The position numbers were made by a program, and so were the translations under genes. DNA of 64,000 bases from Terriglobia bacterium (GTDB lineage Bacteria; Acidobacteriota; Terriglobia; JAJPHL01): NCBI GenBank assembly GCA_021325275.1, contig JAJPHL010000051.1, positions 1 through 64,000 on the forward strand. Reading direction: 5' to 3'. A model generated the notes under the pieces. That model saw only the letters and a program-made list of their open reading frames with translations, ran no database searches and was not told the origin of the DNA. How positions within the stretch are numbered: the first letter of the stretch is position 1; each line of letters starts with the position of its first letter. Positions 1 through 64,000 of this stretch are shown in pieces.

Positions 1-2
1 CC

Positions 3-80
3 AAAGGTGCCTATTTCAATCATCACATCCGCGAGCACTTCCCCACCCATCACATCACGCGCTCTTCAACAGGGCTTTAG
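3..80 (+). CDS. Possible C-terminal end of an upstream gene (partial)
   Basis: An open frame enters the window at base 3 and stops at TAG 78-80. It encodes about 25 residues rich in His, Thr and Ser. I do not recognise the family, and the frame is too short to prove coding. It lies on the same strand as the cobalamin-salvage genes that follow, so it could be the end of the preceding operon member. A short hairpin (108-124) follows it. Confidence 0.3.
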   Translation, partial: KGAYFNHHIREHFPTHHITRSSTGL

Positions 81-107
81 TCCAGTCCGAAATGTCCAAA
101 CTCCAGG

Positions 108-124
108 TGGCGGCGAAGCCGCCA
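108..124 (+). terminator. Short GC-rich hairpin after the upstream frame
   Basis: TGGCGGC (108-114) and GCCGCCA (118-124) form a perfect 7-bp stem with a 3-nt GAA loop. No T-run follows, so an intrinsic terminator is possible but weak. It lies between the incoming frame and the membrane-protein gene. Confidence 0.3.
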
Positions 125-199
125 GAAATTCAAACTGAGAAACCGCCCTTTCGCGAAACGAATCTTCCTCATAGCCATTTCGATGTTATCATTCGATGC

Positions 200-784
200 A
201 TGAACCAGTTCACGGCAAAGAAGTCCTTCCTATCGGAAACCGGGCCGATCCTTTATTACTACGTGCTCGCGGCTGCCATCCTGCGCATTCTGCCGCATCC
301 GTGGAACATGGCTCCGGTCGGCGCGATGTTCCTCTTCAGCGCCGCGACGTTCCGCAGCCGTTGGGCCGGATGGATCGTGCCGCTGGTGGCGTTGATGGCC
401 TCGGACTACGCCGTGATCCAGATTCTGTATCACGGCAAATTCCCGTGGTTCAGTCCCGCGACCTGGGCGTCGTTCTCGCTGGTGGGGTTGCTCGGATGGA
501 CGATGCGCTCGAAGATCACTGTGACGCGCGTCGCCGGCGCGGCCATCGGCGGGTCGATTGTGTTTTTCATCGCCAGCAACTTTGCGGTGTGGATGGGCGG
601 ACAATTCTATCCCCTGACGTTCTCCGGATTGCTGGCGTGCTACACGGCGGCGATTCCGTTTTTCGGCAACGACGTCGCCGGCAATCTGGTTTACAGCGGC
701 GTGATGTTCGGATCGTATCGATACCTGGTGGCTCGCGGCGTGATCGCGCGGCGCGACGCGCGCCCGGTCGCCGTACGAGCGTAA
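200..784 (+). CDS. DUF6580-like integral membrane protein, possible cobalamin-uptake S component
   Basis: About 194 residues from ATG 200, a start followed quickly by the first hydrophobic segment; a longer frame from ATG 92 adds 36 residues of non-membrane character. Several hydrophobic segments alternate with short polar loops, including a PHPWN stretch and aromatic loops typical of small ECF-transporter substrate-binding (S) proteins. I assign it tentatively to the DUF6580 group. It lies 24 bp ahead of a BtuF-like cobalamin-binding protein and a DUF71 ATPase, so a role in corrinoid entry is a context inference. No catalytic motif is visible. No cobalamin riboswitch could be recognised upstream. 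Confidence 0.6.
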   Translation: MNQFTAKKSFLSETGPILYYYVLAAAILRILPHPWNMAPVGAMFLFSAATFRSRWAGWIVPLVALMASDYAVIQILYHGKFPWFSPATWASFSLVGLLGWTMRSKITVTRVAGAAIGGSIVFFIASNFAVWMGGQFYPLTFSGLLACYTAAIPFFGNDVAGNLVYSGVMFGSYRYLVARGVIARRDARPVAVRA

Positions 785-808
785 CAAATCCAACAAGGAA
801 ACAGCCGC

Positions 809-1729
809 GTGCGCATCTGCTCCCTGCTGCCCAGCGCCACGGAAATTGCGTTCGCGCTGGGACTCGGTAACTCCGTCGTGGCGGTGACGCACGAGTGCGA
901 TTATCCCGCGGCCGCCAATTCTCTTCCCCGCATCACGCGCACGCCGATCCGTTGCGACATGGATAGCCGCGCGATCGACGACGCCGTGATGGACGCGGCG
1001 GCGCGGAGCGAATCGCTGTATCAAATCGACATGGAGTTGATGCGAAGTTTGGCGCCCGATCTGATCCTGACGCAGCAACTTTGCGAAGTGTGCGCGGTGT
1101 CGGAAGGCGAAGTGCGGCGGGCGTTGGCGGGGTTGCCGAATCAGCCGCGCATCGTGAATCTCGAGCCGCGATCGCTCGAGGGCATCTTGGAAAACATCAC
1201 CCAGATCGGCGACGAAACCGGAACGCGCGCGAAAGCCGTTGAGGTTGTCACGGCGTTACGCGGGCGAATCGAGCAGGTGCGCGCACGCGCTGCGGCGCTT
1301 CCGCGCCCGCGCGTCTTTTGCATGGAATGGGCCGATCCCATTTTTTGCGGCGGCCACTGGATGCAGGAACTGGTGGAACTCGCCGGCGGCCGCGACGATT
1401 TGAGTCTGCGGCATCGTCCCTCCGTTCGAATCCCTTGGCAGAACGTAGTGGATTTTGCGCCCGAGGTGCTCGTGCTCACTTGCTGCGGCTTCGATGTGGA
1501 ACGCATGAAGCGCGAGGTCGATGTGCTGGCGCGCAATCCGCGTTTCCACGATCTCCCCGCCGTGCGCGCCGGACGCGTTTACGTGACCAATGCCATGGCC
1601 TACTTCAGCCGTCCGGGTCCGCGAATCGTCGACAGTCTCGAGATTCTCGCGCACCTCATTCACCCGGACGTTTTCCCCGATCCCGGGTATCTAAACGCGT
1701 TCGCGCAGGTCGCGACTGTTCTCGCATGA
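809..1729 (+). CDS. BtuF-like cobalamin-binding protein (periplasmic-binding fold)
   Basis: 306 residues from GTG 809, preceded by an AAGGAA ribosome-binding site about 8 nt upstream. The N-terminus begins directly with the family signature (SLLPSATEI, then THECDYP), and no signal peptide is visible. This matches the bacterial group annotated as cobalamin-binding protein, a relative of the BtuF/FhuD class III binding fold. A second lobe (residues about 165-300) contains MEWADPIFCGGHW and ends with the YFSRPGPR segment common in this group. The stop overlaps the next start (ATGA at 1726-1729), which points to translational coupling with the DUF71 ATPase. The lack of an export signal suggests a cytoplasmic salvage role, or a start further upstream that I cannot find. 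Confidence 0.8.
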   Translation: MRICSLLPSATEIAFALGLGNSVVAVTHECDYPAAANSLPRITRTPIRCDMDSRAIDDAVMDAAARSESLYQIDMELMRSLAPDLILTQQLCEVCAVSEGEVRRALAGLPNQPRIVNLEPRSLEGILENITQIGDETGTRAKAVEVVTALRGRIEQVRARAAALPRPRVFCMEWADPIFCGGHWMQELVELAGGRDDLSLRHRPSVRIPWQNVVDFAPEVLVLTCCGFDVERMKREVDVLARNPRFHDLPAVRAGRVYVTNAMAYFSRPGPRIVDSLEILAHLIHPDVFPDPGYLNAFAQVATVLA

Positions 1730-2847
1730 CGAAAACCTACGCGCTTTTCTGGAGCGGCGGCAAAGACTCGCTGCTGGCGCTCGACCGCGCGCAGCGCGCC
1801 GGTCTCAACGTTACGCATCTGGTCAACGTTTATGAGGGCAATTCCGGCCGGGTGCGATTTCACGGCGTGCGCCGCGCGTTGATTCAAGCGCAGGCCGATG
1901 AGCTGGGTATGAAGTTGGTCCAAGCGCACACGCATCCCGAAAACTTCGAAGGCGCTCTGGCGCGTGCGTTCTCCGCGCTGAAGGAATCGGGCATCGGTGG
2001 AGTGGTCTTTGGCAACATCCATCTCGCCGACATCCGAGCGTGGTACGAAGAGCGCACCGCCGCCGCGGGATTCGAACATGTCGAACCGCTTTGGGGCGAC
2101 CCGCCGTCGACGCTGGTGCGTGAGTTTGTCGATCGCGGCCATCGCTCGACGATCGTTAGCGTAAATCTCGGCTGCGGACAACGCGAGTGGCTGGGCCGCG
2201 AGTTCGACGCTGGGCTAATCCGCGATATCGAATCAACGGAAGCAGATCCGTGCGGCGAGCGCGGCGAGTATCACAGCTTTTCGCATGGCGGTCCGCTGTT
2301 TCGCGCGCCGTTAGCAATGGACGTCGAGGGAAAATTGGAAATTGAGAATCACTTGATTCTCGATTTTGGATTGAATGGGAAATTACACGAAGCGCTGGCA
2401 GAAAAAATCAGGGAGCAAGTGGAACGTGCGGAGCATCTGCTTTCGCTGGTGCCGGCGGAAAAGCTGGCGTGGAAACCGGCCTGGGGGTCACCCGCCTTTA
2501 CGATCGCCGAGCTACGCGATCACCTGCACGGCACACTCTCCGGATTTCTGGCCGTACTCTGCAAGGCGTATCCGGATCGCATGAACAGCTCGGGCCTCCG
2601 CGACGCCCCACTTTCGCTGCGCGAAATGTGGACGCACATCGAAGCCGGGATGCGCCACATCTCGGATCAAGATCTGGCACGCCCCATTCCCACCGTCTTT
2701 GTGCCGCGGGGCGAAACGGTTTTGACGCTGCTGCTGGGAAACCTGGAACACTTCATCAACCACAAACATCAACTCTTCGACTACCTGAAAGCACTCGGAA
2801 TCTCCGTGGCCACCGAAGATCTTTACCGCTTGCGTGGTAAAGACTAG
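1726..2847 (+). CDS. DUF71/COG2102 ATP-pyrophosphatase fused to a C-terminal DinB-like domain
   Basis: 373 residues from ATG 1726, which overlaps the previous stop. Residues about 1-215 form an N-type ATP pyrophosphatase: the PP-loop FWSGGKDSLLAL lies near the start, followed by the DUF71 core with GNIHLADIRAWYEE and EPLWGD. Eukaryotic relatives amidate diphthine; bacterial members next to BtuF-type genes have been predicted to act in B12 salvage (comparative genomics of COG2102). Residues about 225-373 resemble a DinB/YfiT-like four-helix bundle: a helical start (HEALAEKIREQVERAEHLL), the ELRDHLHGTLSGFL segment and the histidine-rich HFINHKHQLFDYL near the end. The fusion joins a predicted amidoligase to a metal-binding bundle. 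The exact chemistry is unknown. Confidence 0.8.
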   Translation: MTKTYALFWSGGKDSLLALDRAQRAGLNVTHLVNVYEGNSGRVRFHGVRRALIQAQADELGMKLVQAHTHPENFEGALARAFSALKESGIGGVVFGNIHLADIRAWYEERTAAAGFEHVEPLWGDPPSTLVREFVDRGHRSTIVSVNLGCGQREWLGREFDAGLIRDIESTEADPCGERGEYHSFSHGGPLFRAPLAMDVEGKLEIENHLILDFGLNGKLHEALAEKIREQVERAEHLLSLVPAEKLAWKPAWGSPAFTIAELRDHLHGTLSGFLAVLCKAYPDRMNSSGLRDAPLSLREMWTHIEAGMRHISDQDLARPIPTVFVPRGETVLTLLLGNLEHFINHKHQLFDYLKALGISVATEDLYRLRGKD

Positions 2848-3124
2848 TGAGTGGCGCGCTCAGCCTTACACAAACGCGATAAGAACAGCGCGGCGCATAC
2901 AGCGCCGTAAGCCACGCGGCCGACCTGGGGCAACATGGCGGGAGGCTGTTCTCCGCGATGCCGCTCGTTTAAGGTTCCGCTGTTCATGTCTTACTAGACG
3001 TAATGACGGGGGAATTGTTAGCTACGATTACGCGGCGCGTGTGAAAAGTTGTTGTAGGACAGGCATCCTTGCCTGTCCCTTTCGAAATTCGACGTTTCAA
3101 AGCCTCTTAAGCCGCCCGCGACCG
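2848..3124. other. Gene-poor gap with one palindrome
   Basis: 277 bp between the B12 cluster (+) and the PadR gene (-). The only structure seen is the palindrome at 3057-3078. No convincing coding frame is present. Confidence 0.6.
3057..3078. repeat. Small palindromic repeat (GGACAGGC type)
   Basis: GGACAGGCATCCTTGCCTGTCC type palindrome: GGACAGGC and GCCTGTCC arms around a 6-nt loop. Two sister copies lie at 17860-17911 after rpsT, so this is a dispersed element. It sits between converging genes and could act as a bidirectional terminator. Confidence 0.7.
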
Positions 3125-3463
3125 TCACAAGAACTTCGCGACCACTCCCGAGATTCGCGTCCAGTTCTGAGCCTCTTCGGTGAGTTGCTTCTTCCCTGCT
3201 TTGGTGATGCGGTAAAAGCGCGCCTTCCGGTTGTTCTCCGAGACGCCCCAATCGGAGTCGATCCAGCCCATTTGTTCGAGTTTCAACAGCGCCGGGTAGA
3301 GCGTTCCTTGATTCAACGCCAGCGCGTCGCCGGACGTTTGCTCAATTCGCCGCGCGATTCCCCAGCCATGCTGCGGACCCAAGCCGTCAAGCGTGCGCAG
3401 AATCATCAGCGCGAGCGTTCCGTGCAAAACGTCGGACTTGCTCGGGGGTTTGCTATTCTTCAC
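3125..3463 (-). CDS. PadR-family transcriptional regulator
   Basis: 112 residues from GTG 3463. This is the classic short PadR winged helix: HGTLALMILRTL near the start, GWGIARRIEQ, then NQGTLYPALLKLEQMGWI as the recognition helix and wing, and YRITKAGKKQL. PadR proteins bind DNA as dimers and often respond to small molecules. The gene overlaps the 3' end of the ADOP permease by 11 bp and is downstream of it, the reverse of the more usual padR-first order. It probably controls the shared promoter near 6110-6138, which carries two dyads. Confidence 0.9.
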   Translation of the reverse strand: MKNSKPPSKSDVLHGTLALMILRTLDGLGPQHGWGIARRIEQTSGDALALNQGTLYPALLKLEQMGWIDSDWGVSENNRKARFYRITKAGKKQLTEEAQNWTRISGVVAKFL

Positions 3464-6080
3464 GGAGCACCACCATTGGTTCCACCACCGTCGCGCGCCG
3501 CGCCGGCAGATAGGACGCGGTCGTGGCTACGGCAATCAGCAGTACGGATGCGGCCGCGTAAGCAACCGGATCGAATGTTTCCAACATGAAAAAAACAGAT
3601 ACCGTGAGTTTCGATAACGCTAAGCAGAGCGGAGTTCCGACCACGACTCCCCACATAACGTGCCGGACGGATCTGTTCAGGACCAAGCCAAGTACGTCGA
3701 AGCGCGTTGCGCCTAATGCGATACGAATGCCCAGTTCCAGCGTCCGTTGCACCACCGCAAACGCCACCACGCCGTATAGCCCAATGCATGTTAGCGCCAG
3801 CGCCAGCAGCCCGACTCCGGAAGCCACGTTGCTGGCGATCTCATAGGGATAGGTCTGCATCCAGGCCACGTTCCGCAGGATTCGTGGCTGGCAGGAATTG
3901 GACGCGTCGATGTCGGCGCAAAGGTGTTGGAGTTCGGTGATCATCGGTGGGACCGGAGCTTGCAGCCGCGCGATCAGACCAAAGTTGCGCGCATCTCCAG
4001 GGACGGCCGGGAAATAGACGGAGGTCGAATCGTTACCCATGTAGAGTGCGCCACTGGCGACGTCCCCAACAACGCCGACCACCTGAAATACGCCGGCCGC
4101 AAAGCGGTCGCCTGGATTTGGCGCGCCCACTTGGAACACTTTCCCCAGCGGATCAGCATTTCCGAAAAGACGCTGCGCCGTAGCTTCACTGATGAGCGCG
4201 ACACGAGCGCCGGCGGTCAGTTCCTGGCGAATAAAGTTGCGACCTCGGGTCACAGGAATTTCCAAAGTCGCAAAGTAGTGATCATCCACATAGCTATATC
4301 CGAGCGGCTGGGCCTGGCCATTCGCCAAGCCGGGCAGCACGTTGAGGCTGCCGTAAAGCGGCGTGCGCCAAACCTCCGTCACCGACAATACGCGAGGATC
4401 GCGTTTCAGCCGCTCGATCAGCTTAGCCTTGGGACCGTCGAAGCGCACGTCGACCAGCGCATCGAGGTTGTAACCGGGATAAATGCCGGCCACGTGTTGA
4501 GCGTTGCGCATGAGCAAAGCGGCCAGCACCATCAAGATCAGGCTGGCGGCAACCTGACTCGTCACCAGCAAGTCGGTAATCCGCCGCGGACGGGATCTCA
4601 GACTGATCGCCGCGCCTTCTTGCTTGATTCCGCGCGCTAGATCCAACGAGGTTGCTTCCAAAGCCGGCGTCAGGCCGAACGCGATGCCGGCTCCGATCCC
4701 AATCACGGCCGTGTAGGCGAAGACGCGCCAGTCAATCGTGAGCGGGTGAAAGGAATAGCCAAGCTTCGTATAGACCTGGAAGACATAACCATGAATGGCA
4801 TGAATCGCACCCTGCGCCATCGCGTACCCGGCGGCCGTGCCGGCCAGGGAGAGCAGCAGACTCTCAGTGAGGAGTTGCCGCACGAGTCTCCCTTTAGATG
4901 CGCCCATCGCCAGACGGATGGCGATCTCCCGCCGCCGCGCCGAGGCGCGAGCCAAAAGGAGGTTCGCCAGATCGGCACAGGCGATCAGGAGGACCAGTCC
5001 GAACAGCACAAAGACCGGAACGATCACCAACAGCAAATCCGGGCGCATCGGAACGTAGGTAGCCCGCGGATAGAAAGAAACGTCGACGATCGCGCTGCCG
5101 GCTGGATGACGCCCATTCAATCCCTGAACCAGGCTGAGCATCGAGTCGTGGGCTTGCGCCACGGCCACCCCGGGCTTGAGCAGTCCACCAATGAAGAATG
5201 CGTGGTTTTCCTGATCGGCCAAGCCACCGCCGACCACATCGTCGAACATGGCCAGGGGAATCCAAAGATCCGGCAACACCGGAGACGTGCCGCTGAATTC
5301 CGGATCGGCAACGCCGATCACTGTGAACACGCGCCGGCGAACCCGCAGGGTCTTGCCAACCACGAAGGCATCGCCGTGAAAGATGCGCTGCCATCCACTG
5401 TTGCTCAGCACCAGCACAGCGTCACGGCCCGGAACGGCATCGTCGGAAGGCAGAATCGGGCGACCCATAATAGTCTTGCCGCCGAGCAACAGAAAATAGT
5501 TGCCCGAAACGAAAACCGCATGCGCTTCAAATGGTTCGGGATCGAGCACGCGGATATCATTACCGGCATACGCATAGAGATCCCGGAAGGCGTTACTGCT
5601 CTTCCGGACCTGCTGGTAGTCCGCGTAACTCCAGAGGTGCGAACCTCGCGCGCGGGCGCGAATGGCGTTCAATTCGAAGTTGCGATCCGCGTCGGGGATC
5701 GGAATGGGCTTCAGAACATAGCCGTCGAAAAAGGTAAACAGCGCGGTGTTGGCGCCGATGGCCAGGCTCAGGATAGCGACGGCTGTGAGCACAAATCCGG
5801 GACTCTTGGACAGAGTGCGGCGGGCGTACATCATGTCCTGGCGAAGCGCGTCGAGCCACGCGAAGCCGCGCGTGTCGCGGTGGGCCTCCTTGGTCTGCTC
5901 CACACCGCCGAAGGATCGCAACGCGGCGTAGCGGGCGTCTCGCTCGGTCATGCCGCGGCGGACGTTCTCGGCCATCGCCAGTTCCAAATGCGCCTCAATC
6001 TCTTCGTTGAGGCGGTCATCCATTTCGCGGCGGCGAAACAACCAGCGCAGACGAGACCACAGAATCCGGAGTCCCTGCAT
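3453..6080 (-). CDS. ADOP-type ABC transporter permease (MacB/FtsX superfamily), long form
   Basis: 875 residues. ATG 6080 is preceded by AAAAGGAG with 8-nt spacing. The N-terminal 90 residues are the helical extension seen in acidobacterial duplicated orphan permeases (EEIEAHLELA, then ARYAALRSFGG). After it comes the first transmembrane helix (SPGFVLTAVAILSLAIGANTALF), a MacB-type extracellular domain, three membrane helices with the ACADLANLLLARASARRREIAIRLAMGAS loop, and a second copy of the FtsX unit ending in LPARRATVVEPMVVLREE. No ATPase gene is adjacent, as is normal for ADOPs. The substrate is unknown; MacB-like mechanotransmission or export is inferred. The gene overlaps padR by 11 bp. 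Confidence 0.9.
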   Translation of the reverse strand: MQGLRILWSRLRWLFRRREMDDRLNEEIEAHLELAMAENVRRGMTERDARYAALRSFGGVEQTKEAHRDTRGFAWLDALRQDMMYARRTLSKSPGFVLTAVAILSLAIGANTALFTFFDGYVLKPIPIPDADRNFELNAIRARARGSHLWSYADYQQVRKSSNAFRDLYAYAGNDIRVLDPEPFEAHAVFVSGNYFLLLGGKTIMGRPILPSDDAVPGRDAVLVLSNSGWQRIFHGDAFVVGKTLRVRRRVFTVIGVADPEFSGTSPVLPDLWIPLAMFDDVVGGGLADQENHAFFIGGLLKPGVAVAQAHDSMLSLVQGLNGRHPAGSAIVDVSFYPRATYVPMRPDLLLVIVPVFVLFGLVLLIACADLANLLLARASARRREIAIRLAMGASKGRLVRQLLTESLLLSLAGTAAGYAMAQGAIHAIHGYVFQVYTKLGYSFHPLTIDWRVFAYTAVIGIGAGIAFGLTPALEATSLDLARGIKQEGAAISLRSRPRRITDLLVTSQVAASLILMVLAALLMRNAQHVAGIYPGYNLDALVDVRFDGPKAKLIERLKRDPRVLSVTEVWRTPLYGSLNVLPGLANGQAQPLGYSYVDDHYFATLEIPVTRGRNFIRQELTAGARVALISEATAQRLFGNADPLGKVFQVGAPNPGDRFAAGVFQVVGVVGDVASGALYMGNDSTSVYFPAVPGDARNFGLIARLQAPVPPMITELQHLCADIDASNSCQPRILRNVAWMQTYPYEIASNVASGVGLLALALTCIGLYGVVAFAVVQRTLELGIRIALGATRFDVLGLVLNRSVRHVMWGVVVGTPLCLALSKLTVSVFFMLETFDPVAYAAASVLLIAVATTASYLPARRATVVEPMVVLREE

Positions 6081-6102
6081 ATGCGGCTCTCCTTTTGGCT
6101 TC

Positions 6103-6142
6103 CAACAGGAGAATAGCGCGACTCCTGTTGGGAGTCAACAGG
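6103..6142 (-). promoter_or_regulatory. Promoter of the ADOP-padR operon with two overlapping dyads
   Basis: On the minus strand a -35 TTGACT (6133-6138) and -10 TATTCT (6110-6115) are separated by 17 bp. Dyad 1 (6124-6142, CCTGTTG/CAACAGG arms) covers the -35. Dyad 2 (CAACAGGAG 6103-6111, CTCCTGTTG 6122-6130) flanks the -10 and spacer. The two dyads share the 6124-6130 arm. Such overlap fits repression, and the co-transcribed PadR protein is the natural candidate. Confidence 0.6.
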
Positions 6143-6213
6143 AAAGTTTGGGTAAGGCTGTCGATCCCTAGGCCTCGTCCGTCGACGTCTCCCTCTGGAC
6201 GAGCCGGCTCGAA

Positions 6214-6416
6214 GTCCGCGCAAGCGGACGACTGACAGTAGCCCACCGATTCATCGGTGGGAGCGCTCAGAAACGAGAAGGGAGTCCGTGAAACGGACGA
6301 CTGAGCTGTGGGCCTGATACGGATTCTCAGTCGTCCGTTTCACGGACTGAACGCACCCGCGTTCGGGTCCCACCGATGAATCGGTGGGCTATTTTCGCAG
6401 CGTCCGTTTCACGGAC
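6214..6416. repeat. Composite palindromic repeat cluster
   Basis: Six palindromes occur here: 6214-6229 (GTCCGC/GCGGAC arms), 6242-6261 (CCCACCGA/TCGGTGGG), 6284-6298 (GTCCGTGAAACGGAC), 6333-6347 (its reverse complement), 6369-6388 (second CCCACCGA type) and 6402-6416 (GTCCGT type again). The units are nested: 6283-6305 is perfectly inverted at 6326-6348, and 6239-6261 is inverted at 6369-6391. The region 6239-6391 can therefore fold as one long hairpin with sub-hairpins. It resembles REP/BIME mosaics. It fills most of the gap between the ADOP promoter and mdh. Confidence 0.85.
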
Positions 6417-6464
6417 GGCCACACGGATGCCTAGTGCAAATACCAATCGGCCGAAGGCAGCAAC

Positions 6465-7391
6465 TTAAACGCCGATGACCGCGCAGAGTTCACGCACTGC
6501 ATCGGCGCTCTTGTGCAGTCCGGCGGACTCCTCGGCGGTGAGTTTCACTTCCACAACTTGCTCCACGCCCGCGGAGCCGAGCTTGCACGGCACGCCCACG
6601 TAAAGGCCCTTGATTCCGTACTCGCCTTCCAGGAACGTGGCGCAGGGCAGGATTTTCTTTTTGTCCTTGAGAATCGCTTCGACCATGTCCACCACGGCCG
6701 ACGACGGCGCGTACCAGGCGCTGGTTCCCAAGAACTGCACGATCTCCGCGCCGCCGTTGCGCGTGCGATTGACTAGTCGCTCGATGGTCGCGGCGTCCAT
6801 GAGCTCGGTGATCGGGATTCCCGCCACCGTCGAGAGGCGCGGCAGCGGAACCATGGTGTCGCCGTGGCCGCCCATCACGAAGGCGTTGACGTTTTCCACC
6901 GACACTTTCAGTTCCTCCGCGATGAAGGCGCGGAAGCGTCCGGAATCGAGCACGCCGGCCATTCCGATCACGCGATTTTTCGCGAATCCCGCGAGGCGAT
7001 ACACCGCCTGACACATGGCGTCGAGCGGATTGGTGACCACGATGATGATGCAATTCGGCGAATACTTCACGACTTCGCCGGTGACCGCTTTCATGATGTT
7101 GTAGTTGATGTTCAGCAAGTCGTCGCGCGACATGCCGGGCTTGCGCGGCAATCCCGCGGTGATCACCACGACGTCGGAGCCGGCCGTGGGCGAGTAGTCG
7201 TTGGTCGATCCGGTAACGCGGGAATCGGTTTCCTCGATCGCGCCTGCTTCGAGCATGTCGAGCGCTTTTCCGGCGGGCACTTTTTCCAAAATGTCCACCA
7301 CGACGACGTCGGCCAATTCCTTGTCGGCGATTCTTTGGGCCGTGGTCGCGCCTACGTTGCCGCTGCCTACTACAGTCACTTTCTTCCGCAT
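6465..7391 (-). CDS. mdh: Malate dehydrogenase (LDH-like type)
   Basis: 308 residues. NAD-dependent interconversion of malate and oxaloacetate in the TCA cycle. The N-terminal Rossmann motif is [10 protein letters not shown], followed by VVVDI with the NAD-selective Asp. The substrate arginines lie in [14 protein letters not shown], a further Arg follows VTNPLDAM, and the catalytic histidine is in [10 protein letters not shown]. The length is typical of the LDH-like MDH found in many bacteria. ATG 7391 follows a short A-rich stretch. A 38-bp gap precedes it from the oxidoreductase gene on the same strand, so the two may be co-transcribed. Confidence 0.95.
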
Positions 7392-7429
7392 GTTTTCTCC
7401 TTAGAATTTCGATAATTTCGCAGAGAAAA

Positions 7430-8521
7430 TTATACCGCGACGGGCTTGTCCGCCGTCGCCGACTTGTAAATCGCTTCGATCAACTTCATGTCGCGCAATC
7501 CTTCTTCGCCCGGTGTGCGCGGATCTTTGTTTTCGAGAATGCACTGCGAAAAATGGTCGGCCTCGCGCGTGAATTGCTTGGGCGAAGCGTCGTCGACGGG
7601 CGTGTCGATATCGAGTCCCGCGGCGAGATGCGCTTTGAAGCGCAATCCGTCGTAGCTGTAGGCCGGATCCATCTGCACCCAGCCTTTCGTACCGACGGCT
7701 TTGAAGAAATTTCCGCAGTTGGAACCGTAACTGGTGGCGCATGTCGCGACCACGCCCGAAGGAAAGCGCATGTTCCAAAAAACATTTTCTTCCACTTCCG
7801 TGAAGCGGCCGTCCGGCGACACAACGGAACTGCTCGCCGAAAGACTGCGCGGTTCTTCGCCCGTCAGGTAGCGGCAGGCGTTCAGGCAATAGATGCCGAC
7901 GTCCATCAGCGGTCCGCCACCGGCCAGTTTTTTCGTCAAGCGCCATTCGCCTTTGGCGATGTTGAATCCGAAAGTCGCCTCGATGAATCGCAAATCGCCG
8001 ATCGAACCGTCGTGACAAATCTGCACGGCGCGCAAGTGCGTGCCCTGATAGCGGCAGCGATAGGCGATCATTAATTTGCGCTGCGCTTGCTTGCACGCCG
8101 CGACCATCTGCTCGCATTCGCGAACGGTGTTGGCCATCGGCTTTTCGGACAGCACGTGTTTGCCAGCGCGCGCCGCGCGGACCGTGTACTCGGCGTGCAT
8201 GCCGTTGGGCAGCGCGATGTACACGGCGTCAATGTCGGGATTCTTGGCGATGTCGTCGTAATGGCCGTAATCGTAGATCGCCGACGTGGACACGCCATAC
8301 AGCGCGGCGGTTTTCTCCGCTTTGTCGCGATGACCGCTGACGATCGCGACGATGCGCGAATTTTGCGTGCCGGCGATTCCCGGCATGAATTGATTGAGCG
8401 AAATGCGACCGAGTCCCACGATGCAGTAGCCGATTTTGCGCGCGGGCGCTTGCGCGCGAATTACGCTCGGCAATAGAGTTGCGGCAGCGGTAGTTTTCAG
8501 GAAGTCGCGACGAGTGGACAT
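7430..8521 (-). CDS. Tat-exported Gfo/Idh/MocA-family oxidoreductase
   Basis: 363 residues. The N-terminus carries a twin-arginine signal (STRRDFLKTTAAATLLPS), so export to the periplasm in folded form is likely. The NAD(P)-binding Rossmann domain has GLGRISLNQF and the family hallmark EKPM (SEKPMANTVRECE). The C-terminal alpha/beta domain shows GGGPLMDVGIYCLNACRYL, the usual substrate-site histidine/aspartate region. This matches glucose-fructose-oxidoreductase-like enzymes. The substrate is probably a sugar or cyclitol but cannot be named. The gene lies upstream of mdh on the same strand. Confidence 0.85.
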   Translation of the reverse strand: MSTRRDFLKTTAAATLLPSVIRAQAPARKIGYCIVGLGRISLNQFMPGIAGTQNSRIVAIVSGHRDKAEKTAALYGVSTSAIYDYGHYDDIAKNPDIDAVYIALPNGMHAEYTVRAARAGKHVLSEKPMANTVRECEQMVAACKQAQRKLMIAYRCRYQGTHLRAVQICHDGSIGDLRFIEATFGFNIAKGEWRLTKKLAGGGPLMDVGIYCLNACRYLTGEEPRSLSASSSVVSPDGRFTEVEENVFWNMRFPSGVVATCATSYGSNCGNFFKAVGTKGWVQMDPAYSYDGLRFKAHLAAGLDIDTPVDDASPKQFTREADHFSQCILENKDPRTPGEEGLRDMKLIEAIYKSATADKPVAV

Positions 8522-8539
8522 GTCGCGATTCTAACAGGG

Positions 8540-8857
8540 TTAGTTCTTGCCGTTGCGGCGGATCAGGTCGTCCGCGATCTTCACCAATGCGTTCACGTTC
8601 TCGGTGGTTTCGTGAACGCGGGCATTGGTTTCATCGAGCCGCGCTCGCTGTTCATCGAGGCCCACTCGGAGTTCTTTAAAACCAGCCCGGAGCTCTTTGA
8701 AGCCAGCTTCCATTTCCTGGCGCGTTTGGGTCACAACGCCCGCTAGTTCGCCCATCTTCCCAGACAGGAAGGTGTGCGATTGCAACAGCGCGCCAATCTG
8801 CTCGTTGTGGTGCGCCTGCATTTGCAACATGTACTCGATCGTCTTCTCGACGTCCAT
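8540..8857 (-). CDS. Small coiled-coil protein of unknown function
   Basis: 105 residues, almost entirely helical and charged. A central repeat occurs (EAGFKELRAGFKELRVGLDEQRARLDE), and heptad-like spacing runs over residues 40-95. No membrane segment or signal peptide is visible. Similar short coiled-coil proteins are common in bacteria without known function. It is 18 bp upstream of the oxidoreductase on the same strand and divergent from the acyl-AMP ligase, with about 40 bp between start codons. Confidence 0.65.
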   Translation of the reverse strand: MDVEKTIEYMLQMQAHHNEQIGALLQSHTFLSGKMGELAGVVTQTRQEMEAGFKELRAGFKELRVGLDEQRARLDETNARVHETTENVNALVKIADDLIRRNGKN

Positions 8858-8885
8858 GCGCCGATCTTACCATAGCGCACCTTGC

Positions 8886-8891
8886 TATACT
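8886..8891 (+). promoter_or_regulatory. -10 box placing transcription start at the next ATG
   Basis: TATACT ends 6 bp before ATG 8898, so the predicted start of transcription falls on or next to the A of that codon. No Shine-Dalgarno sequence is present. I find no strong -35. This suggests a leaderless transcript for the acyl-AMP ligase gene. Confidence 0.45.
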
Positions 8892-8897
8892 GACCCC

Positions 8898-10694
8898 ATG
8901 AGTGAGGCCGCGACGGTGACGTTCGACCGCTTTTGGGAAACGCCGTGCGGCGACACGCTCACCGAAGCATTGCTGCGCCGCGCCGCCGCGACTCCGCGCC
9001 ACGTGCATCTCCATTTGCGCCAAGACGACGGCACGGACGTCGCATTCACGTATGCGGAAACGCTCGCGGGCGCGCGATCGGCCGCCGCCGCACTCCGCGC
9101 GCTGGGTCTGAAGCCCGCCGAAACGGTCGCGATCATGCTGCCGACGTGCCGCGAGTTTTTTTTCACGTTTCTCGGCACACTTTTTGCCGGCGGAATTCCC
9201 GTGCCCATCTATCCGCCGATTCGCGCCGATCAAAGCGAGGAATACGCGCGGCGCCAATCAGGAATTTTGCGTAACGCCGAGGCGCGCGTGCTCGTCACGT
9301 TCAAGGAAGCGGAGCGTCTCGCCAAGCTTCTCGACATTCCTTCGCTGCGCGCGGTCGTGCTGGGCAGCGACCTGGCAAGCACCAACGCCGGGGAAGATTA
9401 TCGCGCGCAACCCGACGACGTCGCGCTGATTCAATACACCTCCGGTTCCACCGGCGACCCCAAAGGCGTCACGCTGACGCATCGCAATCTTGTGGCGAAC
9501 GTGCGCGCCATCGGATATGGCGTGGGCGTGCGTCCTGACGATGTGGTGTGCTCGTGGCTGCCGCTCTATCACGACATGGGATTGATCGGCTGCTGGCTCT
9601 TCTCCATTTATTTTGGACTCGAGCTGGCGGCGATTTCGCCGCTGGCGTTTCTGCGGCGTCCCGAGCGCTGGCTGTGGATGTTTCACCATCGGCGCGGGAC
9701 GCTCTCGCCGGCGCCGAACTTCGGTTACGAATTGTGCGTGCGAAAGATCAAGGATGAAGCAATCGAAGGACTCGATCTCTCGTCGTGGCGTGTGGCGCTG
9801 AATGGCGCCGAGCCGATCCATCCCGCGACGCTCGACCGCTTCATCGAGCGCTACTCGCGCTATGGCTTTCGCGGCGAGTCGATGATGCCGGTCTATGGAC
9901 TCGCGGAAAATTCCGTGGCGCTCTCGTTTTCGCCACGCGGAACGGCTCCACGTATCGACGTAGTGGATCGCGCGGCGTTCGAGCTGCGCGGCGAAGCGCG
10001 GCCCGCCGGCGAAGTCGCGGGAAATTTGCGGTTCGTCTCGGCAGGGCGCGCGTTGCCGGGTCACGAGATTCGCATCATCAACGACAACGGCGAGGTCATT
10101 GGCGAACGTCGCGAGGGACAAGTGCAATTCCGCGGCGCGTCGGCGATGCAAGGCTACTATCGCAATCCCGAAGCCACTACATTGGCGATGGATGGGGATT
10201 GGTATCGCACCGGCGACCTCGGATATTTTGCGGAAGGCGATCTCTTCATCACCGGGCGCACCAAAGATTTGATCATTCGCGCGGGACGCAACGTGCATCC
10301 ACAGGAATTGGAACGGCTCGCGGCGGAGGTTGAGGGCGTGCGGCAAGGATGTGTCGCGGCGTTCAGCGTGCCGGATCGCGAAGCGGGCACCGAGAGTGTG
10401 GTGATTGTCGCGGAAACGCGCGAGAAAAACGCCGCGCGGCGGCGCGCGATTGAAGCAGAAATAAAACTCCGCGTCGGTGCGGGCGCGATCTCACCTGATG
10501 TTGTGCTCGGCGTCAGACCAAACACCATTCCGAAAACGCCAAGCGGAAAACTGCAGCGAGGTGCATGCCGGCGGTTGTACCTGCAAGACGCACTCGACGA
10601 ACCGAGTGTTCCCACCTGGATACAAATCATGAGACTGACGTTTGCGAAAGGGTTACGGTTTTTTCACCGTAAAGACGAACTAACGAGAGGCTAA
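8898..10694 (+). CDS. Fatty-acyl-AMP ligase-like adenylating enzyme
   Basis: 598 residues from ATG 8898; the frame is open further upstream, but that part overlaps the divergent coiled-coil gene. It is an ANL-superfamily adenylation enzyme: P-loop YTSGSTGDPKGVTLTH, then the FAAL-typical SWLPLYHDMGLIG segment, the GAEPI and YGLAE motifs, the YRTGDLGY aspartate, and the C-terminal lysine in PKTPSGKLQR. The HDMGLIG and GYYRN patterns fit FAAL or long-chain acyl-CoA synthetase types that activate fatty acids for polyketide or lipid synthesis. No acyl carrier domain or PKS is nearby, so the acceptor is unknown. A leaderless transcript is suspected from the -10 position. Confidence 0.85.
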   Translation: MSEAATVTFDRFWETPCGDTLTEALLRRAAATPRHVHLHLRQDDGTDVAFTYAETLAGARSAAAALRALGLKPAETVAIMLPTCREFFFTFLGTLFAGGIPVPIYPPIRADQSEEYARRQSGILRNAEARVLVTFKEAERLAKLLDIPSLRAVVLGSDLASTNAGEDYRAQPDDVALIQYTSGSTGDPKGVTLTHRNLVANVRAIGYGVGVRPDDVVCSWLPLYHDMGLIGCWLFSIYFGLELAAISPLAFLRRPERWLWMFHHRRGTLSPAPNFGYELCVRKIKDEAIEGLDLSSWRVALNGAEPIHPATLDRFIERYSRYGFRGESMMPVYGLAENSVALSFSPRGTAPRIDVVDRAAFELRGEARPAGEVAGNLRFVSAGRALPGHEIRIINDNGEVIGERREGQVQFRGASAMQGYYRNPEATTLAMDGDWYRTGDLGYFAEGDLFITGRTKDLIIRAGRNVHPQELERLAAEVEGVRQGCVAAFSVPDREAGTESVVIVAETREKNAARRRAIEAEIKLRVGAGAISPDVVLGVRPNTIPKTPSGKLQRGACRRLYLQDALDEPSVPTWIQIMRLTFAKGLRFFHRKDELTRG

Positions 10695-10703
10695 TGGTTT
10701 TAT

Positions 10704-10776
10704 CAACGCAGAGAACGCAGAGACGCAGAGAAAAACCAAGCCAAGGTCTTCTCTGCGTCTCTGCGTCCTCTGCGTT
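10704..10776. repeat. Inverted repeat with tandem GCAGAG-type arms
   Basis: The left arm (10704-10731) and right arm (10748-10776) are near-perfect inverted copies. Each arm is built of about three 8-9-nt units around ACGCAGAG. It ends 15 bp before the GxxExxY gene. Related designs with different unit sequences occur at 52886-52951 and 61191-61270. Confidence 0.8.
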
Positions 10777-10791
10777 AACAAAACCGCCGGT

Positions 10792-11184
10792 ATGAAGACT
10801 AACGACATCACGGGAGCAATCATTGGGGCGGGAATCGAGGTGCATCGAGCGCTCGGCCCAGGATTGCTTGAATCCGCCTACGCGCAATGCCTGTGCCACG
10901 AACTTCGCCTCCGAGGATTCGGTTTTGTTCGTGAGCACGCCGTGCCGATGGTGTACAAGGGAATGCGCCTCGATTGCGGTTTTCGCGTCGACCTATTGGT
11001 CTCCGATCTCGTCGTGGTGGAAGTCAAAGCCATCGAGAAGATCCTGCCGGTTCATGAAGCGCAACTTGTGACATACCTTCGGTTGGGCGGCTGGAATGCC
11101 GGACTGCTGCTAAATTTCAATGTGTCGGTTCTCACTGAAGGCGGCATTCGACGGAAAGTTCTGGGCCTCGAGGAGGAAGAGTGA
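10792..11184 (+). CDS. GxxExxY family protein
   Basis: 130 residues from ATG 10792. The name-giving motif is visible as GPGLLESAY near residue 23. A conserved core follows (VREHAVPMVYKG, CGFRVDLLVSDLVVVEVKAIEKI), whose Asp, Glu and Lys look like a PD-(D/E)XK nuclease-type fold, with HEAQLVTYLR after it. The function of the family is not established. The stop overlaps the AddB-like start by 4 bp (GTGA), suggesting translational coupling to a DNA-processing enzyme. A large inverted repeat sits just upstream, an arrangement that I believe is frequent for this family. Confidence 0.85.
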   Translation: MKTNDITGAIIGAGIEVHRALGPGLLESAYAQCLCHELRLRGFGFVREHAVPMVYKGMRLDCGFRVDLLVSDLVVVEVKAIEKILPVHEAQLVTYLRLGGWNAGLLLNFNVSVLTEGGIRRKVLGLEEEE

Positions 11185-14100
11185 TTCGCTTTCTGGTTTC
11201 CTCATCGTCGGAAGCACGCCTCGCGGCCGCCGCCGATTTCGTGCGCCGATTTCCGCCCGCTTCCGAGTTGACGATCGTGGGACCGTCGCGCGATGCCATC
11301 GACGATTTCGCACGGACCCAATCGGGCAAAGCCACGTTTGGATGGCATCGGTTTACGCTGCCGCAATTGGCCAAGCGCCTCGCCGCACCGGGACTCGGCG
11401 CCCGAGGACTGGCGCGCGCCACCGCCGTAGGTGCGGAAGCGGTCGCGGCACGCGCGGCGTTTCTGCTGCACAAGGAAGCGCGACTTCCCTACTTCGCTCC
11501 GGTCGCCGATTCGCCGGGCTTCGCGCGGGCGCTGGCGTCAACGCTCCAGGAATTACGCATGGCGCGCATCGCACCAATGGATCTGGTGCGCGACAACACC
11601 AAGATCGAAGCATTCCCCGCTCTGCGCGATCTCTCCTGGCTGCTCGAGCGATTCGAAGAACAGTGCCGCACGGCGGGCATCGCGGATTGGCCGGCGCTTC
11701 TTGAGGTGGCGCAAGAAACCTGCGCTACATCTCCGCCGCGCGAGCCGGTGTTGCTGCTCGACGTCGCGATCCACACACCGGCGGAACGCGAATTTCTGAA
11801 GGCGTATCTCACCGCCGCGCCCGACGCGTTGGTCACGGTTCCCGAGGGCGACACGATCACGCGAGAATCCGCGGAATCGCTTGGGGCAACGGAAATCGCC
11901 GCGCCTCCGCAACGCCCGGCGTCGCGGCTGGAACGATTGCGCGCGTATTTGTTCTCCACTGAAGCGCCGCCGGAAGACTCGGCGGACGAAGACAGCGCCG
12001 TGACGCTTTTTTCCGCGCCCGGCGAAGGACGCGAGTGCGTTGAGATCGCGCGTCGAATCTTGCAGGAGTCGCGGCGCGGCGTCCCGTTTGACCGCATGGC
12101 CGTGTTCACTCGATCGAGCGAGTCGTACGCGGCGGTGCTGGAGACGGCGCTCGATCGCGCCAAGATTCCGGCGTACTTCGTGAGAGGAGCCCAGCGGCCG
12201 AATCCCGCGGGACGTGCGTTTCTCGCGCTGCTCGGTTGCGCGGTGGATCACTTGTCGGCACGGGCATTCTCGGAATACTTGTCGCTGAGCCAAGTGCCGC
12301 GTCCCGACGCCGCGGGCGAGCCGCCCAAAACGCCGCCCGAATGGACCGCGCCGCAAGATCTTCGCGAGGAAGACGCGCCGCTGCCCGAGCCCTCCTTCAA
12401 ATCCGATGAAGTGGCCGAAGATGACGATGAGCAGCCGAGTCTCGATGGATCGCTGCGCACGCCGTGGAATTGGGAAAAACTTTTGGTAGAAGCGGCGGTG
12501 ATCCAAGGCGCCGATCGCTGGAAGCGCCGCTTGACGGGTTTGGAATTTGCAATTTGCCAGAAGATCAAGCATGCGGATTCCGAAGAACGCCGCTTGATGT
12601 TCGACCGTCAACGGCGCAACTTGCGACATCTGCAAAAGTTCGCGATCCCGATCATCGAAAAACTTGAAGCGTTGCCGAAAGAAGCGGCTTGGGGCGTATG
12701 GCTCGACGCGCTCGCGGCGCTCGCGCCGATGGCGTTGCGCGCGCCCGAAGGCGTGCTCGCACTGCTCGCCGAATTGCGCCCGATGAGCGAGATGGGACCG
12801 GTGACGCTGGCCGAAGTCCGCGAAGTATTGCGGGCGCGACTGGCGTCGCTGCCGCAAGATCCGCCGGAGAATCGCTACGGGCGCGTTTTCGTCGCGCCCG
12901 TCGACCGGGCCCGCGGACGCGTCTTCGATGTGGTTTTTATTCCGGGACTCTCCGAGCGAATGTTCCCGCAAAAGTTGCGAGAAGACCCGCTGCTGCTCGA
13001 TGGTCCACGCATCGCGCTCGGCCCTTTCGCGGCGCTCGCCAGTCAAGACGTACGCGCGGGCCGCGAACGTTTGCTGTTGCGCTTGGCGGCGGGCGCGGCG
13101 CGGGAGCGGCTGTACCTCTCGTATCCGCGCATGGACCTCGGCAACTCCCGCTCGCGCGTGCCGTCGTTCTACGGCCTCGACGTGATGCGCGCGGTCACCG
13201 GCGAAGTGCCCGACTATCGACGCCTGGAGCGTCAAGCCACCGAGACCGCGCACGCGCGACTCGCTTGGCCCGCGCCTGCCAAACCCATGGACGCCGTCGA
13301 TGAAACCGAATACGACTTGGCGGCGCTCCATCCCGCGCTGCTGCCCCAGGCACAATCAAAAGGTCGCGCGCGATTTCTCTTGGAGCTGAATCCGTCGCTG
13401 GCACGCGCCTTGCGCTCGCGTCACACGCGATGGGAAAGTCCCAAGTGGACGCCCAGCGACGGCTTAGTCTTACCGAATCATTCGCCGGCTTACGCCGCGC
13501 TCGAGAAAAACCGGCTGAAGGCCCGCGCGTATTCGCCGTCGGCGCTCCAGAAATTCGCGCTCTGCCCGTACCAGTTTTTTCTGGCCTCGATTCTGCATCT
13601 CGAGCCGCGACCCGACGCCGAACCGATCGCCGAAATGGATCCTGCGACGCGCGGCAGTTTGTTCCATAAGGTTCAATCGCGATTGCTGCGGCGATTGAAC
13701 GAAGCGCAGCGGCTTCCGGTGGACGCCCAGAATCTGGCGGCCGCGGAACGCGACCTCGACGACGTGTTGAACGAAACGGCGGCCGAGGAAGCGGAAAATC
13801 TTGTGCCCGCGATTCCCGGCGTGTGGGCCGCGGGTGTCGAGACGATGCGCGCCGATTTGCGCGGATGGTTGCGATTACTCGCGGAGTCGGGCGAACAATG
13901 GCTGCCGGTGTATTTCGAATTTGCTTTTGGCTTGGCGCGATCGACCGACGCGGGCGCCGACACGCGCGATCCCTGCTCGGTGGAGCAGCCCGCGCGGCTC
14001 GCCAGCGGTCACTTGCTGCGCGGAGCCGTCGATTTAATCGAAGGACTCGTCGATCCCGCCACCCGCAAAGCGCAAACCTTGCGCATCACCGATCACAAGA

Positions 14101-14489
14101 CGGGCGTGAATCGCACGAAAGAGAACTTGCAATTCGGTAACGGCGAAATGTTGCAGCCGTCGTTGTACGCCGTGGCGGTGGAGAGCGTGTTCCCTGAAGT
14201 AAAAGTGCGCGAATCGCTGCTGAGTTACTGCACATCGGCCGGAGGATTCTCGCGCCGCGTGGTGCCGGTGAACGAGGAGTTGCGCACGCGGACCACCGAA
14301 GTGCTTTCGGCCATCGACGACGCGATCTCCAGCGGATTCCTGCCGCCGGCGCCGCGCAAAGGCGCGTGCCATTGGTGCGATTTTCGCGCCGTCTGTGGAC
14401 CATATGAAGAAACACGTTGGTTGTTGAAGCGGGAAAAACCGCCGCGCCTGGAGTTGGAAGACTTAGTGTGGCTGCGCGGATTGCCATGA
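11181..14489 (+). CDS. AddB/RecB-like PD-(D/E)XK nuclease with Fe-S cluster, inactivated helicase fold
   Basis: 1102 residues from GTG 11181, overlapping the GxxExxY stop. The N-terminal two thirds follow the AddB layout (a degenerate UvrD-type helicase without a GKT Walker A), including VFVAPVDRARGRVFDVVFIPGLSERMFP. The C-terminal nuclease has GAVDLIEG and DHKTG (Asp971, Lys973). Cysteines 795, 1063, 1066 and 1072 give the C-x(n)-C-x2-C-x5-C iron-sulfur staple typical of AddB. AddB works with the helicase-nuclease AddA in double-strand break resection and Chi recognition. No addA is present in the window, so either it is elsewhere or this is a stand-alone relative. Confidence 0.85.
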   Translation: MIRFLVSSSSEARLAAAADFVRRFPPASELTIVGPSRDAIDDFARTQSGKATFGWHRFTLPQLAKRLAAPGLGARGLARATAVGAEAVAARAAFLLHKEARLPYFAPVADSPGFARALASTLQELRMARIAPMDLVRDNTKIEAFPALRDLSWLLERFEEQCRTAGIADWPALLEVAQETCATSPPREPVLLLDVAIHTPAEREFLKAYLTAAPDALVTVPEGDTITRESAESLGATEIAAPPQRPASRLERLRAYLFSTEAPPEDSADEDSAVTLFSAPGEGRECVEIARRILQESRRGVPFDRMAVFTRSSESYAAVLETALDRAKIPAYFVRGAQRPNPAGRAFLALLGCAVDHLSARAFSEYLSLSQVPRPDAAGEPPKTPPEWTAPQDLREEDAPLPEPSFKSDEVAEDDDEQPSLDGSLRTPWNWEKLLVEAAVIQGADRWKRRLTGLEFAICQKIKHADSEERRLMFDRQRRNLRHLQKFAIPIIEKLEALPKEAAWGVWLDALAALAPMALRAPEGVLALLAELRPMSEMGPVTLAEVREVLRARLASLPQDPPENRYGRVFVAPVDRARGRVFDVVFIPGLSERMFPQKLREDPLLLDGPRIALGPFAALASQDVRAGRERLLLRLAAGAARERLYLSYPRMDLGNSRSRVPSFYGLDVMRAVTGEVPDYRRLERQATETAHARLAWPAPAKPMDAVDETEYDLAALHPALLPQAQSKGRARFLLELNPSLARALRSRHTRWESPKWTPSDGLVLPNHSPAYAALEKNRLKARAYSPSALQKFALCPYQFFLASILHLEPRPDAEPIAEMDPATRGSLFHKVQSRLLRRLNEAQRLPVDAQNLAAAERDLDDVLNETAAEEAENLVPAIPGVWAAGVETMRADLRGWLRLLAESGEQWLPVYFEFAFGLARSTDAGADTRDPCSVEQPARLASGHLLRGAVDLIEGLVDPATRKAQTLRITDHKTGVNRTKENLQFGNGEMLQPSLYAVAVESVFPEVKVRESLLSYCTSAGGFSRRVVPVNEELRTRTTEVLSAIDDAISSGFLPPAPRKGACHWCDFRAVCGPYEETRWLLKREKPPRLELEDLVWLRGLP

Positions 14490-14706
14490 TCCGCGGGCGT
14501 CGAGCATTCTTCGCGCGGTTTCCGCCGAGTCGTGGACGCGCAGGAACAACGCCTTTCCCGCGGTTTGCGAATTGGCGAGAAGATACTCCAGCGATTTGTC
14601 GGCGCCGTCCATGCTCCAGCGGCTGCATTTCGTCTTTCGCGACGCCAATCACCGTGACCACGCGTTTGTCGTTGACTAACGAAATGCCGCCGGCAAATGT
14701 GAACAT
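14463..14706 (-). pseudogene. Frameshifted small conserved protein
   Basis: From ATG 14706 one frame reads MFTFAGGISLVNDKRVVTVIGVAKDEM and then turns into Arg-rich noise. A different frame from about base 14615 reads MDGADKSLEYLLANSQ, GKALFLRVHDSAETARR and ends at TAA 14463. Together they make about 80 plausible residues separated by one single-base shift around 14610-14630. I do not know the family. A sequencing error or two overlapping genes are alternatives. It overlaps the AddB-like 3' end by 27 bp. Confidence 0.4.
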
Positions 14707-14917
14707 GCGGCAAGATGAACCCAACCGGCTACCGGCGACTAGCAGACAGACCGTCCTTCCTAGGCCGAAAGTTGCGCAGAAAGGTGACATTGAGTCCTGC
14801 CCCTCCGTACTCCCTCTATGTAGAATCAATCGCTTAGGGATGGCATCTGATTTGCTCTACAGTAGGCGGATCTGCGAGGCCGGTTACAACTGGGCGGCCC
14901 GAGACCGAGGAACTAAA
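14707..14917. other. Intergenic stretch without recognised structure
   Basis: 211 bp between the frameshifted minus-strand gene and the plus-strand hypothetical. No clear promoter, repeat or coding signal was found. Confidence 0.4.
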
Positions 14918-15307
14918 ATGTCAATGGAAATGAAACCGACTTTCGATCTACCGTCCTTCGTACGGACGTTGATTAGCGCCAGTCCCGGCCCCCTGTCGAT
15001 TCCGTGGACCACAACGCAGATCGATAACGAAGTGACGCAAGTGCAGCGCAACATGTCGCGCGACGCGCACACGCGCTTCCAGCAAGTTCGCTACATGAAC
15101 AGCTTGAATCGCTTGCAGCAGTGCCTGAAGACCTGCGAGCTGCCCGCCGATCTCACGCCGCGCGAACGCCTGGCGTTCAAGACGCTGAGTCAGGCGCTGA
15201 GCACGAACCAGCACGCCGCGGAACTGACCACGCTGCTCGATCAGGTCACGCTGCCGGAAGGATTGTTCGCCACGTCCGGGCTGAATTTGCAGCGGATGGC
15301 GAGCTAG
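14918..15307 (+). CDS. Hypothetical soluble helical protein
   Basis: 129 residues from ATG 14918 (MSMEMKPTFDLPSFV). The sequence is largely helical, with VQRNMSRDAHTRFQQVRYMNSLNRLQQCLKT in the centre and no membrane segment, signal or known motif. The open frame continues upstream without sense; ATG 14918 is chosen because the upstream part overlaps the antisense pseudogene and is compositionally odd. It stands alone, followed by a strong bidirectional hairpin. I do not recognise the family. Confidence 0.6.
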   Translation: MSMEMKPTFDLPSFVRTLISASPGPLSIPWTTTQIDNEVTQVQRNMSRDAHTRFQQVRYMNSLNRLQQCLKTCELPADLTPRERLAFKTLSQALSTNQHAAELTTLLDQVTLPEGLFATSGLNLQRMAS

Positions 15308-15313
15308 AAAAAT

Positions 15314-15378
15314 GGTCGCCGGTTGCCCGTTTCCAGTGGCCGGTTTTTTCCGGCCACCGGCGATCGCAACCGGCAACC
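15314..15378. terminator. Bidirectional hairpin terminator between convergent genes
   Basis: The core stem is GTGGCCGG (15336-15343) and CCGGCCAC (15350-15357) around a TTTTTT loop. It is flanked by outer arms GGTCGCCGGTTGCC (15314-15327) and a matching GCAACCGGCAACC (15366-15378). It lies between a plus-strand and a minus-strand gene end and would work for both. Confidence 0.65.
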
Positions 15379-15380
15379 AG

Positions 15381-15764
15381 TTAGATCCCGCTCGATTTCT
15401 CCACCTGAATCTTGTAAAGCACCCTCACTTCACCCGGTTGGCGATACGGGTAAACATCCTGCCCCAAATACTTCTTGGCCATTTTGTTGATGTGCTCGTC
15501 CGCGCCCTTTTCCGTGGAGTCGACCACCCGTCCGCGAATCTCCACGTAGCGATACGGATTTTGGGGATCGCTGATGGCCAGCGATACGCGCGGATCGCGG
15601 CTCATGTTCTTGTCTTTCACGCGCCCGCGCGCCGTATTCACCAGCACGTGCGTGCCGTCGAAGTCCACCCACACGGGAGTCACTTGCGGACTGCCGTCGG
15701 GCATCAAAGTTGCGAGGTTGGCGAAGGCTTGTTTCGTGAAAAGATCCTGAAATTTTTCCATCAT
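15381..15764 (-). CDS. PPOX-class flavin/F420-binding oxidoreductase
   Basis: 127 residues. This is a small split-barrel protein of the pyridoxamine-phosphate-oxidase-like superfamily. The first strands read FANLATLMPDGSPQVTPVWVDFDGTHVLVNTA, followed by KDKNMSRDPRVSLAISDP and YVEIRGRVVDS. The pattern fits TIGR-type PPOX-class probable F420-dependent enzymes. The cofactor (FMN or F420) cannot be told from the sequence alone. The second Met may be the true start. It is a single gene flanked by repeats. Confidence 0.85.
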   Translation of the reverse strand: MMEKFQDLFTKQAFANLATLMPDGSPQVTPVWVDFDGTHVLVNTARGRVKDKNMSRDPRVSLAISDPQNPYRYVEIRGRVVDSTEKGADEHINKMAKKYLGQDVYPYRQPGEVRVLYKIQVEKSSGI

Positions 15765-15815
15765 GTAGCTATTTTACGTTAATTCCACGCCCCGCTGGCG
15801 GGCGCGGCGGTCGCG

Positions 15816-15982
15816 GCGTTGTCAGAACCATTCGCGGTAGCGAATGGACTCGCTGGCGTCGGCATCGCAGATGACCTTCCGTCGAACGCGGGATGGTCCG
15901 GGTTTTGCGTTGATTAGAACCGTCGGTGCGTTCGCGGAAGGCCAGCGAGCCCATTCGCTACCGCGAATGGTTCTGACAACGC
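15816..15982. repeat. Palindromic mini-element with 32-bp perfect terminal arms
   Basis: The left arm (15816-15847) and right arm (15951-15982) are exact inverted copies of each other. Each arm contains its own palindrome CCATTCGC-GGTA-GCGAATGG. A further short inverted match (CGCTGGC/GCCAGCG) continues inward. The whole is 167 bp with no gene inside, which resembles a MITE or REP-doublet (REPIN) element. Confidence 0.75.
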
Positions 15983-16016
15983 AACCCAACCAGCGTGCGA
16001 ATTAGACAGACCGGCG

Positions 16017-16676
16017 CTAGAGAAACTTCACGCCATAGGAAAACTCGGTGCTTTGCGACAGCGGCGCGGCGCGCACGATGATGGATTTGGTCTCCATGTC
16101 GGTCGATTCCGGCCGATAGTGCATCGTCACGAACACGGTTTCGTGCAGCGCATAACGCTTGGAACTGCGGAATCCCAGGCCGCCGCGCGACAAGTTCACG
16201 GGATCGATCACTTCACAGACATTATCGGATTCGCGGCGGATGCGCGCGCGCGTCTTCATCTGGATTCGCCGCGAAGTCCGGCGCTCGGGTCCGGAGATCG
16301 GCGCTTCGACCGGCGCCACCGCCTCGGCCTCCGCGATGCCTTTCACTTCCGGGACAGGAGCGGGAGGCACAGGCGCGGGCGCTGCCGCGGCAACTGGCGC
16401 CGGCGCCGCTGCCGCCGCCGGAGAGGCGAACAGGCTCAAGTGAATCGCGCGTTCCGACGGTTGCAATCCGGCGCTGACGTCTTCGCCCTTCAGCGCGCGC
16501 GACAACTTCTCTAAGCCTTGGAGATATTTTTGCTGATTGAACCGCTTGCCGGCATCGCGCACCGTGAGACCGCGAACGCGCGCGATCTCCGACTCGACTT
16601 TTGCGGCGCGATCGTCCGCCGCCGCGGCGAGTGTGCCGGCGAACGCGCCTAAATCGAAACTGTCGTCAGGTGACAT
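16017..16676 (-). CDS. PilZ-domain protein with Ala/Pro-rich linker
   Basis: 219 residues. The N-terminal helical part (1-75) is followed by an Ala-Pro linker (about 83-125) and a C-terminal PilZ domain. The cyclic-di-GMP-binding pattern is present: RRTSRR plus basic residues, then a motif of the D/N-x-S-x-x-G type (NLSRGGLGFRS), and MHYRPES. It probably binds cyclic-di-GMP and acts as an effector on polysaccharide, motility or gene regulation. A second PilZ gene, fused to REC, occurs at 45618. No neighbour suggests a specific target. Confidence 0.8.
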   Translation of the reverse strand: MSPDDSFDLGAFAGTLAAAADDRAAKVESEIARVRGLTVRDAGKRFNQQKYLQGLEKLSRALKGEDVSAGLQPSERAIHLSLFASPAAAAAPAPVAAAAPAPVPPAPVPEVKGIAEAEAVAPVEAPISGPERRTSRRIQMKTRARIRRESDNVCEVIDPVNLSRGGLGFRSSKRYALHETVFVTMHYRPESTDMETKSIIVRAAPLSQSTEFSYGVKFL

Positions 16677-16705
16677 TGGCGATTCAAGGGATTGTACAAC
16701 ACAAA

Positions 16706-16775
16706 CGAGTTCCGAGTTCCGAGTTCCGAGGCCCGAGGGCGGACAAAACCCGAGTTCCGAGTTCCGAGGCCCGAG
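16706..16775. repeat. Heptanucleotide tandem repeat (GTTCCGA) in two blocks
   Basis: CGAGTTCCGAGTTCCGAGTTCCGAGG-type block at 16706-16737 and a shorter copy at 16751-16775, both ending GGCCCGAG. It is a slippage-type repeat in the intergenic region upstream of the PilZ gene. Confidence 0.7.
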
Positions 16776-16833
16776 TCAGAACTGGCACCCCAGTTTCTTA
16801 TCCGCGTTTACCTGTGTTCATCTGTGGCGTTCT

Positions 16834-17574
16834 TCATCTTCGGCCTTCTTCGTTGATTTTTTCAATCCACCGTCGAATCGGCGCCAGCGCCGTCCGCGGA
16901 AAACGATGCCCCGAGTTGTAGAGGCGGAAATCGACGCTCTTGGCGAGCAACGGAAGATCGTGGCGAAACCGGGCGTTCTTTTCCGCGCTGTACCAAACGT
17001 CTTTGGTTGCCGCGATGTGCAGGACATGCGCCGCGCCTTTTTTGTACACCGGGTTTTCCTTCCAATCGCCGGGAATGCCGCCGCACACCGCGATCACGCC
17101 GCGCACCATGTTGGGATGCGAGAACGCGAAGCGATAGTTGTACGAGCAGGATTGCGAAAATCCCAGCAGGAAGACGCGTCGCGGGTCGGCGGAATGCTTC
17201 CGCACCAGAACCGCGATCAACTCGAGCATCGTGTCGTGATGAAACTCCACCGAATCGAGTCCGCGATAGTTGGTGCCCCAGCCGAATCCCACGCGGCGGC
17301 GCCCGCCCGCCGCTCCCGCCGCGAGCGCATTCGCTTCACCGGCGTTGTTGGCGCTGCCGCTGCGATCCGGCAGCCAGAACTGATACGGTCCCTGCAAGGA
17401 CGCCGCGATCATTTTGCCCGCTGTGATGCGCGTCACCAGGCGCATCATCGACTCTTTGTTGCCCTCATACCCGTGCGTTCCAATCACCACGGGCCATCGG
17501 CGGCCCTTTCGGGTGGGCGTGGGCGTCTCCACCTCGTAATAACACTTCAGCGGACTGGTCAGCGTTTGTTCCAT
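16834..17574 (-). CDS. Alpha/beta-hydrolase (carboxylesterase/phospholipase-like)
   Basis: 246 residues from ATG 17574; a TTG at 17583 would add three residues but overlaps the rpsT -10 box. The fold shows VVIGTHGYEGNKESM (oxyanion region), the nucleophile elbow GFSQS (Ser about 141), VIAVCGGIPGDW after it, the acid region HIAATKDVWYS and the histidine in NSGHRFP. This fits the predicted serine esterase group (phospholipase/carboxylesterase family, PHB-depolymerase-like). No signal peptide is visible, so it is cytoplasmic. The substrate is unknown. It is divergent from rpsT, with only 19 bp between the start codons. Confidence 0.8.
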   Translation of the reverse strand: MEQTLTSPLKCYYEVETPTPTRKGRRWPVVIGTHGYEGNKESMMRLVTRITAGKMIAASLQGPYQFWLPDRSGSANNAGEANALAAGAAGGRRRVGFGWGTNYRGLDSVEFHHDTMLELIAVLVRKHSADPRRVFLLGFSQSCSYNYRFAFSHPNMVRGVIAVCGGIPGDWKENPVYKKGAAHVLHIAATKDVWYSAEKNARFRHDLPLLAKSVDFRLYNSGHRFPRTALAPIRRWIEKINEEGRR

Positions 17575-17584
17575 CTGATACAAT
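17556..17584 (+). promoter_or_regulatory. Promoter of rpsT, probably leaderless
   Basis: -35 TGGTCA (17556-17561), 17-bp spacer, -10 TACAAT (17579-17584). The expected start of transcription is at about 17591, three bases before ATG 17594, and no Shine-Dalgarno is visible. The leader would be absent or nearly so. Confidence 0.55.
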
Positions 17585-17593
17585 ATACAGCTT

Positions 17594-17860
17594 ATGGCGA
17601 ATCACTTTTCCGCGCTTAAGCGAGCGCGCCAAACTAAGAAACGTACTGAACGAAATCGCAGCGCCCGTGCGCGCCTGCGCCACGCCGTCCGCGATCTGCG
17701 GACCGTCATTGCCAAGGATCCCACCAAGGCCAAGACGGATATGCCGTCCACCGTGTCGTTGATCGACAAGGCCGTGAAGAAGGGGCTGATCAAGGAAAAC
17801 ACCGCGTCCCGCTTCAAGAGCCGCCTGGCGATCCGATTGTCGAAGGCCGCGGCCAAGTAG
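17594..17860 (+). CDS. rpsT: 30S ribosomal protein S20
   Basis: 88 residues, the family's normal length. Residues 1-30 are the basic N-terminus (MANHFSALKRARQTKKRTERN) that binds 16S rRNA, followed by helices with AVRDLRTVI and the C-terminal SRLAIRLSKAAAK. S20 binds the 5' domain of 16S rRNA early in 30S assembly. It is a single gene, divergent from the esterase, with its own short promoter and two terminator-like palindromes right after the stop. Confidence 0.97.
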   Translation: MANHFSALKRARQTKKRTERNRSARARLRHAVRDLRTVIAKDPTKAKTDMPSTVSLIDKAVKKGLIKENTASRFKSRLAIRLSKAAAK

Positions 17861-17911
17861 GACAGGCGTCCTCGCCTGTCGCCCTTTTTAGGACAGGCCT
17901 TCTGGCCTGTC
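17860..17911 (+). terminator. Twin hairpins after rpsT (GACAGGC palindromes)
   Basis: The first stem GACAGGCG/CGCCTGTC (17861-17880) is followed by GCCCTTTTT, which gives a good intrinsic terminator. The second stem GGACAGGCC/GGCCTGTC (17891-17911) is the dispersed palindrome also seen at 3057-3078. Both would stop transcription of rpsT. Confidence 0.75.
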
Positions 17912-17925
17912 GTCTTTCAGGCGGA

Positions 17926-18717
17926 ATGACCTCTCGAATCGCGCTCGCCAATCTCCGATTCCCGGCTAATCCCGAGGAATCGATCTCGCTCGCGGTCCAG
18001 GCCATCGACCGCGCCGCCTTTCAGGGCGCCCAAATCATTTGCTTTCCGGAATGTTTTGTCCCCGGATATCGTCTGGTGGGGCGCACGATTCCGCCGCCCG
18101 ACGCCGCGTTTCTGGAACGCGCCTGGTCGACCATCGCGCGCGCCGCGGGCAAAGCGAAAATCACGGTAGCGCTCGGCACCGAGCGCATCGTCGACGGCCG
18201 CTTGCGTATCACCGTTCTCGTGATCGGTCCCGATGGCGTGGTGGTGGGATTTCAGGATAAAGTCCAACTCGATCCTTCCGAAGACAACACCTATTCTCCC
18301 GGCGACACGCGACGCGTTTTTCAAGCGGGCGCGCTGACTTTCGGCGTAGCGATTTGTCACGAAGGCTGGCGCTATCCCGAGACCGTGCGCTTCGCCGCGC
18401 GTCACGGCGCGCAAGTGATTTTCCATCCGCACGTACATGAAGCGGAGCCGGGCAGCTATCGTCCGTCGTCGTACGGCGATCCTGCGAATTCGTTTCACGA
18501 GAAAGCCGTGCTGTGCCGCGCCGCCGAAAATACGGTCTACTTCGCGACCGTGAATTGCGCGAGCGCCGGGTCGCCGTCGACGTCGGCGATCGCGCGTCCC
18601 GATGGCACGCTGTTGTCGTATCAACCGTACGGCAAAGAAGGCTTGCTGATCGCCGATCTCGACCTGGGCGCGGCGACGGGATTGCTCGCGTCGCGGTTTA
18701 AGTCGGCGGGTTTGTAG
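17926..18717 (+). CDS. Carbon-nitrogen hydrolase (nitrilase superfamily)
   Basis: 263 residues. The catalytic triad is visible: Glu42 in FPECFVPGY, Lys112 in QDKVQLDP and Cys144 in AICHEGWRYPE. These enzymes hydrolyse nitriles or amides (amidase, NAD synthetase amidase domain, omega-amidase). The ENTVYFATVNCAS and GKEGLLIADLDL segments are typical of the C-terminal half. The substrate cannot be named. ATG 17926 follows directly after the rpsT terminators, so it may have a separate weak promoter or depend on readthrough. Confidence 0.85.
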   Translation: MTSRIALANLRFPANPEESISLAVQAIDRAAFQGAQIICFPECFVPGYRLVGRTIPPPDAAFLERAWSTIARAAGKAKITVALGTERIVDGRLRITVLVIGPDGVVVGFQDKVQLDPSEDNTYSPGDTRRVFQAGALTFGVAICHEGWRYPETVRFAARHGAQVIFHPHVHEAEPGSYRPSSYGDPANSFHEKAVLCRAAENTVYFATVNCASAGSPSTSAIARPDGTLLSYQPYGKEGLLIADLDLGAATGLLASRFKSAGL

Positions 18718-18767
18718 AAAGTAAAGGCGTCCCGCGGCAACGGATTGTTAGACGCGAACGGCGTGAA

Positions 18768-18787
18768 GAATCGCCTCCGGGCGATTC
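18768..18787. terminator. Hairpin between convergent nitrilase and TIR-CHAT genes
   Basis: GAATCGCC (18768-18775), loop TCCG, GGCGATTC (18780-18787), a perfect 8-bp stem. No strong T-run follows on either strand, so termination efficiency is uncertain. Confidence 0.5.
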
Positions 18788-18834
18788 ACGTTTCCACGTC
18801 TCCACCAAGGCAGAGCGTCAGAATGCCTCTTCCC

Positions 18835-21800
18835 CTACCGCGGCTTTTCCAACGTTTCGATCAGGAAGTGGATCTCGGCGGCCATCGTGTAGTCCAAGTC
18901 CGGGGCGTCGGCGAGAGTGTGGTCGCGGTGACCGGCGACAATGGATTGGAGGGCGCGAATGAAGGGGAGGAGCTGAGCGGCGCGGGGAACAGAGGCGAGT
19001 TGCTGGAGGAGGGACGCGGCTTCGGCCGTGTCGCCGGCGAGTAGGGATTGGGTCACGTCGAGGGCGAGGCGGCCATCGCCGCTGTGGTTCTCGCCACCGT
19101 CGCGGCGGTAGGCGAGGTAGCAGGTGATGGCCTTGCCCTTCGCCTCCGCGGCGGCGGTGGGGTTGCCAGCCTCCGTCTCAATCTTGGCGAGGATGGCCCA
19201 CGTCTTCCAGGGCTGGGAAGCATGGCCGAACTGCATATCGCATTCGATCGCGCGGCGGATTTCCTGCCGCGCTTCGTCAAAGCGCCGGAGCTTGCGGAGA
19301 CGAAGGGCGAGGTTGTACCTTCTGGTGCCCTCCTTGGCCACGTCGCGACATTCGAGAGACTTGTCAACGGCTTGGCGGAGGAACGCCACCGCTTCCTCAG
19401 TTCGCCCGAGATCGTCGTCATATAAAATCCCGAGTTGATTCAGGGTACTCGCCTGCGCGGCGACGTCTCCAAGCCGTACCTTGATCGCGAGAGATTTGCG
19501 GTAGGCATCCTCCGCCGCTTCTGGCTGGCCCGCGTCTTGATACACCCTACCGGTCTGATGCCAAACCACGGCGACGCTGCCCGGCTCGTCCAACTGCGTG
19601 AACCACTCGCGCGCTTCGGCATAAGCGGCCAGAGCGTCCGTATAGCGCCGTTGCCACATACGAACGGTCCCAAGCTGGCCCTTGCCCACTGCGACACTCC
19701 GGCCATCACTGAGTTGCTCGCCGCGGCGGACGCTCTCTTCGTAGGCCGCAGCAGCTTCATCGAGTCGGCCCAGAGCCAGAAGACAATCACCTTTTCTGCC
19801 GAAGCAGACAGTCACCATCTGTACGGCGGCTCTGTCAGCGCCGTCCTTCGCCACGACCTCGAAGCGCTGTCGAGCCTCGTTCAGCAACGGCAACGCCTGT
19901 TCCGACCGGCCCGCCGACTGCAACACTTGGCCAAGGAGATTGAATGCCATCGCCAGATCGTAAGCGGCCCCGCGATACGCCTGCCCGTCCGTCGTCCGAG
20001 CCCGCTGGAGCAACTGCTGCGCGCCCTCGAGCGCCTCGTGCAACTGCCCTTTTTGAAGCTGCTGCTCGATGCGGTTAGCCGCCGCGTTGAAGCGTGCGTG
20101 ACTCCAAGCGTTGCCCAGCGCCGCAGCCGCAATGTCGCGCACGTGCCCCACGCGCTCCAGCAGCCGCGGCCTGCCGAGCATTGACAACAGAGTGTAGAGC
20201 GACGTGGCCAGACCGATTGTCGCCTCGGCATCGCCCGCGCGCTGCACGAGGTCGAGCAGCGCAAAGAGGTTCGTCAGCTCCAGCACGGTCAGTGTCGCCG
20301 CGAGTTCGATGTGCTCGCTCTGTTGCTGCTCGAGGAACACGACATACGCGCGCATCTCCTCGACCCAGCGAACCATGAGCCGCTCGCGCTCCGCGGCGTC
20401 CATCCGCCCGCGCAGGTAAGGACAGAGTGCAGGATTGAGCGTGAGATGGCCGTAACGATTTGACGTCGCCAGCCCCGTCGCGATCAACTCTTCCGCCAGC
20501 GCGCCGATGTCCGCCTCTTCCCACTCCATCATCATGCCGAGCACGACCAAATTGACCCCGCCGTGAAATACACCGAGCACGCCCGCCCGCTCGCGGTTCG
20601 CGCCCGACATCCGCTGGAGGGAAAGCTCGACGCTAGCGAAGAGGGAATGCTCGCGACTACCGGGGAACTGCTGTTCCATCGCGGCCATCAGATCGACGAG
20701 CGCTTCGCGGGTAGACTCGACGCCCCGGCTCCGCAATTCCGGGGCCAGCAACGCGAGGGTGCGGGCGTGGCAATGGACGGCATCCACGAGCAACTCGATG
20801 GATTCGCGCGCCGCATCTAGCGTGGCACCCGCCCCGGCACCGCCCGCCACATTCAGCGCGCGCTCGACGAGCTTTACGGCGTCTTCGGTGTCGAGCCGGT
20901 GCAGTTCGCGCCGGTGGTGGAGCACGTCGAAGGGCGCGGGCAGCGCCTCTCGGCTGGTGAAGACGAGTCGCGTATCGCCCGCCTTCAACAGGCGTTCGGA
21001 CAGGTCGAGGATTGCTTTCAACTCGCGGCCCGCTTCCTCGGACAGCGCCTCGGGCGTTTCGAGATAAGGTGGCAGGAGGATGCTTTCCATGTTGTCCACT
21101 ACTAGCAGCGAGGATTGCTCGTGTAACGCACGCTCGACCTTCTGGATCGCACCTTCAAGATCGCCGGCCGCTGAAAACTCTCCGCTGACCAACTGCCTTC
21201 CAATCTCATCCACGACCGCGCGCTGATTGCCGTGCGTCTCGACCGAGACGAATGCGGCGCGGCGGACCTGCTGCGACCGCACCATCCAGCGCGCGAACTC
21301 GGCGGCGAGCGCCGTCTTGCCTTCGCCGCCCTGTCCACGCAGGACGGCGTACGATTCGTGCCGCAGCAGGCGTTGGAGCGCCAGCAATTCCCGGCTGCGC
21401 CCAATGAAACCGGTCGCTGGAGCCTTCGGCAGGCTCCCGAGGCGTGACGCCAGAATTGTCCGCAGCACCTCTTGCGTCTGCGGCGCGTGCGTGCGGCGGA
21501 AGAGTTGCGGGTCGTCCTTTTCCTGGAAAAGCACGGGTACAAACCAGTCTTCCAGGTGCAATTCGCCTGCCCCGAAAATGCGCCCACGAAAAGTTTCTTC
21601 CTTCAAAAAGCGTTGGCCGTCGAGCATGGCATCGCCCACGCGCTTGCCGTGGGCGAGTCCTCCGTAGAACTTCTCCACAAACCGGCGCGCGGTCTCGACC
21701 AGCACGCTGTGGCTCATGGCCACGACGGAGGCGACGCCGCTTTGCAACAGCTCGGAAGCGACGGACTCGGAAGTGTCTTCGGCCTGGGCAGTTTGGCAAG

Positions 21801-23205
21801 CTTCGAGGAAAACGAGTGGAATCCGGTAGTGCTTTAGGAGCTGACCGAGTTTGTCGGTATGCACCGTCACGTGTCGGCGCTTCTCGAGCTTATCGGTGTC
21901 CTGCGGATCTTCGAAGCAAAGTCCACCGAGGCCGACGTGGCGATCATAAACGCCGTGGCCGTCGAAGTGGACAACGTGATAGGGCTCACGGGCATCGAAG
22001 GCGCGTTTGAGTTCCTTGCTCAAGGCCTCAAACGTGGGAGGACTGAGCACGTGAAGCCGCACGAGGCCTCCGAGTTCTTCCATGGCTTCGACCAGCGGCA
22101 GTGCGCTGGCGCGGTGGTCGATGTAACCACACGCCTCATCCTCAGGTCGCGCGGTAACGAGCAGGACGCGGATCGGCGCTGCGACAACGGAAACGTCGAG
22201 TCTCAGGGTATTCGGCAGGCGCCGGCGGACGCGGGTGGGTTTCGCACCTTGAAAGAGAAAATCATGGCCATCGTGCAGCAATTCCCATGGCAGGCCGAGC
22301 AGGAGTGTGGCGGCCTCGCGGACCACAGCCGCGTCGGCGTCCGGGGTTCCGACTTCCAGAGACGCATCCACGTAAACGGAGAAGCGACGCGACGCGTGTT
22401 CGCTGATCTTCGCCCACGCGTCGATAACATTTTCGCTGTGCGCAGCGGGAATCGCCTCGTCGTGCAGTTGCCGGCCCCACCTCACGAGATCCGCTTCGAC
22501 CTTGCCCGCGCGGTCGCGGAAGTAGTGGCTCGGCCAAATGGCGTAGTGTTCCAGATACCAACTCAGCTCTGCGGCCTCGATGGGACCACTGGGAGCAATG
22601 AGCCGCCAACTTTGCGGGCTGAAGACTTTCGGCTGACCAGGATTCGACGGTTCATAGACGAGCCGGGCTCGGGCCGACGGGCGACGCACTCCGTTTTCTT
22701 CGTGGAACTTCAAATCCGTGAGTTCCAGGACGAGTTCCTCCAGCGGCTCGGCGGTTGGCTGTGTCGTCGCGGACTCTTCCGATGGGTGCCGTTTCCCCAT
22801 CGCTACGAGGATTGGATGCATCGCTGCCTCGGCACCGCCGGGTGCGCTGCTGACAGCAAGGTAAATCGGCTTGTCGTCGAACAACACTCCAAGGGCGCCG
22901 AGCTTCGTGCCGTCGAGCGAAAGCGCAAAGACGGGAAACTGGTCCCGGCCGCGCCGATCCTGTACGTCGAGCGCGTGGCGCACTTCCTTAACGACCCACT
23001 CCGACTGGAGCGAATTCGGGCTGACCACAACCGCAAAGGCCGAAGAGTCTTCGATGGCTTTCTTGATTTCCCGCGAAAGCGGATCGCCAGGTCGCAACTC
23101 GCGCGAATCGATCCACGCCTCCAGCTTAAGGCCGGCGAGTGTCAAGCGGAGTTCGCCGACGAACGCGTCGTCCTTCGAACTGTGGGAGATGAAGAGTCTC
23201 TGCAT
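18835..23205 (-). CDS. TIR-CHAT-STAND ATPase-TPR multidomain protein, probable NLR-like immune sensor
   Basis: 1456 residues. Residues 1-80 form a TIR domain (LFISHSSKDD start; candidate catalytic Glu74 in SEWVVKE). A beta-rich linker (about 150-330) precedes a CHAT caspase-like protease domain with His417 (FDGHG) and Cys470 (LEACQTA). A STAND/NB-ARC NTPase starts near 598 (GFIGRSREL), with Walker A GQGGEGKT (624-631), Walker B LLVVDN (700-705) and sensor VFTSRE. From about 1030 to 1400, TPR-like helical repeats would sense ligand. TIR domains cleave NAD+, and CHAT domains are proteases in known anti-phage systems. Having both effectors on one NTPase-TPR scaffold is notable. Cytoplasmic. No partner genes adjoin; the neighbours downstream on its 5' side are decayed. 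Confidence 0.85.
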   Translation of the reverse strand: MQRLFISHSSKDDAFVGELRLTLAGLKLEAWIDSRELRPGDPLSREIKKAIEDSSAFAVVVSPNSLQSEWVVKEVRHALDVQDRRGRDQFPVFALSLDGTKLGALGVLFDDKPIYLAVSSAPGGAEAAMHPILVAMGKRHPSEESATTQPTAEPLEELVLELTDLKFHEENGVRRPSARARLVYEPSNPGQPKVFSPQSWRLIAPSGPIEAAELSWYLEHYAIWPSHYFRDRAGKVEADLVRWGRQLHDEAIPAAHSENVIDAWAKISEHASRRFSVYVDASLEVGTPDADAAVVREAATLLLGLPWELLHDGHDFLFQGAKPTRVRRRLPNTLRLDVSVVAAPIRVLLVTARPEDEACGYIDHRASALPLVEAMEELGGLVRLHVLSPPTFEALSKELKRAFDAREPYHVVHFDGHGVYDRHVGLGGLCFEDPQDTDKLEKRRHVTVHTDKLGQLLKHYRIPLVFLEACQTAQAEDTSESVASELLQSGVASVVAMSHSVLVETARRFVEKFYGGLAHGKRVGDAMLDGQRFLKEETFRGRIFGAGELHLEDWFVPVLFQEKDDPQLFRRTHAPQTQEVLRTILASRLGSLPKAPATGFIGRSRELLALQRLLRHESYAVLRGQGGEGKTALAAEFARWMVRSQQVRRAAFVSVETHGNQRAVVDEIGRQLVSGEFSAAGDLEGAIQKVERALHEQSSLLVVDNMESILLPPYLETPEALSEEAGRELKAILDLSERLLKAGDTRLVFTSREALPAPFDVLHHRRELHRLDTEDAVKLVERALNVAGGAGAGATLDAARESIELLVDAVHCHARTLALLAPELRSRGVESTREALVDLMAAMEQQFPGSREHSLFASVELSLQRMSGANRERAGVLGVFHGGVNLVVLGMMMEWEEADIGALAEELIATGLATSNRYGHLTLNPALCPYLRGRMDAAERERLMVRWVEEMRAYVVFLEQQQSEHIELAATLTVLELTNLFALLDLVQRAGDAEATIGLATSLYTLLSMLGRPRLLERVGHVRDIAAAALGNAWSHARFNAAANRIEQQLQKGQLHEALEGAQQLLQRARTTDGQAYRGAAYDLAMAFNLLGQVLQSAGRSEQALPLLNEARQRFEVVAKDGADRAAVQMVTVCFGRKGDCLLALGRLDEAAAAYEESVRRGEQLSDGRSVAVGKGQLGTVRMWQRRYTDALAAYAEAREWFTQLDEPGSVAVVWHQTGRVYQDAGQPEAAEDAYRKSLAIKVRLGDVAAQASTLNQLGILYDDDLGRTEEAVAFLRQAVDKSLECRDVAKEGTRRYNLALRLRKLRRFDEARQEIRRAIECDMQFGHASQPWKTWAILAKIETEAGNPTAAAEAKGKAITCYLAYRRDGGENHSGDGRLALDVTQSLLAGDTAEAASLLQQLASVPRAAQLLPFIRALQSIVAGHRDHTLADAPDLDYTMAAEIHFLIETLEKPR

Positions 23206-23309
23206 ATCTCAGGATGCGGCGTCCGCAGGTGAGCAAGGCCTTCTTATAACCCCATGGCAGATTCGGTACCAGACTCTAACACATCACATGGGCGAACTGC
23301 CTTCCCGAA

Positions 23310-23603
23310 ATGGGACCTTCGATGTCCGAGCTTACTCACACCGGGACGCAAGGTAAGCTGCTGCGGGATGGAATCTACGGGATGGTCCGGCATCCCCGGT
23401 ACCTGAGCGCGGACCTTGGTTTGCTATCGAACGCCTTGTTCGTCAACTATCTCGGTCTCTATCTCCTTCTTGTCATTTTGATCCCCTTCGGATACGCGCT
23501 TTTGATCATGGAGGAGCGGGAGCTTGTGGATCGCTTCGGGGAAAGTACCGGCAATATCAGCGCGACATCCCGCAGTTGATTCCCCGCTTCCGCAAGGGCT
23601 AAA
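23310..23603 (+). pseudogene. Decayed isoprenylcysteine-methyltransferase-like membrane protein
   Basis: The frame from 23310 contains the family core (LLRDGIYGMVRHPRYLSADL, then a hydrophobic helix and IMEERELVDRFGE). It shifts by one base near 23540 (a GGGG run) into a frame reading KYRQYQRDIPQLIPRFRKG ending at TAA 23603. The N-terminal membrane helices normally expected are missing. Both the truncation and the frameshift suggest a pseudogene. It lies just outside the 5' end of the TIR-CHAT gene. Confidence 0.6.
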
Positions 23604-23659
23604 GGATTATTCGCACCGTAGCATGGCCGCCACCATCGCGCCTGGGCCGACTACTAACT

Positions 23660-24121
23660 TCAGCGTGCCGCCATTTGTCGCGCCCGCACCTCCGCCGCGC
23701 GCTTCAGACGCTGGAGCGAGTCGGCGACGCTGTTGTGCACGCGCCCGGGCATGCGATTCAGCAATCGAGCCCGCCACCCGGGCGGGAAGGAGAAGTCTCA
23801 GCCGTAGCGGAGCATGCAACTGCCCGCGTCGATCGGTGAACAGGAGATCCGGTTGTCGCCGACCAGCCCGAACGGCATGTTCGCGCGGAATCGGATCGCG
23901 TGCCGCACCGCGTCCACTTCCAGAATCTCGCCGTCGATGCGCAACCGCCGGCACAGCAGCCAGGCGAACAACCGTTGGCCGACCGCCGCCGGCCCTTCCG
24001 GCTCGACCCGCTCGATCGTCATCTCCCAGAACCCGCCGTAACCGGCTGGGTTCATCAGCAACTCCCAGACGACCTCGACCGGGGCCTGCACCCGGTCTGC
24101 CGGACACACGTTCACCGCCAT
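23660..24121 (-). pseudogene. SRPBCC-family protein with an in-frame stop
   Basis: From ATG 24121 (preceded by GGGGGAGG) the sequence reads as an SRPBCC/polyketide-cyclase fold: VQAPVEVVWELLMNPAGYGGFW and, later, NRISCSPI. It meets a TGA at about 23798-23800. The same frame continues sensibly (DFSFPPGWRARLLNRMPGR, then SVADSLQRLKRAAEVRARQ) to a stop at 23660. The full length of about 153 residues is normal for the family, so the TGA looks like a nonsense mutation. Ligand unknown. Confidence 0.55.
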
Positions 24122-24263
24122 GTCTGCCTCCCCCTCTTCAGCCGTCGCCTTCAACTCTCGCACATCGCGGAGGAAGGCTCACCCATGCCTCCCGCGCCGA
24201 TCGCTAAGAGGACTTCGTAAGGTCCGAGACGAGAGCCAAGTGTTAAAGACATGGCATCGGTGT

Positions 24264-24689
24264 TCAAGCCACCCTATCTAACCCGCTGTCGCTCTCGCGG
24301 CCGGCGATGTCCGCGCTCGTACGCGAGACCACCTGCCATCGGCCATCGACGCGCCGCCACACATCCATGAAGTATCCGTGCAACTCGCCCATTGGCTTGT
24401 CGTCAAACGTCGCGCGCAGGATGGGAAATTTAGAGGTGACTACACCGACCTCGCCATAAACACGCGCGACGATGGCGGTCTGCTCAAACTCCGTGACGTT
24501 GATGTGCTTAAAGAGGAAGTCGAGCCAAGTTGCGCGCGCAATGTCCCTGGTGTTGTCCCATTTGTGAAGCACGAAGTCGGGAGCCATCAAATCGTCCAGC
24601 GCTGCCCGGTCGCGACCGTTGATGGCCGTGCTCCAACGTTTCGAAAGTTCCACCAGTTGCGCCTCATCGCCCATAGCGTCGCGTGCCAT
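24264..24689 (-). CDS. NTF2-like/SnoaL-type protein (DUF4440-like)
   Basis: About 141 residues from ATG 24689, chosen because GGAGG lies 5 bp upstream; a longer frame reaches 24725. The pattern is that of small NTF2-like proteins: LSKRWSTAINGRDRAALDDLMAPDFVLH, then VVTSKFPILRATFDD and a C-terminal FMDVWRRVDGRWQVVSR. Such proteins act as small-molecule-binding or hydrolase scaffolds. No function can be named. It is isolated between pseudogenes. Confidence 0.7.
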   Translation of the reverse strand: MARDAMGDEAQLVELSKRWSTAINGRDRAALDDLMAPDFVLHKWDNTRDIARATWLDFLFKHINVTEFEQTAIVARVYGEVGVVTSKFPILRATFDDKPMGELHGYFMDVWRRVDGRWQVVSRTSADIAGRESDSGLDRVA

Positions 24690-24853
24690 GATTGCCTCCG
24701 TTTCCAAGTGGCCCGATTGTTTCACGGATTGGCTTCATCCACGCCCAAATAGCGCAGGAACATCCGCGGCAACTCCGCGCGCAAATGCTGGAGAGTTCAT
24801 TTCAAATAGGCAGTCCGCGGCCCAAGTTGGCGTCTTGGAGATATATACTGATT

Positions 24854-24955
24854 CGCGCATCGGGAACCTTAAGCGCGGACGGTAAAACGCTGACTGGCAT
24901 GGGCCCTTCCACTCCTAGCGGTTCATCCGTCTCGCTGAAGGGAACGAAGCAGTAA
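24854..24955 (+). pseudogene. Remnant of a gene 3' end
   Basis: A short frame ending at TAA 24955 reads RASGTLSADGKTLTGMG, SSVSLKGTKQ. It resembles the end of small secreted proteins with a sugar-hydroxyl-rich tail. No start or upstream part is recognisable, so it is likely a remnant. It sits in a roughly 340-bp gap (24690-25029) between the NTF2-like gene and the second ADOP permease; nothing else stands out there. Confidence 0.3.
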
Positions 24956-25029
24956 ACGGCATCAAAGCCTCATCGAAGCCAAGCGGCCGATTTGCAACGC
25001 TACAAACCTGTCTTACTTCTGACTTCCCC

Positions 25030-27522
25030 TCACTCTTGCCGCAAAGCTACGGTTGGATCCAGCCGCGACGCGCGACGCGCGGGCAGGTAGCTCGCCGCCA
25101 AGGCAACGGTTGCCAGCGCGGAGGCCGCGGCTAGCAGCGTCATCGGATCGTTCGAGTGCACGCCAAACAACAGCGACTCGATCGCGCGCGCGGCAAACAG
25201 CGCGAGCAGGGTTCCCAGTACGAGTCCGCCGGCGAGCAACGTCCCGGCCTCACGAAAGATCAGTCGCAACACATCGCCACGAACGGCTCCCAGCGCCATG
25301 CGGATGCCGATTTCATTGGTGCGCTGCGCCACCATGTAGGCGATCACGCCATACAATCCGATGGTCGCGAGCAAAACGGCCAGGCCGCCGAAGAATCCTG
25401 AGAGCGTGGCCATCAAGCGATCCCGCAACAACGTTTCGCTGATGATGGTTGGAAAACCGCTGAACCGGTAGCGAATGTCGGGATTCAGTTCCCGCAGCGT
25501 GGAGCGGATGGCCTCGACCAGCGGTCCCAAACTCGCCGTCGAGCGGATCATGATTCGGGTGCTGGTAAGCGGCGACGGCGTCTGGTTCAAGGAGCTAAAG
25601 ACGATGGGCTTGAAATCCTCATGCAAGTCGAAGTACTTCGTATTCCTCACCAGCCCGACGATCTCGCAGATCGTCTCCGGCGTGCTCGGCGTGGCTTCAA
25701 TCCAAAGCCGCTGGCCCACCGGATTCGCGCCGCCGGTGAACTTGCGGGCAAAGGCCTCGTTGACCACAACCGCGCGGGCGGATGTGGCGGTGTCGCGATC
25801 GTCCAACTCACGTCCCGCGAGCAAGGGCGTGCCGAGCGTCTTGAAATAAGCGGAGCCGATGAAGCTACGATAGACGTTGTCCGCGCCGTCGCGGCTGCGG
25901 CCGTCCATCCACATTGCGTTGCTCGATTGTCCACCGCCGACGGGAACTTGATCGGTCTCAGTCACTCCCTCGACACCGGGAAGCGCGCGCAGACGATCGA
26001 GCATTTCGTGCCGAAACGCCGTCAAGCGGTCCGGCGGCAGATTCACGCCCGAAAATCTCACGGCTGCCACCAGCAGGCCATTCTGCTGGAATCCAGTCTC
26101 CAGAGTCATCAGTGTGCGCAGGCTTTCGACGAACAGGAGGGACGCGGCGAGCAGCACCAGCGATATCGCGATCTGCGAGGACACCAGGATTCGCCGGAGG
26201 CCAAAGCGCTCGCGGCCCGCGGTCATCCCGCGGCTGCCGGACTTCAGCACTTCGCCGGGCGAGGTCCGCGCGGCGCGCAACGCCGGCGTTAGCCCAAACA
26301 AGACGCAGGTGAGAATCGCCAATCCAGCGGTGAAGGCGAGCACGCGCCAATCCTGCCGCAGATCGACAAAGACGGCGGTGCCTTGGGTGTTGAGGAAAGA
26401 GACCAAGAGCCGGCTCAACGTGTGCGACAGCAGCAGACCGAGGCTCGCGCCCACGGCCGCGATCAGCAGACTCTCGGTCATCAACTGACGAATCAATTGC
26501 CCGCGCGACGCGCCGATCGCCAACCGGACCGCGATCTCGCGTCCACGCGCACTGGCGCGCGCCAGCATCAGGTTGGCGAGGTTGGCGCAGGCGATCAACA
26601 GCACCAGTCCAGCGATGCCCAGCAGCAACACCAGAGGATCGGAGTATTGTTCACGAAGCGGTGAAAGACCGGTTGCAGCGGAGACGGCCGTGAGCTTGAT
26701 CGCCAGAAAGTTCTTGACGCTCACGGGAGGATAGCCCGCGGTGAGCGACGCCTCAAAAACCCCTGTGGACATTGCGCCAAGGCTGGCCGCGACGCGTTCG
26801 AGCGGCATGCCGGGTTGCGGGCGTCCCATGACCACGAGCCACCAGTCGGTTCCGGAATCCAGGCGTCCGCTACCGCCGCGCACGGCGGCGTCCGAGCAGA
26901 TCGGCAGGGCGATATCGAAATTCTGTCCCACTTCCAATCCGAAGAAGCTTTCCGGTGTGACGCCAATGACTTCGACCGGATGGTTATTCACGACCACCTT
27001 TTTGCCGATCGCCGAGTCCTCGCCGCCGAACTCGCGTTGCCAAAAGGGATAGCTGACGACTGCGCCGGGCAATCCGCATCCGCGATGATCGTCGTGTGCG
27101 GTAAACACGCGTCCACGGACGGCGGGTACGCCGAGCACGCGGAAGAAGTCGCCGCTCACCCAGAGCCCGCGGCCGGGAATCATCTCGCCTTGCGGCGAGA
27201 TATTGAACGTCTCCGTTCCCCAGGCAAAAATGCCGGAGAATACTTGCTGGCGGTTGCGAATCTGCTCCCAAATAGGGTTGGTCACGCCATCGACCCCACG
27301 CTGCTGGTTCCCGCGGACGCCGTTCGAATCGACGAGCCGCGCCTGGACGAGAGTTTGCGGGTCCTTGACGGGGAGGGTGCTGAATCTTACGGCGTCGAGA
27401 AGCTGGAAGATGGCGGCATTCGCGCCGATACCGAGCGCCAGCGACAAGATTGCCACGGTCGCAAAACCCGGATTGAGACGAAGCGACCGCGCTGCATATC
27501 GTAGGTCTTTAAGCAGATTCAT
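25030..27522 (-). CDS. ADOP-type ABC transporter permease (MacB/FtsX superfamily)
   Basis: 830 residues from ATG 27522 (SD AGAGGTG; a GTG at 27534 would add four). The layout is that of an acidobacterial orphan permease but without the 90-residue N-terminal helix domain of the copy at 3453. TM1 is NPGFATVAILSLALGIGANAAIF; a MacB-type extracellular domain follows, then IACANLANLMLARASARGREIAVRLAIGAS, and later the second FtsX unit with AYMVAQRTNEIGIRMALGAVRGDVL and a C-terminal LPARRASRLDPTVALRQE. No ATPase or padR adjoins. Substrate unknown. Confidence 0.9.
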   Translation of the reverse strand: MNLLKDLRYAARSLRLNPGFATVAILSLALGIGANAAIFQLLDAVRFSTLPVKDPQTLVQARLVDSNGVRGNQQRGVDGVTNPIWEQIRNRQQVFSGIFAWGTETFNISPQGEMIPGRGLWVSGDFFRVLGVPAVRGRVFTAHDDHRGCGLPGAVVSYPFWQREFGGEDSAIGKKVVVNNHPVEVIGVTPESFFGLEVGQNFDIALPICSDAAVRGGSGRLDSGTDWWLVVMGRPQPGMPLERVAASLGAMSTGVFEASLTAGYPPVSVKNFLAIKLTAVSAATGLSPLREQYSDPLVLLLGIAGLVLLIACANLANLMLARASARGREIAVRLAIGASRGQLIRQLMTESLLIAAVGASLGLLLSHTLSRLLVSFLNTQGTAVFVDLRQDWRVLAFTAGLAILTCVLFGLTPALRAARTSPGEVLKSGSRGMTAGRERFGLRRILVSSQIAISLVLLAASLLFVESLRTLMTLETGFQQNGLLVAAVRFSGVNLPPDRLTAFRHEMLDRLRALPGVEGVTETDQVPVGGGQSSNAMWMDGRSRDGADNVYRSFIGSAYFKTLGTPLLAGRELDDRDTATSARAVVVNEAFARKFTGGANPVGQRLWIEATPSTPETICEIVGLVRNTKYFDLHEDFKPIVFSSLNQTPSPLTSTRIMIRSTASLGPLVEAIRSTLRELNPDIRYRFSGFPTIISETLLRDRLMATLSGFFGGLAVLLATIGLYGVIAYMVAQRTNEIGIRMALGAVRGDVLRLIFREAGTLLAGGLVLGTLLALFAARAIESLLFGVHSNDPMTLLAAASALATVALAASYLPARRASRLDPTVALRQE

Positions 27523-27719
27523 GGTTGAACGCACCTCTTCAGCTTTTTAGACTGATCCCACCGCAGTTCGACAGCAAAACTTTCTTTTCGCGGCGGGAGT
27601 CTGTGGCTGAAGCGAGCGGAACGCGGTCCATTACTACGGGCAGGGATTTCAGGACAGACGCTGCCCCTCTTGCTCCACGCGATTTCGAGGGAACAGTGAG
27701 CCATGCCCGAAGGACTTCG
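27523..27719. other. Intergenic stretch upstream of the second ADOP
   Basis: About 190 bp between the ADOP start and the end of the next minus-strand gene. No clear promoter pattern, repeat or coding signal was recognised beyond the ribosome-binding site. Confidence 0.3.
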
Positions 27720-28700
27720 TTACCTTCGCAACAGTCGTTGCGTGAACGATCGTCGCGACGGAGAAAATTGCCCCGCCGCCGCACGCAAGTAAGGATGAAA
27801 CTCGCGGCGCCAGTATTCGAAATATCCCGTGGTGTGAATCTCGTGCAGCGTCTGCGCGTAGTGATCGAACAACGGACCCAGCAGCAGCGCGCCCGTGCGT
27901 TTACCGGCGATTCCTACGCCCTTCGAGACTTTTAGCAATCCGCCGGGCAATCGTCGCACTGCCGACATCGCCATCAACGAGGACAGCGCGAACACCGGCA
28001 CTTTTTGACGCGCGGCCTCGCGCTTCATTTCGATCCAGCGCAAACGCAACGACGGTCCCGAAGGCAATGCGGCGCGCGACGGCGATCGCATACCCGCGAC
28101 CTCGCGGCGCAACTCCGCCCATTCGCGCCGCAAACTCGGGATGTCCAGCGGCGGGGTCGCGAAGGCGTCGGCCACCCGCGACGCGCTTTTCTCCAAGCCG
28201 TCGAGGAGTTGATCCATGCTTTGCAAGTTCGACGACGGTGTGTCCGCGTCGAGCAAACCTTCTTCGCGCAAACTCGCGGCGATTTCCTGAATCAAATGCC
28301 GTCCCGTTCCCGAAAGATCGGCGAGCGCCGCCATCACCCACACCGGCGACGCGCGAAACGCCAGGATTCCCACCAACTCCAGGCCGTTGCCCGCCGAGCG
28401 GCGCGCCAAAAAATCGCGCGCCAGCGAGCCTTCCTCGGGAAACGCGCCTTGCACCTGTCCGACGCGTTCGACGACGAAGCGCAACGTCGCCTCCACGACC
28501 GATCGATAGAATTTCGTGCGGCGCAACGCGGCGGGTAGTGTCACTTGGCCGATCTGCGCGACCAAACCGCCGCCCAGCGCGGCCATCGAACGAATCACGC
28601 GCTCGGGAAGCGACAGCACGTAGAACCCCGGCCGGCGTTTGGTCCGTTCCGCCGTGCTAGAATCTACTGACGGCGGCGCGCTTTCGCTCTCAACTTTCAT
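27720..28700 (-). CDS. Hypothetical helical protein
   Basis: 326 residues from ATG 28700, though internal starts are possible because only 12 bp separate this ATG from the divergent carbamoyltransferase ATG. Mixed hydrophobic and charged helices are seen: SMAALGGGLVAQIGQVTLPAAL (a Gly/Ala-rich segment that could associate with membrane), ATLRFVVERVGQVQGAFPEE, LRREWAELRREVAGM, and RLPGGLLKVSKGVG near the end. No known motif is recognised. The shared divergent position suggests linkage with the carbamoyltransferase. Confidence 0.55.
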   Translation of the reverse strand: MKVESESAPPSVDSSTAERTKRRPGFYVLSLPERVIRSMAALGGGLVAQIGQVTLPAALRRTKFYRSVVEATLRFVVERVGQVQGAFPEEGSLARDFLARRSAGNGLELVGILAFRASPVWVMAALADLSGTGRHLIQEIAASLREEGLLDADTPSSNLQSMDQLLDGLEKSASRVADAFATPPLDIPSLRREWAELRREVAGMRSPSRAALPSGPSLRLRWIEMKREAARQKVPVFALSSLMAMSAVRRLPGGLLKVSKGVGIAGKRTGALLLGPLFDHYAQTLHEIHTTGYFEYWRREFHPYLRAAAGQFSPSRRSFTQRLLRR

Positions 28701-28712
28701 GCTGACGCTTTC

Positions 28713-30410
28713 ATGCTAATTCTAGGAATCTCCGGCCTGCGACATCATTCTACCGCGTCGCTGGTCCGCGACGGCGAAGTTCTGGCCGCGTGCGAAGAAG
28801 GAAAACTCACCGGACGCGCCGATCCCAGCGGATTGCCGCGCCGCGCCATGCAGTTTTGCCTGGAGAAATCGGGCGCTGCGCCCGGCGACATCGACGCCAT
28901 CGCGCTCGACACGCATCCGTGGCGTTTGTGGGGCAGCGAACTGGGATTTCGCACCGCCAAGTTCCTGCATGCGCCGGTGGCGTCCACGTACTACGGCATC
29001 GAAAGCTTCAATCACATTCGCGAACAGTTGAACAACGTGCGGATCTTGCGCGAAATGTATCCGCGCGCCGAAATCGTTTACGGCGACCATCATCGCGCCC
29101 ACGCGGCCGCGGCGTTCTTCGCGTCGGGGTTCGAGCGCGCTCTCGTGCTCACGCTCGACGGCGGCAGTTCCTGGGGTTCGGGATTGCTCGCGGCCGGCGA
29201 AGGCGCCGAATTGCGCACGCTGGCCACGTCGCGGTTTCCCGATTCGCCCGGCTTTCTCTATAGCCAGATCACCGCGATGCTGGGATGGCGCGCCAACGCC
29301 GACGAACACCGCACGCAATGGCTCTCTACGGTGGGAAAACCAACGATGCGCGCGGTGTTCGACCGCGTGCTTGAGCCGCTCACGCGCGGCGAGTTGCGGA
29401 TGCGCGCGGGCTGTTTCAATTCCAGCGTCGCCGAAGTCATTTGCCTCTCGCGGCAATTCTTGAAAGAACTGGAACTTCCCAACGGCGACCACCGCGCCGC
29501 CGCTTCGATGCCCGAAGAATGGCGCGCCAACGTGGCCGCGAGTTTGCAAGCGGCGCTGGAAGACGCGATCGTGGGTCTGGCGAAAACTTGGCGCGAAAAA
29601 ACCGGCATGACCGCGATGTGTTTCGGCGGCGGCGTGGCCTTCAACGCATTATTGATCGAAGCGCTGGCCTCGCGCTCGGGATTCGCGCAAGGTTTTGTTT
29701 CACCGGCGGCGGGCAACGCCGGATGTTCGATGGGCGCGGCGTGGCTCCTGGGACTGACGCGCAAAATTCCTCCGCGCGGCACGCCGTTCTCGCCGTACTT
29801 GGGTCCCGTGTTCGCGCCGCAACAGATCAAGGACTTCCTCGACAACTGCCGCTTGACCTATCGCAATCTCTCCGCGCCGCAAATGATTCAAGAGGTCGTC
29901 GACAAACTCGCAGCCGGCGGAATCGTGGGATGGTTCCAAGGCGCGGCGGAGTTTGGACCGCGAGCCCTCGGCCATCGCAGCATTTTGGCCGCGCCCAACG
30001 ACGAATGGGTGAAGGAAAACTTAAACGCGTTTACCAAGCGCCGCGAAAGTTTTCGTCCCCTCGCCGCGTCGGTGGTGGAAGAGCAGGCGGGAGAGTTTTT
30101 CGAATTCCCTTGGGCTTCGCCGCCGCAATTTCTCGGCACGGTGGCGCGCGTGAAAGACCCCAAAGCGATTCCGGGACTCGCGTTCTCGGGCCATCGGGCG
30201 CGCGTGCATGTCGTGTCGCGCACGGCGAATCGCGAATTTCACGATTTACTCATGCGCTGCGGACAAACCATGGGCCGTCCGTTGCTCATCAACACGTCGT
30301 TCAACGCACCCGGCGAGCCATTGGTGGTGACACCGCAAGAGGCGCTGCGCGTTTTCTATTCCACCGGCATCGATTGCTTGGCGCTCGGCGATTTCTTGAT
30401 CGGTAAGTAA
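28713..30410 (+). CDS. Carbamoyltransferase (NodU/CmcH/TobZ family)
   Basis: 565 residues. The N-terminal Kae1-like ATPase domain starts MLILGISGLRHHSTASLVRDG and contains GDHHRAHAAAAF, with metal-binding histidines, and TLDGGSSW. The C-terminal YrdC-like part includes GWFQGAAEFGPRALGHRSILAAP, a family hallmark, plus INTSFNAPGEPLV. These enzymes transfer a carbamoyl group from carbamoyl phosphate to a hydroxyl, often on sugars, antibiotics or lipochitooligosaccharides, via carbamoyl-AMP. The acceptor is unknown. The next gene encodes an Hpt protein 14 bp downstream; no biosynthetic cluster surrounds it. Confidence 0.9.
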   Translation: MLILGISGLRHHSTASLVRDGEVLAACEEGKLTGRADPSGLPRRAMQFCLEKSGAAPGDIDAIALDTHPWRLWGSELGFRTAKFLHAPVASTYYGIESFNHIREQLNNVRILREMYPRAEIVYGDHHRAHAAAAFFASGFERALVLTLDGGSSWGSGLLAAGEGAELRTLATSRFPDSPGFLYSQITAMLGWRANADEHRTQWLSTVGKPTMRAVFDRVLEPLTRGELRMRAGCFNSSVAEVICLSRQFLKELELPNGDHRAAASMPEEWRANVAASLQAALEDAIVGLAKTWREKTGMTAMCFGGGVAFNALLIEALASRSGFAQGFVSPAAGNAGCSMGAAWLLGLTRKIPPRGTPFSPYLGPVFAPQQIKDFLDNCRLTYRNLSAPQMIQEVVDKLAAGGIVGWFQGAAEFGPRALGHRSILAAPNDEWVKENLNAFTKRRESFRPLAASVVEEQAGEFFEFPWASPPQFLGTVARVKDPKAIPGLAFSGHRARVHVVSRTANREFHDLLMRCGQTMGRPLLINTSFNAPGEPLVVTPQEALRVFYSTGIDCLALGDFLIGK

Positions 30411-30423
30411 AGGAGACTTTCGG

Positions 30424-30780
30424 ATGGACCTGAATTCACCTGGAGAGGCCTCGCCACAAGAGCAAATCCAACAAACGATCAGCCGGCTATGGCTGCGCTT
30501 TCGCGATTCGATTTTCGAGCAAGTCGCGCGGATCGAAGCGGCGGCGGCGGCGTCCGCGCAGAAAACGCTCAGCGAGGAGCAGCGCGCGGGCGCGCTGTCG
30601 GACGCGCACAAACTCGCGGGGTCGCTGGGAACATTTGGATTTCCAAAGGCGGGCGAGATCGCGCGTGAGTGCGAGCATTTGTTTGCCGCAGGTGAAATCG
30701 ATTCGACGCGTGCCGTGCACTTGGCGGCGGCGTTACATAAGGAATTATCGCAAGCGGCGAGTGCAGTCGCCGGCCAATGA
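30424..30780 (+). CDS. Histidine phosphotransfer (Hpt) domain protein
   Basis: 118 residues from ATG 30424 with AAAGGAG upstream. Single Hpt domain: the phosphorylated histidine lies in SDAHKLAGSLGTFGF, and helical segments surround it. Hpt proteins relay phosphate between a kinase receiver and a downstream regulator. The hybrid kinases and REC proteins in the window (37-46 kb) could be partners, but no physical link proves it. It may be co-transcribed with the carbamoyltransferase. Confidence 0.85.
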   Translation: MDLNSPGEASPQEQIQQTISRLWLRFRDSIFEQVARIEAAAAASAQKTLSEEQRAGALSDAHKLAGSLGTFGFPKAGEIARECEHLFAAGEIDSTRAVHLAAALHKELSQAASAVAGQ

Positions 30781-30791
30781 GCTGCACGGCA

Positions 30792-32699
30792 TCATTTTCT
30801 GCCGGTCGAGGGCATTTCCTGCAGCGCCTCACGTGCCGGCGCAAAATCCGGACGCAATTGCAACGCGCGAGCAAATTCCATCGCCGCGGCGTCGAGCGAA
30901 TTCAAGTGCCGGTAGGCGATTCCCAGGTTGTAATGCGCCATGTACATCGCGGGATGATTTCCTCCCACGTCGATCGCGTTCTTGAACGCTGCCGCGCCGT
31001 CGCTGTAGCGAGTCACATTGTTGTACGCCACGCCTAGATTGATGTAGGCCTCGACGTAACGCGGATTCTCGGCCACCGCGCGTTCGAGGAGCGAAATCGC
31101 CGCCGAATAATCCTGCTGTTTGATGTCGAGCACCGCGAGCGCCGTTTGCGCTTCGGGATAATCCGGCCGAAGCGCCAGCGCCGTCTTGTATTCGGCGCCC
31201 GCGCCCGCCGCGTCGCCGAGCGCCGCGAGCGCCATGCCCAATCCCATGTGCGCCTCTGAGGCCGACGGCTTGAGTTCGATGGCCTGGCGAAACTCTTTTG
31301 CCGCCTCCACCGGACGCCGTGACTGAACGTAGGCGTTGGCCAATAGCACATGAAACGCGGAGTCCTGCGGCTGTCGCGCCGCGGCCTCCCGAAATCTCTC
31401 GATCGCGGTGTCGAGATCGCCGCGCCGTTGCGCGACGTATCCCAGGTTTGCCAGCGGCGTTCCGGATTGTGGCGCAGCGGCGGCGGCCGCGGTGAACAAG
31501 CGCTCGTCGTCGTGCCAGTCGAGATTGCGAGGCAACAGAATCCACGCCGACGCGACGACCGTCGCGGCGACCGCGCCCCACGCGAGCATCTTTTGTCGCG
31601 CCGCGAGTTTTTCCCAAAGCGCGGCGACAACGATCACGAATCCGGCTGACGGCAGATACAGATAGCGTTCCCCGAACACGGCGTCGCCCACGCCGTTGAT
31701 GTTGAGGGCCGGTGCGAGTGTGGCGAGGATGAAGAATAGTCCAAAGGAAATCGCGCCGCGCCGCCAGCAGACGATCGCGAGCGCGGCGAGCGCGGCCAAC
31801 ATCGCGAGGATCACGGTGGGCGTAAGCGTTGTCGCCGGCTCGAACGGATAAAAGTAATGCAGATTGACCGGCGCGAGCAGCTTGGCAAAATATTCGCCGA
31901 GCGTCGCGACAATGCTCAACGCGAGCGGGCCCGAGACGGAATGGTGCAACCCTTGGGCGGGCGCAAGGGCCCCGAGCGCATGCACGCGCAGCACTAAGTA
32001 AATCGCGAAGACGCCGGCCAGTACGGCGTACATCGCGTAGTTCTTGGGAAATCTGCGGAGGCAGAGGAATTCGTACGCGATCAACAGCGGCAGGAGCATC
32101 GCGCCCGGTTCTTTCGAAAGCAGCGCGAGAAAAAACAGCATCGAGATCATGGCGATTTGCGCGGCAGCCGGTTTTGCCTCCACGCGTGCGAAAATCAGGA
32201 GCGCGGCCAGCACCGGCAGCGTCATCACCACGTCGGGCACGGCGATCCACGCGACCGCCTCGTTGTGAATGGGATGCACGGCGAAAAGAATCGCCGCCAC
32301 CAGCGCCGCGTCGCGCGAGGCGAGCAAACGCCGCGCCAGCGCGAACACCAGCAGCGTGTTGGCTACGTGAAACAGCACCATCATCGCGTGGAACGCCGTC
32401 GCGTCGAAGCCGAATGCGCGATACAGCAGGAAATGCATCAGCGTCGGCAGCGGCCGATAGTAATTCGCGGCCGTCCCCACCGCCGACCAGGCGGCGCGGC
32501 CGAAAATTTTTGGGATCGCGCCGGCGTCGGTGACCAGCGGATTCGCCAGAACCAGCGCGTTGTCGTCGGAGACGAATCCATTGCCGAGCGTATTCGCGTA
32601 GACGCCGAATGCCAGCGCCGCGAGCAACAAGTACGGCCACGCGCGTTGCCACCACGAAGATTGAGGCGGAGCCGGCGCGGATTGGCGCGATTTCTTCAA
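30792..32699 (-). CDS. TMTC-like multi-spanning membrane protein with C-terminal TPRs
   Basis: 635 residues. N-terminal half: membrane-embedded GT-C-like fold with about ten helices, first WPYLLLAALAFGVYANTLGNGFVSDD (the DD pair is a candidate acidic catalytic site as in O-mannosyltransferase-like proteins), then YYRPL and HPIHNEAVAWI. From about residue 400 to the end: TPR repeats (DTAIERFREAAARQPQDSAFHVLLANAY and similar). This matches TMTC-type TPR-linked glycosyltransferases. It overlaps the next upstream gene by 4 bp; both are closely related copies in tandem. Confidence 0.8.
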   Translation of the reverse strand: MKKSRQSAPAPPQSSWWQRAWPYLLLAALAFGVYANTLGNGFVSDDNALVLANPLVTDAGAIPKIFGRAAWSAVGTAANYYRPLPTLMHFLLYRAFGFDATAFHAMMVLFHVANTLLVFALARRLLASRDAALVAAILFAVHPIHNEAVAWIAVPDVVMTLPVLAALLIFARVEAKPAAAQIAMISMLFFLALLSKEPGAMLLPLLIAYEFLCLRRFPKNYAMYAVLAGVFAIYLVLRVHALGALAPAQGLHHSVSGPLALSIVATLGEYFAKLLAPVNLHYFYPFEPATTLTPTVILAMLAALAALAIVCWRRGAISFGLFFILATLAPALNINGVGDAVFGERYLYLPSAGFVIVVAALWEKLAARQKMLAWGAVAATVVASAWILLPRNLDWHDDERLFTAAAAAAPQSGTPLANLGYVAQRRGDLDTAIERFREAAARQPQDSAFHVLLANAYVQSRRPVEAAKEFRQAIELKPSASEAHMGLGMALAALGDAAGAGAEYKTALALRPDYPEAQTALAVLDIKQQDYSAAISLLERAVAENPRYVEAYINLGVAYNNVTRYSDGAAAFKNAIDVGGNHPAMYMAHYNLGIAYRHLNSLDAAAMEFARALQLRPDFAPAREALQEMPSTGRK

Positions 32700-34642
32700 A
32701 ACGGTTTCTTGGCCGGTTGCTGCTGGATCATTTTCTGCGTTTGTTCGAGAGCATTCCGCGCGGCTTCAAAATCGGGCTTCAGTTGAAGGGCTTTTGAAAA
32801 CTCCATCGAAGCCGCGTCCAGCGAATTCAAATGTGTATAGGAAATGCCCAGATTGAAGTGCGCCACCGAGATGCTGGGATGCGCCGGTCCCACTTCGATG
32901 GCTTTGCGAAACGCCGCCGCGCCCTCGGTGAAGCGGTTCGTGTCGTTGTACGCCACACCCAAGTTGATATACGCCTCGGTGTAGCGCGGATTCGCATCGA
33001 TGGCGCGCTGCAACAATTCTTCGGCGCCGGGATAATCTTTTCCCTTCAAGCGCAGCAACGCGAGCGCCGTGAACGCTTCGGGGTACTTCGGCTTTAGTTC
33101 CAGCGCGCGCTTGTGCGACGCGATTGCGCCGTTCACGTCGCCGAGCGCTTCCAGAGCGAGTCCCAAATTCATGTACGCCTCGGCGTAATCGGGTTTCAGT
33201 TCGGTGGCGCGCCGTAATTCCGCGGCGGCGCGTTGGTACTCGTGTTTCTGCGCATACGCGTTGCCGAGATTGTTGTGAAAAAGCGCGGAGTTCGGATCGA
33301 GCTTCAACGCCTCGAGATACTGCTGGATCGCCGCATCGTACTCGCCGCGCTGATAGTGGAACCATCCAAGATTTCCCACCAGCGTCCCCGATTTCGGCGA
33401 CGCTGCGGCGCTCACCGTGAACAATCGCACGTCATCGTGCCAATCGAGATTGCGCGGGATCACGATCCACGCCGACGCAGCGACGATCACGGCCGTGGCG
33501 ATCCAAGCGGCCAGGCGCTGTCGCGCGGCGATCCACTCCCACGCGACCGCCAAGGCGAGCACGAAACCCACCGAGGGCAAATAAAGATAACGTTCGGTAA
33601 AGACGTTCTCGCCGATTCCGTTGATGTTCAGCGCGGGGGCCAGCGGCGTCAGGATGAAGAACAATCCGTAGGAAACAAGCGGCGCTTTCTTGCGTAAGAG
33701 AAAGATGCCCGCCACCACGCCGATTTCCGCGGCCAGCGACGCGATGACGGTGGGCGTCACCGATGTGGTCGCTTCGAAGTAATGAAAATAGTTCAGGTGA
33801 ATCGGCAGGACGAGCTTACCGAGATACTCACCGAGCGTCGCGACGATGCTGAGGACCAGCGAAGTTCCGTGCAGCTTGTAGTAAAACCCCTGCGCCGGTG
33901 CGACTCCGCCGAGCGCGTGAATCCGCAACAGGAGATACGCGCCGAAGACGCCCGTCATCGACGCGTAGAGCGGCCAGTTCTTGAGCGGCGAGCGTCCCAG
34001 ATAGAGCCATTCGTACCCGGCGAGCAAGGGAATCAGCATCGCGCCGGGCTCTTTCGTCAGCAGCGCGAGAAAAAACAGCGCCGCAATCGCCGCGATCCGC
34101 CGTCCCCGCATCTCCGACTGCCAACGGACGAACAAGAGCAGCGCGACGAGCACGATCATCGTCAGCAGTACGTCGGGAAGCACGGCGATCCACACCACCG
34201 GCTCGTCGTGGATGGGATGCACGGCGAAAACGATGGCGGCGAACAGCGCGGCGTCGCGCGACTTCAGCAAGCGGCGCGCCAGCGCGAACACCAGCAGCGT
34301 GTTCACCACGTGAATCGCGATCATTCCCAAGTGAAACGTGAACGGATCAAAACCCACGGCGTAATACATCGCCATGTAGAGCAGCATTTGGATCGGCCGG
34401 TAGTAGTTGGTGGTCTCTTGCCCGGCGAAGGCCCAAATGTGATGCTGCAGAACTTGCGGGATCTGATGCCAATCGGTGACCAGCGGATTCGAGAGGAGCT
34501 GAAAATCGTCATCGGAGACGAATCCGTTGCCGAGCGCGTTGGCGTAGATGCCGAAGGCCAGCGCGGCGAGCAGGAGGTACGGCCAAAGCGGTTTTTCCGC
34601 GGGCGGGCGAATGGCGGGTTTCGATGGCTGCTTCTTCTTCAA
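32696..34642 (-). CDS. TMTC-like multi-spanning membrane protein with C-terminal TPRs, paralog
   Basis: 648 residues, the upstream partner of the pair. The opening motif WPYLLLAALAFGIYANALGNGFVSDDDF and the TTNYYRPIQ and HPIHDEPVVW segments match the paralog at 30792, and both have six or so TPRs from about residue 410 (YDAAIQQYLEALKLDPNSALFHNNLGNAY). The stop overlaps the ATG of the second copy. Role: probable glycosyl transfer to exported proteins, with TPRs acting as scaffold. It is divergent from the MORN/YwqK-like gene, with 22 bp between the starts. Confidence 0.8.
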   Translation of the reverse strand: MKKKQPSKPAIRPPAEKPLWPYLLLAALAFGIYANALGNGFVSDDDFQLLSNPLVTDWHQIPQVLQHHIWAFAGQETTNYYRPIQMLLYMAMYYAVGFDPFTFHLGMIAIHVVNTLLVFALARRLLKSRDAALFAAIVFAVHPIHDEPVVWIAVLPDVLLTMIVLVALLLFVRWQSEMRGRRIAAIAALFFLALLTKEPGAMLIPLLAGYEWLYLGRSPLKNWPLYASMTGVFGAYLLLRIHALGGVAPAQGFYYKLHGTSLVLSIVATLGEYLGKLVLPIHLNYFHYFEATTSVTPTVIASLAAEIGVVAGIFLLRKKAPLVSYGLFFILTPLAPALNINGIGENVFTERYLYLPSVGFVLALAVAWEWIAARQRLAAWIATAVIVAASAWIVIPRNLDWHDDVRLFTVSAAASPKSGTLVGNLGWFHYQRGEYDAAIQQYLEALKLDPNSALFHNNLGNAYAQKHEYQRAAAELRRATELKPDYAEAYMNLGLALEALGDVNGAIASHKRALELKPKYPEAFTALALLRLKGKDYPGAEELLQRAIDANPRYTEAYINLGVAYNDTNRFTEGAAAFRKAIEVGPAHPSISVAHFNLGISYTHLNSLDAASMEFSKALQLKPDFEAARNALEQTQKMIQQQPAKKPF

Positions 34643-34664
34643 AGGGAATTATCATTGTATCGTC

Positions 34665-35288
34665 ATGCGTAGCAGCATTCCGAAAAACGCACGCGAGCGC
34701 GTTGCCGCGCGACATCCGAACGGCGCGAAGCAACGGACGTTCTATTACCTCGACGGCCAGAAGGTCGGCCGGCGAACCTGGTCGGAATCGGGAGAGTTGT
34801 GCACGGAATGCGGCGTCAAGGATGGAAAGGATCAAGGACTCTACCGCGAGTTTTCGGACGGCGCGCTTCGCTGGGAGGTACGGCTTTCGGCTGGCATGCG
34901 TCACGGGCTGGCGCGATACTTCGATGGTCGCGGCCGGCTGAGGGCAACCACTTACTGGAAGCACGGCACGGGAGTCGACTTGTACTTTGGCGATCCCGAC
35001 GGCTCGCTCACCGAGGAGCGGTATTCTCGCGATGGCTGGTGGCACGGCCCCGAACGCTGGTTCTGCGAGGGAGTCATTTTCCGGGAGACCTACTTCAAAC
35101 GGGGTATTGAACACGGCATCCAGAGGGAGTGGAACGGCAAACGCCTCCGCCGCGGATTCCCGAAGTACTTCCTTAACGGCGGGCAAGTTTCGAGGCGCGA
35201 TTACCTCCGCGCGTGCGAGAGCGATTCCGAACTGCCGCCCTTCCGCATGGCCGAGAACAAGCCGACCCGCCGCCCACCGGCTTGTTGA
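34665..35288 (+). CDS. YwqK-like (MORN-type repeat) antitoxin-family protein
   Basis: 207 residues from ATG 34665, chosen over a longer frame that overlaps the divergent TPR gene. Repeated units carry the MORN/YwqK pattern (HPNGAKQRTFYYLDGQKVGRRTW, REFSDGALRW, RYFDGRGRLRATTYW, GWWHGPERWF). Families with this pattern are often annotated as toxin-antitoxin YwqK antitoxins, but no partner toxin is adjacent. The repeat could serve protein binding. Cysteines are clustered (LCTECGVKDG). Role unknown. Confidence 0.65.
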   Translation: MRSSIPKNARERVAARHPNGAKQRTFYYLDGQKVGRRTWSESGELCTECGVKDGKDQGLYREFSDGALRWEVRLSAGMRHGLARYFDGRGRLRATTYWKHGTGVDLYFGDPDGSLTEERYSRDGWWHGPERWFCEGVIFRETYFKRGIEHGIQREWNGKRLRRGFPKYFLNGGQVSRRDYLRACESDSELPPFRMAENKPTRRPPAC

Positions 35289-35316
35289 CGTTATGGTACC
35301 TATAAAAAACAGTTAT

Positions 35317-35344
35317 TTGCGCTGGCCCGCCTTTGCGGTATTCT
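35317..35344 (+). promoter_or_regulatory. Promoter of the SAM-riboswitch transcript
   Basis: -35 TTGCGC (35317-35322), 16-bp spacer, -10 TATTCT (35339-35344). Expected start near 35351, directly before the riboswitch. Confidence 0.6.
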
Positions 35345-35353
35345 AACTAAGCC

Positions 35354-35490
35354 TGAATCATCAAGAGTGGCTGAGGGAACAGGCCCGACGAAGCCACGGC
35401 AACCGCCTCTCGCTGGAATCGTAACGCGATCCTTGAGAGGGTCCAGGTGCCAATTCCTGCCCCGGGTTTTCCGCCGGGGAAAGATGACGG
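35354..35490 (+). promoter_or_regulatory. SAM-I (S-box) riboswitch
   Basis: The sequence carries the SAM-I core: ATCAAGAGTGGCTGAGGGAA at the 5' side, GGCCCGACGAAGCCACGGCAACC in the middle, AGGTGCCAATTCCTGCC and the closing GATGAC (35484-35489), which can pair with the 5' GTCATC-like strand to form P1. The P3/P4 region contains an extended stem with the CCCCGG and CCGGGG arms. It controls the threonine-synthase-like gene 110 bp downstream. Which platform (terminator or translation) is used is not clear; a stem CGGAGT/ACTCCG (35558-35590 region) ends at the AGGAG ribosome-binding site and could sequester it. Confidence 0.85.
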
Positions 35491-35600
35491 GGCCGATGGC
35501 TTCCACGCCGTCGTCCTTCCTTCTACTTTCCCCAAATTCAAACGGAATCCGGTTTCTCGGAGTTAGCCGCCGGCATGCGGGATACTCCGTAGGAGAGATG

Positions 35601-36884
35601 ATGAGCAGTTATTTGCTTGGACTGGAATGTCGCGGCTGCGGCCGCGTCCTGCCCGCTGAACCCACTTCTATTTGCGACGAATGCTACTCGCCCGTCGAGC
35701 CCTGCTACGACTACAACGCGCTGCGCGGCAAGCTGACCCGCGAGGTTCTGCAAAGCCGTCCGCGCGACATGTGGCGCTACGCCGAGTTGTTGCCGTTGCG
35801 CCGCGAGCCGCAAGCGCGACTCCCGGTGGGCGGCACGCCGTTGATCGAAGCGCGCAACTTGGGACGCGCGCTGGGCCATCGCGCGTTGTACATCAAGAAC
35901 GATTCGATGAATTACCCCACGCTGTCGTTCAAGGATCGCGTGGTATCGGTGGCGCTGAACGCGGCGCTGGAGTTTGGATACGACACGCTGGCGTGCTCGT
36001 CCACCGGAAACCTGGCCAACGCCGTGGCCGCGCAAGCGGCGCGCGCGGGAATCAAAGCGGTGGTTTTCGTGCCGGCCGATATCGAAGACGCGAAACTGAC
36101 GGCGTCGCGCATTTACGGCGCCACCGTCATCCGCGTGCAAGGAAACTACGACGCTGTGAATCGCCTCTGCACGCAAATCTCGCAGGAGCGCCGCTGGGCG
36201 TTTGTGAACGTGAATTTCCGTCCGTTCTACGCCGAGGGATCGAAGACGGTCGGTTACGAAATCGCCGAACAGCTTGGATGGAAGCTGCCAGGCGCGGTGG
36301 TCGTACCGATGGCCGGCGGATCGCTCATCGGACGCATTCGCAAATCGTTTTCGGAGCTTGCTTACTTGGGAATCGTGGAGGACGACGCTCGTGAAGTGCG
36401 GATTTGCGGAGCGCAAGCTTCGGGATGCGCGCCCATCGCGCGCGCCGTGGAGACGGGACGCGCGGAGATCACGCCGGAGCGCCCGGACACGATCGCGCGT
36501 TCGCTGGTGATCGGCAATCCCGCGGACGGTCCGTTTGCCGCGCGCGCGATTCGCGAGTCGGGCGGCAGCGCCGCGCACGCCACGGACGAAGAATTGATCG
36601 AAGGCATTCGCTTGCTCGCATCCACCGAGGGGATTTTCGCGGAAACCGCCGGCGGCGTGACTGTCGCGGCGTTCCAAAAACTGATGGCGCAAGGCGCGAT
36701 CGATCCGGATCAACCGGCGGTGCTGGTGATCACAGGCAACGGACTGAAGACGGCCGAAGCGGTCGCCAACGTCGGCGGCGAAGTCTTCTTGATTCCTCCC
36801 AAACTGCGCGAGTTCGATCGCGTGTACGCGGGCAGCGCGAGTCAGGCCGCGCAAGAACAAGCGGCGCAGGAATTGGTGGCATAA
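35601..36884 (+). CDS. thrC: Threonine-synthase-like PLP enzyme under SAM-riboswitch control
   Basis: 427 residues from ATG 35601 (5 nt after AGGAG; ATG 35598 is too close). The N-terminus has a zinc-ribbon-like set of Cys (LECRGCGRVLPAEPTSICDECYSP), found in many threonine synthases. The PLP lysine is in TLSFKDR, and the phosphate loop is SSTGNLANAV, followed by AGGSLIGRI and the C-terminal VITGNGLKT. Known role: O-phosphohomoserine to threonine. The SAM riboswitch and the sulfur-carrier gene 8 bp downstream suggest, by inference, a methionine or homocysteine branch instead of simple threonine synthesis. Confidence 0.85.
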   Translation: MSSYLLGLECRGCGRVLPAEPTSICDECYSPVEPCYDYNALRGKLTREVLQSRPRDMWRYAELLPLRREPQARLPVGGTPLIEARNLGRALGHRALYIKNDSMNYPTLSFKDRVVSVALNAALEFGYDTLACSSTGNLANAVAAQAARAGIKAVVFVPADIEDAKLTASRIYGATVIRVQGNYDAVNRLCTQISQERRWAFVNVNFRPFYAEGSKTVGYEIAEQLGWKLPGAVVVPMAGGSLIGRIRKSFSELAYLGIVEDDAREVRICGAQASGCAPIARAVETGRAEITPERPDTIARSLVIGNPADGPFAARAIRESGGSAAHATDEELIEGIRLLASTEGIFAETAGGVTVAAFQKLMAQGAIDPDQPAVLVITGNGLKTAEAVANVGGEVFLIPPKLREFDRVYAGSASQAAQEQAAQELVA

Positions 36885-36892
36885 GGATCTAT

Positions 36893-37174
36893 ATGGCAAT
36901 CACCGTAAAACTGGGTTCTCCATTTCGCCGTCACACAGGCGGCGCGGACAAAATCACTTCGGCGGCGCCGGATTTGCCGGCGCTGTTCGGCGACCTCGAG
37001 TCGCGTTTCCCGGGACTCACAAAACATCTCGTTGGCGACAATGGCGAGCCGCGCCCGTTCCTCAACATCTACGTAAACGAAGAGGACATTCGCTTCCTCG
37101 GCGGAAAGAACTACAAATTCGCCGACGACGATGAAGTGTTGCTGATCCCCGCCGTCGCCGGCGGATCGAACTAA
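36893..37174 (+). CDS. MoaD/ThiS-family ubiquitin-like sulfur-carrier protein ending Gly-Gly-Ser-Asn
   Basis: 93 residues from ATG 36893 (SD AAGGA). The beta-grasp pattern is seen: an N-terminal strand, PALFGDLESRFPG helix, FLNIYVNEEDIRFLGG and DDEVLLIPAVAGG. Active carriers end in a free Gly-Gly that is adenylated and thiocarboxylated; here Ser-Asn follows, as in carriers such as Wolinella HcyS that are trimmed by a JAMM peptidase before use. No ThiF/MoeB or JAMM gene is in the window. Its place right after the SAM-controlled thrC-like gene suggests a role in homocysteine or cysteine formation. Confidence 0.75.
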   Translation: MAITVKLGSPFRRHTGGADKITSAAPDLPALFGDLESRFPGLTKHLVGDNGEPRPFLNIYVNEEDIRFLGGKNYKFADDDEVLLIPAVAGGSN

Positions 37175-37184
37175 CTGCCGTTGG

Positions 37185-37216
37185 CTGGATGCCGGCGGCC
37201 CTGGATGCCGGCGGCC
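37185..37216. repeat. 16-bp tandem duplication
   Basis: CTGGATGCCGGCGGCC occurs twice in direct succession (37185-37200 and 37201-37216), between the sulfur carrier and the REC gene. A second 16-bp tandem duplication lies 410 bp away. Confidence 0.85.
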
Positions 37217-37220
37217 AAAG

Positions 37221-37628
37221 TTATGCAGCGCCGGTGCCGGAAGGACCCGCCGGCGCTCGGGCGACACTCAGCCATAAATCGAGTTGTCGGCGAAGCACCT
37301 TGAAATCGATGGGCTTTGACACGACACTGTTGCATCCTTGGCGCAGGATTTCGTCCTGCTCGTGACGCATCGCGTGCGCCGTCACGGCGATCACCGGAAG
37401 GCGGCGCAATTCCGGCGTCGCGCGAATCCAGCGAGCTAGGTCTAAGCCGTCCTCGGCGCCCAGGCGAACGTCGAGCAACACCAGTTCCGGCACCGATCGC
37501 AGCAGCATTTCCTGAGCGGACTCCACCGTGCGCGCGACGTCCACGTCGATCTCCTCGGACTCCAGCCAGTCGCGCAGCATTTGCAGGTTCATGGCGTTGT
37601 CTTCGACGAGGAGCAAGCGATGTTTCAT
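37221..37628 (-). CDS. Single-domain response regulator
   Basis: 135 residues from ATG 37628 (MKHRLLLVEDN). A lone REC domain: acidic pair LVEDN, phosphorylation site LVLLDVRLG, Thr in VIAVTAHAM and Lys in VSKPID. There is no output domain, so it probably relays phosphate or acts by protein contact. It is the last gene of the kinase cluster and is preceded by two tiny MRRA frames from a 16-bp tandem duplication, suggesting termination-reinitiation between it and the kinase. Confidence 0.9.
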   Translation of the reverse strand: MKHRLLLVEDNAMNLQMLRDWLESEEIDVDVARTVESAQEMLLRSVPELVLLDVRLGAEDGLDLARWIRATPELRRLPVIAVTAHAMRHEQDEILRQGCNSVVSKPIDFKVLRRQLDLWLSVARAPAGPSGTGAA

Positions 37629-37657
37629 GTCAAGCACGCCTCATGTCAAGCACGCCT
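37626..37657 (-). repeat. 16-bp tandem duplication creating stop-start mini-frames
   Basis: CATGTCAAGCACGCCT occurs twice (37626-37641, 37642-37657). Read on the minus strand it gives ATG AGG CGT GCT TGA twice, spaced so that each TGA is followed by C-ATG. The upstream kinase's TGA overlaps the first ATG, and the third ATG starts the REC gene. Confidence 0.75.
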
Positions 37658-39399
37658 CATGCGGTTCCCTCTTTGGCGGCGACCGGCTCTCCGGCCGGCG
37701 AAAGGATCCGTTCCAGTTCCTGCAGCAACGTGTGACCCCATACGTCGCTCTTCAGATGCACGCCGCTCGATTGCCGCAACAGCACCTTGCGCTCGGTCGC
37801 GGTCAAATCCTTGGCCGTGAGCACTAGGATCCGCAAGTTGCTGGTGCGCGGATCGGCGCGCCACTGCGCCAGCAAGTCGAACCCGCCGACGCCGGGCAAC
37901 ATCAAGTCCAGGATTACCACAGAGGGCAGCGACGCCGCTACCGACTTCTGCGCTTCTTCACCGGAAGCGGCGAGCGCGACGCGACAACCGATACCCTCAA
38001 GGAGCTGTCGCACCGTTTCGCGCACCGCCGAATCGTCGTCCACTACCAAGACTTCCGGCGGCGTTTGCTGGCGCCCGCCCAAACAACGTTCGATCGCGCG
38101 CGCCAGCGCCTGGCGATCGACGGGCTTCACTAAGTGATCGTCGGCGCCGAGCAGCGCGCCGATGCTTTTTCGCTCGATGGCCGACACCAGGATCGTAGGA
38201 ATCGCCGCGGTGCGCGGATCGTCCTTCAAGCGGCCCAAGACTTGCCATCCGGTAAGCGGACGCATCAAAACGTCGAGCGTGATGGCCGCCGGTTGCAGGC
38301 GCGCGGCCGTCTCGACCACGCTTTCCGGCTCATCGGTCCAATGAACGTGATAGCCCTCGGCTTGCAGGTGCTCGCCGATCTGCTCGGCGGCGGCAGGATC
38401 GTCTTCCACCACGAGAATCAGGCGTCCGCCTCCAAAGGCTCGCGACGATTTCAGCGGCGCGCGGCCGGCCGGCAGCGTGAAGAAGAATCGCGAGCCTTGC
38501 CCGGCGACCTCCAGCCGCGCTGCGGCGTTCGATTCACCGGAGCTAGGGTCGTCCAGGCCGCATTGCCCGCCTTGCGCTTCCACCAACTTCCGCGCGATCG
38601 CCAGACCCAAACCTGTACCGTCGCCGGTGCGCGCGTCTTTTCCTCGAAAGAACGCCTCAAAAACGTGGGCGCGATCTTTCTCCGGAATTCCCGTACCATC
38701 GCCGGCGACTTCCACGCGCACCGCGCCGTCCGGCGTGCTGATGGCCGACACTGTGACCGCGCCGTTCTCCGGCGTGTACTTGATGGCGTTGGCGATCAAG
38801 GTGGTCAGCACCTGCTGCAGGCGTGCGGCGTCGGCGCGCACCGTAAGACCCAGCGGACACGCCGCGGCCAGCTGCACATTCTTCTTCTCGCTGAGCGGAC
38901 GGACGGTTTCAATCGCTTCAAGAACCGCGGAATCGACCGACAAGTCTTCCGGCGTCAAGTCCAACTGCCCCGCTTCGATTTTCGAGAGATCGAGAATGTC
39001 GTTGATCAAGCGCAACAACTGCTGGCCCGCGGAATGTACGTTGCGGACATAACTCGATTGCTTATCGTTCATTTCGCCGTAGCGATTTTGGATCAGCAAT
39101 TCGGAAAATCCGATCACCGCATTGAGCGGCGTGCGCAATTCGTGGCTCATGTCGGATAGAAAGCGGTTCTTCAGGCGGTCGAGTTCGTCGGTGTGGCGGG
39201 CGGGACCCGCATCGACGCCGCGCAAATTCCTCGCTACGTCGAGAATGTTGCGTCCCACGAAATCTTCGCGGCGCAGGCCCGTCGACTTCAGGTACGCGTC
39301 GCTGACGGTGGTGACCGTTAGGTCGGACCGCAAGGTGATCGCCGCCGATCCCGCGTCAAAAAGTTTTCGAGAATCCCGCCCATCGCCCGCTTGACTCAT
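37657..39399 (-). CDS. Hybrid sensor histidine kinase with two C-terminal REC domains
   Basis: 580 residues, soluble. Residues 1-70: PAS-like sensor (AITLRSDLTVTTVSDAYLKSTGL). HisKA with His86 in DMSHELRTPLNAVIGFSELL. The HATPase follows with ATLIANAIKYTP, GDGTGIP and GTGLGLAIARKL (N, G1, G2 boxes). REC1 runs from about 330 (LILVVEDD, phosphoacceptor in TLDVLM) and REC2 from about 460 (VLVVDDD, VILDLML). It is the most compact of three related kinases in a row. The signal is unknown. It overlaps the next start through the repeat at 37626. Confidence 0.9.
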   Translation of the reverse strand: MSQAGDGRDSRKLFDAGSAAITLRSDLTVTTVSDAYLKSTGLRREDFVGRNILDVARNLRGVDAGPARHTDELDRLKNRFLSDMSHELRTPLNAVIGFSELLIQNRYGEMNDKQSSYVRNVHSAGQQLLRLINDILDLSKIEAGQLDLTPEDLSVDSAVLEAIETVRPLSEKKNVQLAAACPLGLTVRADAARLQQVLTTLIANAIKYTPENGAVTVSAISTPDGAVRVEVAGDGTGIPEKDRAHVFEAFFRGKDARTGDGTGLGLAIARKLVEAQGGQCGLDDPSSGESNAAARLEVAGQGSRFFFTLPAGRAPLKSSRAFGGGRLILVVEDDPAAAEQIGEHLQAEGYHVHWTDEPESVVETAARLQPAAITLDVLMRPLTGWQVLGRLKDDPRTAAIPTILVSAIERKSIGALLGADDHLVKPVDRQALARAIERCLGGRQQTPPEVLVVDDDSAVRETVRQLLEGIGCRVALAASGEEAQKSVAASLPSVVILDLMLPGVGGFDLLAQWRADPRTSNLRILVLTAKDLTATERKVLLRQSSGVHLKSDVWGHTLLQELERILSPAGEPVAAKEGTA

Positions 39400-39412
39400 A
39401 CGCGCACCCCGC

Positions 39413-41439
39413 CTAGCCGACCGCGACTTGCCGCCTGTCCCGCGCCACCAACTGCTGCAACACTTCCAGCAACGGTTGATTCCAGGTTCGAGATTTGCTG
39501 AATACGCCGTCGGCCAAACGCGTCAGGACCTCGCGTTCGGCGTCGGCCAAATCCTTGCCGCTGAGCACCAGCACCGGCAGATTCGCGGTGTGCGGATCGG
39601 CGCGCCATCTTTCGAGCAATTCAAAGCCGTCGACGCCGGGCATCAGCAAATCGAGAATCACCACCGACGGCAGCGACGCCGCCACCGCCGCCTGCGCTTC
39701 CAATCCCGTGGTGACCGCGGCCACTTGATAGTTCGAATCCTCAAGAACGCGCGGATCGTTTCGCGCAACGCCGGATCGTCGTCGACCACCAGCACTTTCA
39801 GCGGGCCATTTTGCGGACGCGCCGTCCGGCAACGCTCCAGGGCTTGGAGCAACGTGTCGCGCTCCACGGGCTTGACCAGATAATCGCTGGCCCCCAGCAG
39901 CGCGCCGACTTCGCGCTCGTGCATCACCGACACCATGATCACGGGGATCTTCAGCGTGAAGCGATCCTTCTTCAGCAGGCCGAGCACCTCCCAACCGCTG
40001 ATCGGCTTCATCAACAAATCAAGCGTGATGGCGGTGGGCTGAAGTTGCGCAGCCATGCGCACGGCGCGCGACGGATCGTCGCACCAGTAAACGTGATATC
40101 CCTCGGGCGCCAGTTGCGACTCGATCAGTTGCGCGGACGCTTGGTCGTCTTCCACCACCAGCACCGTGCCGCGATAATTTGGATCGCTCGGCATGCGCAA
40201 GATCTGACTCTCACCCTTGGCGGCCGGCAACGAGAAAAAGAAGCGGCTCCCGTGCCCTTCTTCGCTCTCCAAGCCGAACTTTCCGCCTTGCGCTTCCACC
40301 AAACTTTTCGCCAGCGCCAACCCTAAGCCCGATCCCGAGTGGCCGCCCGATGGCCCGCGATAGAACGGCGCGAGCACCGCTTCCTGGCGGTCGCGCGCAA
40401 TGCCTGGACCGTTGTCGACCACTTCGACGCGGATCGTGCTGCCCGACTCCGCCGCGACTTCTGACGCGACCACGGCGATTTGCCCGCCTTCCGGCGTGAA
40501 TTTCACGGCGTTGTCGACCAGGTTCGCCAGAACCTGCTGCAAGCGCTGCGCATCGGCACGCACCCGCAAGCGTCCCGGCACGGCGGAGGTCAGCGTAATA
40601 TTCTTTTTCTCGGCTTGCGGCTTCAGCGACGACACCACGTCGCCGGCGATCAAATCGAGCGGCAGCGCTTCGGGTGAAAACTCCAAGCGCCCCGCTTCGA
40701 TCTTCGAGAGATCGACGAGGTCGTTGATCAGTTTCAACAAACTCCGTCCCGCCGTATGGATGTTGCGCACGTATTCGGATTGCTTCGCGGAGAGCGAGCC
40801 GTGGCGATTTTGCGTCAATAATTCAGAAAATCCAATCACCGCGTTCAACGGCGTGCGTAATTCATGGCTGACGCCGGAGAGGAATTGATCCTTAAATCGG
40901 TTGGCTTGTTCGGCGACTTCCTTCAGCAAGCGCGTCAAACGTTCGGCGTCGCGGGCGCGCTTGTCTTTCACGGCGCGCTCCACGGCAAACGGCAAGCGGC
41001 CAATGCGCTCCTTCGCCACGTAATCGGTGACGCCCCTCTTGATGCATTCGACGGCCAGGTCCTCGCCGAGCGATCGCGCCAGCACGATGAACGGCATGTC
41101 CCGATACTCGCGGCGTGCGATATCAAACGCGTCGAGCGCGGTCCAGCCGGGCAGACTGTAATCGGAGAGCACCAGATCGTAGGGATGCGCGCGCAGGGCG
41201 CGCACGAATTCCCCTGGGGAACAGGCCAGATCGTGTTGCAGCCGGTATCCGGCGCGCTGGAGTTGGCGGCGGACGCGGCGAACGTCGTCCTGCACGGTTT
41301 CCAAATGCAGGACGCGCAGAAAAGCTTTCTCGCGGGTAACGAAATCGTCGTCGCCCGCGCGCTTCATGGAGCGCGCAGGCATTTCCACGGCCGGATGTTC
41401 CGGCGACTTTTCGTCCACTGGCTTGTTCTGTTCTTCCAT
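39413..41439 (-). pseudogene. Hybrid histidine kinase (REC-HK-REC-REC) with a frameshift in the last REC
   Basis: From ATG 41439 the protein reads an N-terminal REC (DLVLSDYSLPG), HisKA (GVSHELRTPLNAVIGFSELL), HATPase (LVDNAVKFTPEGG, GSGLGLALAKS) and REC (VLVVEDDQ, ITLDLLM). A second C-terminal REC starts with VLVVDDD, then changes frame near 39740: one frame ends KWPRSP..., while the other continues VLEDSNYQVAAV, VVILDLLMPGVDGF to a stop at 39413. A one-base deletion explains it. It may be a real pseudogene, or an assembly error, or an expression-limiting shift; the kinase core is intact. Confidence 0.75.
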
Positions 41440-41606
41440 GTCGAGCCCCTACGTTGCCAGTTATCGCGCCCTTTGAATTTACGCCCGGCAGCCTCCCATG
41501 GCGTAGAAAAAATGAACAATTATTCAGGTACGTTTAGGCTAACCCTAAAGCGTGTTACCTCCATTACTCGACATTTATTCACTAAAATCATCCCAGCGCC
41601 CGCGGC

Positions 41607-44159
41607 CTAACCAGACGCCGCCCGCCCCGCCGTCACACAACGCTCCAAAACTTCCAGTAATGCCAGTCTCCCAAAATCGCCTTTGGAAAAAACTCCATCG
41701 GCTTGGCGGCGCAGCAACTCCGTTTCGGCGGAACTCAAATCCTTGTTTGTCATCACCAGCACCGGCAAACTCGCCGTCTCGGGCGACGATCGCCACTTCG
41801 CCAACAACTCGAATCCGTCCATGCGCGGCATCAGCAAATCGAGAATCACCGCCGCGGGCCGCGACCGGGCGACGGCGGCGAGCGCTTCCACGCCGTCCGG
41901 CGCCGAGTCTACGGCAAAGCCCGACTCCCGCAGCGACTCGCGCACCGTTTCGACCACCGAAGGGTCGTCGTCCACCACGAGGAGCCGCGTGGGGCCGTTG
42001 TTGCGAACGCGCGCCACGCAACGGTCCAGCGATTTCAGCAGCGCCGCGCGGTCCACCGGCTTCAGCAGATAATCGTCGGCGCCGAGCAGCGCGCCCACTT
42101 CGCGTTGATCGAGCACCGAAATCAGGATCACCGGAATGTCCGACGTGCGCGAGTCCCGCTTCAACTGGCCGAGCACTTCCCATCCCGTGAACGGCTTCAT
42201 CATGATGTCCAAGGTGATGGCCGTGGGCCGCAGAGTCGCGGCCAGTTCCACAACTTTCGCGGAATCCTCGCACCAGTGCGCGCGATAGCCGGCCTCGGCG
42301 AGCTGAGCGTCGATCAAGATGGCGGCGTTCGCGTCATCCTCGGCGATTAACACGATGCCGCGCGTAGCGGACCCGCCGGACACGCTCGTTTCCTGCGCGG
42401 GACGCGGTGCGCGTGATCCGGAGATCAACGGCAGGGTGAAGAAAAACGTGCTGCCCTTGCCGACTTCGCTCTGTAACCCGAATTCGCCGTGATGGCCCTC
42501 GACGAGCCGCTTGGCGATCGCCAGTCCCAGGCCCGCGCCTTCGCGACGCCGCGATTGCCGCGCGCGATAAAACGACTCGAAAATCAATTTCTGCTCAGCG
42601 GGCGGAATTCCCGGCCCCGTGTCGGCGACTTCGGTTCGCGCAAACCCGCCTTCTTCCCGCAACGTCACGGTCACGCCTCCGCCCTCGGGCGTAAACTTGA
42701 TCGCGTTGCCGACTAAATTCGTGATGATCTGCTGCACGCGCACCGGGTCGGCGCGCACCATCACGGCCGCGGGACAAACGCACGCCAGCGAAATGTTTTT
42801 TTGATCCGCCAGCGACTTGAGCGACGCCAGAACATCGCCCGCCAGCGATCCCAGCGGCACGTCTTCCGGCGAGAGTTCCAAACGTCCCGCTTCGATCTTC
42901 GAGAGATCGAGAATGTCGTTGATCAATCGCAACAAGTGCTGCCCGGCGGTGTGAATGTTCGAGACGTAGCTCGACTGCCGGTCGTTCAACGGACCGTAGC
43001 GGTTTTGCACCAGCAATTCGGAAAATCCGATGACCGCGTTGAGCGGTGTGCGCAGCTCATGGCTCATCGTGGAAAGAAATTCGTCCTTGAAATGGCTGGC
43101 TTGCTCGGCGGCGTCGCGGGCCTGCTCCAGAGCGGCTTCCGCGTCCTTCTGCATGGTGATGTCGGTGGCCACGCAACAGACCCCTCCCACCCGGCCGGAA
43201 GCGTCGATCAGCGGATATTTCGCCGCGAGAAACGTGTGCGTCGCGCCATTCAGTTGAATGGGGATTTCCACGGTCAAGGGCCGGCGCGTCTCACAAACTT
43301 CACGATCCGTCTCGCGCGACACGTTCAGCGATTCGGGTGTAAAGAGATCGGTGAGATTTTTCCCGAGCATTTCCTCAGGCCGGCGTCCATAGAGCGCGGC
43401 CTGATAGCGATTCACCATCAAGAAACGCCCTTCCAGATCGCGCACGTCGACGGCCGCCTGACAGCCATCCATCACTTTGTCGAGCAAGCCGCGTGTCTCA
43501 CGTTCTTTTGTCTCCGACGCTTCGCGCTCGCGGCTCTCGCGGCGAATCATCAGGAAGCACCAGCCGACCACGCCGGCGGCCACCAAGCTGCCCAGCAGGA
43601 TGCTCAACATCGTGAGCCCCCAACTGCGCACGGCGAACGCCGCGCGTTCCGCCTGGGTCTGGCGCAGCCGCGACGAAACGGTTTGCAGCGACATCATGAT
43701 GGGCGCGCCAGATTCCGCTTCATTGCCGGCCGCCACGATTTGTTTCGATGGAACGCTTTTTCCCGCGGCGGCGAGCGCGACCGTCGCGTCGGTGGAGGCG
43801 ATCCGCGCATTGACAAGATCGCCGATCCCCGGCATCAGTGCCTGCGTGGGAATGTCGCCTTCGCGCATGATCGTGCCGAGCGCCCCCAGACTCACGCGCA
43901 CTTCCGTCTTCACCGCTTCGTAGTGCTGCAGCCGTTCCGCCCGGGGATCCAGGCACTCGGCGCGCGCGCTCGAACCCATTTCCAGAAGCAGCTTTGCCAA
44001 GCGATTGTTTTCGTTCATCGCCTGCAAGATCAGTTGCGTGCGAATCGTGTTGCGCGCAATGCTCTGGATGTTGACGTACGACATCACCGTGACGCCGGCC
44101 AGCGCGGCCAGCGCCAAGAAAAAACTCAATGCGATCTTCCGGTAGAAACCGACGGCCAT
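41607..44159 (-). CDS. Membrane hybrid sensor kinase with PAS and two REC domains
   Basis: 850 residues. TM1 (about 9-27) and TM2 (about 182-206) bracket a helical extracytoplasmic sensor. A PAS domain follows (about 235-350; LEGRFLMVNRYQAALYGRRPEEMLG). HisKA (TMSHELRTPLNAVIGFSELL), HATPase (LVGNAIKFTPEGGG, GAGLGLAIAKR) and REC domains (VLIAEDDAN with ITLDIMM; LLVVDDDPS with VILDLLM) complete it. The kinase region is closely related to its two downstream neighbours, so duplication is likely. Its ATG overlaps the HD-GYP stop (TAATG at 44157-44161), so it is translationally coupled. Confidence 0.9.
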   Translation of the reverse strand: MAVGFYRKIALSFFLALAALAGVTVMSYVNIQSIARNTIRTQLILQAMNENNRLAKLLLEMGSSARAECLDPRAERLQHYEAVKTEVRVSLGALGTIMREGDIPTQALMPGIGDLVNARIASTDATVALAAAGKSVPSKQIVAAGNEAESGAPIMMSLQTVSSRLRQTQAERAAFAVRSWGLTMLSILLGSLVAAGVVGWCFLMIRRESREREASETKERETRGLLDKVMDGCQAAVDVRDLEGRFLMVNRYQAALYGRRPEEMLGKNLTDLFTPESLNVSRETDREVCETRRPLTVEIPIQLNGATHTFLAAKYPLIDASGRVGGVCCVATDITMQKDAEAALEQARDAAEQASHFKDEFLSTMSHELRTPLNAVIGFSELLVQNRYGPLNDRQSSYVSNIHTAGQHLLRLINDILDLSKIEAGRLELSPEDVPLGSLAGDVLASLKSLADQKNISLACVCPAAVMVRADPVRVQQIITNLVGNAIKFTPEGGGVTVTLREEGGFARTEVADTGPGIPPAEQKLIFESFYRARQSRRREGAGLGLAIAKRLVEGHHGEFGLQSEVGKGSTFFFTLPLISGSRAPRPAQETSVSGGSATRGIVLIAEDDANAAILIDAQLAEAGYRAHWCEDSAKVVELAATLRPTAITLDIMMKPFTGWEVLGQLKRDSRTSDIPVILISVLDQREVGALLGADDYLLKPVDRAALLKSLDRCVARVRNNGPTRLLVVDDDPSVVETVRESLRESGFAVDSAPDGVEALAAVARSRPAAVILDLLMPRMDGFELLAKWRSSPETASLPVLVMTNKDLSSAETELLRRQADGVFSKGDFGRLALLEVLERCVTAGRAASG

Positions 44160-45217
44160 TACGCCCCCGCGACTTCACGCCTCGCTGCTTCGATCATCTC
44201 TGAGCGCGGCTCCAACCGCGCACTCAGTATCAACCCGGCCCACTCCTCCACCAGCCCGCTGTCCCACCAGCCTTTCGCCGCATCTTGCCGCAGAATCTCG
44301 ATCGCGCGCTCGACAGTGAACGCGGCTTTATAGGGACGCTCGACGGTGACGGCGTCGTAAACGTCGATGATAGCGAGAATCCGCGCGGTCACCGGAATTT
44401 GGTTGCCCGTGAGGCCGTCGGGATATCCGCTGCCGTCCATGCGCTCGTGATGATGGCGGATGATCGGCAATACATTGTGGAACGATCGCATCGGCGCGCA
44501 GATGGCGGCGCCCGCGGCGGGATGTTCCATCATGATCCGGCGTTCGTGATCGTCGAGCGCGCCGGGTTTCAGCAAGATTTCCTCGGGAACCGCGAGTTTC
44601 CCGATGTCGTGCACCATGCCGCCGCGACGAAGCGCCGTCAATTGTTCTTCCGGCAATCCCGCGGCTTGGCCGAGCATGACGGCGTAGCGGGACATTCGCT
44701 CGCAGTGGCCCTCGGTGAAGGGATCTTTCGCTTCGATGCCTTTGGCCAGCGTGAACAGCACCGTTTCCGCCTCTTCGAGTTCCTTCGAGTAGTCGCGCAG
44801 ACGCAGGAGTGCCCGCACGCGCGCCATCAACTCGGCGCGGCGGATCGGCTTAGTGAGAAACTCGTCCGCGCCGACCTCGCTTCCGAGCAGGCGGTCGGAA
44901 TTGTTGGAGAGTCCCGTGACCAGAATCACGGGAATCTGGCGCAACTTCGGATCCGTTTTCAGCGCGCGGCAAATGGCAAAGCCCGTTTCACCGGGCATCA
45001 TCACGTCGAGCAGCACGAGATCGGGTTTGTGTTCCGCGATGAGGCCGGGAATTTGCCGTCCGTCGGTGGCGGCAATCACTTCATGGCCGTCTTCGTCGAG
45101 CATGGCCTCGAGCAGACTGCGGCTGTGATCGTCGTCGTCGGCAATCAGGATCTTGTGCGCGGAATACGGGGCATCAAACGGCAGTTGGGAGAAATAGAGG
45201 TTATCTCGAATCGTCAC
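44159..45217 (-). CDS. Response regulator with HD-GYP cyclic-di-GMP phosphodiesterase domain
   Basis: 352 residues from GTG 45217 (SD GGAGAGGA upstream; an extra N-terminal frame to 45310 lacks family sequence). REC domain first (HKILIADDDD, LVLLDVMMPG, FLTKPI), then HD-GYP: GHCERMSRY, MVHDIGKLAVPEEILLKPG and HHHERMDGSGYPDGL, with the characteristic HD and HHExxDGSGYP residues. Predicted to hydrolyse cyclic-di-GMP when phosphorylated. It is first in the operon with the kinases. The PilZ proteins in the window are possible readouts. Confidence 0.93.
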   Translation of the reverse strand: MTIRDNLYFSQLPFDAPYSAHKILIADDDDHSRSLLEAMLDEDGHEVIAATDGRQIPGLIAEHKPDLVLLDVMMPGETGFAICRALKTDPKLRQIPVILVTGLSNNSDRLLGSEVGADEFLTKPIRRAELMARVRALLRLRDYSKELEEAETVLFTLAKGIEAKDPFTEGHCERMSRYAVMLGQAAGLPEEQLTALRRGGMVHDIGKLAVPEEILLKPGALDDHERRIMMEHPAAGAAICAPMRSFHNVLPIIRHHHERMDGSGYPDGLTGNQIPVTARILAIIDVYDAVTVERPYKAAFTVERAIEILRQDAAKGWWDSGLVEEWAGLILSARLEPRSEMIEAARREVAGA

Positions 45218-45617
45218 GGCGCATCCTCTCCCGGACACCCCTGGGGAGAAGGATTGCCATAAATTCTGACACGCCAATTCACCCAGAATGGCACCAGAAT
45301 TATCAAACAACCTACTGCAACTTCTTAAGCTGCCTCAATCCGCAGCATAAGCCTAAACGTTCTCATACAGAATGGTACATTGGTACCAAAGCTGTAGCCC
45401 TGAATAGACCTAGGACCGGCGGGACAAAAGAAAACACAAGGCAAAAGGCAAAAGTCAAAAGGCAAAAATGAAACCGCGGCTGCCCTCTGCGGGATCTCGA
45501 GTAACGCCCGAAAAGCCCAACCTCACGCGTTCCCAGTGATGACTCTCCTTTTGCCTTTTGCCTTTCGCCTTTTGCCTTTTGCCTTTTGCCTTTTGCCTTC
45601 GCCTCTTGCTTTTGCCT
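45218..45617. other. Gap with T/G-rich and A-rich heptamer arrays
   Basis: Contains the putative operon promoter region of the HD-GYP gene (no certain -35/-10 found) and a low-complexity pair: A-rich repeats GGCAAAA at 45440-45468 and their inverse (TTTTGCC) at 45547-45617. The two blocks could fold together. No gene was found. Confidence 0.5.
45547..45617. repeat. TTTTGCC-type tandem array
   Basis: About eight tandem heptamer-like units of CTTTTGC, ending 1 bp before the REC-PilZ stop. A shorter version recurs at 61718-61763. Probably slippage-prone intergenic DNA. Confidence 0.7.
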
Positions 45618-46373
45618 CTACCGCCCCGCCACCTTCGCTCCCTCCGAGGAGCGTCCCCATCCCGGCAGACTCACGCTGCTCGCGCCGGACTGCGACACGA
45701 ATCCATTGAGCACGTCTTGACTCGCGGCGGACAGATTGTCGAACCGGCAACCGGCACGCTGCTGGCCATCTTCGCGCATCACGCGAAGGATCGTGGCGCT
45801 GGCTTCCACGGGACGCGGCGAGGTCGGCAGGTGGAACGAGAGTCGTACAAAATCTCCGACATGAAGGCGTCCTTCAAATCGAAAGATCATCCCGGTCGCG
45901 CTGATTTGCGAACTGACGCCGGCGAATTCGCCCGACCCGGTGCGGCAGGTCACCGGCGTGCGCACGTCCACGGTGTGATTGCGCAGACGCTCGCGCAACA
46001 ACGATCCTTGCGTGGAAGTGATCAGGCGCATCAGTTTGCCGCGGTCGAGCGGCTTCGACAAATAGAATTGCGCGCCGGCCGCAAAGGCGTCGTGAACACC
46101 GCCCGTGGCGTTGTCGGCCTCGCTGCCGACCAACACGATGGGCGTCGTGGCATTCTGCGCGGATTTGCGAATTCGCCGCGACATGGCGGCGCCGTTCAGT
46201 CCCGGCATCGCTAAATCGAGAAAAATACCGTCGAATTTCTCGCGGTCGATGAGATCGGAAGCGTGTAAAGGGCTGCGCGTGCCGCGCGCGGCGATGCCCG
46301 TGCTCTTGAGCGCATCACAAATCAGCTCGAGAGAAGAGGCGTTGTTCTCGATGACCAGCGCGTTGAGTTGCAT
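45618..46373 (-). CDS. REC-PilZ fusion protein
   Basis: 251 residues. REC domain (1-125): LVIENN, GIFLDLAMPGLN with the phosphoacceptor Asp, LVGSEAD, FYLSKPLDR. Residues about 130-225: PilZ-like domain; DVRTPVTCRTG, a SGEFAGVSSQIS segment in the place of the D/N-x-S-x-x-G motif, and GDFVRLSFHLP. The RxxxR end of the PilZ motif is not obvious, so ligand binding may be altered. It could link phosphorylation to cyclic-di-GMP effects. It is separated from the kinase operon by the repeat array. Confidence 0.75.
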   Translation of the reverse strand: MQLNALVIENNASSLELICDALKSTGIAARGTRSPLHASDLIDREKFDGIFLDLAMPGLNGAAMSRRIRKSAQNATTPIVLVGSEADNATGGVHDAFAAGAQFYLSKPLDRGKLMRLITSTQGSLLRERLRNHTVDVRTPVTCRTGSGEFAGVSSQISATGMIFRFEGRLHVGDFVRLSFHLPTSPRPVEASATILRVMREDGQQRAGCRFDNLSAASQDVLNGFVSQSGASSVSLPGWGRSSEGAKVAGR

Positions 46374-46575
46374 GAATTTCTACATTGAATATCGCATTTT
46401 TCCGAGCGCACCAGAATAGCGCACCGGTACTAACTCGATCGAGAATTAGGAAAATCTAATGCCTTACCCCTAACAGCGCGGGACCATTTTCGAGCGCGGA
46501 GGTTTGCCTCGCGCCTGAAGTTTGGACATTTCCACTCGTCCAAACGCCAGCGGCGACAAGCCGCCGCACTGCAAA

Positions 46576-49314
46576 TTATTGAATCGCGATCGTCGCTGGA
46601 TTGCTCGGCGTGCTCGCCGCAGTGATCACCACAGGCACGTTCGCGCCCGTCGCGACATTCGAGGGAATTTGCAGATTCACTTGGTACAGTCCCACGAAAC
46701 TGGGCGCGAGTCCCGCGAACTGGACCGCCGCAGCTTTCGATCCCACCGTCGCGGTGACCAGCAACGTGGTGGTCGATAACGGCGAAGCGGGCGCCGCCGC
46801 GCCGCTGGCGACACTGGGAAGCACCGCGCCCAAACCGGTGACGAACAGCGAGATCACTTCACCGGCATGCGCCGGCGACGCCGTGGTGATCGGCAATCCC
46901 GTCGCGCCGTGCAGCGCGGCGGCGACGTGATTCAGGTTCGTGTCGGTGTTGAAGAAAATTCCGGGAGCTGCGGCGTTCAACAGCAGAGGCACGTTGAGCA
47001 CCGGACCGCTGGCTGTTGTGACCGCGAGATTCGCGTACGATCCTTGCGTTGAAAACGGCACTTGAAAATTGATCTGGCCCGGCGACACGTAGAACAACGG
47101 CACGGCGACTCCGTTCACCGTGGCGCTCACGTTGCCGAGCGCCGTGGGAAGCGGAGTCGCGGCAGCCGTGACTGTGCTCGGAGTCAGGAACGGCCCGAAG
47201 AACGACGCGATCGACCCGGCGCTGACGGCGTATCCGGCGGCAAAGCTCGCGCCATTCACCGCCGCGCCCATCGTCGACGCTACCGGCGCGACGGCCGTCT
47301 CATAGCCCGGCGACGTAGCGGTAACGGTCGCGGTGCCGGCGTTGCCCATGATCATCGAAAACGGCGCTTGCGTCGCACCCGCCGCAACGGTCACGCTGGC
47401 GGGCACCTTCACGATGCCGGAATCGCTCGACGTCAGTTGAAATGTCGCGCCGCCGGCGGGCGCGGGCGATTGCAAATTGATCGACGCCTGCACTGTCGTG
47501 GTTACCGATCCCGCCGCGACGGGCGAAGGCGCGATCCGCGCCGCTTTCATCAGTTCCGTGTGCATCGTGCCATTGCCGCCGGCCGCCGAATTCCAATAAT
47601 TGTCGTACGTCGCTTGGAAATTCTGCAACTGCGTGACGTCATTTTGGTTGAGCGTCGCGCCTTGCGCCAAAATATAAATGATCGCCACGTTGTAACTCTT
47701 GCGGGTCATCGTCGCGGGAGGCAGACGCGCTCCGTTGGCCTGGATAATCTGCGCCACGGTCACGGGCACCGCCGTTCCATTGAACATCACGCCGTTCACC
47801 GGATAGGTGTTCTGGGAATATTGCGATCCGGTGACCAAAAACGAATCCGGCACCTGCGACGGGCCGATCAACCCCATCAGGTATTGATCGAGCGGCCCGT
47901 ATTGCTGCGTGTTCGCGATGGTGGTGAACGATCCGTTGTTGTTGTTTTGAATCTTGTCGCCGAGCATAAAGCTGGCATTGTCGTTGAAGAGAAAACTCCA
48001 ATGCGCCATCGGCGTATCGAGCAAATCGCCGCTCTCGGGGTTCGTGGCGTCAGGCCAGAACACGTACGACAGCCAGCGATGCCCAATTTCGTGCGACATC
48101 ACTGTGAACGATGTGCTGCTGCCCACCGCGCCCACCGGCGCGTTGGGATTCGCGCCGTATTTCGCGAGCGCTCCCATTTCGATTACCGTTTGCAGGCGAT
48201 TGCTTCCCGTGAAACGCGTCGAGTCCCAGGTTTGCGCGCCGCCCGATTGCGCGGTGCCGACAATTCCTGTGATGTCGTTCTTGATGGGATTGGTTTGCGC
48301 AAACGTGTCCGCGCCCAGCGAAAACGAGTAATTCGCGGAGGTCCACGTCATCAGCGTGTCGTAAGCGTCTTCGTGCGTCGCATAAAATTTCAGCGCCACG
48401 CAGGAAATGCAGATGTGTACCGCCGTGTCGTAGACCTCCACCAGCGCGGCGCTCGCGGATAACGCGCCGGCGGGCGAGGAAAACGCGATTTCGTCGGCCG
48501 CCGCGGCCATCGCACCGGGCCCGCTACCCGTGCCGCCCGGTGAAATACCCACCACCGCCACCGAGCTCTGCACGGCGCCGTAATTGAATTGAATATTCCC
48601 GTTGGCGAAGAGAATCACTTGGAACGTCTGCTGCGGCACGGGCGGGGTCAACGTTTCGGTACAGCACAAGGGCACCGCGAGCCACGAAATGACTGCTTTC
48701 GTCGATTGCACATTCACTGTGACCGTGCCGCCTTCCGCCGGATTCAGGTCTTGGAAGAACGGCATCAGGCGCGGCGGACCCACCAGCGCGCGGCCCAGAT
48801 CGCGATCGCTCGAATCGAAGTCGCCGGTGCCGAAAGTCAGGTTGCCGTCGGAATTCACGTAAACGCCCGAGTACGTTTGCCCGTAAAACGTGAACGCAAA
48901 TGGCAGCGCGACAAAGTGCGTATCGTCGTCGGCAAGCGTGATCGCTTGTCCGGCGTTGGCCGACGTGGTATCGAACACCGAAGGAACGTTCGTAACGGTG
49001 TAAGCGCCGCTCGATAGCGAGAACATCACGCTTTGATTCGCCAAGTTGAACGGCGCGGGCTGCGAGAAGAGCGTGCCGTCGTCTTGCATCACCGCGATGT
49101 TTCCGAAATCCTGATTCGTCGAGGCCGCGGCCGCGCGACGCTGGCGGTCGGCCGCGAGTTTTCGTAACGCGCGTTGACGCATCAGCGTCTCACCGTGCAG
49201 GTGATTGGGATGCACCACGTCGCCGGTGGGGCGACGGCGAGCTTCCGCCGGGATCGCCAAGGAGAGAACTAATAGCAAGCCTGTGAAATGTCGCACTTGC
49301 AGAAATTCTAACAT
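46576..49314 (-). CDS. Large secreted protein: HExxH metallopeptidase-like with Solibacter-type C-terminal domain
   Basis: 912 residues from ATG 49314, which begins a signal peptide (FLQVRHFTGLLLVLSLAIPAEA). Residues about 75-260: a beta-rich jellyroll-like part. Residues about 410-440 hold FTVMSHEIGHRWLSYVFWP, a zinc-metallopeptidase motif (HEIGH). Fibronectin or Ig-like beta strands follow (about 610-710). The last 230 residues match the TIGR03437-like Solibacter C-terminal domain (NGASFAAGYAVSAGSIASFFG, NVSATVNGVAVPLFYVSPGQINFQVP, LFVTGLG). Role: probably an extracellular or cell-surface protease. Divergent from the NHL protein. Confidence 0.8.
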   Translation of the reverse strand: MLEFLQVRHFTGLLLVLSLAIPAEARRRPTGDVVHPNHLHGETLMRQRALRKLAADRQRRAAAASTNQDFGNIAVMQDDGTLFSQPAPFNLANQSVMFSLSSGAYTVTNVPSVFDTTSANAGQAITLADDDTHFVALPFAFTFYGQTYSGVYVNSDGNLTFGTGDFDSSDRDLGRALVGPPRLMPFFQDLNPAEGGTVTVNVQSTKAVISWLAVPLCCTETLTPPVPQQTFQVILFANGNIQFNYGAVQSSVAVVGISPGGTGSGPGAMAAAADEIAFSSPAGALSASAALVEVYDTAVHICISCVALKFYATHEDAYDTLMTWTSANYSFSLGADTFAQTNPIKNDITGIVGTAQSGGAQTWDSTRFTGSNRLQTVIEMGALAKYGANPNAPVGAVGSSTSFTVMSHEIGHRWLSYVFWPDATNPESGDLLDTPMAHWSFLFNDNASFMLGDKIQNNNNGSFTTIANTQQYGPLDQYLMGLIGPSQVPDSFLVTGSQYSQNTYPVNGVMFNGTAVPVTVAQIIQANGARLPPATMTRKSYNVAIIYILAQGATLNQNDVTQLQNFQATYDNYWNSAAGGNGTMHTELMKAARIAPSPVAAGSVTTTVQASINLQSPAPAGGATFQLTSSDSGIVKVPASVTVAAGATQAPFSMIMGNAGTATVTATSPGYETAVAPVASTMGAAVNGASFAAGYAVSAGSIASFFGPFLTPSTVTAAATPLPTALGNVSATVNGVAVPLFYVSPGQINFQVPFSTQGSYANLAVTTASGPVLNVPLLLNAAAPGIFFNTDTNLNHVAAALHGATGLPITTASPAHAGEVISLFVTGLGAVLPSVASGAAAPASPLSTTTLLVTATVGSKAAAVQFAGLAPSFVGLYQVNLQIPSNVATGANVPVVITAASTPSNPATIAIQ

Positions 49315-49395
49315 GGCGTTGCGGACCGGCCCAAAATGACGTAACATTACAAATTACGCGCCGCATCGGTCAAGGCCACTAGACGAGGTGTCTGA

Positions 49396-52300
49396 TTGGT
49401 ATTGAAGAGGACCGTTTTTAACACCATTTTCCGTGTGTGTGTGGTGTGTCTTTCTTTCCTGACGTGCTTGGCCCTAGGCGCATCGGCCAACGCCCAGCCG
49501 TCCCCCGTTTATGGTCAGGCGCAAGCGGCCGTCCGCGTGATCGGACAGCCCGATTTCACCACCGACAATCCCGGGTTCGACAACATCAGCCTTGGCGCGC
49601 CGACTTCGATGACGCTGGCCGGCAACTTGCTGATTGTCGCCGATGGCGGCAACAATTTCCTGGGACCGCAAAACAGCCGCGTCCTGATCTATCCGAATTA
49701 CAAAACCGCCAACCGCAACACCACGGCGATCACGGTGCTCGGTCAACCGGGCTTTGGGTCCTCGTGCAACGTGGCGGTAGGTCAAACCGATTCTGGAACG
49801 ATGTACAGCACCGCCATGCCCGCGCAACCGTGCCAGTTGACGGGCACCGCGCAGAATATGATGAATCTGCCGGGTGCGGTGGCGTCGGACGGAACGCATC
49901 TAGTGGTCGCCGACTCCGCGAACAATCGCGTGCTGGTCTTCAACTCCATCCCCACAACCAACGGCGCGAACGCCGACGTGGTGATCGGTCAACCGGACTT
50001 TACGTCGCATCTGCCGGGAACCGCGCAGAATAAGCTGAGCTATCCCACCGGCGTCACGCTGGCGGGTGGCCGGCTGTTCATCGCCGACACGTACAACCAT
50101 CGCGTGCTGATCTTCAACTCGATCCCCACGGCGAACAACGCCAACGCCGACATCGTCATTGGTCAGCCGAACTTTACGGCGCACAGCGCGGCGAACCCGC
50201 CTTCGGCGAGCACGATGTACGACCCCACGTCGGCCACAACCGACGGAACGCGCTTGATCGTCACCGATCTCGGCAACAACCGCGTTCTAATCTTCAATCA
50301 CATCCCGACGGCCAGCAGCGTGGCCGCCGACGTGGTGGTGGGCGAACCGGATTTCGCGACCAACGACCTGAACAATGCGAACAACACCACCGACCCCAGC
50401 CCGTCGTCTTGCTGCTCGGGTTCGGCCAGCTTGCAGTTCCCGCGCGACGCCTTCAGCGACGGCCAGCGCCTGATCATTTCCGATTCCGGCAATAACCGCA
50501 TTTTGGTTTACAACCACATTCCCACCACGCAGGGTGCGTTTCCCGACTCCATCATCGGCCAGTACGACACGATTGGACACCTGGAAGGATTGACCGCCAA
50601 CAAGCTGTCGAGTCCCATGGGATTGATGCCGCTTCCCGGCGGCGGATTCCTGGTGGCCGACGGCAACAATCGCCGCATTTTGGAATTTCAACCGGGCCAA
50701 CCGTGGGTGGCCAAGGGTCACATCTACGACGCCGCGTCGCTGAACGGCAACGGCATTCCCAAGCCCCTCAGCGTACAGGCGACGGTCAGCGTGGACAACA
50801 CGGGCACCGTTCCGCCGGGAAATTATTTCCTTCGCGTCACGGGATTGAACTCGAATTTCCCGCGCGAGAGCTTTCCGTCCGACGAGTTCCCGGTGGTGGT
50901 GCCCGCCGCGAACACCTCGGGCTCCACGATCCTGGTGACGTGGCAGCCGCAAACGCTGGCGAATAGTTATCGTGTCTATTTCGGACGATTGCCGAACATG
51001 GAAGACCGCTTCGCGGGCGCCGATCAAACGTTCGCGACCGCTACGCCGCTGACCATCGGCGGAACGCCGGCCTCCGGCGACGTGATCAGCCTGCAAGTCA
51101 CCAACGACGATGCCACCACGTTCACCGTGACGTACACCGTGGTTCCCAACGACACCGTCGGATCTATCGGCGATAATCTCGCCAACTCCGTGAATACCAA
51201 TACGGCCAACACCGCCGTTGGCGTCACGGCCACCAGCGACCACAAGGGCACGATTACGTGGCAAGCGAAACAATCCGGCGCGGTGGGCAATGCGTGCGGA
51301 TATTTGGCGCAGATCACCGGCGGTACCGGAACCACGGTAACGCCCAACGACAATTTCACGCAATTTACCGGCGCCACAACCACCAGCACGCTTCCGCAAG
51401 TGACAGTGACCACCTACCCGGTGGATCCGACGCTGGCGGGATCGTTCGGCAATCAGCGCCCGTACGACAACATGGTGCCCGGCGGAATCGCCCTGATCAC
51501 GGGAAATTTCCCGAACACCGTGACGGCGGCGGCCGGATCGGCCCCCTTGCCGTACACGCTCGCCGGCACGCAAGTCTTCGCGAATGGACTGCCGTGTCCC
51601 ATTGTGTCGGTGTCGCCCACGCAGATCCTGGTGCAGTTGCCGATGGAGCTGCTAGGCAATAGCGCCGGCATTTGGGTGCAGCAAACCCTGAGTAACGGCG
51701 CGGTCGCCAGCTCGGTGCCGATGGAAGTCACGCTGACGGTTCCGCAGGCCTCGCTCTATTCGTCCGACGGCAGCGGAACGGGCAACATTCTCGCTTTCCA
51801 TCCCGATGGCACGGCGATCACGGCGGCGTCTCCGGCGTCGGAAAACGAATTGATCACGTTCTATGGCACCTCGTTCGGCTTGTTGTCGGACTTTCCGCTG
51901 AACGTGGTCAGCACGGTTCTGCAACAGAGCGGCGAACTGGTCGTCGGGACGTATTACATGCGCGTGACGGCGATTTATGCGAACGGCACGGAGTCGCTGG
52001 GCTCGGGCGAAGTGGTGCAATCGATTCCTTCGGGCAATACGAATTCCGCGCAACTCACTTGGGACGCCACGCCCGGCGCGGTGAAGTATCGCGTCTACGT
52101 AGGCACGGCGTCGCTCGGCTACAACCGCTACTTCGAAACTGACACGAATGCGTTCACACTGACGAGCCTCATCGGCGTCAGCGGAGTGCCGCCGCCGGAA
52201 ACCAACGTTCCCGGCAACGGAGTGATCGGCGTCGCCACCACGCAGCAGGTGCAGGTGCAAGGCAACGTCTGTCCCACGAATTTCATGGGTGAAAACACGG

Positions 52301-52860
52301 GTGTCGTCGGCGTGTGGCGCATCACCTGCACGATTCCCAACACGATCTCGGCGTCCGACTTGAACATTACGCCCACCGACGCGATCGGCTTGGCGGATAT
52401 TCATGCGATTGTCGGCGCCATCGACTCCAACCACTTGTTCCTGCCGATTCAGCGGCCCGCGCCCACGTCGTTCACCATCACGCCGACGATCTTGAACTTC
52501 ACGGGCGTCGCGGGCGACGTCTCCACGCCGGTTCCGCAGCCGGTGACGGTGATCAAACTCGGCGGCGGCACGCTGAAATGGTCGGTGAACGTGAACACCA
52601 GCGACGGCGGCCCGTGGTTGACCGGCAATGTGTTGAATGGAACCAACCAAGGCGTGATCCAGATATCGGCGAATCCCTCGAATCAAGCGCCGGGCACCTA
52701 CACCGGCACGCTGACGGTCACCGGGTCGGACAACAACAACAACCCAATTCTGGATGCCAACGGGAATCCGTTGGTGATGGTGACGAACGTGAACTTCCTG
52801 GTGACCGCGACTAAAGTGGAGCCGGCGCATCGCGGGCGCGCGCCCGAGCGTCCGCGGTAA
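49396..52860 (+). CDS. Large secreted NHL-repeat protein with TIGR03437-like and BACON-type domains
   Basis: 1154 residues from TTG 49396 (GAGGTG about 7 nt upstream). Signal peptide: TIFRVCVVCLSFLTCLALGASANAQ. Residues about 40-440: five or six NHL-type repeats (ADSANNRVLVFNSIPT, ADTYNHRVLIFNSIPT, TDLGNNRVLIFNHIPT, SDSGNNRILVYNHIPT). From about 445 a Solibacter-like domain starts (IYDAASLNGNGIP) and is interrupted by Fn3-like inserts before it resumes with NMVPGGIALITGNFPNTV and the ILVQLPMELLGNSAG part. A C-terminal BACON-like domain has GGTLKWSVNVNTSDGGPWL. Probably surface-bound. A paralogous Solibacter-type tail links it to the divergent gene. Confidence 0.75.
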   Translation: MVLKRTVFNTIFRVCVVCLSFLTCLALGASANAQPSPVYGQAQAAVRVIGQPDFTTDNPGFDNISLGAPTSMTLAGNLLIVADGGNNFLGPQNSRVLIYPNYKTANRNTTAITVLGQPGFGSSCNVAVGQTDSGTMYSTAMPAQPCQLTGTAQNMMNLPGAVASDGTHLVVADSANNRVLVFNSIPTTNGANADVVIGQPDFTSHLPGTAQNKLSYPTGVTLAGGRLFIADTYNHRVLIFNSIPTANNANADIVIGQPNFTAHSAANPPSASTMYDPTSATTDGTRLIVTDLGNNRVLIFNHIPTASSVAADVVVGEPDFATNDLNNANNTTDPSPSSCCSGSASLQFPRDAFSDGQRLIISDSGNNRILVYNHIPTTQGAFPDSIIGQYDTIGHLEGLTANKLSSPMGLMPLPGGGFLVADGNNRRILEFQPGQPWVAKGHIYDAASLNGNGIPKPLSVQATVSVDNTGTVPPGNYFLRVTGLNSNFPRESFPSDEFPVVVPAANTSGSTILVTWQPQTLANSYRVYFGRLPNMEDRFAGADQTFATATPLTIGGTPASGDVISLQVTNDDATTFTVTYTVVPNDTVGSIGDNLANSVNTNTANTAVGVTATSDHKGTITWQAKQSGAVGNACGYLAQITGGTGTTVTPNDNFTQFTGATTTSTLPQVTVTTYPVDPTLAGSFGNQRPYDNMVPGGIALITGNFPNTVTAAAGSAPLPYTLAGTQVFANGLPCPIVSVSPTQILVQLPMELLGNSAGIWVQQTLSNGAVASSVPMEVTLTVPQASLYSSDGSGTGNILAFHPDGTAITAASPASENELITFYGTSFGLLSDFPLNVVSTVLQQSGELVVGTYYMRVTAIYANGTESLGSGEVVQSIPSGNTNSAQLTWDATPGAVKYRVYVGTASLGYNRYFETDTNAFTLTSLIGVSGVPPPETNVPGNGVIGVATTQQVQVQGNVCPTNFMGENTGVVGVWRITCTIPNTISASDLNITPTDAIGLADIHAIVGAIDSNHLFLPIQRPAPTSFTITPTILNFTGVAGDVSTPVPQPVTVIKLGGGTLKWSVNVNTSDGGPWLTGNVLNGTNQGVIQISANPSNQAPGTYTGTLTVTGSDNNNNPILDANGNPLVMVTNVNFLVTATKVEPAHRGRAPERPR

Positions 52861-52885
52861 ACAAGACACCTAGAGGAGTTTTTCA

Positions 52886-52951
52886 ACAGGATGGACAGGA
52901 TGTACAGGATCTAAGACCTCGTCTTATCCTGTATCTCCTGTTCATCCTGTT
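52886..52951. repeat. Inverted repeat with tandem ACAGGATG-type arms
   Basis: Left arm 52886-52911 and right arm 52926-52951 are imperfect inverted copies, each of about three units of the ACAGGATG type. It separates the NHL gene (+) from the cyclophilin gene (-), so may act as a bidirectional terminator. Confidence 0.75.
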
Positions 52952-52969
52952 AAACAGATTCGCGAGGAT

Positions 52970-53785
52970 TTACTGTTTCGCGCCCGTGGACGCTTTTGCT
53001 CCAGTGCCCTTCTTCGCGCCGGAGGATTTCGATCCTGTGCCCGACTTAGCCGGTGTCGCGGCCGGAGCGCCGACAACGACGCCCGTCTTGATCCAGTCAA
53101 GTTTCGGAAAAGCCGCATCGAGATACTTCTTGCCATTGTTTCGAATCTGGTCTTGGTCGGCTTCCACTTGTCCGCCGCCGTCGTAGAGCTGCTCTACGAC
53201 GTCGAGTCCCGTGGTCACCACGCCGAACGGCGTGAATCCCTGGGAATCGAGGCCGGCGTTGTTGCCGTGATTGATAAAGATTTGCGTGCTACGCGAGTTC
53301 GGTGCGCTCGTCTTGGCAAAGGTGACGTAGCCGGGTTTGTTGCTCTGCTTGCCGATCGCGTCGTCTTTGATGTCGGCGTGCATCCATACTTTGTTCACTT
53401 CGGGGTACGCGCTCATTCCGAACTGCACCATGAATCCCTTGATGTTGCGGAAGAACGCCGTGTTGTCGTAGAAGTGATGGCGCACCAGATTGTAGAAGCG
53501 GTCCGCGCCGTTCGGCGACCACTCGCGCGTCACGTGGATCACGATGTCGCCCTTGGTGGTGGTGAACTTCACGTCGTACTCGGCCGGCGCGGTGGCGTTG
53601 AGCGCCGCGGGATTCAGCAAGCTCTTGTCGAAAGTCGCCGGCGCCGCCGCGGACTTCGTCGCTGTGGACTTCGTGGCGCCTGCGGATTTCTTGGCGCCCG
53701 TGGAGGCCGATTGCGCGCCGGCCGCTCCGGTCGCGATCAACATAGCAATGGTCAACGCCCGTGCCGATGAAAATGTCTTGGTCAT
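52970..53785 (-). CDS. Cyclophilin-type peptidyl-prolyl isomerase, exported, with Lys/Ala/Gly-rich tails
   Basis: 271 residues from ATG 53785, preceded by AAGGAG. N-terminal signal-like helix (ALTIAMLIATGAAGAQS) and a Ser/Ala/Lys-rich spacer, then the cyclophilin core: VKFTTTKGDIVIHVTREWSPNGADRFYNLV, FFRNIKGFMVQFG, TSAPNSRSTQIFINHGNN and GFTPFGVVTTGLDVV. The C-terminal 25 residues are low-complexity (GSKSSGAKKGTGAKASTGAK). The tail resembles histone-like Lys/Ala repeats; its function is unknown. It catalyses proline isomerisation of exported proteins. Divergent from the YdcF-like gene. Confidence 0.9.
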   Translation of the reverse strand: MTKTFSSARALTIAMLIATGAAGAQSASTGAKKSAGATKSTATKSAAAPATFDKSLLNPAALNATAPAEYDVKFTTTKGDIVIHVTREWSPNGADRFYNLVRHHFYDNTAFFRNIKGFMVQFGMSAYPEVNKVWMHADIKDDAIGKQSNKPGYVTFAKTSAPNSRSTQIFINHGNNAGLDSQGFTPFGVVTTGLDVVEQLYDGGGQVEADQDQIRNNGKKYLDAAFPKLDWIKTGVVVGAPAATPAKSGTGSKSSGAKKGTGAKASTGAKQ

Positions 53786-53855
53786 ATACTCGTCAGATTC
53801 TCCTTGACGCAGTGTTGTTGAGAACAACCATTTTCTCACACTCGGGCGGGCGGTT

Positions 53856-53861
53856 ATAATT
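53856..53861 (+). promoter_or_regulatory. -10 box upstream of the YdcF-like gene
   Basis: A perfect TATAAT occurs 25 bp before TTG 53886, in the divergent region between the cyclophilin and YdcF-like genes. No convincing -35 was found at 17-bp spacing. Confidence 0.5.
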
Positions 53862-53885
53862 CTTCTATGTCCATCGGAGTAGACG

Positions 53886-54527
53886 TTGGCTAAAAGTTCG
53901 GGACCCAAAAACGCCGGCGCAAAAGCGCCGCGCCGCCGCCGTGGTTTTCTTTTCTGGTTCACGCTGCTGCTTCTGGTGCTCGCCGCCGTGGCGTTTCACC
54001 GCGCGATCCTGACGTCGCTCGGCGAGATGCTGGTCGCGCAAGACAAGCTCGAGAAATGCGACGCCGATCTCGTCTTGAGCGGCGAAGACGGCGACGGATT
54101 GCGCACCCGCAAGGCCGTCGACCTTTACAAAGAAGGCTGGGTGAAGAAAGTGGTGCTCTCGGGCGCGCGCGAAACCTTCGGCCACTACGAAACCGACTTC
54201 GCGGCGCCGCTGGCGTTGTCGCTCGGCGTGCCGCCGCGAGATTTGATCGTCATCCCCAGTCGCGCGCGTTCCACGCAGGAAGAAGCGATTGCCGTGCAGC
54301 CGGATTTGCAGCGCGCCGGCATCCACTCGCTGATTCTGGTCACGTCGAACTTCCATTCCAGCCGCGCGCGGCGTTACTTCCGGCGCCTCTACGGCGACCG
54401 CATGAAGATCATCGTGGCGCCGGCCGACAACGAATTCTTCCATCCGGATTCGTGGTGGCAGACGCGCGAGGGAATGAAGTATTTCCTCTGGGAATTTACG
54501 AAATACGTGACGTCCTATTTTTCGTGA
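53886..54527 (+). CDS. YdcF/SanA-like DUF218 membrane-anchored protein
   Basis: 213 residues from TTG 53886 (CGGAG about 7 nt upstream; in-frame ATG not available near the N-terminus). Basic N-terminus (GAKAPRRRRG), then one membrane helix (FLFWFTLLLLVLAAVAFHRAI). The DUF218 core follows: ADLVLSGEDGDGLRTRKAVDLYKEGWVKKVVLSG, RSTQEEAIAVQPDLQRAGIHSLILVTSNFHSSRARRYF. SanA/YdcF-type proteins act at the envelope, some in vancomycin resistance or cell-wall maintenance; the enzymatic activity is not established. Confidence 0.8.
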   Translation: MAKSSGPKNAGAKAPRRRRGFLFWFTLLLLVLAAVAFHRAILTSLGEMLVAQDKLEKCDADLVLSGEDGDGLRTRKAVDLYKEGWVKKVVLSGARETFGHYETDFAAPLALSLGVPPRDLIVIPSRARSTQEEAIAVQPDLQRAGIHSLILVTSNFHSSRARRYFRRLYGDRMKIIVAPADNEFFHPDSWWQTREGMKYFLWEFTKYVTSYFS

Positions 54528-54534
54528 GCCGCTT

Positions 54535-55680
54535 TTAGTTGGGTTTCTTCACCGGCGCGGGCGGCGGGGCGGGCTTGGCCGGTTCCTTGTCATCTTCCGG
54601 AATGTCGAACTTGATCGACGTGTCGGTGGTGAACTTGCGATACATCCGGAACGTGATCTCGTTGTCCATCGACACCGTGCCGTCGCTCAACGTCATCAAC
54701 GCGCGTTGCGGCAGCAGGGCCGTGTAGCCGGAAATGTTCACCCAGTCGTAATCGAGCGTGTCCTGCGCATCCCTGATCGGAAAGTCCTTTTCGATATTCA
54801 CCGCGGCGATACTCAGGCGCAGCACTTGCGCCGTTTCGCGATCGATATACACCATGCCGCGATACGCCGGATACGTATGCCGCTCGTGATTGTAGTCAAG
54901 CTGCCATTGCGAGTATTCCTTGCGCACGTTGTAGCCGTACAGTTCGATCGCGCGGCCGCGGAGCGCCGTCTGGCGCAACCATTCAAACGTGGCGTGCGTC
55001 GCCGGTTCGAAAACGCCTTGCAGCAAGCTGCCGAACTCGCCGGTGCTCATCGCGCCGCCCAGTTCGGTGATCTTCTTTTTGTCGACCATGCCGTTCGACG
55101 AGATCACTTCATAATTCTCGCGGTGTTCGGCGTCAAAGCTGAGTCTGGCATTGACGGTGTCAAGCTTGCTGCGCTGCTCGCGTCCCTGCAAGTTGCCGTA
55201 GCGCTGCGTCACTTGCAGGCAGATGAACGCCGGCAGATCGTGCGTGAAGGAGAGAGCGCGCTCGCGGGCTCGCTCCAGTAATTCCTTCTGACCTTTGTCG
55301 TCGAGCGGCGGAGGAACAGCAACGTAGGCGTCCTGATCGTGCGCCTGCTGTGCTTGCTTTTCAGCCTTCGATCCAATCGCCGGGGCCGCACTGACACCCT
55401 TGTCGTGCTCGGCGGAAGCTTTGCTGACGGCCGCGATCAGCGCGTCGCCCGCGCCGGCTTTGCGGAGTCGCCGCGTGAACGATTCGGTCAGGTGGAAATC
55501 GACGCCGCGTTTCTCCACCATGTCGACGACCGAGTCCTCGCCGATCGCCTTGATGGTGCGACACACGGTTTCCAATTGGTCTTCAGTGAATCGCTGCGAT
55601 TGAGCCGAGAGCAACGTCGCAGCGGATAGACAAACAAGGAGACAAGCCGCTAGGAACAGGCTGGTGATTCTATGTGACAT
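54535..55680 (-). CDS. Hypothetical exported protein
   Basis: 381 residues with a clear signal peptide (FLAACLLVCLSAATLLSAQ). Residues 30-90 are helical (QLETVCRTIKAIGEDSVVDMVEKRG) with an odd Leu/Arg-rich end; residues about 140-350 form a beta-rich domain (FICLQVTQRYGNLQGREQ, YEVISSNGMVDKKKIT, GMVYIDRETAQVLRLSIAAVNIEKDFPI). The C-terminus is Pro/Lys-rich. Similar exported proteins are frequent in Acidobacteriota, without known function. No cleft motif recognised. Confidence 0.7.
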   Translation of the reverse strand: MSHRITSLFLAACLLVCLSAATLLSAQSQRFTEDQLETVCRTIKAIGEDSVVDMVEKRGVDFHLTESFTRRLRKAGAGDALIAAVSKASAEHDKGVSAAPAIGSKAEKQAQQAHDQDAYVAVPPPLDDKGQKELLERARERALSFTHDLPAFICLQVTQRYGNLQGREQRSKLDTVNARLSFDAEHRENYEVISSNGMVDKKKITELGGAMSTGEFGSLLQGVFEPATHATFEWLRQTALRGRAIELYGYNVRKEYSQWQLDYNHERHTYPAYRGMVYIDRETAQVLRLSIAAVNIEKDFPIRDAQDTLDYDWVNISGYTALLPQRALMTLSDGTVSMDNEITFRMYRKFTTDTSIKFDIPEDDKEPAKPAPPPAPVKKPN

Positions 55681-55759
55681 CTTACTTCTATCTTACAACG
55701 GCTCGCCGCGTGACCGGTCCGCATCTTTCCAATGTTTACAAACGTCATATCATTAAGGA

Positions 55760-57511
55760 TTGCGCTTCTTTCGCCAAATTCGTCCGCTGTATCCCTACTT
55801 GCGCCGCTATCGCCGGCCCTTGACATTGGGCCTGCTGGCACTCACCGGCAACAACGGCGTGTGGGTGATTCTGCCGATGATCATGCGCGCGGCCATCGAT
55901 TCGCTTACGGCGTCGCTGAGCCGCGAGCGGATTCTTTTCTACGTCATGCTGATGATGATCACGGCGTCGGTGCGCGCCGTGTTTCAATGGGCCAGCCGTC
56001 ATTACCTGATCGGATGCTCGCGCGATATCGAGTTTGATCTGCGCAACGATTTGTTCCGGCACCTGGCATCGCTGCCGCAGTCGTACTATCAACGCAATCG
56101 CACCGGCGACATCATGGCGCGCGCCACCAACGACATGAGTGCGGTGCGCCAGATGCTCGGGCCGGGCGTTCAGTCGTCGGGCAATACCGTGCTGATCATG
56201 TTGCTGGCGGCCGCCATCATGACGCACCTCGACGGCCGGCTTACGGCGATCGTTCTTCTGCCCGTGCCGCTCGTGTCGTTCTCGGTTCTCTATTTCGGCC
56301 GCCTGATTCACGAGCGCTTCGAGCGAATTCAAGAAATGTTCAGCGACCTCAGCGCCGCGGCGCAGGAAAATCTCGCCGGCGTGCGCGTGGTGAAAGCGTA
56401 CGCGCAAGAAGACGCCGAGATCGAGCGATTCCGCGGGATGAACCTCGACTACTTCGAGCAGAATCGCCGCCTCATCCGCGTGTGGGGCGTCTTTTACCCC
56501 CTGTGCGATCTGCTGATCGGCGTTTCGTTCGTACTGGTGCTATGGATGGGCGGGCGCGAGGTGATCGCCGGACGCATCACGCTGGGCTCTTACGTGGCGT
56601 TCAATACGTACCTGGTGCAACTCGCCTGGCCGATGATCGCGCTCGGATGGGTGGTGAACCTGGCCCAACGCGGCGCGGCGTCCATGGAGCGATTGCAGGA
56701 AATTTTCGACGAACGGCCGGAGATCGCCGAGCCGGAGAATCCCGCAAAGGTCGGCGAAGTGCGCGGCGAAATCGAATTTCGCGCGCTGACCTTCGCTTAC
56801 GCTGGTTCGCCACCGACGTTGCACTCCATCGACCTGAAGATCGCCGCCGGCAAGACGCTCGCCGTCGTTGGGCCCACGGGGTCGGGCAAATCGACGCTCG
56901 TAAATCTGATCCCGCGGATTCACGAAGTGCCCGAAGGCGCGGTGTTCATCGACGGCATCGACCTGCGGCGTTTTCCCCTGGCCACCTTGCGTCACGCCAT
57001 CGGATTTGTCCCGCAGGAAACGTTTCTGTTCTCCGCGACGATCCGCGAGAACATTTGCTTCGGCGCCGACGCCACGCCCAGCGATGCCCAAGTGCGCGAA
57101 GCCGCCGAGATCGCCGGCATCGCCACCGATATCGCGGGCTTCCCCAACGGATACGACACGATCGTCGGCGAGCGCGGCATCACTTTGAGCGGCGGCCAGC
57201 GCCAGCGCACCGCGATCGCGCGCGCGCTGCTGCGGAATCCGCGCATCCTGATTCTCGATGACGCGCTATCCAGCGTCGACACCGAAACCGAGGAGCGCAT
57301 TCTCTCGCGCCTGCGCAGCGTGATGCGCGGACGCACGGCGATCCTGATTTCGCATCGCGTCTCGACGGTGCAATCGGCGGACGAAATCGTTGTGCTCGAG
57401 AGTGGTCGCATCGCCGAGCGCGGAACGCACGCGGACCTCTTGGCGTTGGACGGCTACTACGCCGGATTGCATCGCAAGCAACTTTTGGAAGAAGAATTGT
57501 CGCGACAATGA
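55760..57511 (+). CDS. ABC exporter subunit with degenerate nucleotide site (heterodimer partner 1)
   Basis: 583 residues from TTG 55760; an in-frame stop at 55754-55756 excludes an earlier start, and the AGGA next to it is too close to be a normal SD. Six-helix transmembrane domain (1-310), then NBD: Walker A GPTGSGKSTL, signature LSGGQRQR, Walker B ILILDDALSSVD. The catalytic Glu after the Walker B Asp is replaced by Asp. This pairs with the next gene in the way of TM287/TM288-type heterodimeric exporters. It exports lipids or drugs from the cytoplasm; substrate unknown. Confidence 0.85.
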   Translation: MRFFRQIRPLYPYLRRYRRPLTLGLLALTGNNGVWVILPMIMRAAIDSLTASLSRERILFYVMLMMITASVRAVFQWASRHYLIGCSRDIEFDLRNDLFRHLASLPQSYYQRNRTGDIMARATNDMSAVRQMLGPGVQSSGNTVLIMLLAAAIMTHLDGRLTAIVLLPVPLVSFSVLYFGRLIHERFERIQEMFSDLSAAAQENLAGVRVVKAYAQEDAEIERFRGMNLDYFEQNRRLIRVWGVFYPLCDLLIGVSFVLVLWMGGREVIAGRITLGSYVAFNTYLVQLAWPMIALGWVVNLAQRGAASMERLQEIFDERPEIAEPENPAKVGEVRGEIEFRALTFAYAGSPPTLHSIDLKIAAGKTLAVVGPTGSGKSTLVNLIPRIHEVPEGAVFIDGIDLRRFPLATLRHAIGFVPQETFLFSATIRENICFGADATPSDAQVREAAEIAGIATDIAGFPNGYDTIVGERGITLSGGQRQRTAIARALLRNPRILILDDALSSVDTETEERILSRLRSVMRGRTAILISHRVSTVQSADEIVVLESGRIAERGTHADLLALDGYYAGLHRKQLLEEELSRQ

Positions 57512-57518
57512 GAAGACG

Positions 57519-59357
57519 ATGAGCATGCACGACGAAGAAGTACTCGGAAAACCGTACGACGCGCGACTGATGCGGCGCATCCTTCGCTACCTGCGCCCTT
57601 ATCGGGCGTCGGTGGCGTTGGCCCTGGTGTGCATCGCCATGTTTTCCGTGCTCACTTCGATGGGTCCTTACTACTCGAAGCAAGCGATCGATCGTTACCT
57701 GGGAGGAACGTCCGGGCACGCCGCCGCACACGGCGCGGTGGAACGTGTGCTGGATCGGTTCCTCAGCAGCGATCCCGTCACCGGCGTCGGACAGTTGGCG
57801 CTGCTCTACTTGCTAACGCTGATTGCCGAGTTCGCCGTGGAATACGCGCAAACCTACTTGCTCCAGCTCGTGGGACAAAGACTGATGTACGACCTGCGCA
57901 TGGAGATTTTTTCGCATCTTCAGCGGCTGCATCTTGCGTATTTCGACCGCAATCCCGTGGGGCGTCTCGTCACGCGCGTCACCACCGATGTGAACGTGTT
58001 GAACGAGACATTCACCCAAGGCGTGGTGACGATTTTCGGCGACGTGCTCACGCTGGCGTTCATCGTGCTCGTGATGGTGCGCATGAACGCGCCGCTGGCC
58101 GTGGCGGCGTTCGCCGTGATGCCGGGGATTTTGCTGGTGACGAAATGGTTCCGTGGACGCGTGCGCGACAGTTTCCGGCGCATCCGTCTGGCGGTCGCGC
58201 GGATCAATTCGTATTTGCAGGAACACATCACCGGCATGACGGTGTTGCAGCTTTTCAACCGCGAGGCGCGCAGCCAGGAAGAGTTTTCGCGCATCAACGA
58301 CACGCATCGCCGCGCCTACAAGGACGCGATTTTCGCCCACGCCCTCTTCTACCCGGCGGTGGAATTGCTGAGCGCCGCGGCCATCGCGTTAATCCTGTGG
58401 TACGGCGGATTGCGCGCGTACTCGGGCGCCGTGACGTTCGGCGTAGTCGTGGCGTTCATTCAATACGCGCAGCGATTCTACCGCCCGATCATGGATTTGA
58501 GCGAAAAGTACAATGTACTGCAAGAAGCGATGGCCAGCGCCGAGCGCATCTTCACGCTACTCGATACGCCGGAGGAAATTACTTCGCCCGCCGCGCCCGA
58601 GCTCGCACCCAATCCGCGGGGCCGCATCGAATTCCGCAACGTCTGGTTTGCGTATCAGAAAGCCACCGGCGCCGAACCGGAATGGGTTTTGCGCGACGTG
58701 AGTTTCACCATCGAACCGGGACAAACGATCGCAGTGGTCGGTCACACCGGTGCGGGTAAAACAACGTTGATCAGTTTGCTGCTGCGTTTCTACGACGTCA
58801 CGCGCGGCGAAATCCTGGTGGACGGTGTCGATATTCGTCAGATGAACTTGACGGCGCTGCGCCACTACTTCGGCGTGGTCCTGCAAGATCCCTTTCTGTT
58901 CACGGGAACGGTGGAGACCAACATTCGCCTGGGAAGCGCGCACGTGACCCGGGAAATGATGGAAGAAGCCGCCGAGGAAGTGAATGTGTCGAGTTTCGTG
59001 TTCGCGATGCCCAAAGGATTTTCCACGCCCGTGCGCGAGCGCGGCGCGACGCTCTCGGTGGGCCAGAAGCAACTGATCAGCTTTGCGCGCGCGCTGGCGC
59101 ATCGGCCGCGCGTGCTGATCCTCGACGAAGCCACGTCGTCGGTGGACACGGCGACGGAACACAAAGTTCGCGAGGCGCTGGAAACAATGGTCACGGGACG
59201 CACGTCGCTGGTGATCGCGCATCGCCTCTCGACGATCCAACGAGCCGACCGCATCCTAGTTTTTCACAAGGGACAATTGCGCGAGTCCGGCGACCATCAA
59301 ACGTTACTGTCGCACAAAGGAATTTACTGGAAGCTGTATCAGTTGCAGTTTCAGTAG
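57519..59357 (+). CDS. ABC exporter subunit with canonical catalytic Glu (heterodimer partner 2)
   Basis: 612 residues from ATG 57519 (a second ATG at 57525). TM region about 25-335, with a 20-residue extra loop after TM1 (LGGTSGHAAAHGAVERVLDRF). NBD: Walker A GHTGAGKTTL, signature LSVGQKQ (variant of LSGGQ), Walker B VLILDEATSSVD with the Glu base. Its variant signature faces the degenerate Walker B of partner 1, so both defects fall in one composite site, as in known asymmetric exporters. The genes are 7 bp apart. Confidence 0.9.
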   Translation: MSMHDEEVLGKPYDARLMRRILRYLRPYRASVALALVCIAMFSVLTSMGPYYSKQAIDRYLGGTSGHAAAHGAVERVLDRFLSSDPVTGVGQLALLYLLTLIAEFAVEYAQTYLLQLVGQRLMYDLRMEIFSHLQRLHLAYFDRNPVGRLVTRVTTDVNVLNETFTQGVVTIFGDVLTLAFIVLVMVRMNAPLAVAAFAVMPGILLVTKWFRGRVRDSFRRIRLAVARINSYLQEHITGMTVLQLFNREARSQEEFSRINDTHRRAYKDAIFAHALFYPAVELLSAAAIALILWYGGLRAYSGAVTFGVVVAFIQYAQRFYRPIMDLSEKYNVLQEAMASAERIFTLLDTPEEITSPAAPELAPNPRGRIEFRNVWFAYQKATGAEPEWVLRDVSFTIEPGQTIAVVGHTGAGKTTLISLLLRFYDVTRGEILVDGVDIRQMNLTALRHYFGVVLQDPFLFTGTVETNIRLGSAHVTREMMEEAAEEVNVSSFVFAMPKGFSTPVRERGATLSVGQKQLISFARALAHRPRVLILDEATSSVDTATEHKVREALETMVTGRTSLVIAHRLSTIQRADRILVFHKGQLRESGDHQTLLSHKGIYWKLYQLQFQ

Positions 59358-59366
59358 CGCGGCTCC

Positions 59367-59759
59367 TCAATGCGAGCGCCTCCCTGACTTCACTTCCGTC
59401 AGGCGCGGGCGTGGTTTCGGTTTTACGGACACCGCCGGCGCGTCGACGAGCGATTCTTCCAGCCAATTCATGTATGGATCGGCGCCTTCGACAATCGGCA
59501 GGCAAAGAATTTCCGGGACCTTGTAGGAATGCACGCTCTCGATGGCCTTGCGCAGCGCGTCGAATCGCGGCCGCGAACTTTTGATGACCAACAGAATCTC
59601 TTCATCGTTGTGCACACCGCCGTCCCAGCGATAGTAGGAACGGATTCCCGGCAAGACGTTGACGCAGGCGGCGAGGCGTTTGTCGACGAGAACGGTGGCG
59701 ATTTTTCGCGCTTCTTTCACCCCGGATGTGGTCACCAGAACCACTACTTTGTCAGTCAT
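59367..59759 (-). CDS. cutA: CutA1-type divalent-ion-tolerance protein
   Basis: 130 residues. The trimeric CutA fold is recognisable: VLVTTSGVKEARKIATVLVDKRLAACVNVLPGIRSYYRWDGGVHNDEE and VHSYKVPEILCLPIVEGADPYMNWLEESL. CutA1 is a small stable trimer linked to copper tolerance in E. coli, with an uncertain mechanism. The basic Pro-rich tail (KPKPRPRLTEVKSGRRSH) extends the usual length by about 20. It is divergent from the phosphohexomutase gene. Confidence 0.92.
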   Translation of the reverse strand: MTDKVVVLVTTSGVKEARKIATVLVDKRLAACVNVLPGIRSYYRWDGGVHNDEEILLVIKSSRPRFDALRKAIESVHSYKVPEILCLPIVEGADPYMNWLEESLVDAPAVSVKPKPRPRLTEVKSGRRSH

Positions 59760-59800
59760 GCCTTGATGCTAACACGCCTGTTGTAATAAGAATGTTCACT

Positions 59801-61192
59801 ATGGCATTGATCCGCTTCGGAACCTCAGGCTGGCGCGCCCTGATCGCCGACGAATTTACGTACGCGAATGTGCGCCGCGCTGTAACGGGTATCAGCCGCT
59901 ATGTGGTATCTCTTCAAGAAACACCGTCGGTCATTATTGGGTACGATCCGCGATTCCTCGGGCCAACTTTCGCGCGCATCGCCGCGGAAATCGCGGCGTC
60001 GCACGGCATTCACGTGCTGTTGTGCGGCGAGCCCGCGCCGACGCCCGCGATCTCCTACGCAATCCGTAGCCGGAAAACGCAAGGCGGAATCAACTTCACC
60101 GCGTCGCACAATCCTCCCGAGTACAGCGGTATCAAATACTCAACGCCCGACGGCGCGCCCGCCTTGCCGGAGGCAACACACAAAATCGAAAGACTCATCG
60201 ACGAAGGCGACTCCGCCGGCGCAGCGAAGCCCGGTACGATTGAAAAAGTCGACATCCGCGGAGAATACCTGGCGGAACTCAGCCGACACATCGACTTCGC
60301 GGCGATTCGCGCGTCGGGCAAGCGATTTGTCTTCGATCCGCTGTACGGTGCGGCGCGAGGCTATCTCGACGCCGTGCTGCGCCGGCACGATATCGCTGTC
60401 ACGACAATTCACGATCGCCACGATCCCATGTTCGGCGGACACGCGCCCGAGCCCGACGACGAAAATATCGCCGAGCTGCAAACGGCGGTTCTGGAATCGG
60501 GCGCGGCGCTGGGACTGGCAACGGATGGCGACGCCGATCGCTTCGGCATCGTCGATGCGAACGGCCATTTCATGCAGCCGAACTACATTATCGCGCTGCT
60601 GTTTGATTACCTCATGGAGTCGCGCGGATGGCGCGACGCGGGCGTGTGCAAGAGCGTGGCGACCACCAACTTGATCAACGCGCTGGCCGCGCATTGGAAA
60701 GTCCCGCTCTACGAAACGCCCGTGGGATTCAAGTATGTCGGCGAGCTGATCGACCAAGACAAAGTGGTGATCGGCGGCGAAGAAAGCGCGGGCCTGAGCA
60801 TCCGGCATCATCTGCCGGAAAAAGACGGCGTCCTGGCGTGTCTCTTGTGCGCGGAAATGACGGCTGTGCGGAAAGCGCCGCTAAGCGTGCAACTGTCACG
60901 GCTATTCGAAAAGGTCGGCGCGTTTTATCCTACGCGCTTGAATCTGCGCCTGACCGAGGAAATCAAGGCGCGCTTCGTCGAACGGTTGAAACGCGATCCC
61001 GCGGAGTTCGCGGGACGAAAAGTGAAGGAATGCGTGCGCACCGATGGATTGAAGCTGGTTCTCGACGACGGCAGTTGGGTGCTATTCCGATTGTCGGGAA
61101 CCGAACCTGTGGTTCGAATTTACGCCGAGGCGCGCGTGGAAGCGGAGTTGCCGTTGCTGGTCGAACAAGGGAAAAAATTCGCGGTTGATTAA
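59801..61192 (+). CDS. Phosphoglucomutase/phosphomannomutase-type phosphohexomutase
   Basis: 463 residues from ATG 59801; ATG 59792 would add three residues and neither has a clear SD. Alpha-D-phosphohexomutase: the catalytic serine is in NFTASHNPPEYSG, metal-binding DGDADR at about 245 and the sugar-binding GEESAG later, plus the C-terminal RLSGTEP phosphate loop. It converts sugar-1-P to sugar-6-P (glucose or mannose). The substrate cannot be told apart. Divergent from cutA. Confidence 0.9.
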   Translation: MALIRFGTSGWRALIADEFTYANVRRAVTGISRYVVSLQETPSVIIGYDPRFLGPTFARIAAEIAASHGIHVLLCGEPAPTPAISYAIRSRKTQGGINFTASHNPPEYSGIKYSTPDGAPALPEATHKIERLIDEGDSAGAAKPGTIEKVDIRGEYLAELSRHIDFAAIRASGKRFVFDPLYGAARGYLDAVLRRHDIAVTTIHDRHDPMFGGHAPEPDDENIAELQTAVLESGAALGLATDGDADRFGIVDANGHFMQPNYIIALLFDYLMESRGWRDAGVCKSVATTNLINALAAHWKVPLYETPVGFKYVGELIDQDKVVIGGEESAGLSIRHHLPEKDGVLACLLCAEMTAVRKAPLSVQLSRLFEKVGAFYPTRLNLRLTEEIKARFVERLKRDPAEFAGRKVKECVRTDGLKLVLDDGSWVLFRLSGTEPVVRIYAEARVEAELPLLVEQGKKFAVD

Positions 61193-61270
61193 CCACAAAG
61201 ACACGAAGAACACAAAGAAAACCGAGTTGACGCTCCAAGGTTTTCTTTGGTCCTTTGTGTCTTTGTGTTC
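61191..61270. repeat. Inverted repeat with tandem CACAAAG-type arms
   Basis: Left arm 61191-61223 and right arm 61239-61270 are near-inverted copies; each has several AAC/CACAAAG units. It sits between the mutase and a minus-strand gene and could stop transcription in both directions. Same design as 10704-10776 and 52886-52951. Confidence 0.75.
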
Positions 61271-61276
61271 ATTTTC

Positions 61277-61612
61277 CTAACGGCGCCAGTGACCGCCATA
61301 ATACGCGCGGCCATAGTAGCGCGGACCCACCCAGCGCGCTCCCACATATGGCGGACGCGCCCAGTATCCGGCACGCCAAACGTATCGGCCGCCGTAAGGA
61401 TAGTAGTAGCCGGGCACCCAACTGAATCCAACTCCGGGAGCCGGATACGCCGCGTAATACGCCGCAGGCGGAACCACGGGCGGCGCCGCGTAACCATACA
61501 CCGGTCCAGGGACGCCAATTCCGATTCCCACCGACACGCGTTGCGCGCTCAGCGCTCCGCACCCGAGAAGAATGACGCTCAAAGCCAGCGTGCTAAGGAT
61601 TTTGGCTCTCAT
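61277..61612 (-). CDS. Small exported Tyr/Gly/Pro-rich protein
   Basis: 111 residues from ATG 61612, which has an excellent AGGAGGT upstream. Signal peptide with a Cys at the cleavage region (ILSTLALSVILLGCGALSA), so a lipoprotein is possible. The mature part is extremely rich in Tyr, Gly, Pro, Arg and Trp (GYYYPYGGRYVWRAGYWARPPY). Such proteins are probably surface-exposed or outer-membrane attached; function unknown. Confidence 0.75.
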   Translation of the reverse strand: MRAKILSTLALSVILLGCGALSAQRVSVGIGIGVPGPVYGYAAPPVVPPAAYYAAYPAPGVGFSWVPGYYYPYGGRYVWRAGYWARPPYVGARWVGPRYYGRAYYGGHWRR

Positions 61613-61717
61613 ACCGCACCTCCTGTTGTGGGAGACGAAGCACGCCCAGTACTGGGTTACAAGATTCTCGGGGCCTAGTCCGCTCACCGGCGATGAGTGC
61701 CCGTTCACCGTCCGTCA

Positions 61718-61763
61718 TTTTTGCCTCTTGCCTTTTGCCTTTTGATTCTTGATTTTTGATTTC
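61718..61763. repeat. Short TTTTGCC/TTTTGATT array
   Basis: Tandem heptamer-like units (TTGCC, CTTTTGCCT, TGATTCTTGATTTT) match the array at 45547-45617. Located in the gap upstream of the FtsB-like gene. Confidence 0.6.
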
Positions 61764-61867
61764 GATGTCTTTTCTATTGACGCCACTGGTACCTTTCCTC
61801 CAGGGAACGTTCCTTTTGGCGACACACTTGCGCTACATTCGAAACTAGCGCCAAAGGGAGAATCGCC

Positions 61868-62200
61868 ATTCGTCTCAAGATCGTTGTACCGAAGCCGACC
61901 ATCGGATCGCTCGTTCGCATCGCCGCGGTGGCGGTGGGCGGCGTGCTCCTCTCGGCGATGGCGCATCGCGCCCTGGGACCCAACGGGTATCAAGCCTACC
62001 GCCAGCGTGAAGCGCAGAAGCATCAACTGGAGCTGGATATTCGCCAGTTGACGATTCGCAACATCGAGTTGAACGGCGACGTACAAAAACTTTCGAGCTA
62101 CGACAACAAAACGATTGAAGGTGTCGCCCGCCAGGATTTGAAACTCGCCAAGCCCGGCGAAGTGATCTACGTTCTCCCGCCGGAAACGCCAAAGAAGTGA
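61868..62200 (+). CDS. FtsB/DivIC-like septum formation protein, probable ATT start
   Basis: 110 residues from ATT 61868, or 90 from GTG 61928. No ATG, GTG or TTG exists in this frame between the stop at 61778-61780 and GTG 61928. An AGGGAGA sequence sits 7 nt before ATT and none before the GTG. The longer protein starts with a basic cytoplasmic end and a TM helix (SLVRIAAVAVGGVLLSAMAH), followed by a coiled coil (EAQKHQLELDIRQLTIRNIELNGDVQKLSSYDNKTIEGVARQDLKL), the FtsB/DivIC pattern. Role: part of the FtsBLQ divisome complex. ATT starts are rare (known in infC). Confidence 0.65.
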   Translation: MRLKIVVPKPTIGSLVRIAAVAVGGVLLSAMAHRALGPNGYQAYRQREAQKHQLELDIRQLTIRNIELNGDVQKLSSYDNKTIEGVARQDLKLAKPGEVIYVLPPETPKK

Positions 62201-62676
62201 CCCCAGCACCCGATCCGCGGTTCATGCAGCGCGCTATCGATCTGTCTGTCGCCAACGTGCGCTCCGGACGCGGCGGACCCTTTGGCGCCGTCATCGTGAA
62301 GCGCGGAAGAATTGTGGCCGAGGGTGCGAATCGCGTTACGTCGACCAACGATCCTTCGGCGCACGCGGAAATCGTGGCGATCCGAAGGGCCTGCAAGAAG
62401 CTCGGCCACTTCGAACTGGAGGATTGCGAGATCTACTCGAGCTGCGAGCCGTGCCCGATGTGCCTGGGCGCCATTTACTGGGCGCGTCCCGCACGCCTGT
62501 ACTTCGGCAACACGCAGCGCGACGCGGCACGCATTGGCTTCGACGACTCCTTCATCTATCGCGAAATCCGCACGCCCTTCCAGCGCCGCCGCATTCCCAT
62601 GCGGGCCTTTATGCGCACCGAAGCGCTGGCGGCATTCCGGGCGTGGGAGAAAAAGCAGGATAAAATCGCATACTAG
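62197..62676 (+). CDS. Nucleoside/guanine deaminase (CDA fold)
   Basis: 159 residues from GTG 62197, overlapping the previous stop. The zinc site is HAE plus PCPMC (DPSAHAEIVAIRRA; SSCEPCPMCLGAIYW). It resembles GuaD-type guanine deaminase (guanine to xanthine), shorter and without the tRNA-binding tail of TadA. The next gene is a xanthine-dehydrogenase-family large subunit, so guanine degradation via xanthine is a coherent inference. Substrate remains to be tested. Confidence 0.85.
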   Translation: MTPAPDPRFMQRAIDLSVANVRSGRGGPFGAVIVKRGRIVAEGANRVTSTNDPSAHAEIVAIRRACKKLGHFELEDCEIYSSCEPCPMCLGAIYWARPARLYFGNTQRDAARIGFDDSFIYREIRTPFQRRRIPMRAFMRTEALAAFRAWEKKQDKIAY

Positions 62677-62680
62677 TTCT

Positions 62681-64000
62681 GTGAGCGGCTCTGGCGATAT
62701 CGACGGGTGGGTGGGACGGTCCGTTCCCCGCAAGGACGGCGTCGCGAAAGTCACCGGGCAAGCCCGTTACGTTGACGACATCACCATGCCGCACATGCTG
62801 TACGGCGTCACCGTGCGCTCCAGCGTGCCGCGCGGCCGCATCAAAGCAATTCACTACAGCGACAAGATTCCTTGGGAACAATTTACGATCGTCACCGCCG
62901 CCAACATTCCCGGCGAGAACGTGATCTACCTCCTCATGGGCGATCAGCCCTGCCTCGCGTCGAGGGTGATCAATCACTCGCAAGAGCCGATCGTGTTGCT
63001 CGCGCATTCCGACAAGAACTTGCTGGAAGCCGCGCGCGGAGGCGTGACGATCGAGGTGGAACCGGAGCCCGGCGTTTTTTCCATTGAGGATTCACTCGAG
63101 CAGAAAGAAATCGTCTGGGGCAGCGACAACATCCTGAAGCAATACCACATGAACAAAGGCGACGTGGACAGCGTGTGGCCATCCGCCGATTTCGTTGTGG
63201 AAGGCGAGTATCGCACCGGCGCGCAGGAACAGCTTTACATCGAAAACAACGGCATGATCGCGACGGCGTCGCCCGCCGAAGGCGTCACCGTGTGGGGATC
63301 GATGCAATGTCCGTACTACGTGCAGAAGGCGCTGATGCGATTGTTCGCGCTGCCGGCCGAAAAAGTGCGCGTCGTCGCGGCGGTCACGGGCGGCGGATTC
63401 GGCGGCAAGGAAGAATATCCTTCGATGATCGCCGGCCATGCCGCACTGCTCGCCTGGAAATCCGGGCGTCCCGTGAAAATGATTTACGATCGCGCCGAAG
63501 ACATGGCCGCCACCACCAAGCGCCATCCTTCGCGCACGCGCCATCGCACGGCGGTGTCGCGCGACGGCAAATTACTGGGCATGGACATTGAATTCACGCT
63601 CGACGGCGGGGCCTACGCCACGCTCTCGGCCGTGGTGCTCTCGCGCGGGACCATCCATGCCGCCGGACCGTACCGGTGCCCGAACGTGCGGGTCCACGCG
63701 CGCGCCGTGGCCACGAATTATCCTCCGCACGGCGCGTTTCGCGGATTCGGCGCGCCGCAAAGTATCTTCGCGCTCGAGCGCCACTTGAATAAGGTCGCCG
63801 CCGTGGTGGGACTCCCGCCCGAGGAATTGCGCCGGCGCAATTTTCTTCATCAGGGCGATCTCACTTCCACGGGCCAGGAAGTCCGCGAGCCCGTCGATCT
63901 GGAAGGCTTGCTCGATCGCGCGTTTTCAGCGACGGATTATCGCGCCAAAGTGCAATCGTTCGCACGCTCCAACATCGGCAGCCGCATCAAACGCGGCATC
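62681..64000 (+). CDS. Xanthine-dehydrogenase-family molybdopterin-binding subunit (partial)
   Basis: At least 440 residues from GTG 62681, running off the window end. Begins GWVGRSVPRKDGVAKVTGQARYVDDI (domain IV start); later GGFGGKEEYPSMIAGHAALLA and RGFGAPQSIFA, the molybdopterin and active-site loops of XDH/CoxL proteins. No Fe-S domain precedes it, as in XdhB-type split systems whose small subunits are encoded by other genes. It may oxidise xanthine or hypoxanthine, or another heterocycle. Confidence 0.9.
   Translation, partial: MSGSGDIDGWVGRSVPRKDGVAKVTGQARYVDDITMPHMLYGVTVRSSVPRGRIKAIHYSDKIPWEQFTIVTAANIPGENVIYLLMGDQPCLASRVINHSQEPIVLLAHSDKNLLEAARGGVTIEVEPEPGVFSIEDSLEQKEIVWGSDNILKQYHMNKGDVDSVWPSADFVVEGEYRTGAQEQLYIENNGMIATASPAEGVTVWGSMQCPYYVQKALMRLFALPAEKVRVVAAVTGGGFGGKEEYPSMIAGHAALLAWKSGRPVKMIYDRAEDMAATTKRHPSRTRHRTAVSRDGKLLGMDIEFTLDGGAYATLSAVVLSRGTIHAAGPYRCPNVRVHARAVATNYPPHGAFRGFGAPQSIFALERHLNKVAAVVGLPPEELRRRNFLHQGDLTSTGQEVREPVDLEGLLDRAFSATDYRAKVQSFARSNIGSRIKRGI

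Follow-up and report, generated by a model that had tools for sequence, protein, structure and literature searches.

Three closely packed genes of an acidobacterium (class Terriglobia) very probably form a cobamide-related operon, as judged from sequence, and there is an even chance that they serve cobamide uptake and handling, with cytosolic processing of imported complete cobamides. They encode a DUF6580 membrane protein, a BtuF-like protein that lacks a signal peptide, and a fusion of a DUF71 PP-loop ATPase domain to a DinB-superfamily domain. We infer the importer role, the binding of corrinoids and all of the chemistry. The window, i.e. the whole stretch of DNA analysed, comprises 64,000 nucleotides of contig JAJPHL010000051.1, and its base 1 is the contig start.

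200..784, + strand: DUF6580 (PF20221) membrane protein; Pfam 165.7 bits; start uncertain
809..1729, + strand: signal-less BtuF-like protein (Peripla_BP_2); Pfam 82.6 bits
1726..1729, + strand: ATGA in which the BtuF-like stop and the start of the fusion overlap, from the sequence
1726..2847, + strand: DUF71-DinB fusion, 373 aa; Diphthami_syn_2 114.5 bits (residues 6-208), DinB_2 18.8 bits (residues 230-349)
1726..2352, + strand: DUF71 / PF01902 PP-loop ATPase domain, residues 1-209; SGGKDS and GERGEYH; strongly divergent
2374..2844, + strand: DinB-superfamily four-helix domain, residues 217-373; conserved three-His metal site (predicted)
3125-3463, - strand: PadR regulator gene, convergent, the next neighbour after the fusion

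The locus and its B12 context

A preliminary description of this DNA had noted the tight spacing of the membrane protein, BtuF-like and DUF71 genes and the ATGA overlap, and coordinates and Pfam matches confirm both, with 24 nt between the first two genes. The start of the DUF6580 gene is ambiguous: its reading frame runs without a stop back to the contig end, 199 nt before the start at 200, and contains an earlier ATG at 92. No RNA family matched within positions 1-3200, so no riboswitch was found before the operon on a contig that is cut 199 nt upstream.

Where, then, does a connection with B12 come from? It is real but indirect, and runs through the gene context and riboswitches of relatives, in some of which these genes stand beside cobalamin riboswitches, TonB receptors, BtuCD-type genes or an adenosyltransferase gene. 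At least 8 of the 20 relatives' loci scanned carry a cobalamin riboswitch; riboswitch counts are lower bounds, as only matches on contigs of interest were taken. In one locus (L096/G099) about 140 nt separate the riboswitch from the DUF6580 match that opens a DUF6580 - BtuF-like - DUF71 run; in two genomes (G010, G040) it precedes the DUF6580 match of a DUF6580 - BtuF-like pair by about 110 nt. Two other loci read riboswitch - TonB receptor - adenosyltransferase - DUF6580 - BtuF-like (L107) and binding protein - FecCD - ABC - riboswitch - TonB receptor - DUF71 - DUF6580 (L113), and in G041 a BtuF-like gene is 132 nt from CbiB. The host has at least one cobalamin riboswitch, upstream of a TonB receptor gene on another contig. 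No cobalamin riboswitch was found at the seven scanned loci with the closest BtuF-like relatives (53-61%; L095, L102, L104, L105, L106, L109, L110), nor at the scanned loci of DinB orthologues (L032, L033, L094, L099, L112, L149-L154, L180-L183); these two results lower slightly what is still high confidence in a cobamide-related operon. Only 19 of 66 DUF71 genes have a BtuF-like or DUF6580 gene within 1.5 kb (66 places, after fragments in G090 and G048 were dropped).

Cobamide biosynthesis genes and the salvage proposal

Does the operon feed corrinoid salvage? In the host assembly, which is 97.6% complete, there is no match to CbiB (searched as PF03186), CobS or CbiZ, and from its gene content the acidobacterium seems unable to finish B12, or to close the nucleotide loop, by itself. 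The same pattern extends to relatives. CbiB or CobS is present in 4 of 67 genomes with DUF71 (one of the 67, G090, has a DUF71 fragment only) versus 37 of 79 without it (146 genomes; Fisher p 1.3e-8). The genomes are related, and stratification by family, which corrects for kinship in part only, gives an odds ratio of 0.08 (p 2.7e-5). DUF71 presence was scored in 146 genomes and the other families in 151, and the genome lists behind the co-occurrence and distance statistics were transcribed by hand.

A 2012 comparative study (PMC3541065) considered 102 DUF71 genes of the bacterial-type group: 75 adjoin B12 transporter genes and 18 adjoin cbiB, and DUF71 is strictly anti-correlated with CbiZ in bacteria. 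The published reading is that DUF71 replaces the bacterial CbiZ, turning pseudo-B12 into cobyric acid for CbiB; DinB would then be an add-on. In our set as well DUF71 and CbiZ are seldom together (CbiZ in 1/67 genomes with DUF71 vs 7/79 without, p 0.07). However, all eight genomes with CbiZ also have CbiB, while the host has no match to CbiB or CobS and few DUF71 genomes have either. A reviewer of the 2012 study also doubted a PP-loop amidohydrolase, to which its authors replied that one family can hold ligases and hydrolases. For the window, replacement of CbiZ is thus improbable, and CbiZ-like salvage by its DUF71 is disfavoured. The preliminary description had called the locus a B12-salvage operon and had proposed co-occurrence with cobS/cbiB as a check. 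The B12 part of that claim stands, by way of the relatives' gene context and riboswitches; the check came out negative, and salvage by a CbiZ stand-in feeding CbiB is contradicted in the host and in its class. The operon is instead likely to act on complete cobamides.

A BtuF-like protein without a signal peptide

The second gene product had been described as BtuF-like. It is not a periplasmic binding protein, as there is no room for a signal peptide: an in-frame stop (782-784) comes 24 nt before the start codon at 809, which is already within the protein core. Among 37 sequences with at least 36% identity and 90% coverage, E29, C30, C92, C95 and C226 are invariant (37/37). C92, C95 and C226 are missing from all seven periplasmic-type homologues compared, and C30 is common to all seven. 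The lack of a signal peptide and the four invariant cysteines suggest that the protein is probably cytosolic, and it is a predicted cytosolic corrinoid carrier.

Like BtuF (5ysc, 1n2z), the protein belongs to the Peripla_BP_2 family, and its profile matches Vibrio cholerae BtuF 5ysc (E 4.8e-24), as well as heme- and iron-binding proteins. Unlike BtuF, it has no signal peptide, has C92, C95 and C226, and falls under every NCBIfam cut-off, the BtuF equivalog scoring 48.4 bits against a cut-off of 234. CbiB or CobS is also present in 16 of 58 genomes with a BtuF-like gene, so the latter is not confined to non-producers.

The membrane protein as a candidate importer

How would cobamides reach such a carrier? 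On balance, the DUF6580 protein is the predicted inner-membrane importer of cobamides, since it is near-complementary to periplasmic-type BtuF among genomes without CbiB or CobS. The 109 genomes of this kind divide into 42 with DUF6580 alone, 43 with periplasmic-type BtuF alone, 20 with both and 4 with neither (family-stratified p 5.8e-5). Periplasmic-type BtuF here means all matches at E<=0.001 minus those of cytosolic type, a definition that may let in other binding proteins; for weak matches, counting relied on the per-genome table only. The complementarity lies partly between families: in one (f6) periplasmic-type BtuF is present in 27/27 non-producers, 10 of which also have DUF6580, and in another (f10) DUF6580 is present in 20/20. 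The host assembly has a BtuFCD-type set on contig C36, so DUF6580 is not its sole candidate importer. Of 68 DUF6580 genes, that of the window counted, 35 have a BtuF-like or DUF71 gene within 600 bp.

An analogy of role, and of role only, can be drawn with BtuM, a single-subunit B12 transporter (PMC6072759): both are small membrane proteins, and DUF6580 may be a stand-alone importer. In contrast to BtuM, the DUF6580 profile has no match to any solved structure at E up to 10. The structure model, which would bear on a six-helix fold such as that of ECF S-components and BtuM-like proteins, is poor (pLDDT 48) and was not used for a fold search. A simple hydropathy scan with a strict threshold gave two segments only, from which no topology is read. 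No paper on DUF6580 by name was found in the literature searched.

The DUF71 half of the fusion

The DUF71 domain scores 114.5 bits against PF01902, well above the cut-off of 23.2. With the Dph6 diphthine-ammonia ligase (3rjz / PF0828) it shares the PF01902 fold, the ATP-binding residues and the GExGE motif. It differs from Dph6 in having a His (GERGEYH) at the position of Glu188, within the ENGEF/YH motif, and in scoring 91.3 bits against TIGR03679 (cut-off 197.3). A Dph6 role is rejected on both counts. The His is found in 49/49 sequences, the window's included. It is not exclusive to them: homologues in Priestia and Acinetobacter, with no annotated B12 gene in the surroundings viewed (2 kb and 1.5 kb), also have it. 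Like the DUF71-B12 subgroup of COG2102/PF01902 (PMC3541065), the window protein has the PP-loop core, a His for Glu188 and a BtuF-like neighbour, albeit a signal-less one whose tie to B12 runs through relatives. When two Dph6 proteins serve as the root of a tree, it falls on the bacterial side, though on a long branch. It departs from that subgroup in its fusion to DinB, its strong divergence, and a host that, with most DUF71 genomes of the class, is without CbiB and CobS. No experimental work on DUF71-B12 proteins was found in the literature searched.

The divergence is considerable. Of 61 near-invariant positions 23 are changed, versus at most 4 in other members, and the domain falls outside a set of 48 relatives, of which 47 belong to its class and one is L181, on a terminal branch of 1.9, versus at most 0.43. 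Has the fused domain left corrinoids altogether, with a link to the operon merely inherited from an ancestor? These figures are what such a departure would predict, but the catalytic core is kept, with the PP-loop, His46 and GExGEYH among the residues retained, the gene overlaps translationally with a normal BtuF-like gene, and the excess in branch length is smaller in a tree with more distant homologues (1.25 vs 0.64-0.81 for four of these). The chance of this is slim.

The DinB half and the origin of the fusion

The fusion to a DinB-like bundle, claimed in the preliminary description, was verified. Although DinB_2 scores below its Pfam cut-off (18.8 vs 24.8 bits), the call is secure, because two DinB proteins of solved structure, 3dka and 3gor, are matched by a 14-sequence profile (the window's and 13 relatives) at E about 1e-6, and the domain as modelled with AlphaFold2 (pLDDT 84) resembles DinB/YfiT folds, best 3gor (E 1.9e-4, probability 1.00, TM 0.65/0.69). 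H54, H130 and H134, in the numbering of the domain, are invariant in 14/14 and form a predicted three-His metal site. The four-helix bundle and the three-His site are shared with the DinB/YfiT superfamily (3gor, 3dka, 6iz2; mycothiol S-transferase 8f5v; BstA 5wk0). The window domain differs in belonging to a separate orthologue family, with about 11-22% identity to solved DinB folds, and in its place C-terminal to DUF71.

Nothing points to an assembly artefact behind the fusion: the domain boundary is clean, and the halves are similar in GC at third codon positions (0.70 and 0.68). Searches of 399 class and 396 phylum genomes (overlapping sets) found a single case of the fusion. It recurs neither in these sets nor in 151 relatives; in 23 plasmid records with matches no fusion spans 80% of the query, and two additional loci from a contig-level search have none. 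Free-standing DinB orthologues number 14 at E up to 1e-20; 10 of the 14 have no DUF71, BtuF-like or DUF6580 gene nearby, and none of these partners was found beside weaker matches (L155-L161, L184, L185). Both the single occurrence and these solitary orthologues would suit an incidental, lineage-specific join, with DinB merely a dimerization or stability module and DUF71 in its usual B12 job, which is compatible with other readings of DUF71. On the other hand, 4 of the 14 orthologues do adjoin DUF71, BtuF-like or DUF6580 genes, in three gene orders and two classes (three of the four loci being of one genus), and the His triad is kept in the fused copy. An incidental fusion is rather unlikely. 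The preliminary description had tied an amidoligase-type activation to a metal-dependent DinB step or to a step of corrinoid handling; the DinB link gains some support from the neighbouring free-standing genes, while the chemistry is inference only.

Could the DinB domain act on the ligands of cobalt? As a metal-dependent thiol transferase it would remove the upper ligand of imported cobalamin, with the cysteine-rich BtuF-like protein as cobalt-thiolate partner and DUF71 providing an ATP-driven step, a cytosolic beta-ligand processing analogous to CblC/CblD. The fold neighbours of DinB include mycothiol and bacillithiol transferases, the three-His site and the four BtuF-like cysteines are invariant, in locus L094 the DinB gene has a flavin reductase gene next to it, and Cys-ligated decyanation is known for BtuM (PMC6072759). 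Yet no substrate points to thiol transfer, this DinB family also has unrelated genes as neighbours, and C30 is shared with the periplasmic-type homologues. We regard this processing as quite unlikely.

A possible route for complete cobamides

In the preferred reading, DUF6580 would bring intact cobamides over the inner membrane, and the signal-less, four-cysteine BtuF-like protein would take up the corrinoid and carry it in the cytosol. The DUF71-DinB protein would act on the complete cobamide held by this carrier. Its PP-loop domain would spend ATP in activating a corrinoid side-chain oxygen, most plausibly so as to re-form an amide lost by hydrolysis. The three-His bundle fused to it might perform a metal- or thiol-dependent second step, or dock the complex. 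That the fusion forms amides is doubtful. More broadly, and tentatively, DUF6580, the cytosolic BtuF-like protein and DUF71(-DinB) could constitute an undescribed import and processing route for intact cobamides, mainly in non-producers, as a bacterial counterpart of the CblC/CblD step of animals or for corrinoid amide repair, with DUF6580 replacing BtuCDF.

Within one bacterial class, the gene profile found here speaks against what was proposed for DUF71 in 2012 and favours the processing of complete cobamides instead. For acidobacteria that have no periplasmic-type BtuF, DUF6580 becomes a testable candidate B12 importer, and the fusion names DinB as a further partner.

A three-gene operon with a fused third protein

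Contig C16 of the host assembly (6.86 Mb, completeness 97.6%), which the window opens, begins with three genes:

200-784 (+), DUF6580
809-1729 (+), BtuF-like protein
1726-2847 (+), DUF71-DinB fusion, 373 aa

The three genes follow one another, with the ATGA overlap, just as given in the preliminary description of the sequence, and Pfam assigns DUF6580, Peripla_BP_2 and Diphthami_syn_2 to them. The DinB_2 match of the fusion's C-terminal half lies below the Pfam cut-off. A 14-sequence profile (the window's and 13 relatives) matches the solved DinB proteins 3dka and 3gor, and a domain model built from a three-sequence alignment (pLDDT 84) finds DinB/YfiT proteins as its best matches in structure comparison; mycothiol and bacillithiol transferases rank lower. 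Residues H54, H130 and H134 of this domain are invariant (14/14 sequences).

The DUF71 half is divergent. It departs from 23 of 61 conserved columns (those at least 93% identical among other DUF71 members), every other member from at most four, and retains the PP-loop, His46 and GExGEYH. A tree that included six plasmid homologues, with two Dph6 proteins as outgroups, places it outside the 48 relatives (47 of the class plus locus L181), which form a clade with Persicobacter at support 0.85. Its terminal branch is 1.25, against 0.64-0.81 for four plasmid homologues and 0.20-0.31 for the other two, and long-branch effects on its placement are possible.

How common is the fusion? In a whole-protein search of 151 genomes, the window's protein alone was matched across both halves. 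A search with the DinB half of 399 genomes of the class and 396 of the phylum, two sets that overlap, gave no further candidate, i.e. a match with E <1e-10 in an open frame of more than 266 residues. Free-standing DinB orthologues (E <1e-20, window left out) occur in 13 genomes (G008, G012, G042, G308, G313, G334, G337, G340, G364, G406, G459, G629 and G699), which with locus L032 make 14 loci; L151 (G364) and L033 are the same record. Four lie beside partner genes:

G012 (L094), DinB - DUF6580
G364 (L151), DinB - DUF6580
G340 (L152), DinB facing DUF71 - BtuF-like
G459 (L181), BtuF-like - DinB facing DUF71

The genomes G012, G340 and G364 share one genus, and G459 is of a different class. Adjacency of DinB to DUF6580 does not require DUF71, for which G012 gave no match. 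The other ten loci show none of the three partner genes in the stretch seen, G008 and G042 being at contig ends. None of the DinB-orthologue loci scanned for a cobalamin riboswitch showed one.

Other neighbours of the DinB orthologues are 5-oxoprolinase-type genes in 3 of 14 loci (L153 3770-4483 and L154 4949-5638, recognised by eye; L181 4194-5804, PxpBC-type by Pfam) and an MBL-rhodanese gene in two (L032 8497-9885, by Pfam; L180 5712-7121, by eye). The order CbiX - FAD/NAD reductase - DinB - DUF6580 is present in two genomes of one genus (L094 7889-9723, by Pfam; L151, by eye).

Probable link to cobalamin and its import

Cobalamin riboswitches are present in 8 of 20 fetched loci (L096, L097, L098, L100, L101, L103, L107 and L113). 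In L096 one precedes DUF6580 - BtuF-like - DUF71, the window's gene order, and in G010 and G040 a DUF6580 - BtuF-like pair has one roughly 110 nt ahead of its DUF6580 match. Two further orders are:

L107, riboswitch, TonB receptor, cobalamin adenosyltransferase, DUF6580, BtuF-like
L113, binding protein, FecCD, ABC ATPase, riboswitch, TonB receptor, DUF71, DUF6580

Of 68 DUF6580 genes, at least 19 lie no more than 4 kb from a riboswitch. Within 600 bp, 23/68 have a BtuF-like gene and 12/68 a DUF71 gene (35/68 either, counting the window's own); 19 of 66 DUF71 genes lie within 1.5 kb of BtuF-like or DUF6580. Counting against a B12 link, the seven loci that carry the nearest BtuF-like relatives (53-61%) gave no riboswitch match. 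Also on the negative side, the host's single cobalamin riboswitch match is ahead of a TonB receptor on contig C19, and its contig C36 has a BtuF - FecCD-like - ABC set (FecCD-like gene recognised by eye).

Is the BtuF-like protein periplasmic? It is not a periplasmic BtuF: an in-frame TAA (782-784) precedes the GTG start at 809, where the conserved core begins immediately. Among 36 close homologues (at least 36% identity, 90% coverage), an in-frame start codon ahead of the core is lacking in 16, lies 2-24 residues ahead in 11 and lies at least 36 residues ahead in nine, which may have an N-terminal extension. Six of seven periplasmic-type homologues start at least 37 residues ahead; the seventh is a GAF-fused host protein. 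E29, C30, C92, C95 and C226 are invariant in 37/37 close sequences, whereas the seven periplasmic-type homologues share C30 and lack C92, C95 and C226. The HEC stretch may align near a corrin-contacting tyrosine of E. coli BtuF. All NCBIfam scores of the window protein are below cut-off (BtuF 48.4 versus 234) and the family profile also matches heme- and iron-binding proteins, so that a corrinoid ligand is suggested by gene context only. The GAF fusion (L146 7568-8779, minus strand), a further binding-protein domain in the host, apparently lacks a signal peptide.

Genomes with CbiB/CobS (producers) also carry the BtuF-like protein (16/58 BtuF-like genomes). In G041 (C24:253039-254895) 132 nt separate it from CbiB, both genes having the same orientation; in G076 (contig C69) it is in one stretch with CbiZ, CbiB and CobS; the family thus occurs in cobamide-making clusters as well.

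Could DUF6580 be an importer? Among 109 genomes lacking CbiB/CobS, 42 have DUF6580 alone, 43 periplasmic-type BtuF alone, 20 both and four neither (completeness 75-89%), an exclusivity with p 1.4e-10 (family-stratified p 5.8e-5). The contrast lies partly between families: BtuF is in 27/27 non-producers of f6 (10 also with DUF6580) and DUF6580 in 20/20 of f10 (four also with BtuF). Within f3, f4 and f5 the two are mostly exclusive too. A lone small membrane protein, BtuM, can support B12 uptake (PMC6072759); its likeness to DUF6580 is one of role. No paper naming DUF6580 was found in the library searched.

Elsewhere in the window are two further features:

35355-35490, SAM riboswitch (78 bits), overlapping the start of frame 35367-36884
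18835-23205 (-), 1456-aa protein with TIR, CHAT, AAA and TPR domains

The PALP-family domain of the frame begins further in, and the riboswitch probably serves as leader for an amino-acid enzyme of the PLP-dependent kind. The 1456-aa protein is possibly a defence or cell-death protein.

Salvage, or a reaction on complete cobamides?

DUF71-B12 was proposed to fulfil the bacterial CbiZ role, and nearly every CbiB genome of the 2012 set has CbiZ or DUF71-B12, according to PMC3541065. The trend here is opposite to that of the 2012 study, with DUF71 in 4 of 31 CbiB genomes among 146. A salvage role of the CbiZ type is disfavoured by how seldom DUF71 co-occurs with CbiB or CobS. DUF71 is present in 67/146 genomes, and CbiB or CobS in 4/67 of these (G037, G041, G076 and G081) versus 37/79 of the others (Fisher p 1.3e-8; family-stratified odds ratio 0.08, p 2.7e-5). 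Overall, CbiB is in 32, CobS in 38 and CbiZ in 8 of 151 genomes, and 8/8 CbiZ genomes have CbiB. In the host, no CbiB, CobS or CbiZ match was found. Literature searches pairing DUF71/COG2102 with B12, and DinB with DUF71 or cobalamin, turned up no experimental DUF71-B12 work in the portions available; PMC8305020 and PMC5481537, in theirs, merely cite the 2012 study.

As the host lacks CbiB and CobS to continue remodelling, a DUF71 reaction that would take complete cobamides as substrate is favoured. PP-loop enzymes use ATP to activate a carbonyl or carboxylate oxygen. Restoration of amides on corrin side chains is our preferred specific guess, itself rather unlikely, and the DinB half may add a step that depends on a metal or a thiol, or may serve in docking.

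What the first reader, a model, noticed from the sequence alone, without database searches (positions are those of the whole stretch)
35354..37174. SAM riboswitch controls a thrC-like gene followed by a sulfur carrier ending GG-Ser-Asn
Seen: a SAM-I riboswitch, then a threonine-synthase-like PLP enzyme, then a MoaD/ThiS-like protein with two residues after its Gly-Gly. Known: in Wolinella, HcyS-type carriers with extra C-terminal residues are trimmed by a JAMM peptidase and feed sulfur into homocysteine. Inference: this operon makes homocysteine or methionine from O-phosphohomoserine and a protein thiocarboxylate instead of simple threonine.
Basis: partly seen in the sequence, partly recalled or inferred. 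Interest (0 to 1): 0.68.

Follow-up and report, generated by a model that had tools for sequence, protein, structure and literature searches.

The report
SAM-controlled MetM–MetO homocysteine synthesis operon
A two-gene operon that automatic annotation would call "threonine synthase plus sulfur carrier" most likely makes homocysteine, the precursor of methionine, using the MetM/MetO route described in Streptomyces in 2024, and is switched by a methionine-sensing RNA.

Summary
A SAM-I riboswitch (35355-35490, 78 bits) precedes a threonine-synthase-like PLP enzyme (35601-36884), then a ThiS/MoaD-like carrier (36893-37174) ending Gly-Gly-Ser-Asn. It is the only SAM riboswitch found in the 6.86-Mb genome. 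It is MetM/MetO of Streptomyces (Hasebe 2024, known here only through a citing paper). The enzyme falls in one fully supported clade of 125 proteins, separate from true threonine synthases, with its own invariant residues; the genome has other ThrC-type genes. Homoserine kinase and methionine-synthase-type genes are present; MetX and MetA are absent. In the phylum, MetM and MetX/MetA rarely co-occur. In four related genomes one SAM-riboswitch operon reads E1, cysteine desulfurase, MetM, MetO: a thiocarboxylate relay in order. The Ser-Asn tail needs trimming. The genome has one CysO-type JAMM peptidase, beside cysM and a CysO-MoeB-rhodanese fusion; tailed MetO occurs only in genomes with such a JAMM (16/16), against 4/9 with untailed MetO. 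Activity is inferred, not shown; a cyanobacterial homologue was reported to make threonine in vitro. I file it as a new member of a known kind.

The parts
35355..35490 (+). SAM-I (S-box) riboswitch aptamer
   Evidence: RF00162, 78 bits, E 1.2e-16, model 1-108 of 108; only one reported in the genome
35476..35533 (+). strong alternative hairpin that would use the 3' strand of the aptamer; possible expression platform, not followed by a run of T
   Evidence: RNA fold of 35476-35550: -31.6 kcal/mol, z -4.23; no terminator-like site on the + strand here
35601..36884 (+). metM: threonine-synthase-like PLP enzyme, proposed O-phosphohomoserine-dependent homocysteine synthase (427 aa; an in-frame ATG also at 35598)
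   Evidence: PF00291, TIGR00260; MetM clade support 100; signature residues; model pLDDT 89, best VIA Z 42 to threonine synthase
35931..35933 (+). codon of the predicted PLP lysine K111 in PTLSFKDR
   Evidence: alignment with threonine synthases and invariant in MetM
36893..37174 (+). metO: ThiS/MoaD/CysO-like sulfur carrier, 93 aa
   Evidence: PF02597; nearest PDB CysO 3dwg_C; beta-grasp model pLDDT 92 with disordered tail
37160..37165 (+). Gly90-Gly91, proposed thiocarboxylate site
   Evidence: sequence; invariant in 33 aligned carriers
37166..37171 (+). Ser-Asn tail to be removed before activation
   Evidence: sequence; tail/JAMM co-occurrence

Best explanation
The operon is a MetM-MetO homocysteine synthesis unit. 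Homoserine kinase makes O-phosphohomoserine. A JAMM peptidase encoded in the separate cysM locus trims MetO after Gly-Gly. An E1 (the MoeB-rhodanese protein of that locus or another ThiF) adenylates MetO and sulfurates it to a thiocarboxylate. MetM eliminates phosphate from O-phosphohomoserine on PLP and adds sulfur from MetO-COSH at the gamma carbon, giving homocysteine, freed from the carrier by hydrolysis or by the JAMM. A methionine-synthase-type methyltransferase then makes methionine. SAM binding to the leader lowers expression. Shown here by sequence: parts, order, partners in the genome, clade membership, absence of MetX/MetA, conservation. Inferred: substrates, reaction, trimming by that JAMM, direction of the switch.
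For: SAM-I riboswitch as leader, also found with 28 of the 45 MetM genomes of the phylum and many named loci. MetM is one clade with support 100, apart from the ThrC rows, with residues invariant in MetM and different in ThrC: L138 (ThrC Thr/Ala), R207 (Asn/Glu), Y210 (Arg), A238 (Gly), D309-G310. A carrier follows metM in 72 of 81 loci from many phyla. Own genome: thrB, methionine-synthase-type genes, no MetA, and the MetX-like hits are other hydrolases. MetM overlaps MetX or MetA in 4 of 45 genomes (Fisher p 3e-4). Operon SAM riboswitch-E1-cysteine desulfurase-MetM-MetO in L073, L075, L079, L080. MetM also beside sulfate-assimilation genes. Published precedent MetM/MetO with riboswitch.
Against: No biochemical test. 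The Microcystis homologue made threonine from O-phosphohomoserine in vitro and its authors doubted a MetM role in vivo (PMC12172450). About 19 MetM genes in the phylum have no MetO next door. 99 of 199 genomes lack MetM, MetX and MetA alike, so lack of MetX alone is weak. The Fisher test is not corrected for phylogeny. Three Cys/Met-metabolism PLP enzymes could in principle use O-phosphohomoserine.
Confidence: 0.85

Rival explanations
1. It is an ordinary threonine synthase (or threonine synthase/deaminase) that happens to be under SAM control, and the carrier serves something else.
For: TIGR00260 thrC hit above cut-off; fold is that of threonine synthase; the cyanobacterial homologue has threonine synthase activity in vitro.
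Against: Separate clade and signature; L008 matches the threonine synthase family PRK08197 with 597 bits and L013 and L007 are further ThrC-type genes; in about ten named loci MetM-MetO sits beside another ThrC-type gene; riboswitch and carrier adjacency; the genome has its own ThiS, MoaD and CysO carriers.
Confidence: 0.08
2. MetM makes homocysteine but takes free sulfide; MetO is an accessory or is needed only at low sulfide.
For: Some MetM genes with SAM riboswitches have no MetO next to them.
Against: MetO adjacency across phyla; operons with E1 and cysteine desulfurase; Gly-Gly invariant.
Confidence: 0.2
3. Homocysteine is made mainly by one of the MetB/MetC/MetY-family enzymes (L015-L017) using O-phosphohomoserine as in plants, and the MetM operon is a minor or stress route.
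For: Three such genes present.
Against: None reaches the cut-off of a homoserine-ester-dependent family; none has a SAM riboswitch.
Confidence: 0.1

Closest known systems
MetM/MetO of Streptomyces albulus (Hasebe et al. 2024, doi 10.1128/aem.01247-24; read only through PMC12172450)
   Same: ThrC-like homocysteine synthase next to a sulfur-carrier gene, SAM riboswitch upstream of metM, O-phosphohomoserine as substrate
   Different: Window MetO carries a two-residue tail after Gly-Gly; the one actinobacterial locus seen here (Nonomuraea, L116) has SAM riboswitch, MetM and a MetO ending at Gly-Gly. The S. albulus MetO tail was not checked.
HcyS/HcyD/HcyF with MetY of Wolinella succinogenes (from my own knowledge; paper not held)
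   Same: carrier with C-terminal extension trimmed by a JAMM protease, E1 activation, thiocarboxylate used for homocysteine
   Different: PLP enzyme is MetY (O-acetylhomoserine), another fold; here a ThrC-like enzyme and presumably O-phosphohomoserine
CysO/CysM/Mec/MoeZR of Mycobacterium (PMC3227635)
   Same: same kind of carrier (3dwg_C is the nearest solved relative), E1-rhodanese and JAMM; a full set is present at C55
   Different: makes cysteine, not homocysteine; separate locus in this genome
Row 4c operons of Iyer et al. 2006 (PMC1779556): ThiS/MoaD, E1-rhodanese, JAB, cysteine synthase, including Solibacter
   Same: the C55 locus of this genome is of this type
   Different: that paper does not mention threonine synthase neighbours

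Membership tests
MetM/MetO homocysteine synthesis | ThrC-like PLP enzyme of the MetM clade | tested here: met
   Clade of 125 with support 100 including cyanobacterial and Nonomuraea members. The S. albulus sequence itself was not available.
MetM/MetO homocysteine synthesis | adjacent sulfur carrier with Gly-Gly | tested here: met
MetM/MetO homocysteine synthesis | SAM riboswitch upstream (as in S. albulus) | tested here: met
MetM/MetO homocysteine synthesis | canonical homoserine acyltransferase missing | tested here: met
   MetA none; MetX-like hits are PRK07581 and PRK06489
MetM/MetO homocysteine synthesis | homocysteine formed from O-phosphohomoserine | not testable with these tools
   needs enzyme assay
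HcyS-type tailed carrier | residues after Gly-Gly and a JAMM peptidase in the genome | tested here: met
   Ser-Asn tail; JAMM at C55
HcyS-type tailed carrier | partner enzyme MetY | tested here: not met
   partner is ThrC-like; OAH_OAS family below cut-off for L015-L017
SAM-I riboswitch RF00162 | score over gathering threshold, full aptamer | tested here: met
Threonine synthase ThrC (TIGR00260) | score over family cut-off | tested here: met
   275.9 against 167.1
Threonine synthase ThrC (TIGR00260) | groups with the ThrC rows in a tree and shares their conserved residues | tested here: not met

The most novel reading that the evidence does not exclude
A hybrid of two known routes: a MetM-type homocysteine synthase fed by a carrier made as an inactive tailed precursor, whose activation depends on a JAMM peptidase (and perhaps E1) shared with the cysteine pathway, so that cysteine-locus proteins gate methionine synthesis. 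Tails of 1 to 28 residues, even whole NIL domains, suggest JAMM cleavage after Gly-Gly regardless of what follows.
Probability: 0.55. Interest if true: 0.5.

Novelty: new member of a known kind. Interest (0 to 1): 0.42.

Why it matters
MetM genes can pass the standard threonine synthase cut-off, so methionine pathways in many Acidobacteriota and other phyla are likely mis-annotated. The clade, its signature residues and the tail/JAMM pattern give a way to recognise them, and the two-locus arrangement suggests that cysteine and methionine synthesis share a carrier-processing peptidase.

Tried and rejected
Hasebe 2024 is not held. The plasmid collection gave only one MetM, in Nonomuraea. MetX-like hits at C52 and C31 were rejected as other alpha/beta hydrolases. 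A MoaD/ThiS role for MetO in molybdopterin or thiamine was rejected because dedicated genes exist. A clear intrinsic terminator was not found, so the expression platform is left open. No held paper was found on the roles of ThrC active-site residues, so the signature residues are reported without assigned roles.

Full report
What is there. A SAM-I aptamer lies at 35355-35490, and the ThrC-like ORF starts at ATG 35601 (or 35598). Eight bases after its stop, a 93-aa ThiS-family protein begins and ends ...PAVAGGSN. The downstream genes, hybrid kinases, lie on the other strand. The whole-genome search reported no other SAM riboswitch. Folding suggests a strong alternative hairpin just after the aptamer (z -4.23), but no terminator-like T-run, so how the switch acts is open.

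Which organism. The genome belongs to the same class as genomes whose MetM is nearly identical to that of Edaphobacter lichenicola, hence Acidobacteriota, class Terriglobia. It is a 6.86-Mb draft, 97.6% complete.

The enzyme is not a typical ThrC. NCBIfam puts it over the thrC cut-off, and its AlphaFold model aligns best to threonine synthases (Z 42 to 2c2b and 37 to 1uim). But across 199 genomes of the phylum, hits to it split cleanly. There are 44 with over 400 bits, plus one cut by a contig end, and nothing between these and 269 bits. In a tree of 139 rows all 125 MetM rows form one group with support 100 on a long branch. The genome's own ThrC-type proteins L008, L013 and L007 lie outside it; L007 is a long branch, so its exact place is unsure. 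Several positions are invariant in MetM and different in ThrC: L138, E162, N187, R207, Y210, A238, D309, G310. Some lie in the stretches that align with the ThrC active-site loops; I do not assign roles to single residues.

The carrier. Its nearest solved relatives are mycobacterial CysO and the carrier 4n6e_B. The model is a confident beta-grasp fold with a disordered C-terminus. The genome also has ThiS, a MoaD-MoaE fusion, a CysO-MoeB-rhodanese fusion and a SAMP1-like carrier, so MetO is not needed to fill those roles.

The pathway. Homoserine kinase is present over its cut-off, and a 1289-aa open frame with a methionine-synthase methyltransferase domain is present. MetA is absent. The two MetX-like hits are other alpha/beta hydrolases. 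Three MetB/MetC/MetY-family enzymes exist, none over a specific cut-off. In the phylum, 45 genomes have MetM, 44 have MetX at 249 bits or more, 15 have MetA; MetM overlaps MetX in 2 and MetA in 2 (odds ratio 0.18, p 3e-4, no phylogenetic correction). Ninety-nine genomes have none of the three, so this is support, not proof.

Context in relatives. In the Acidobacteriaceae-like family, metM-metO is always adjacent where both are seen. The SAM riboswitch leads in every such locus with a complete leader. One member, G023, has riboswitch and metM but no metO. In four genomes of another family the order is SAM riboswitch, E1, cysteine desulfurase (TIGR01977), MetM, MetO ending at Gly-Gly. That is the sulfur relay expected for a thiocarboxylate donor. 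Elsewhere in the phylum MetM stands beside sulfate-assimilation or aspartokinase genes (read from the translations), with no MetO next door. In named genomes of Nitrospirota, Cyanobacteriota, Omnitrophota, Planctomycetota and others, a carrier follows metM in 72 of 81 loci.

The tail and the peptidase. MetO tails vary: none in 21 of 72 named loci, 1 to 14 residues in most others, and an 80-residue NIL domain in four. A JAMM gene lies in the same locus in 16 of 51 tailed cases and 1 of 21 untailed (p 0.016). In the phylum survey all 16 genomes with tailed MetO have a strong CysO-type JAMM, against 4 of 9 with untailed MetO (p 0.002). Neither test is corrected for relatedness. In the window's genome the JAMM lies at C55 between cysM and the CysO-MoeB-rhodanese gene. 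I infer that it trims MetO in trans. The JAMM beside a YukD-like/E1/RING cluster at C26 is a less likely candidate.

Known precedent. PMC12172450 reports that Hasebe et al. 2024 found the homocysteine synthase MetM in Streptomyces, with homologues in cyanobacteria, a carrier gene metO, and a SAM riboswitch upstream of metM in S. albulus. The same paper found that the Microcystis homologue makes threonine, and slowly deaminates it, in vitro; it doubted a full MetM role there. This is the main evidence against a dedicated homocysteine synthase.

Verdict. The function is an inference from precedent plus context. It is a new member of a known kind, with a possibly undescribed combination of MetM and a JAMM-processed carrier.

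Noticed in passing
L003:6542-7981 (genome contig C55): CysO, MoeB and rhodanese are one ORF with an internal Gly-Gly (IAGGSPAAAAEPP), directly after a JAMM gene: a carrier fused to its own activating enzyme that would need cutting to work. Similar long frames occur in many genomes of the phylum.
   Followed up: partly
L129:5282-5797, L140:6642-7157, L142:1809-2324, L147:5272-5787: MetO-like carriers fused to a NIL domain after Gly-Gly (PF09383 confirmed for L129 and L142).
   Followed up: partly
L079:260-4311 and L073, L075, L080: SAM riboswitch, E1, cysteine desulfurase, MetM, MetO in one operon.
   Followed up: yes
L197-L217: About 19 MetM genes without MetO next door, many still under SAM riboswitches; sulfur donor unknown.
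   Followed up: partly
L004:4473-8563 (genome contig C26): Ubiquitin-like cluster: YukD-like protein, ThiF-type E1, JAB peptidase, FHA protein and a prokaryotic RING/TM2 protein.
   Followed up: partly
L115:3475-4879 (genome contig C30): SAMP1-like carrier ending exactly at Gly-Gly beside a repeat-rich protein of unknown role.
   Followed up: no
window 37221-44159 (-): Run of response regulator and hybrid sensor kinases with repeated receiver domains, apparently local duplicates.
   Followed up: no
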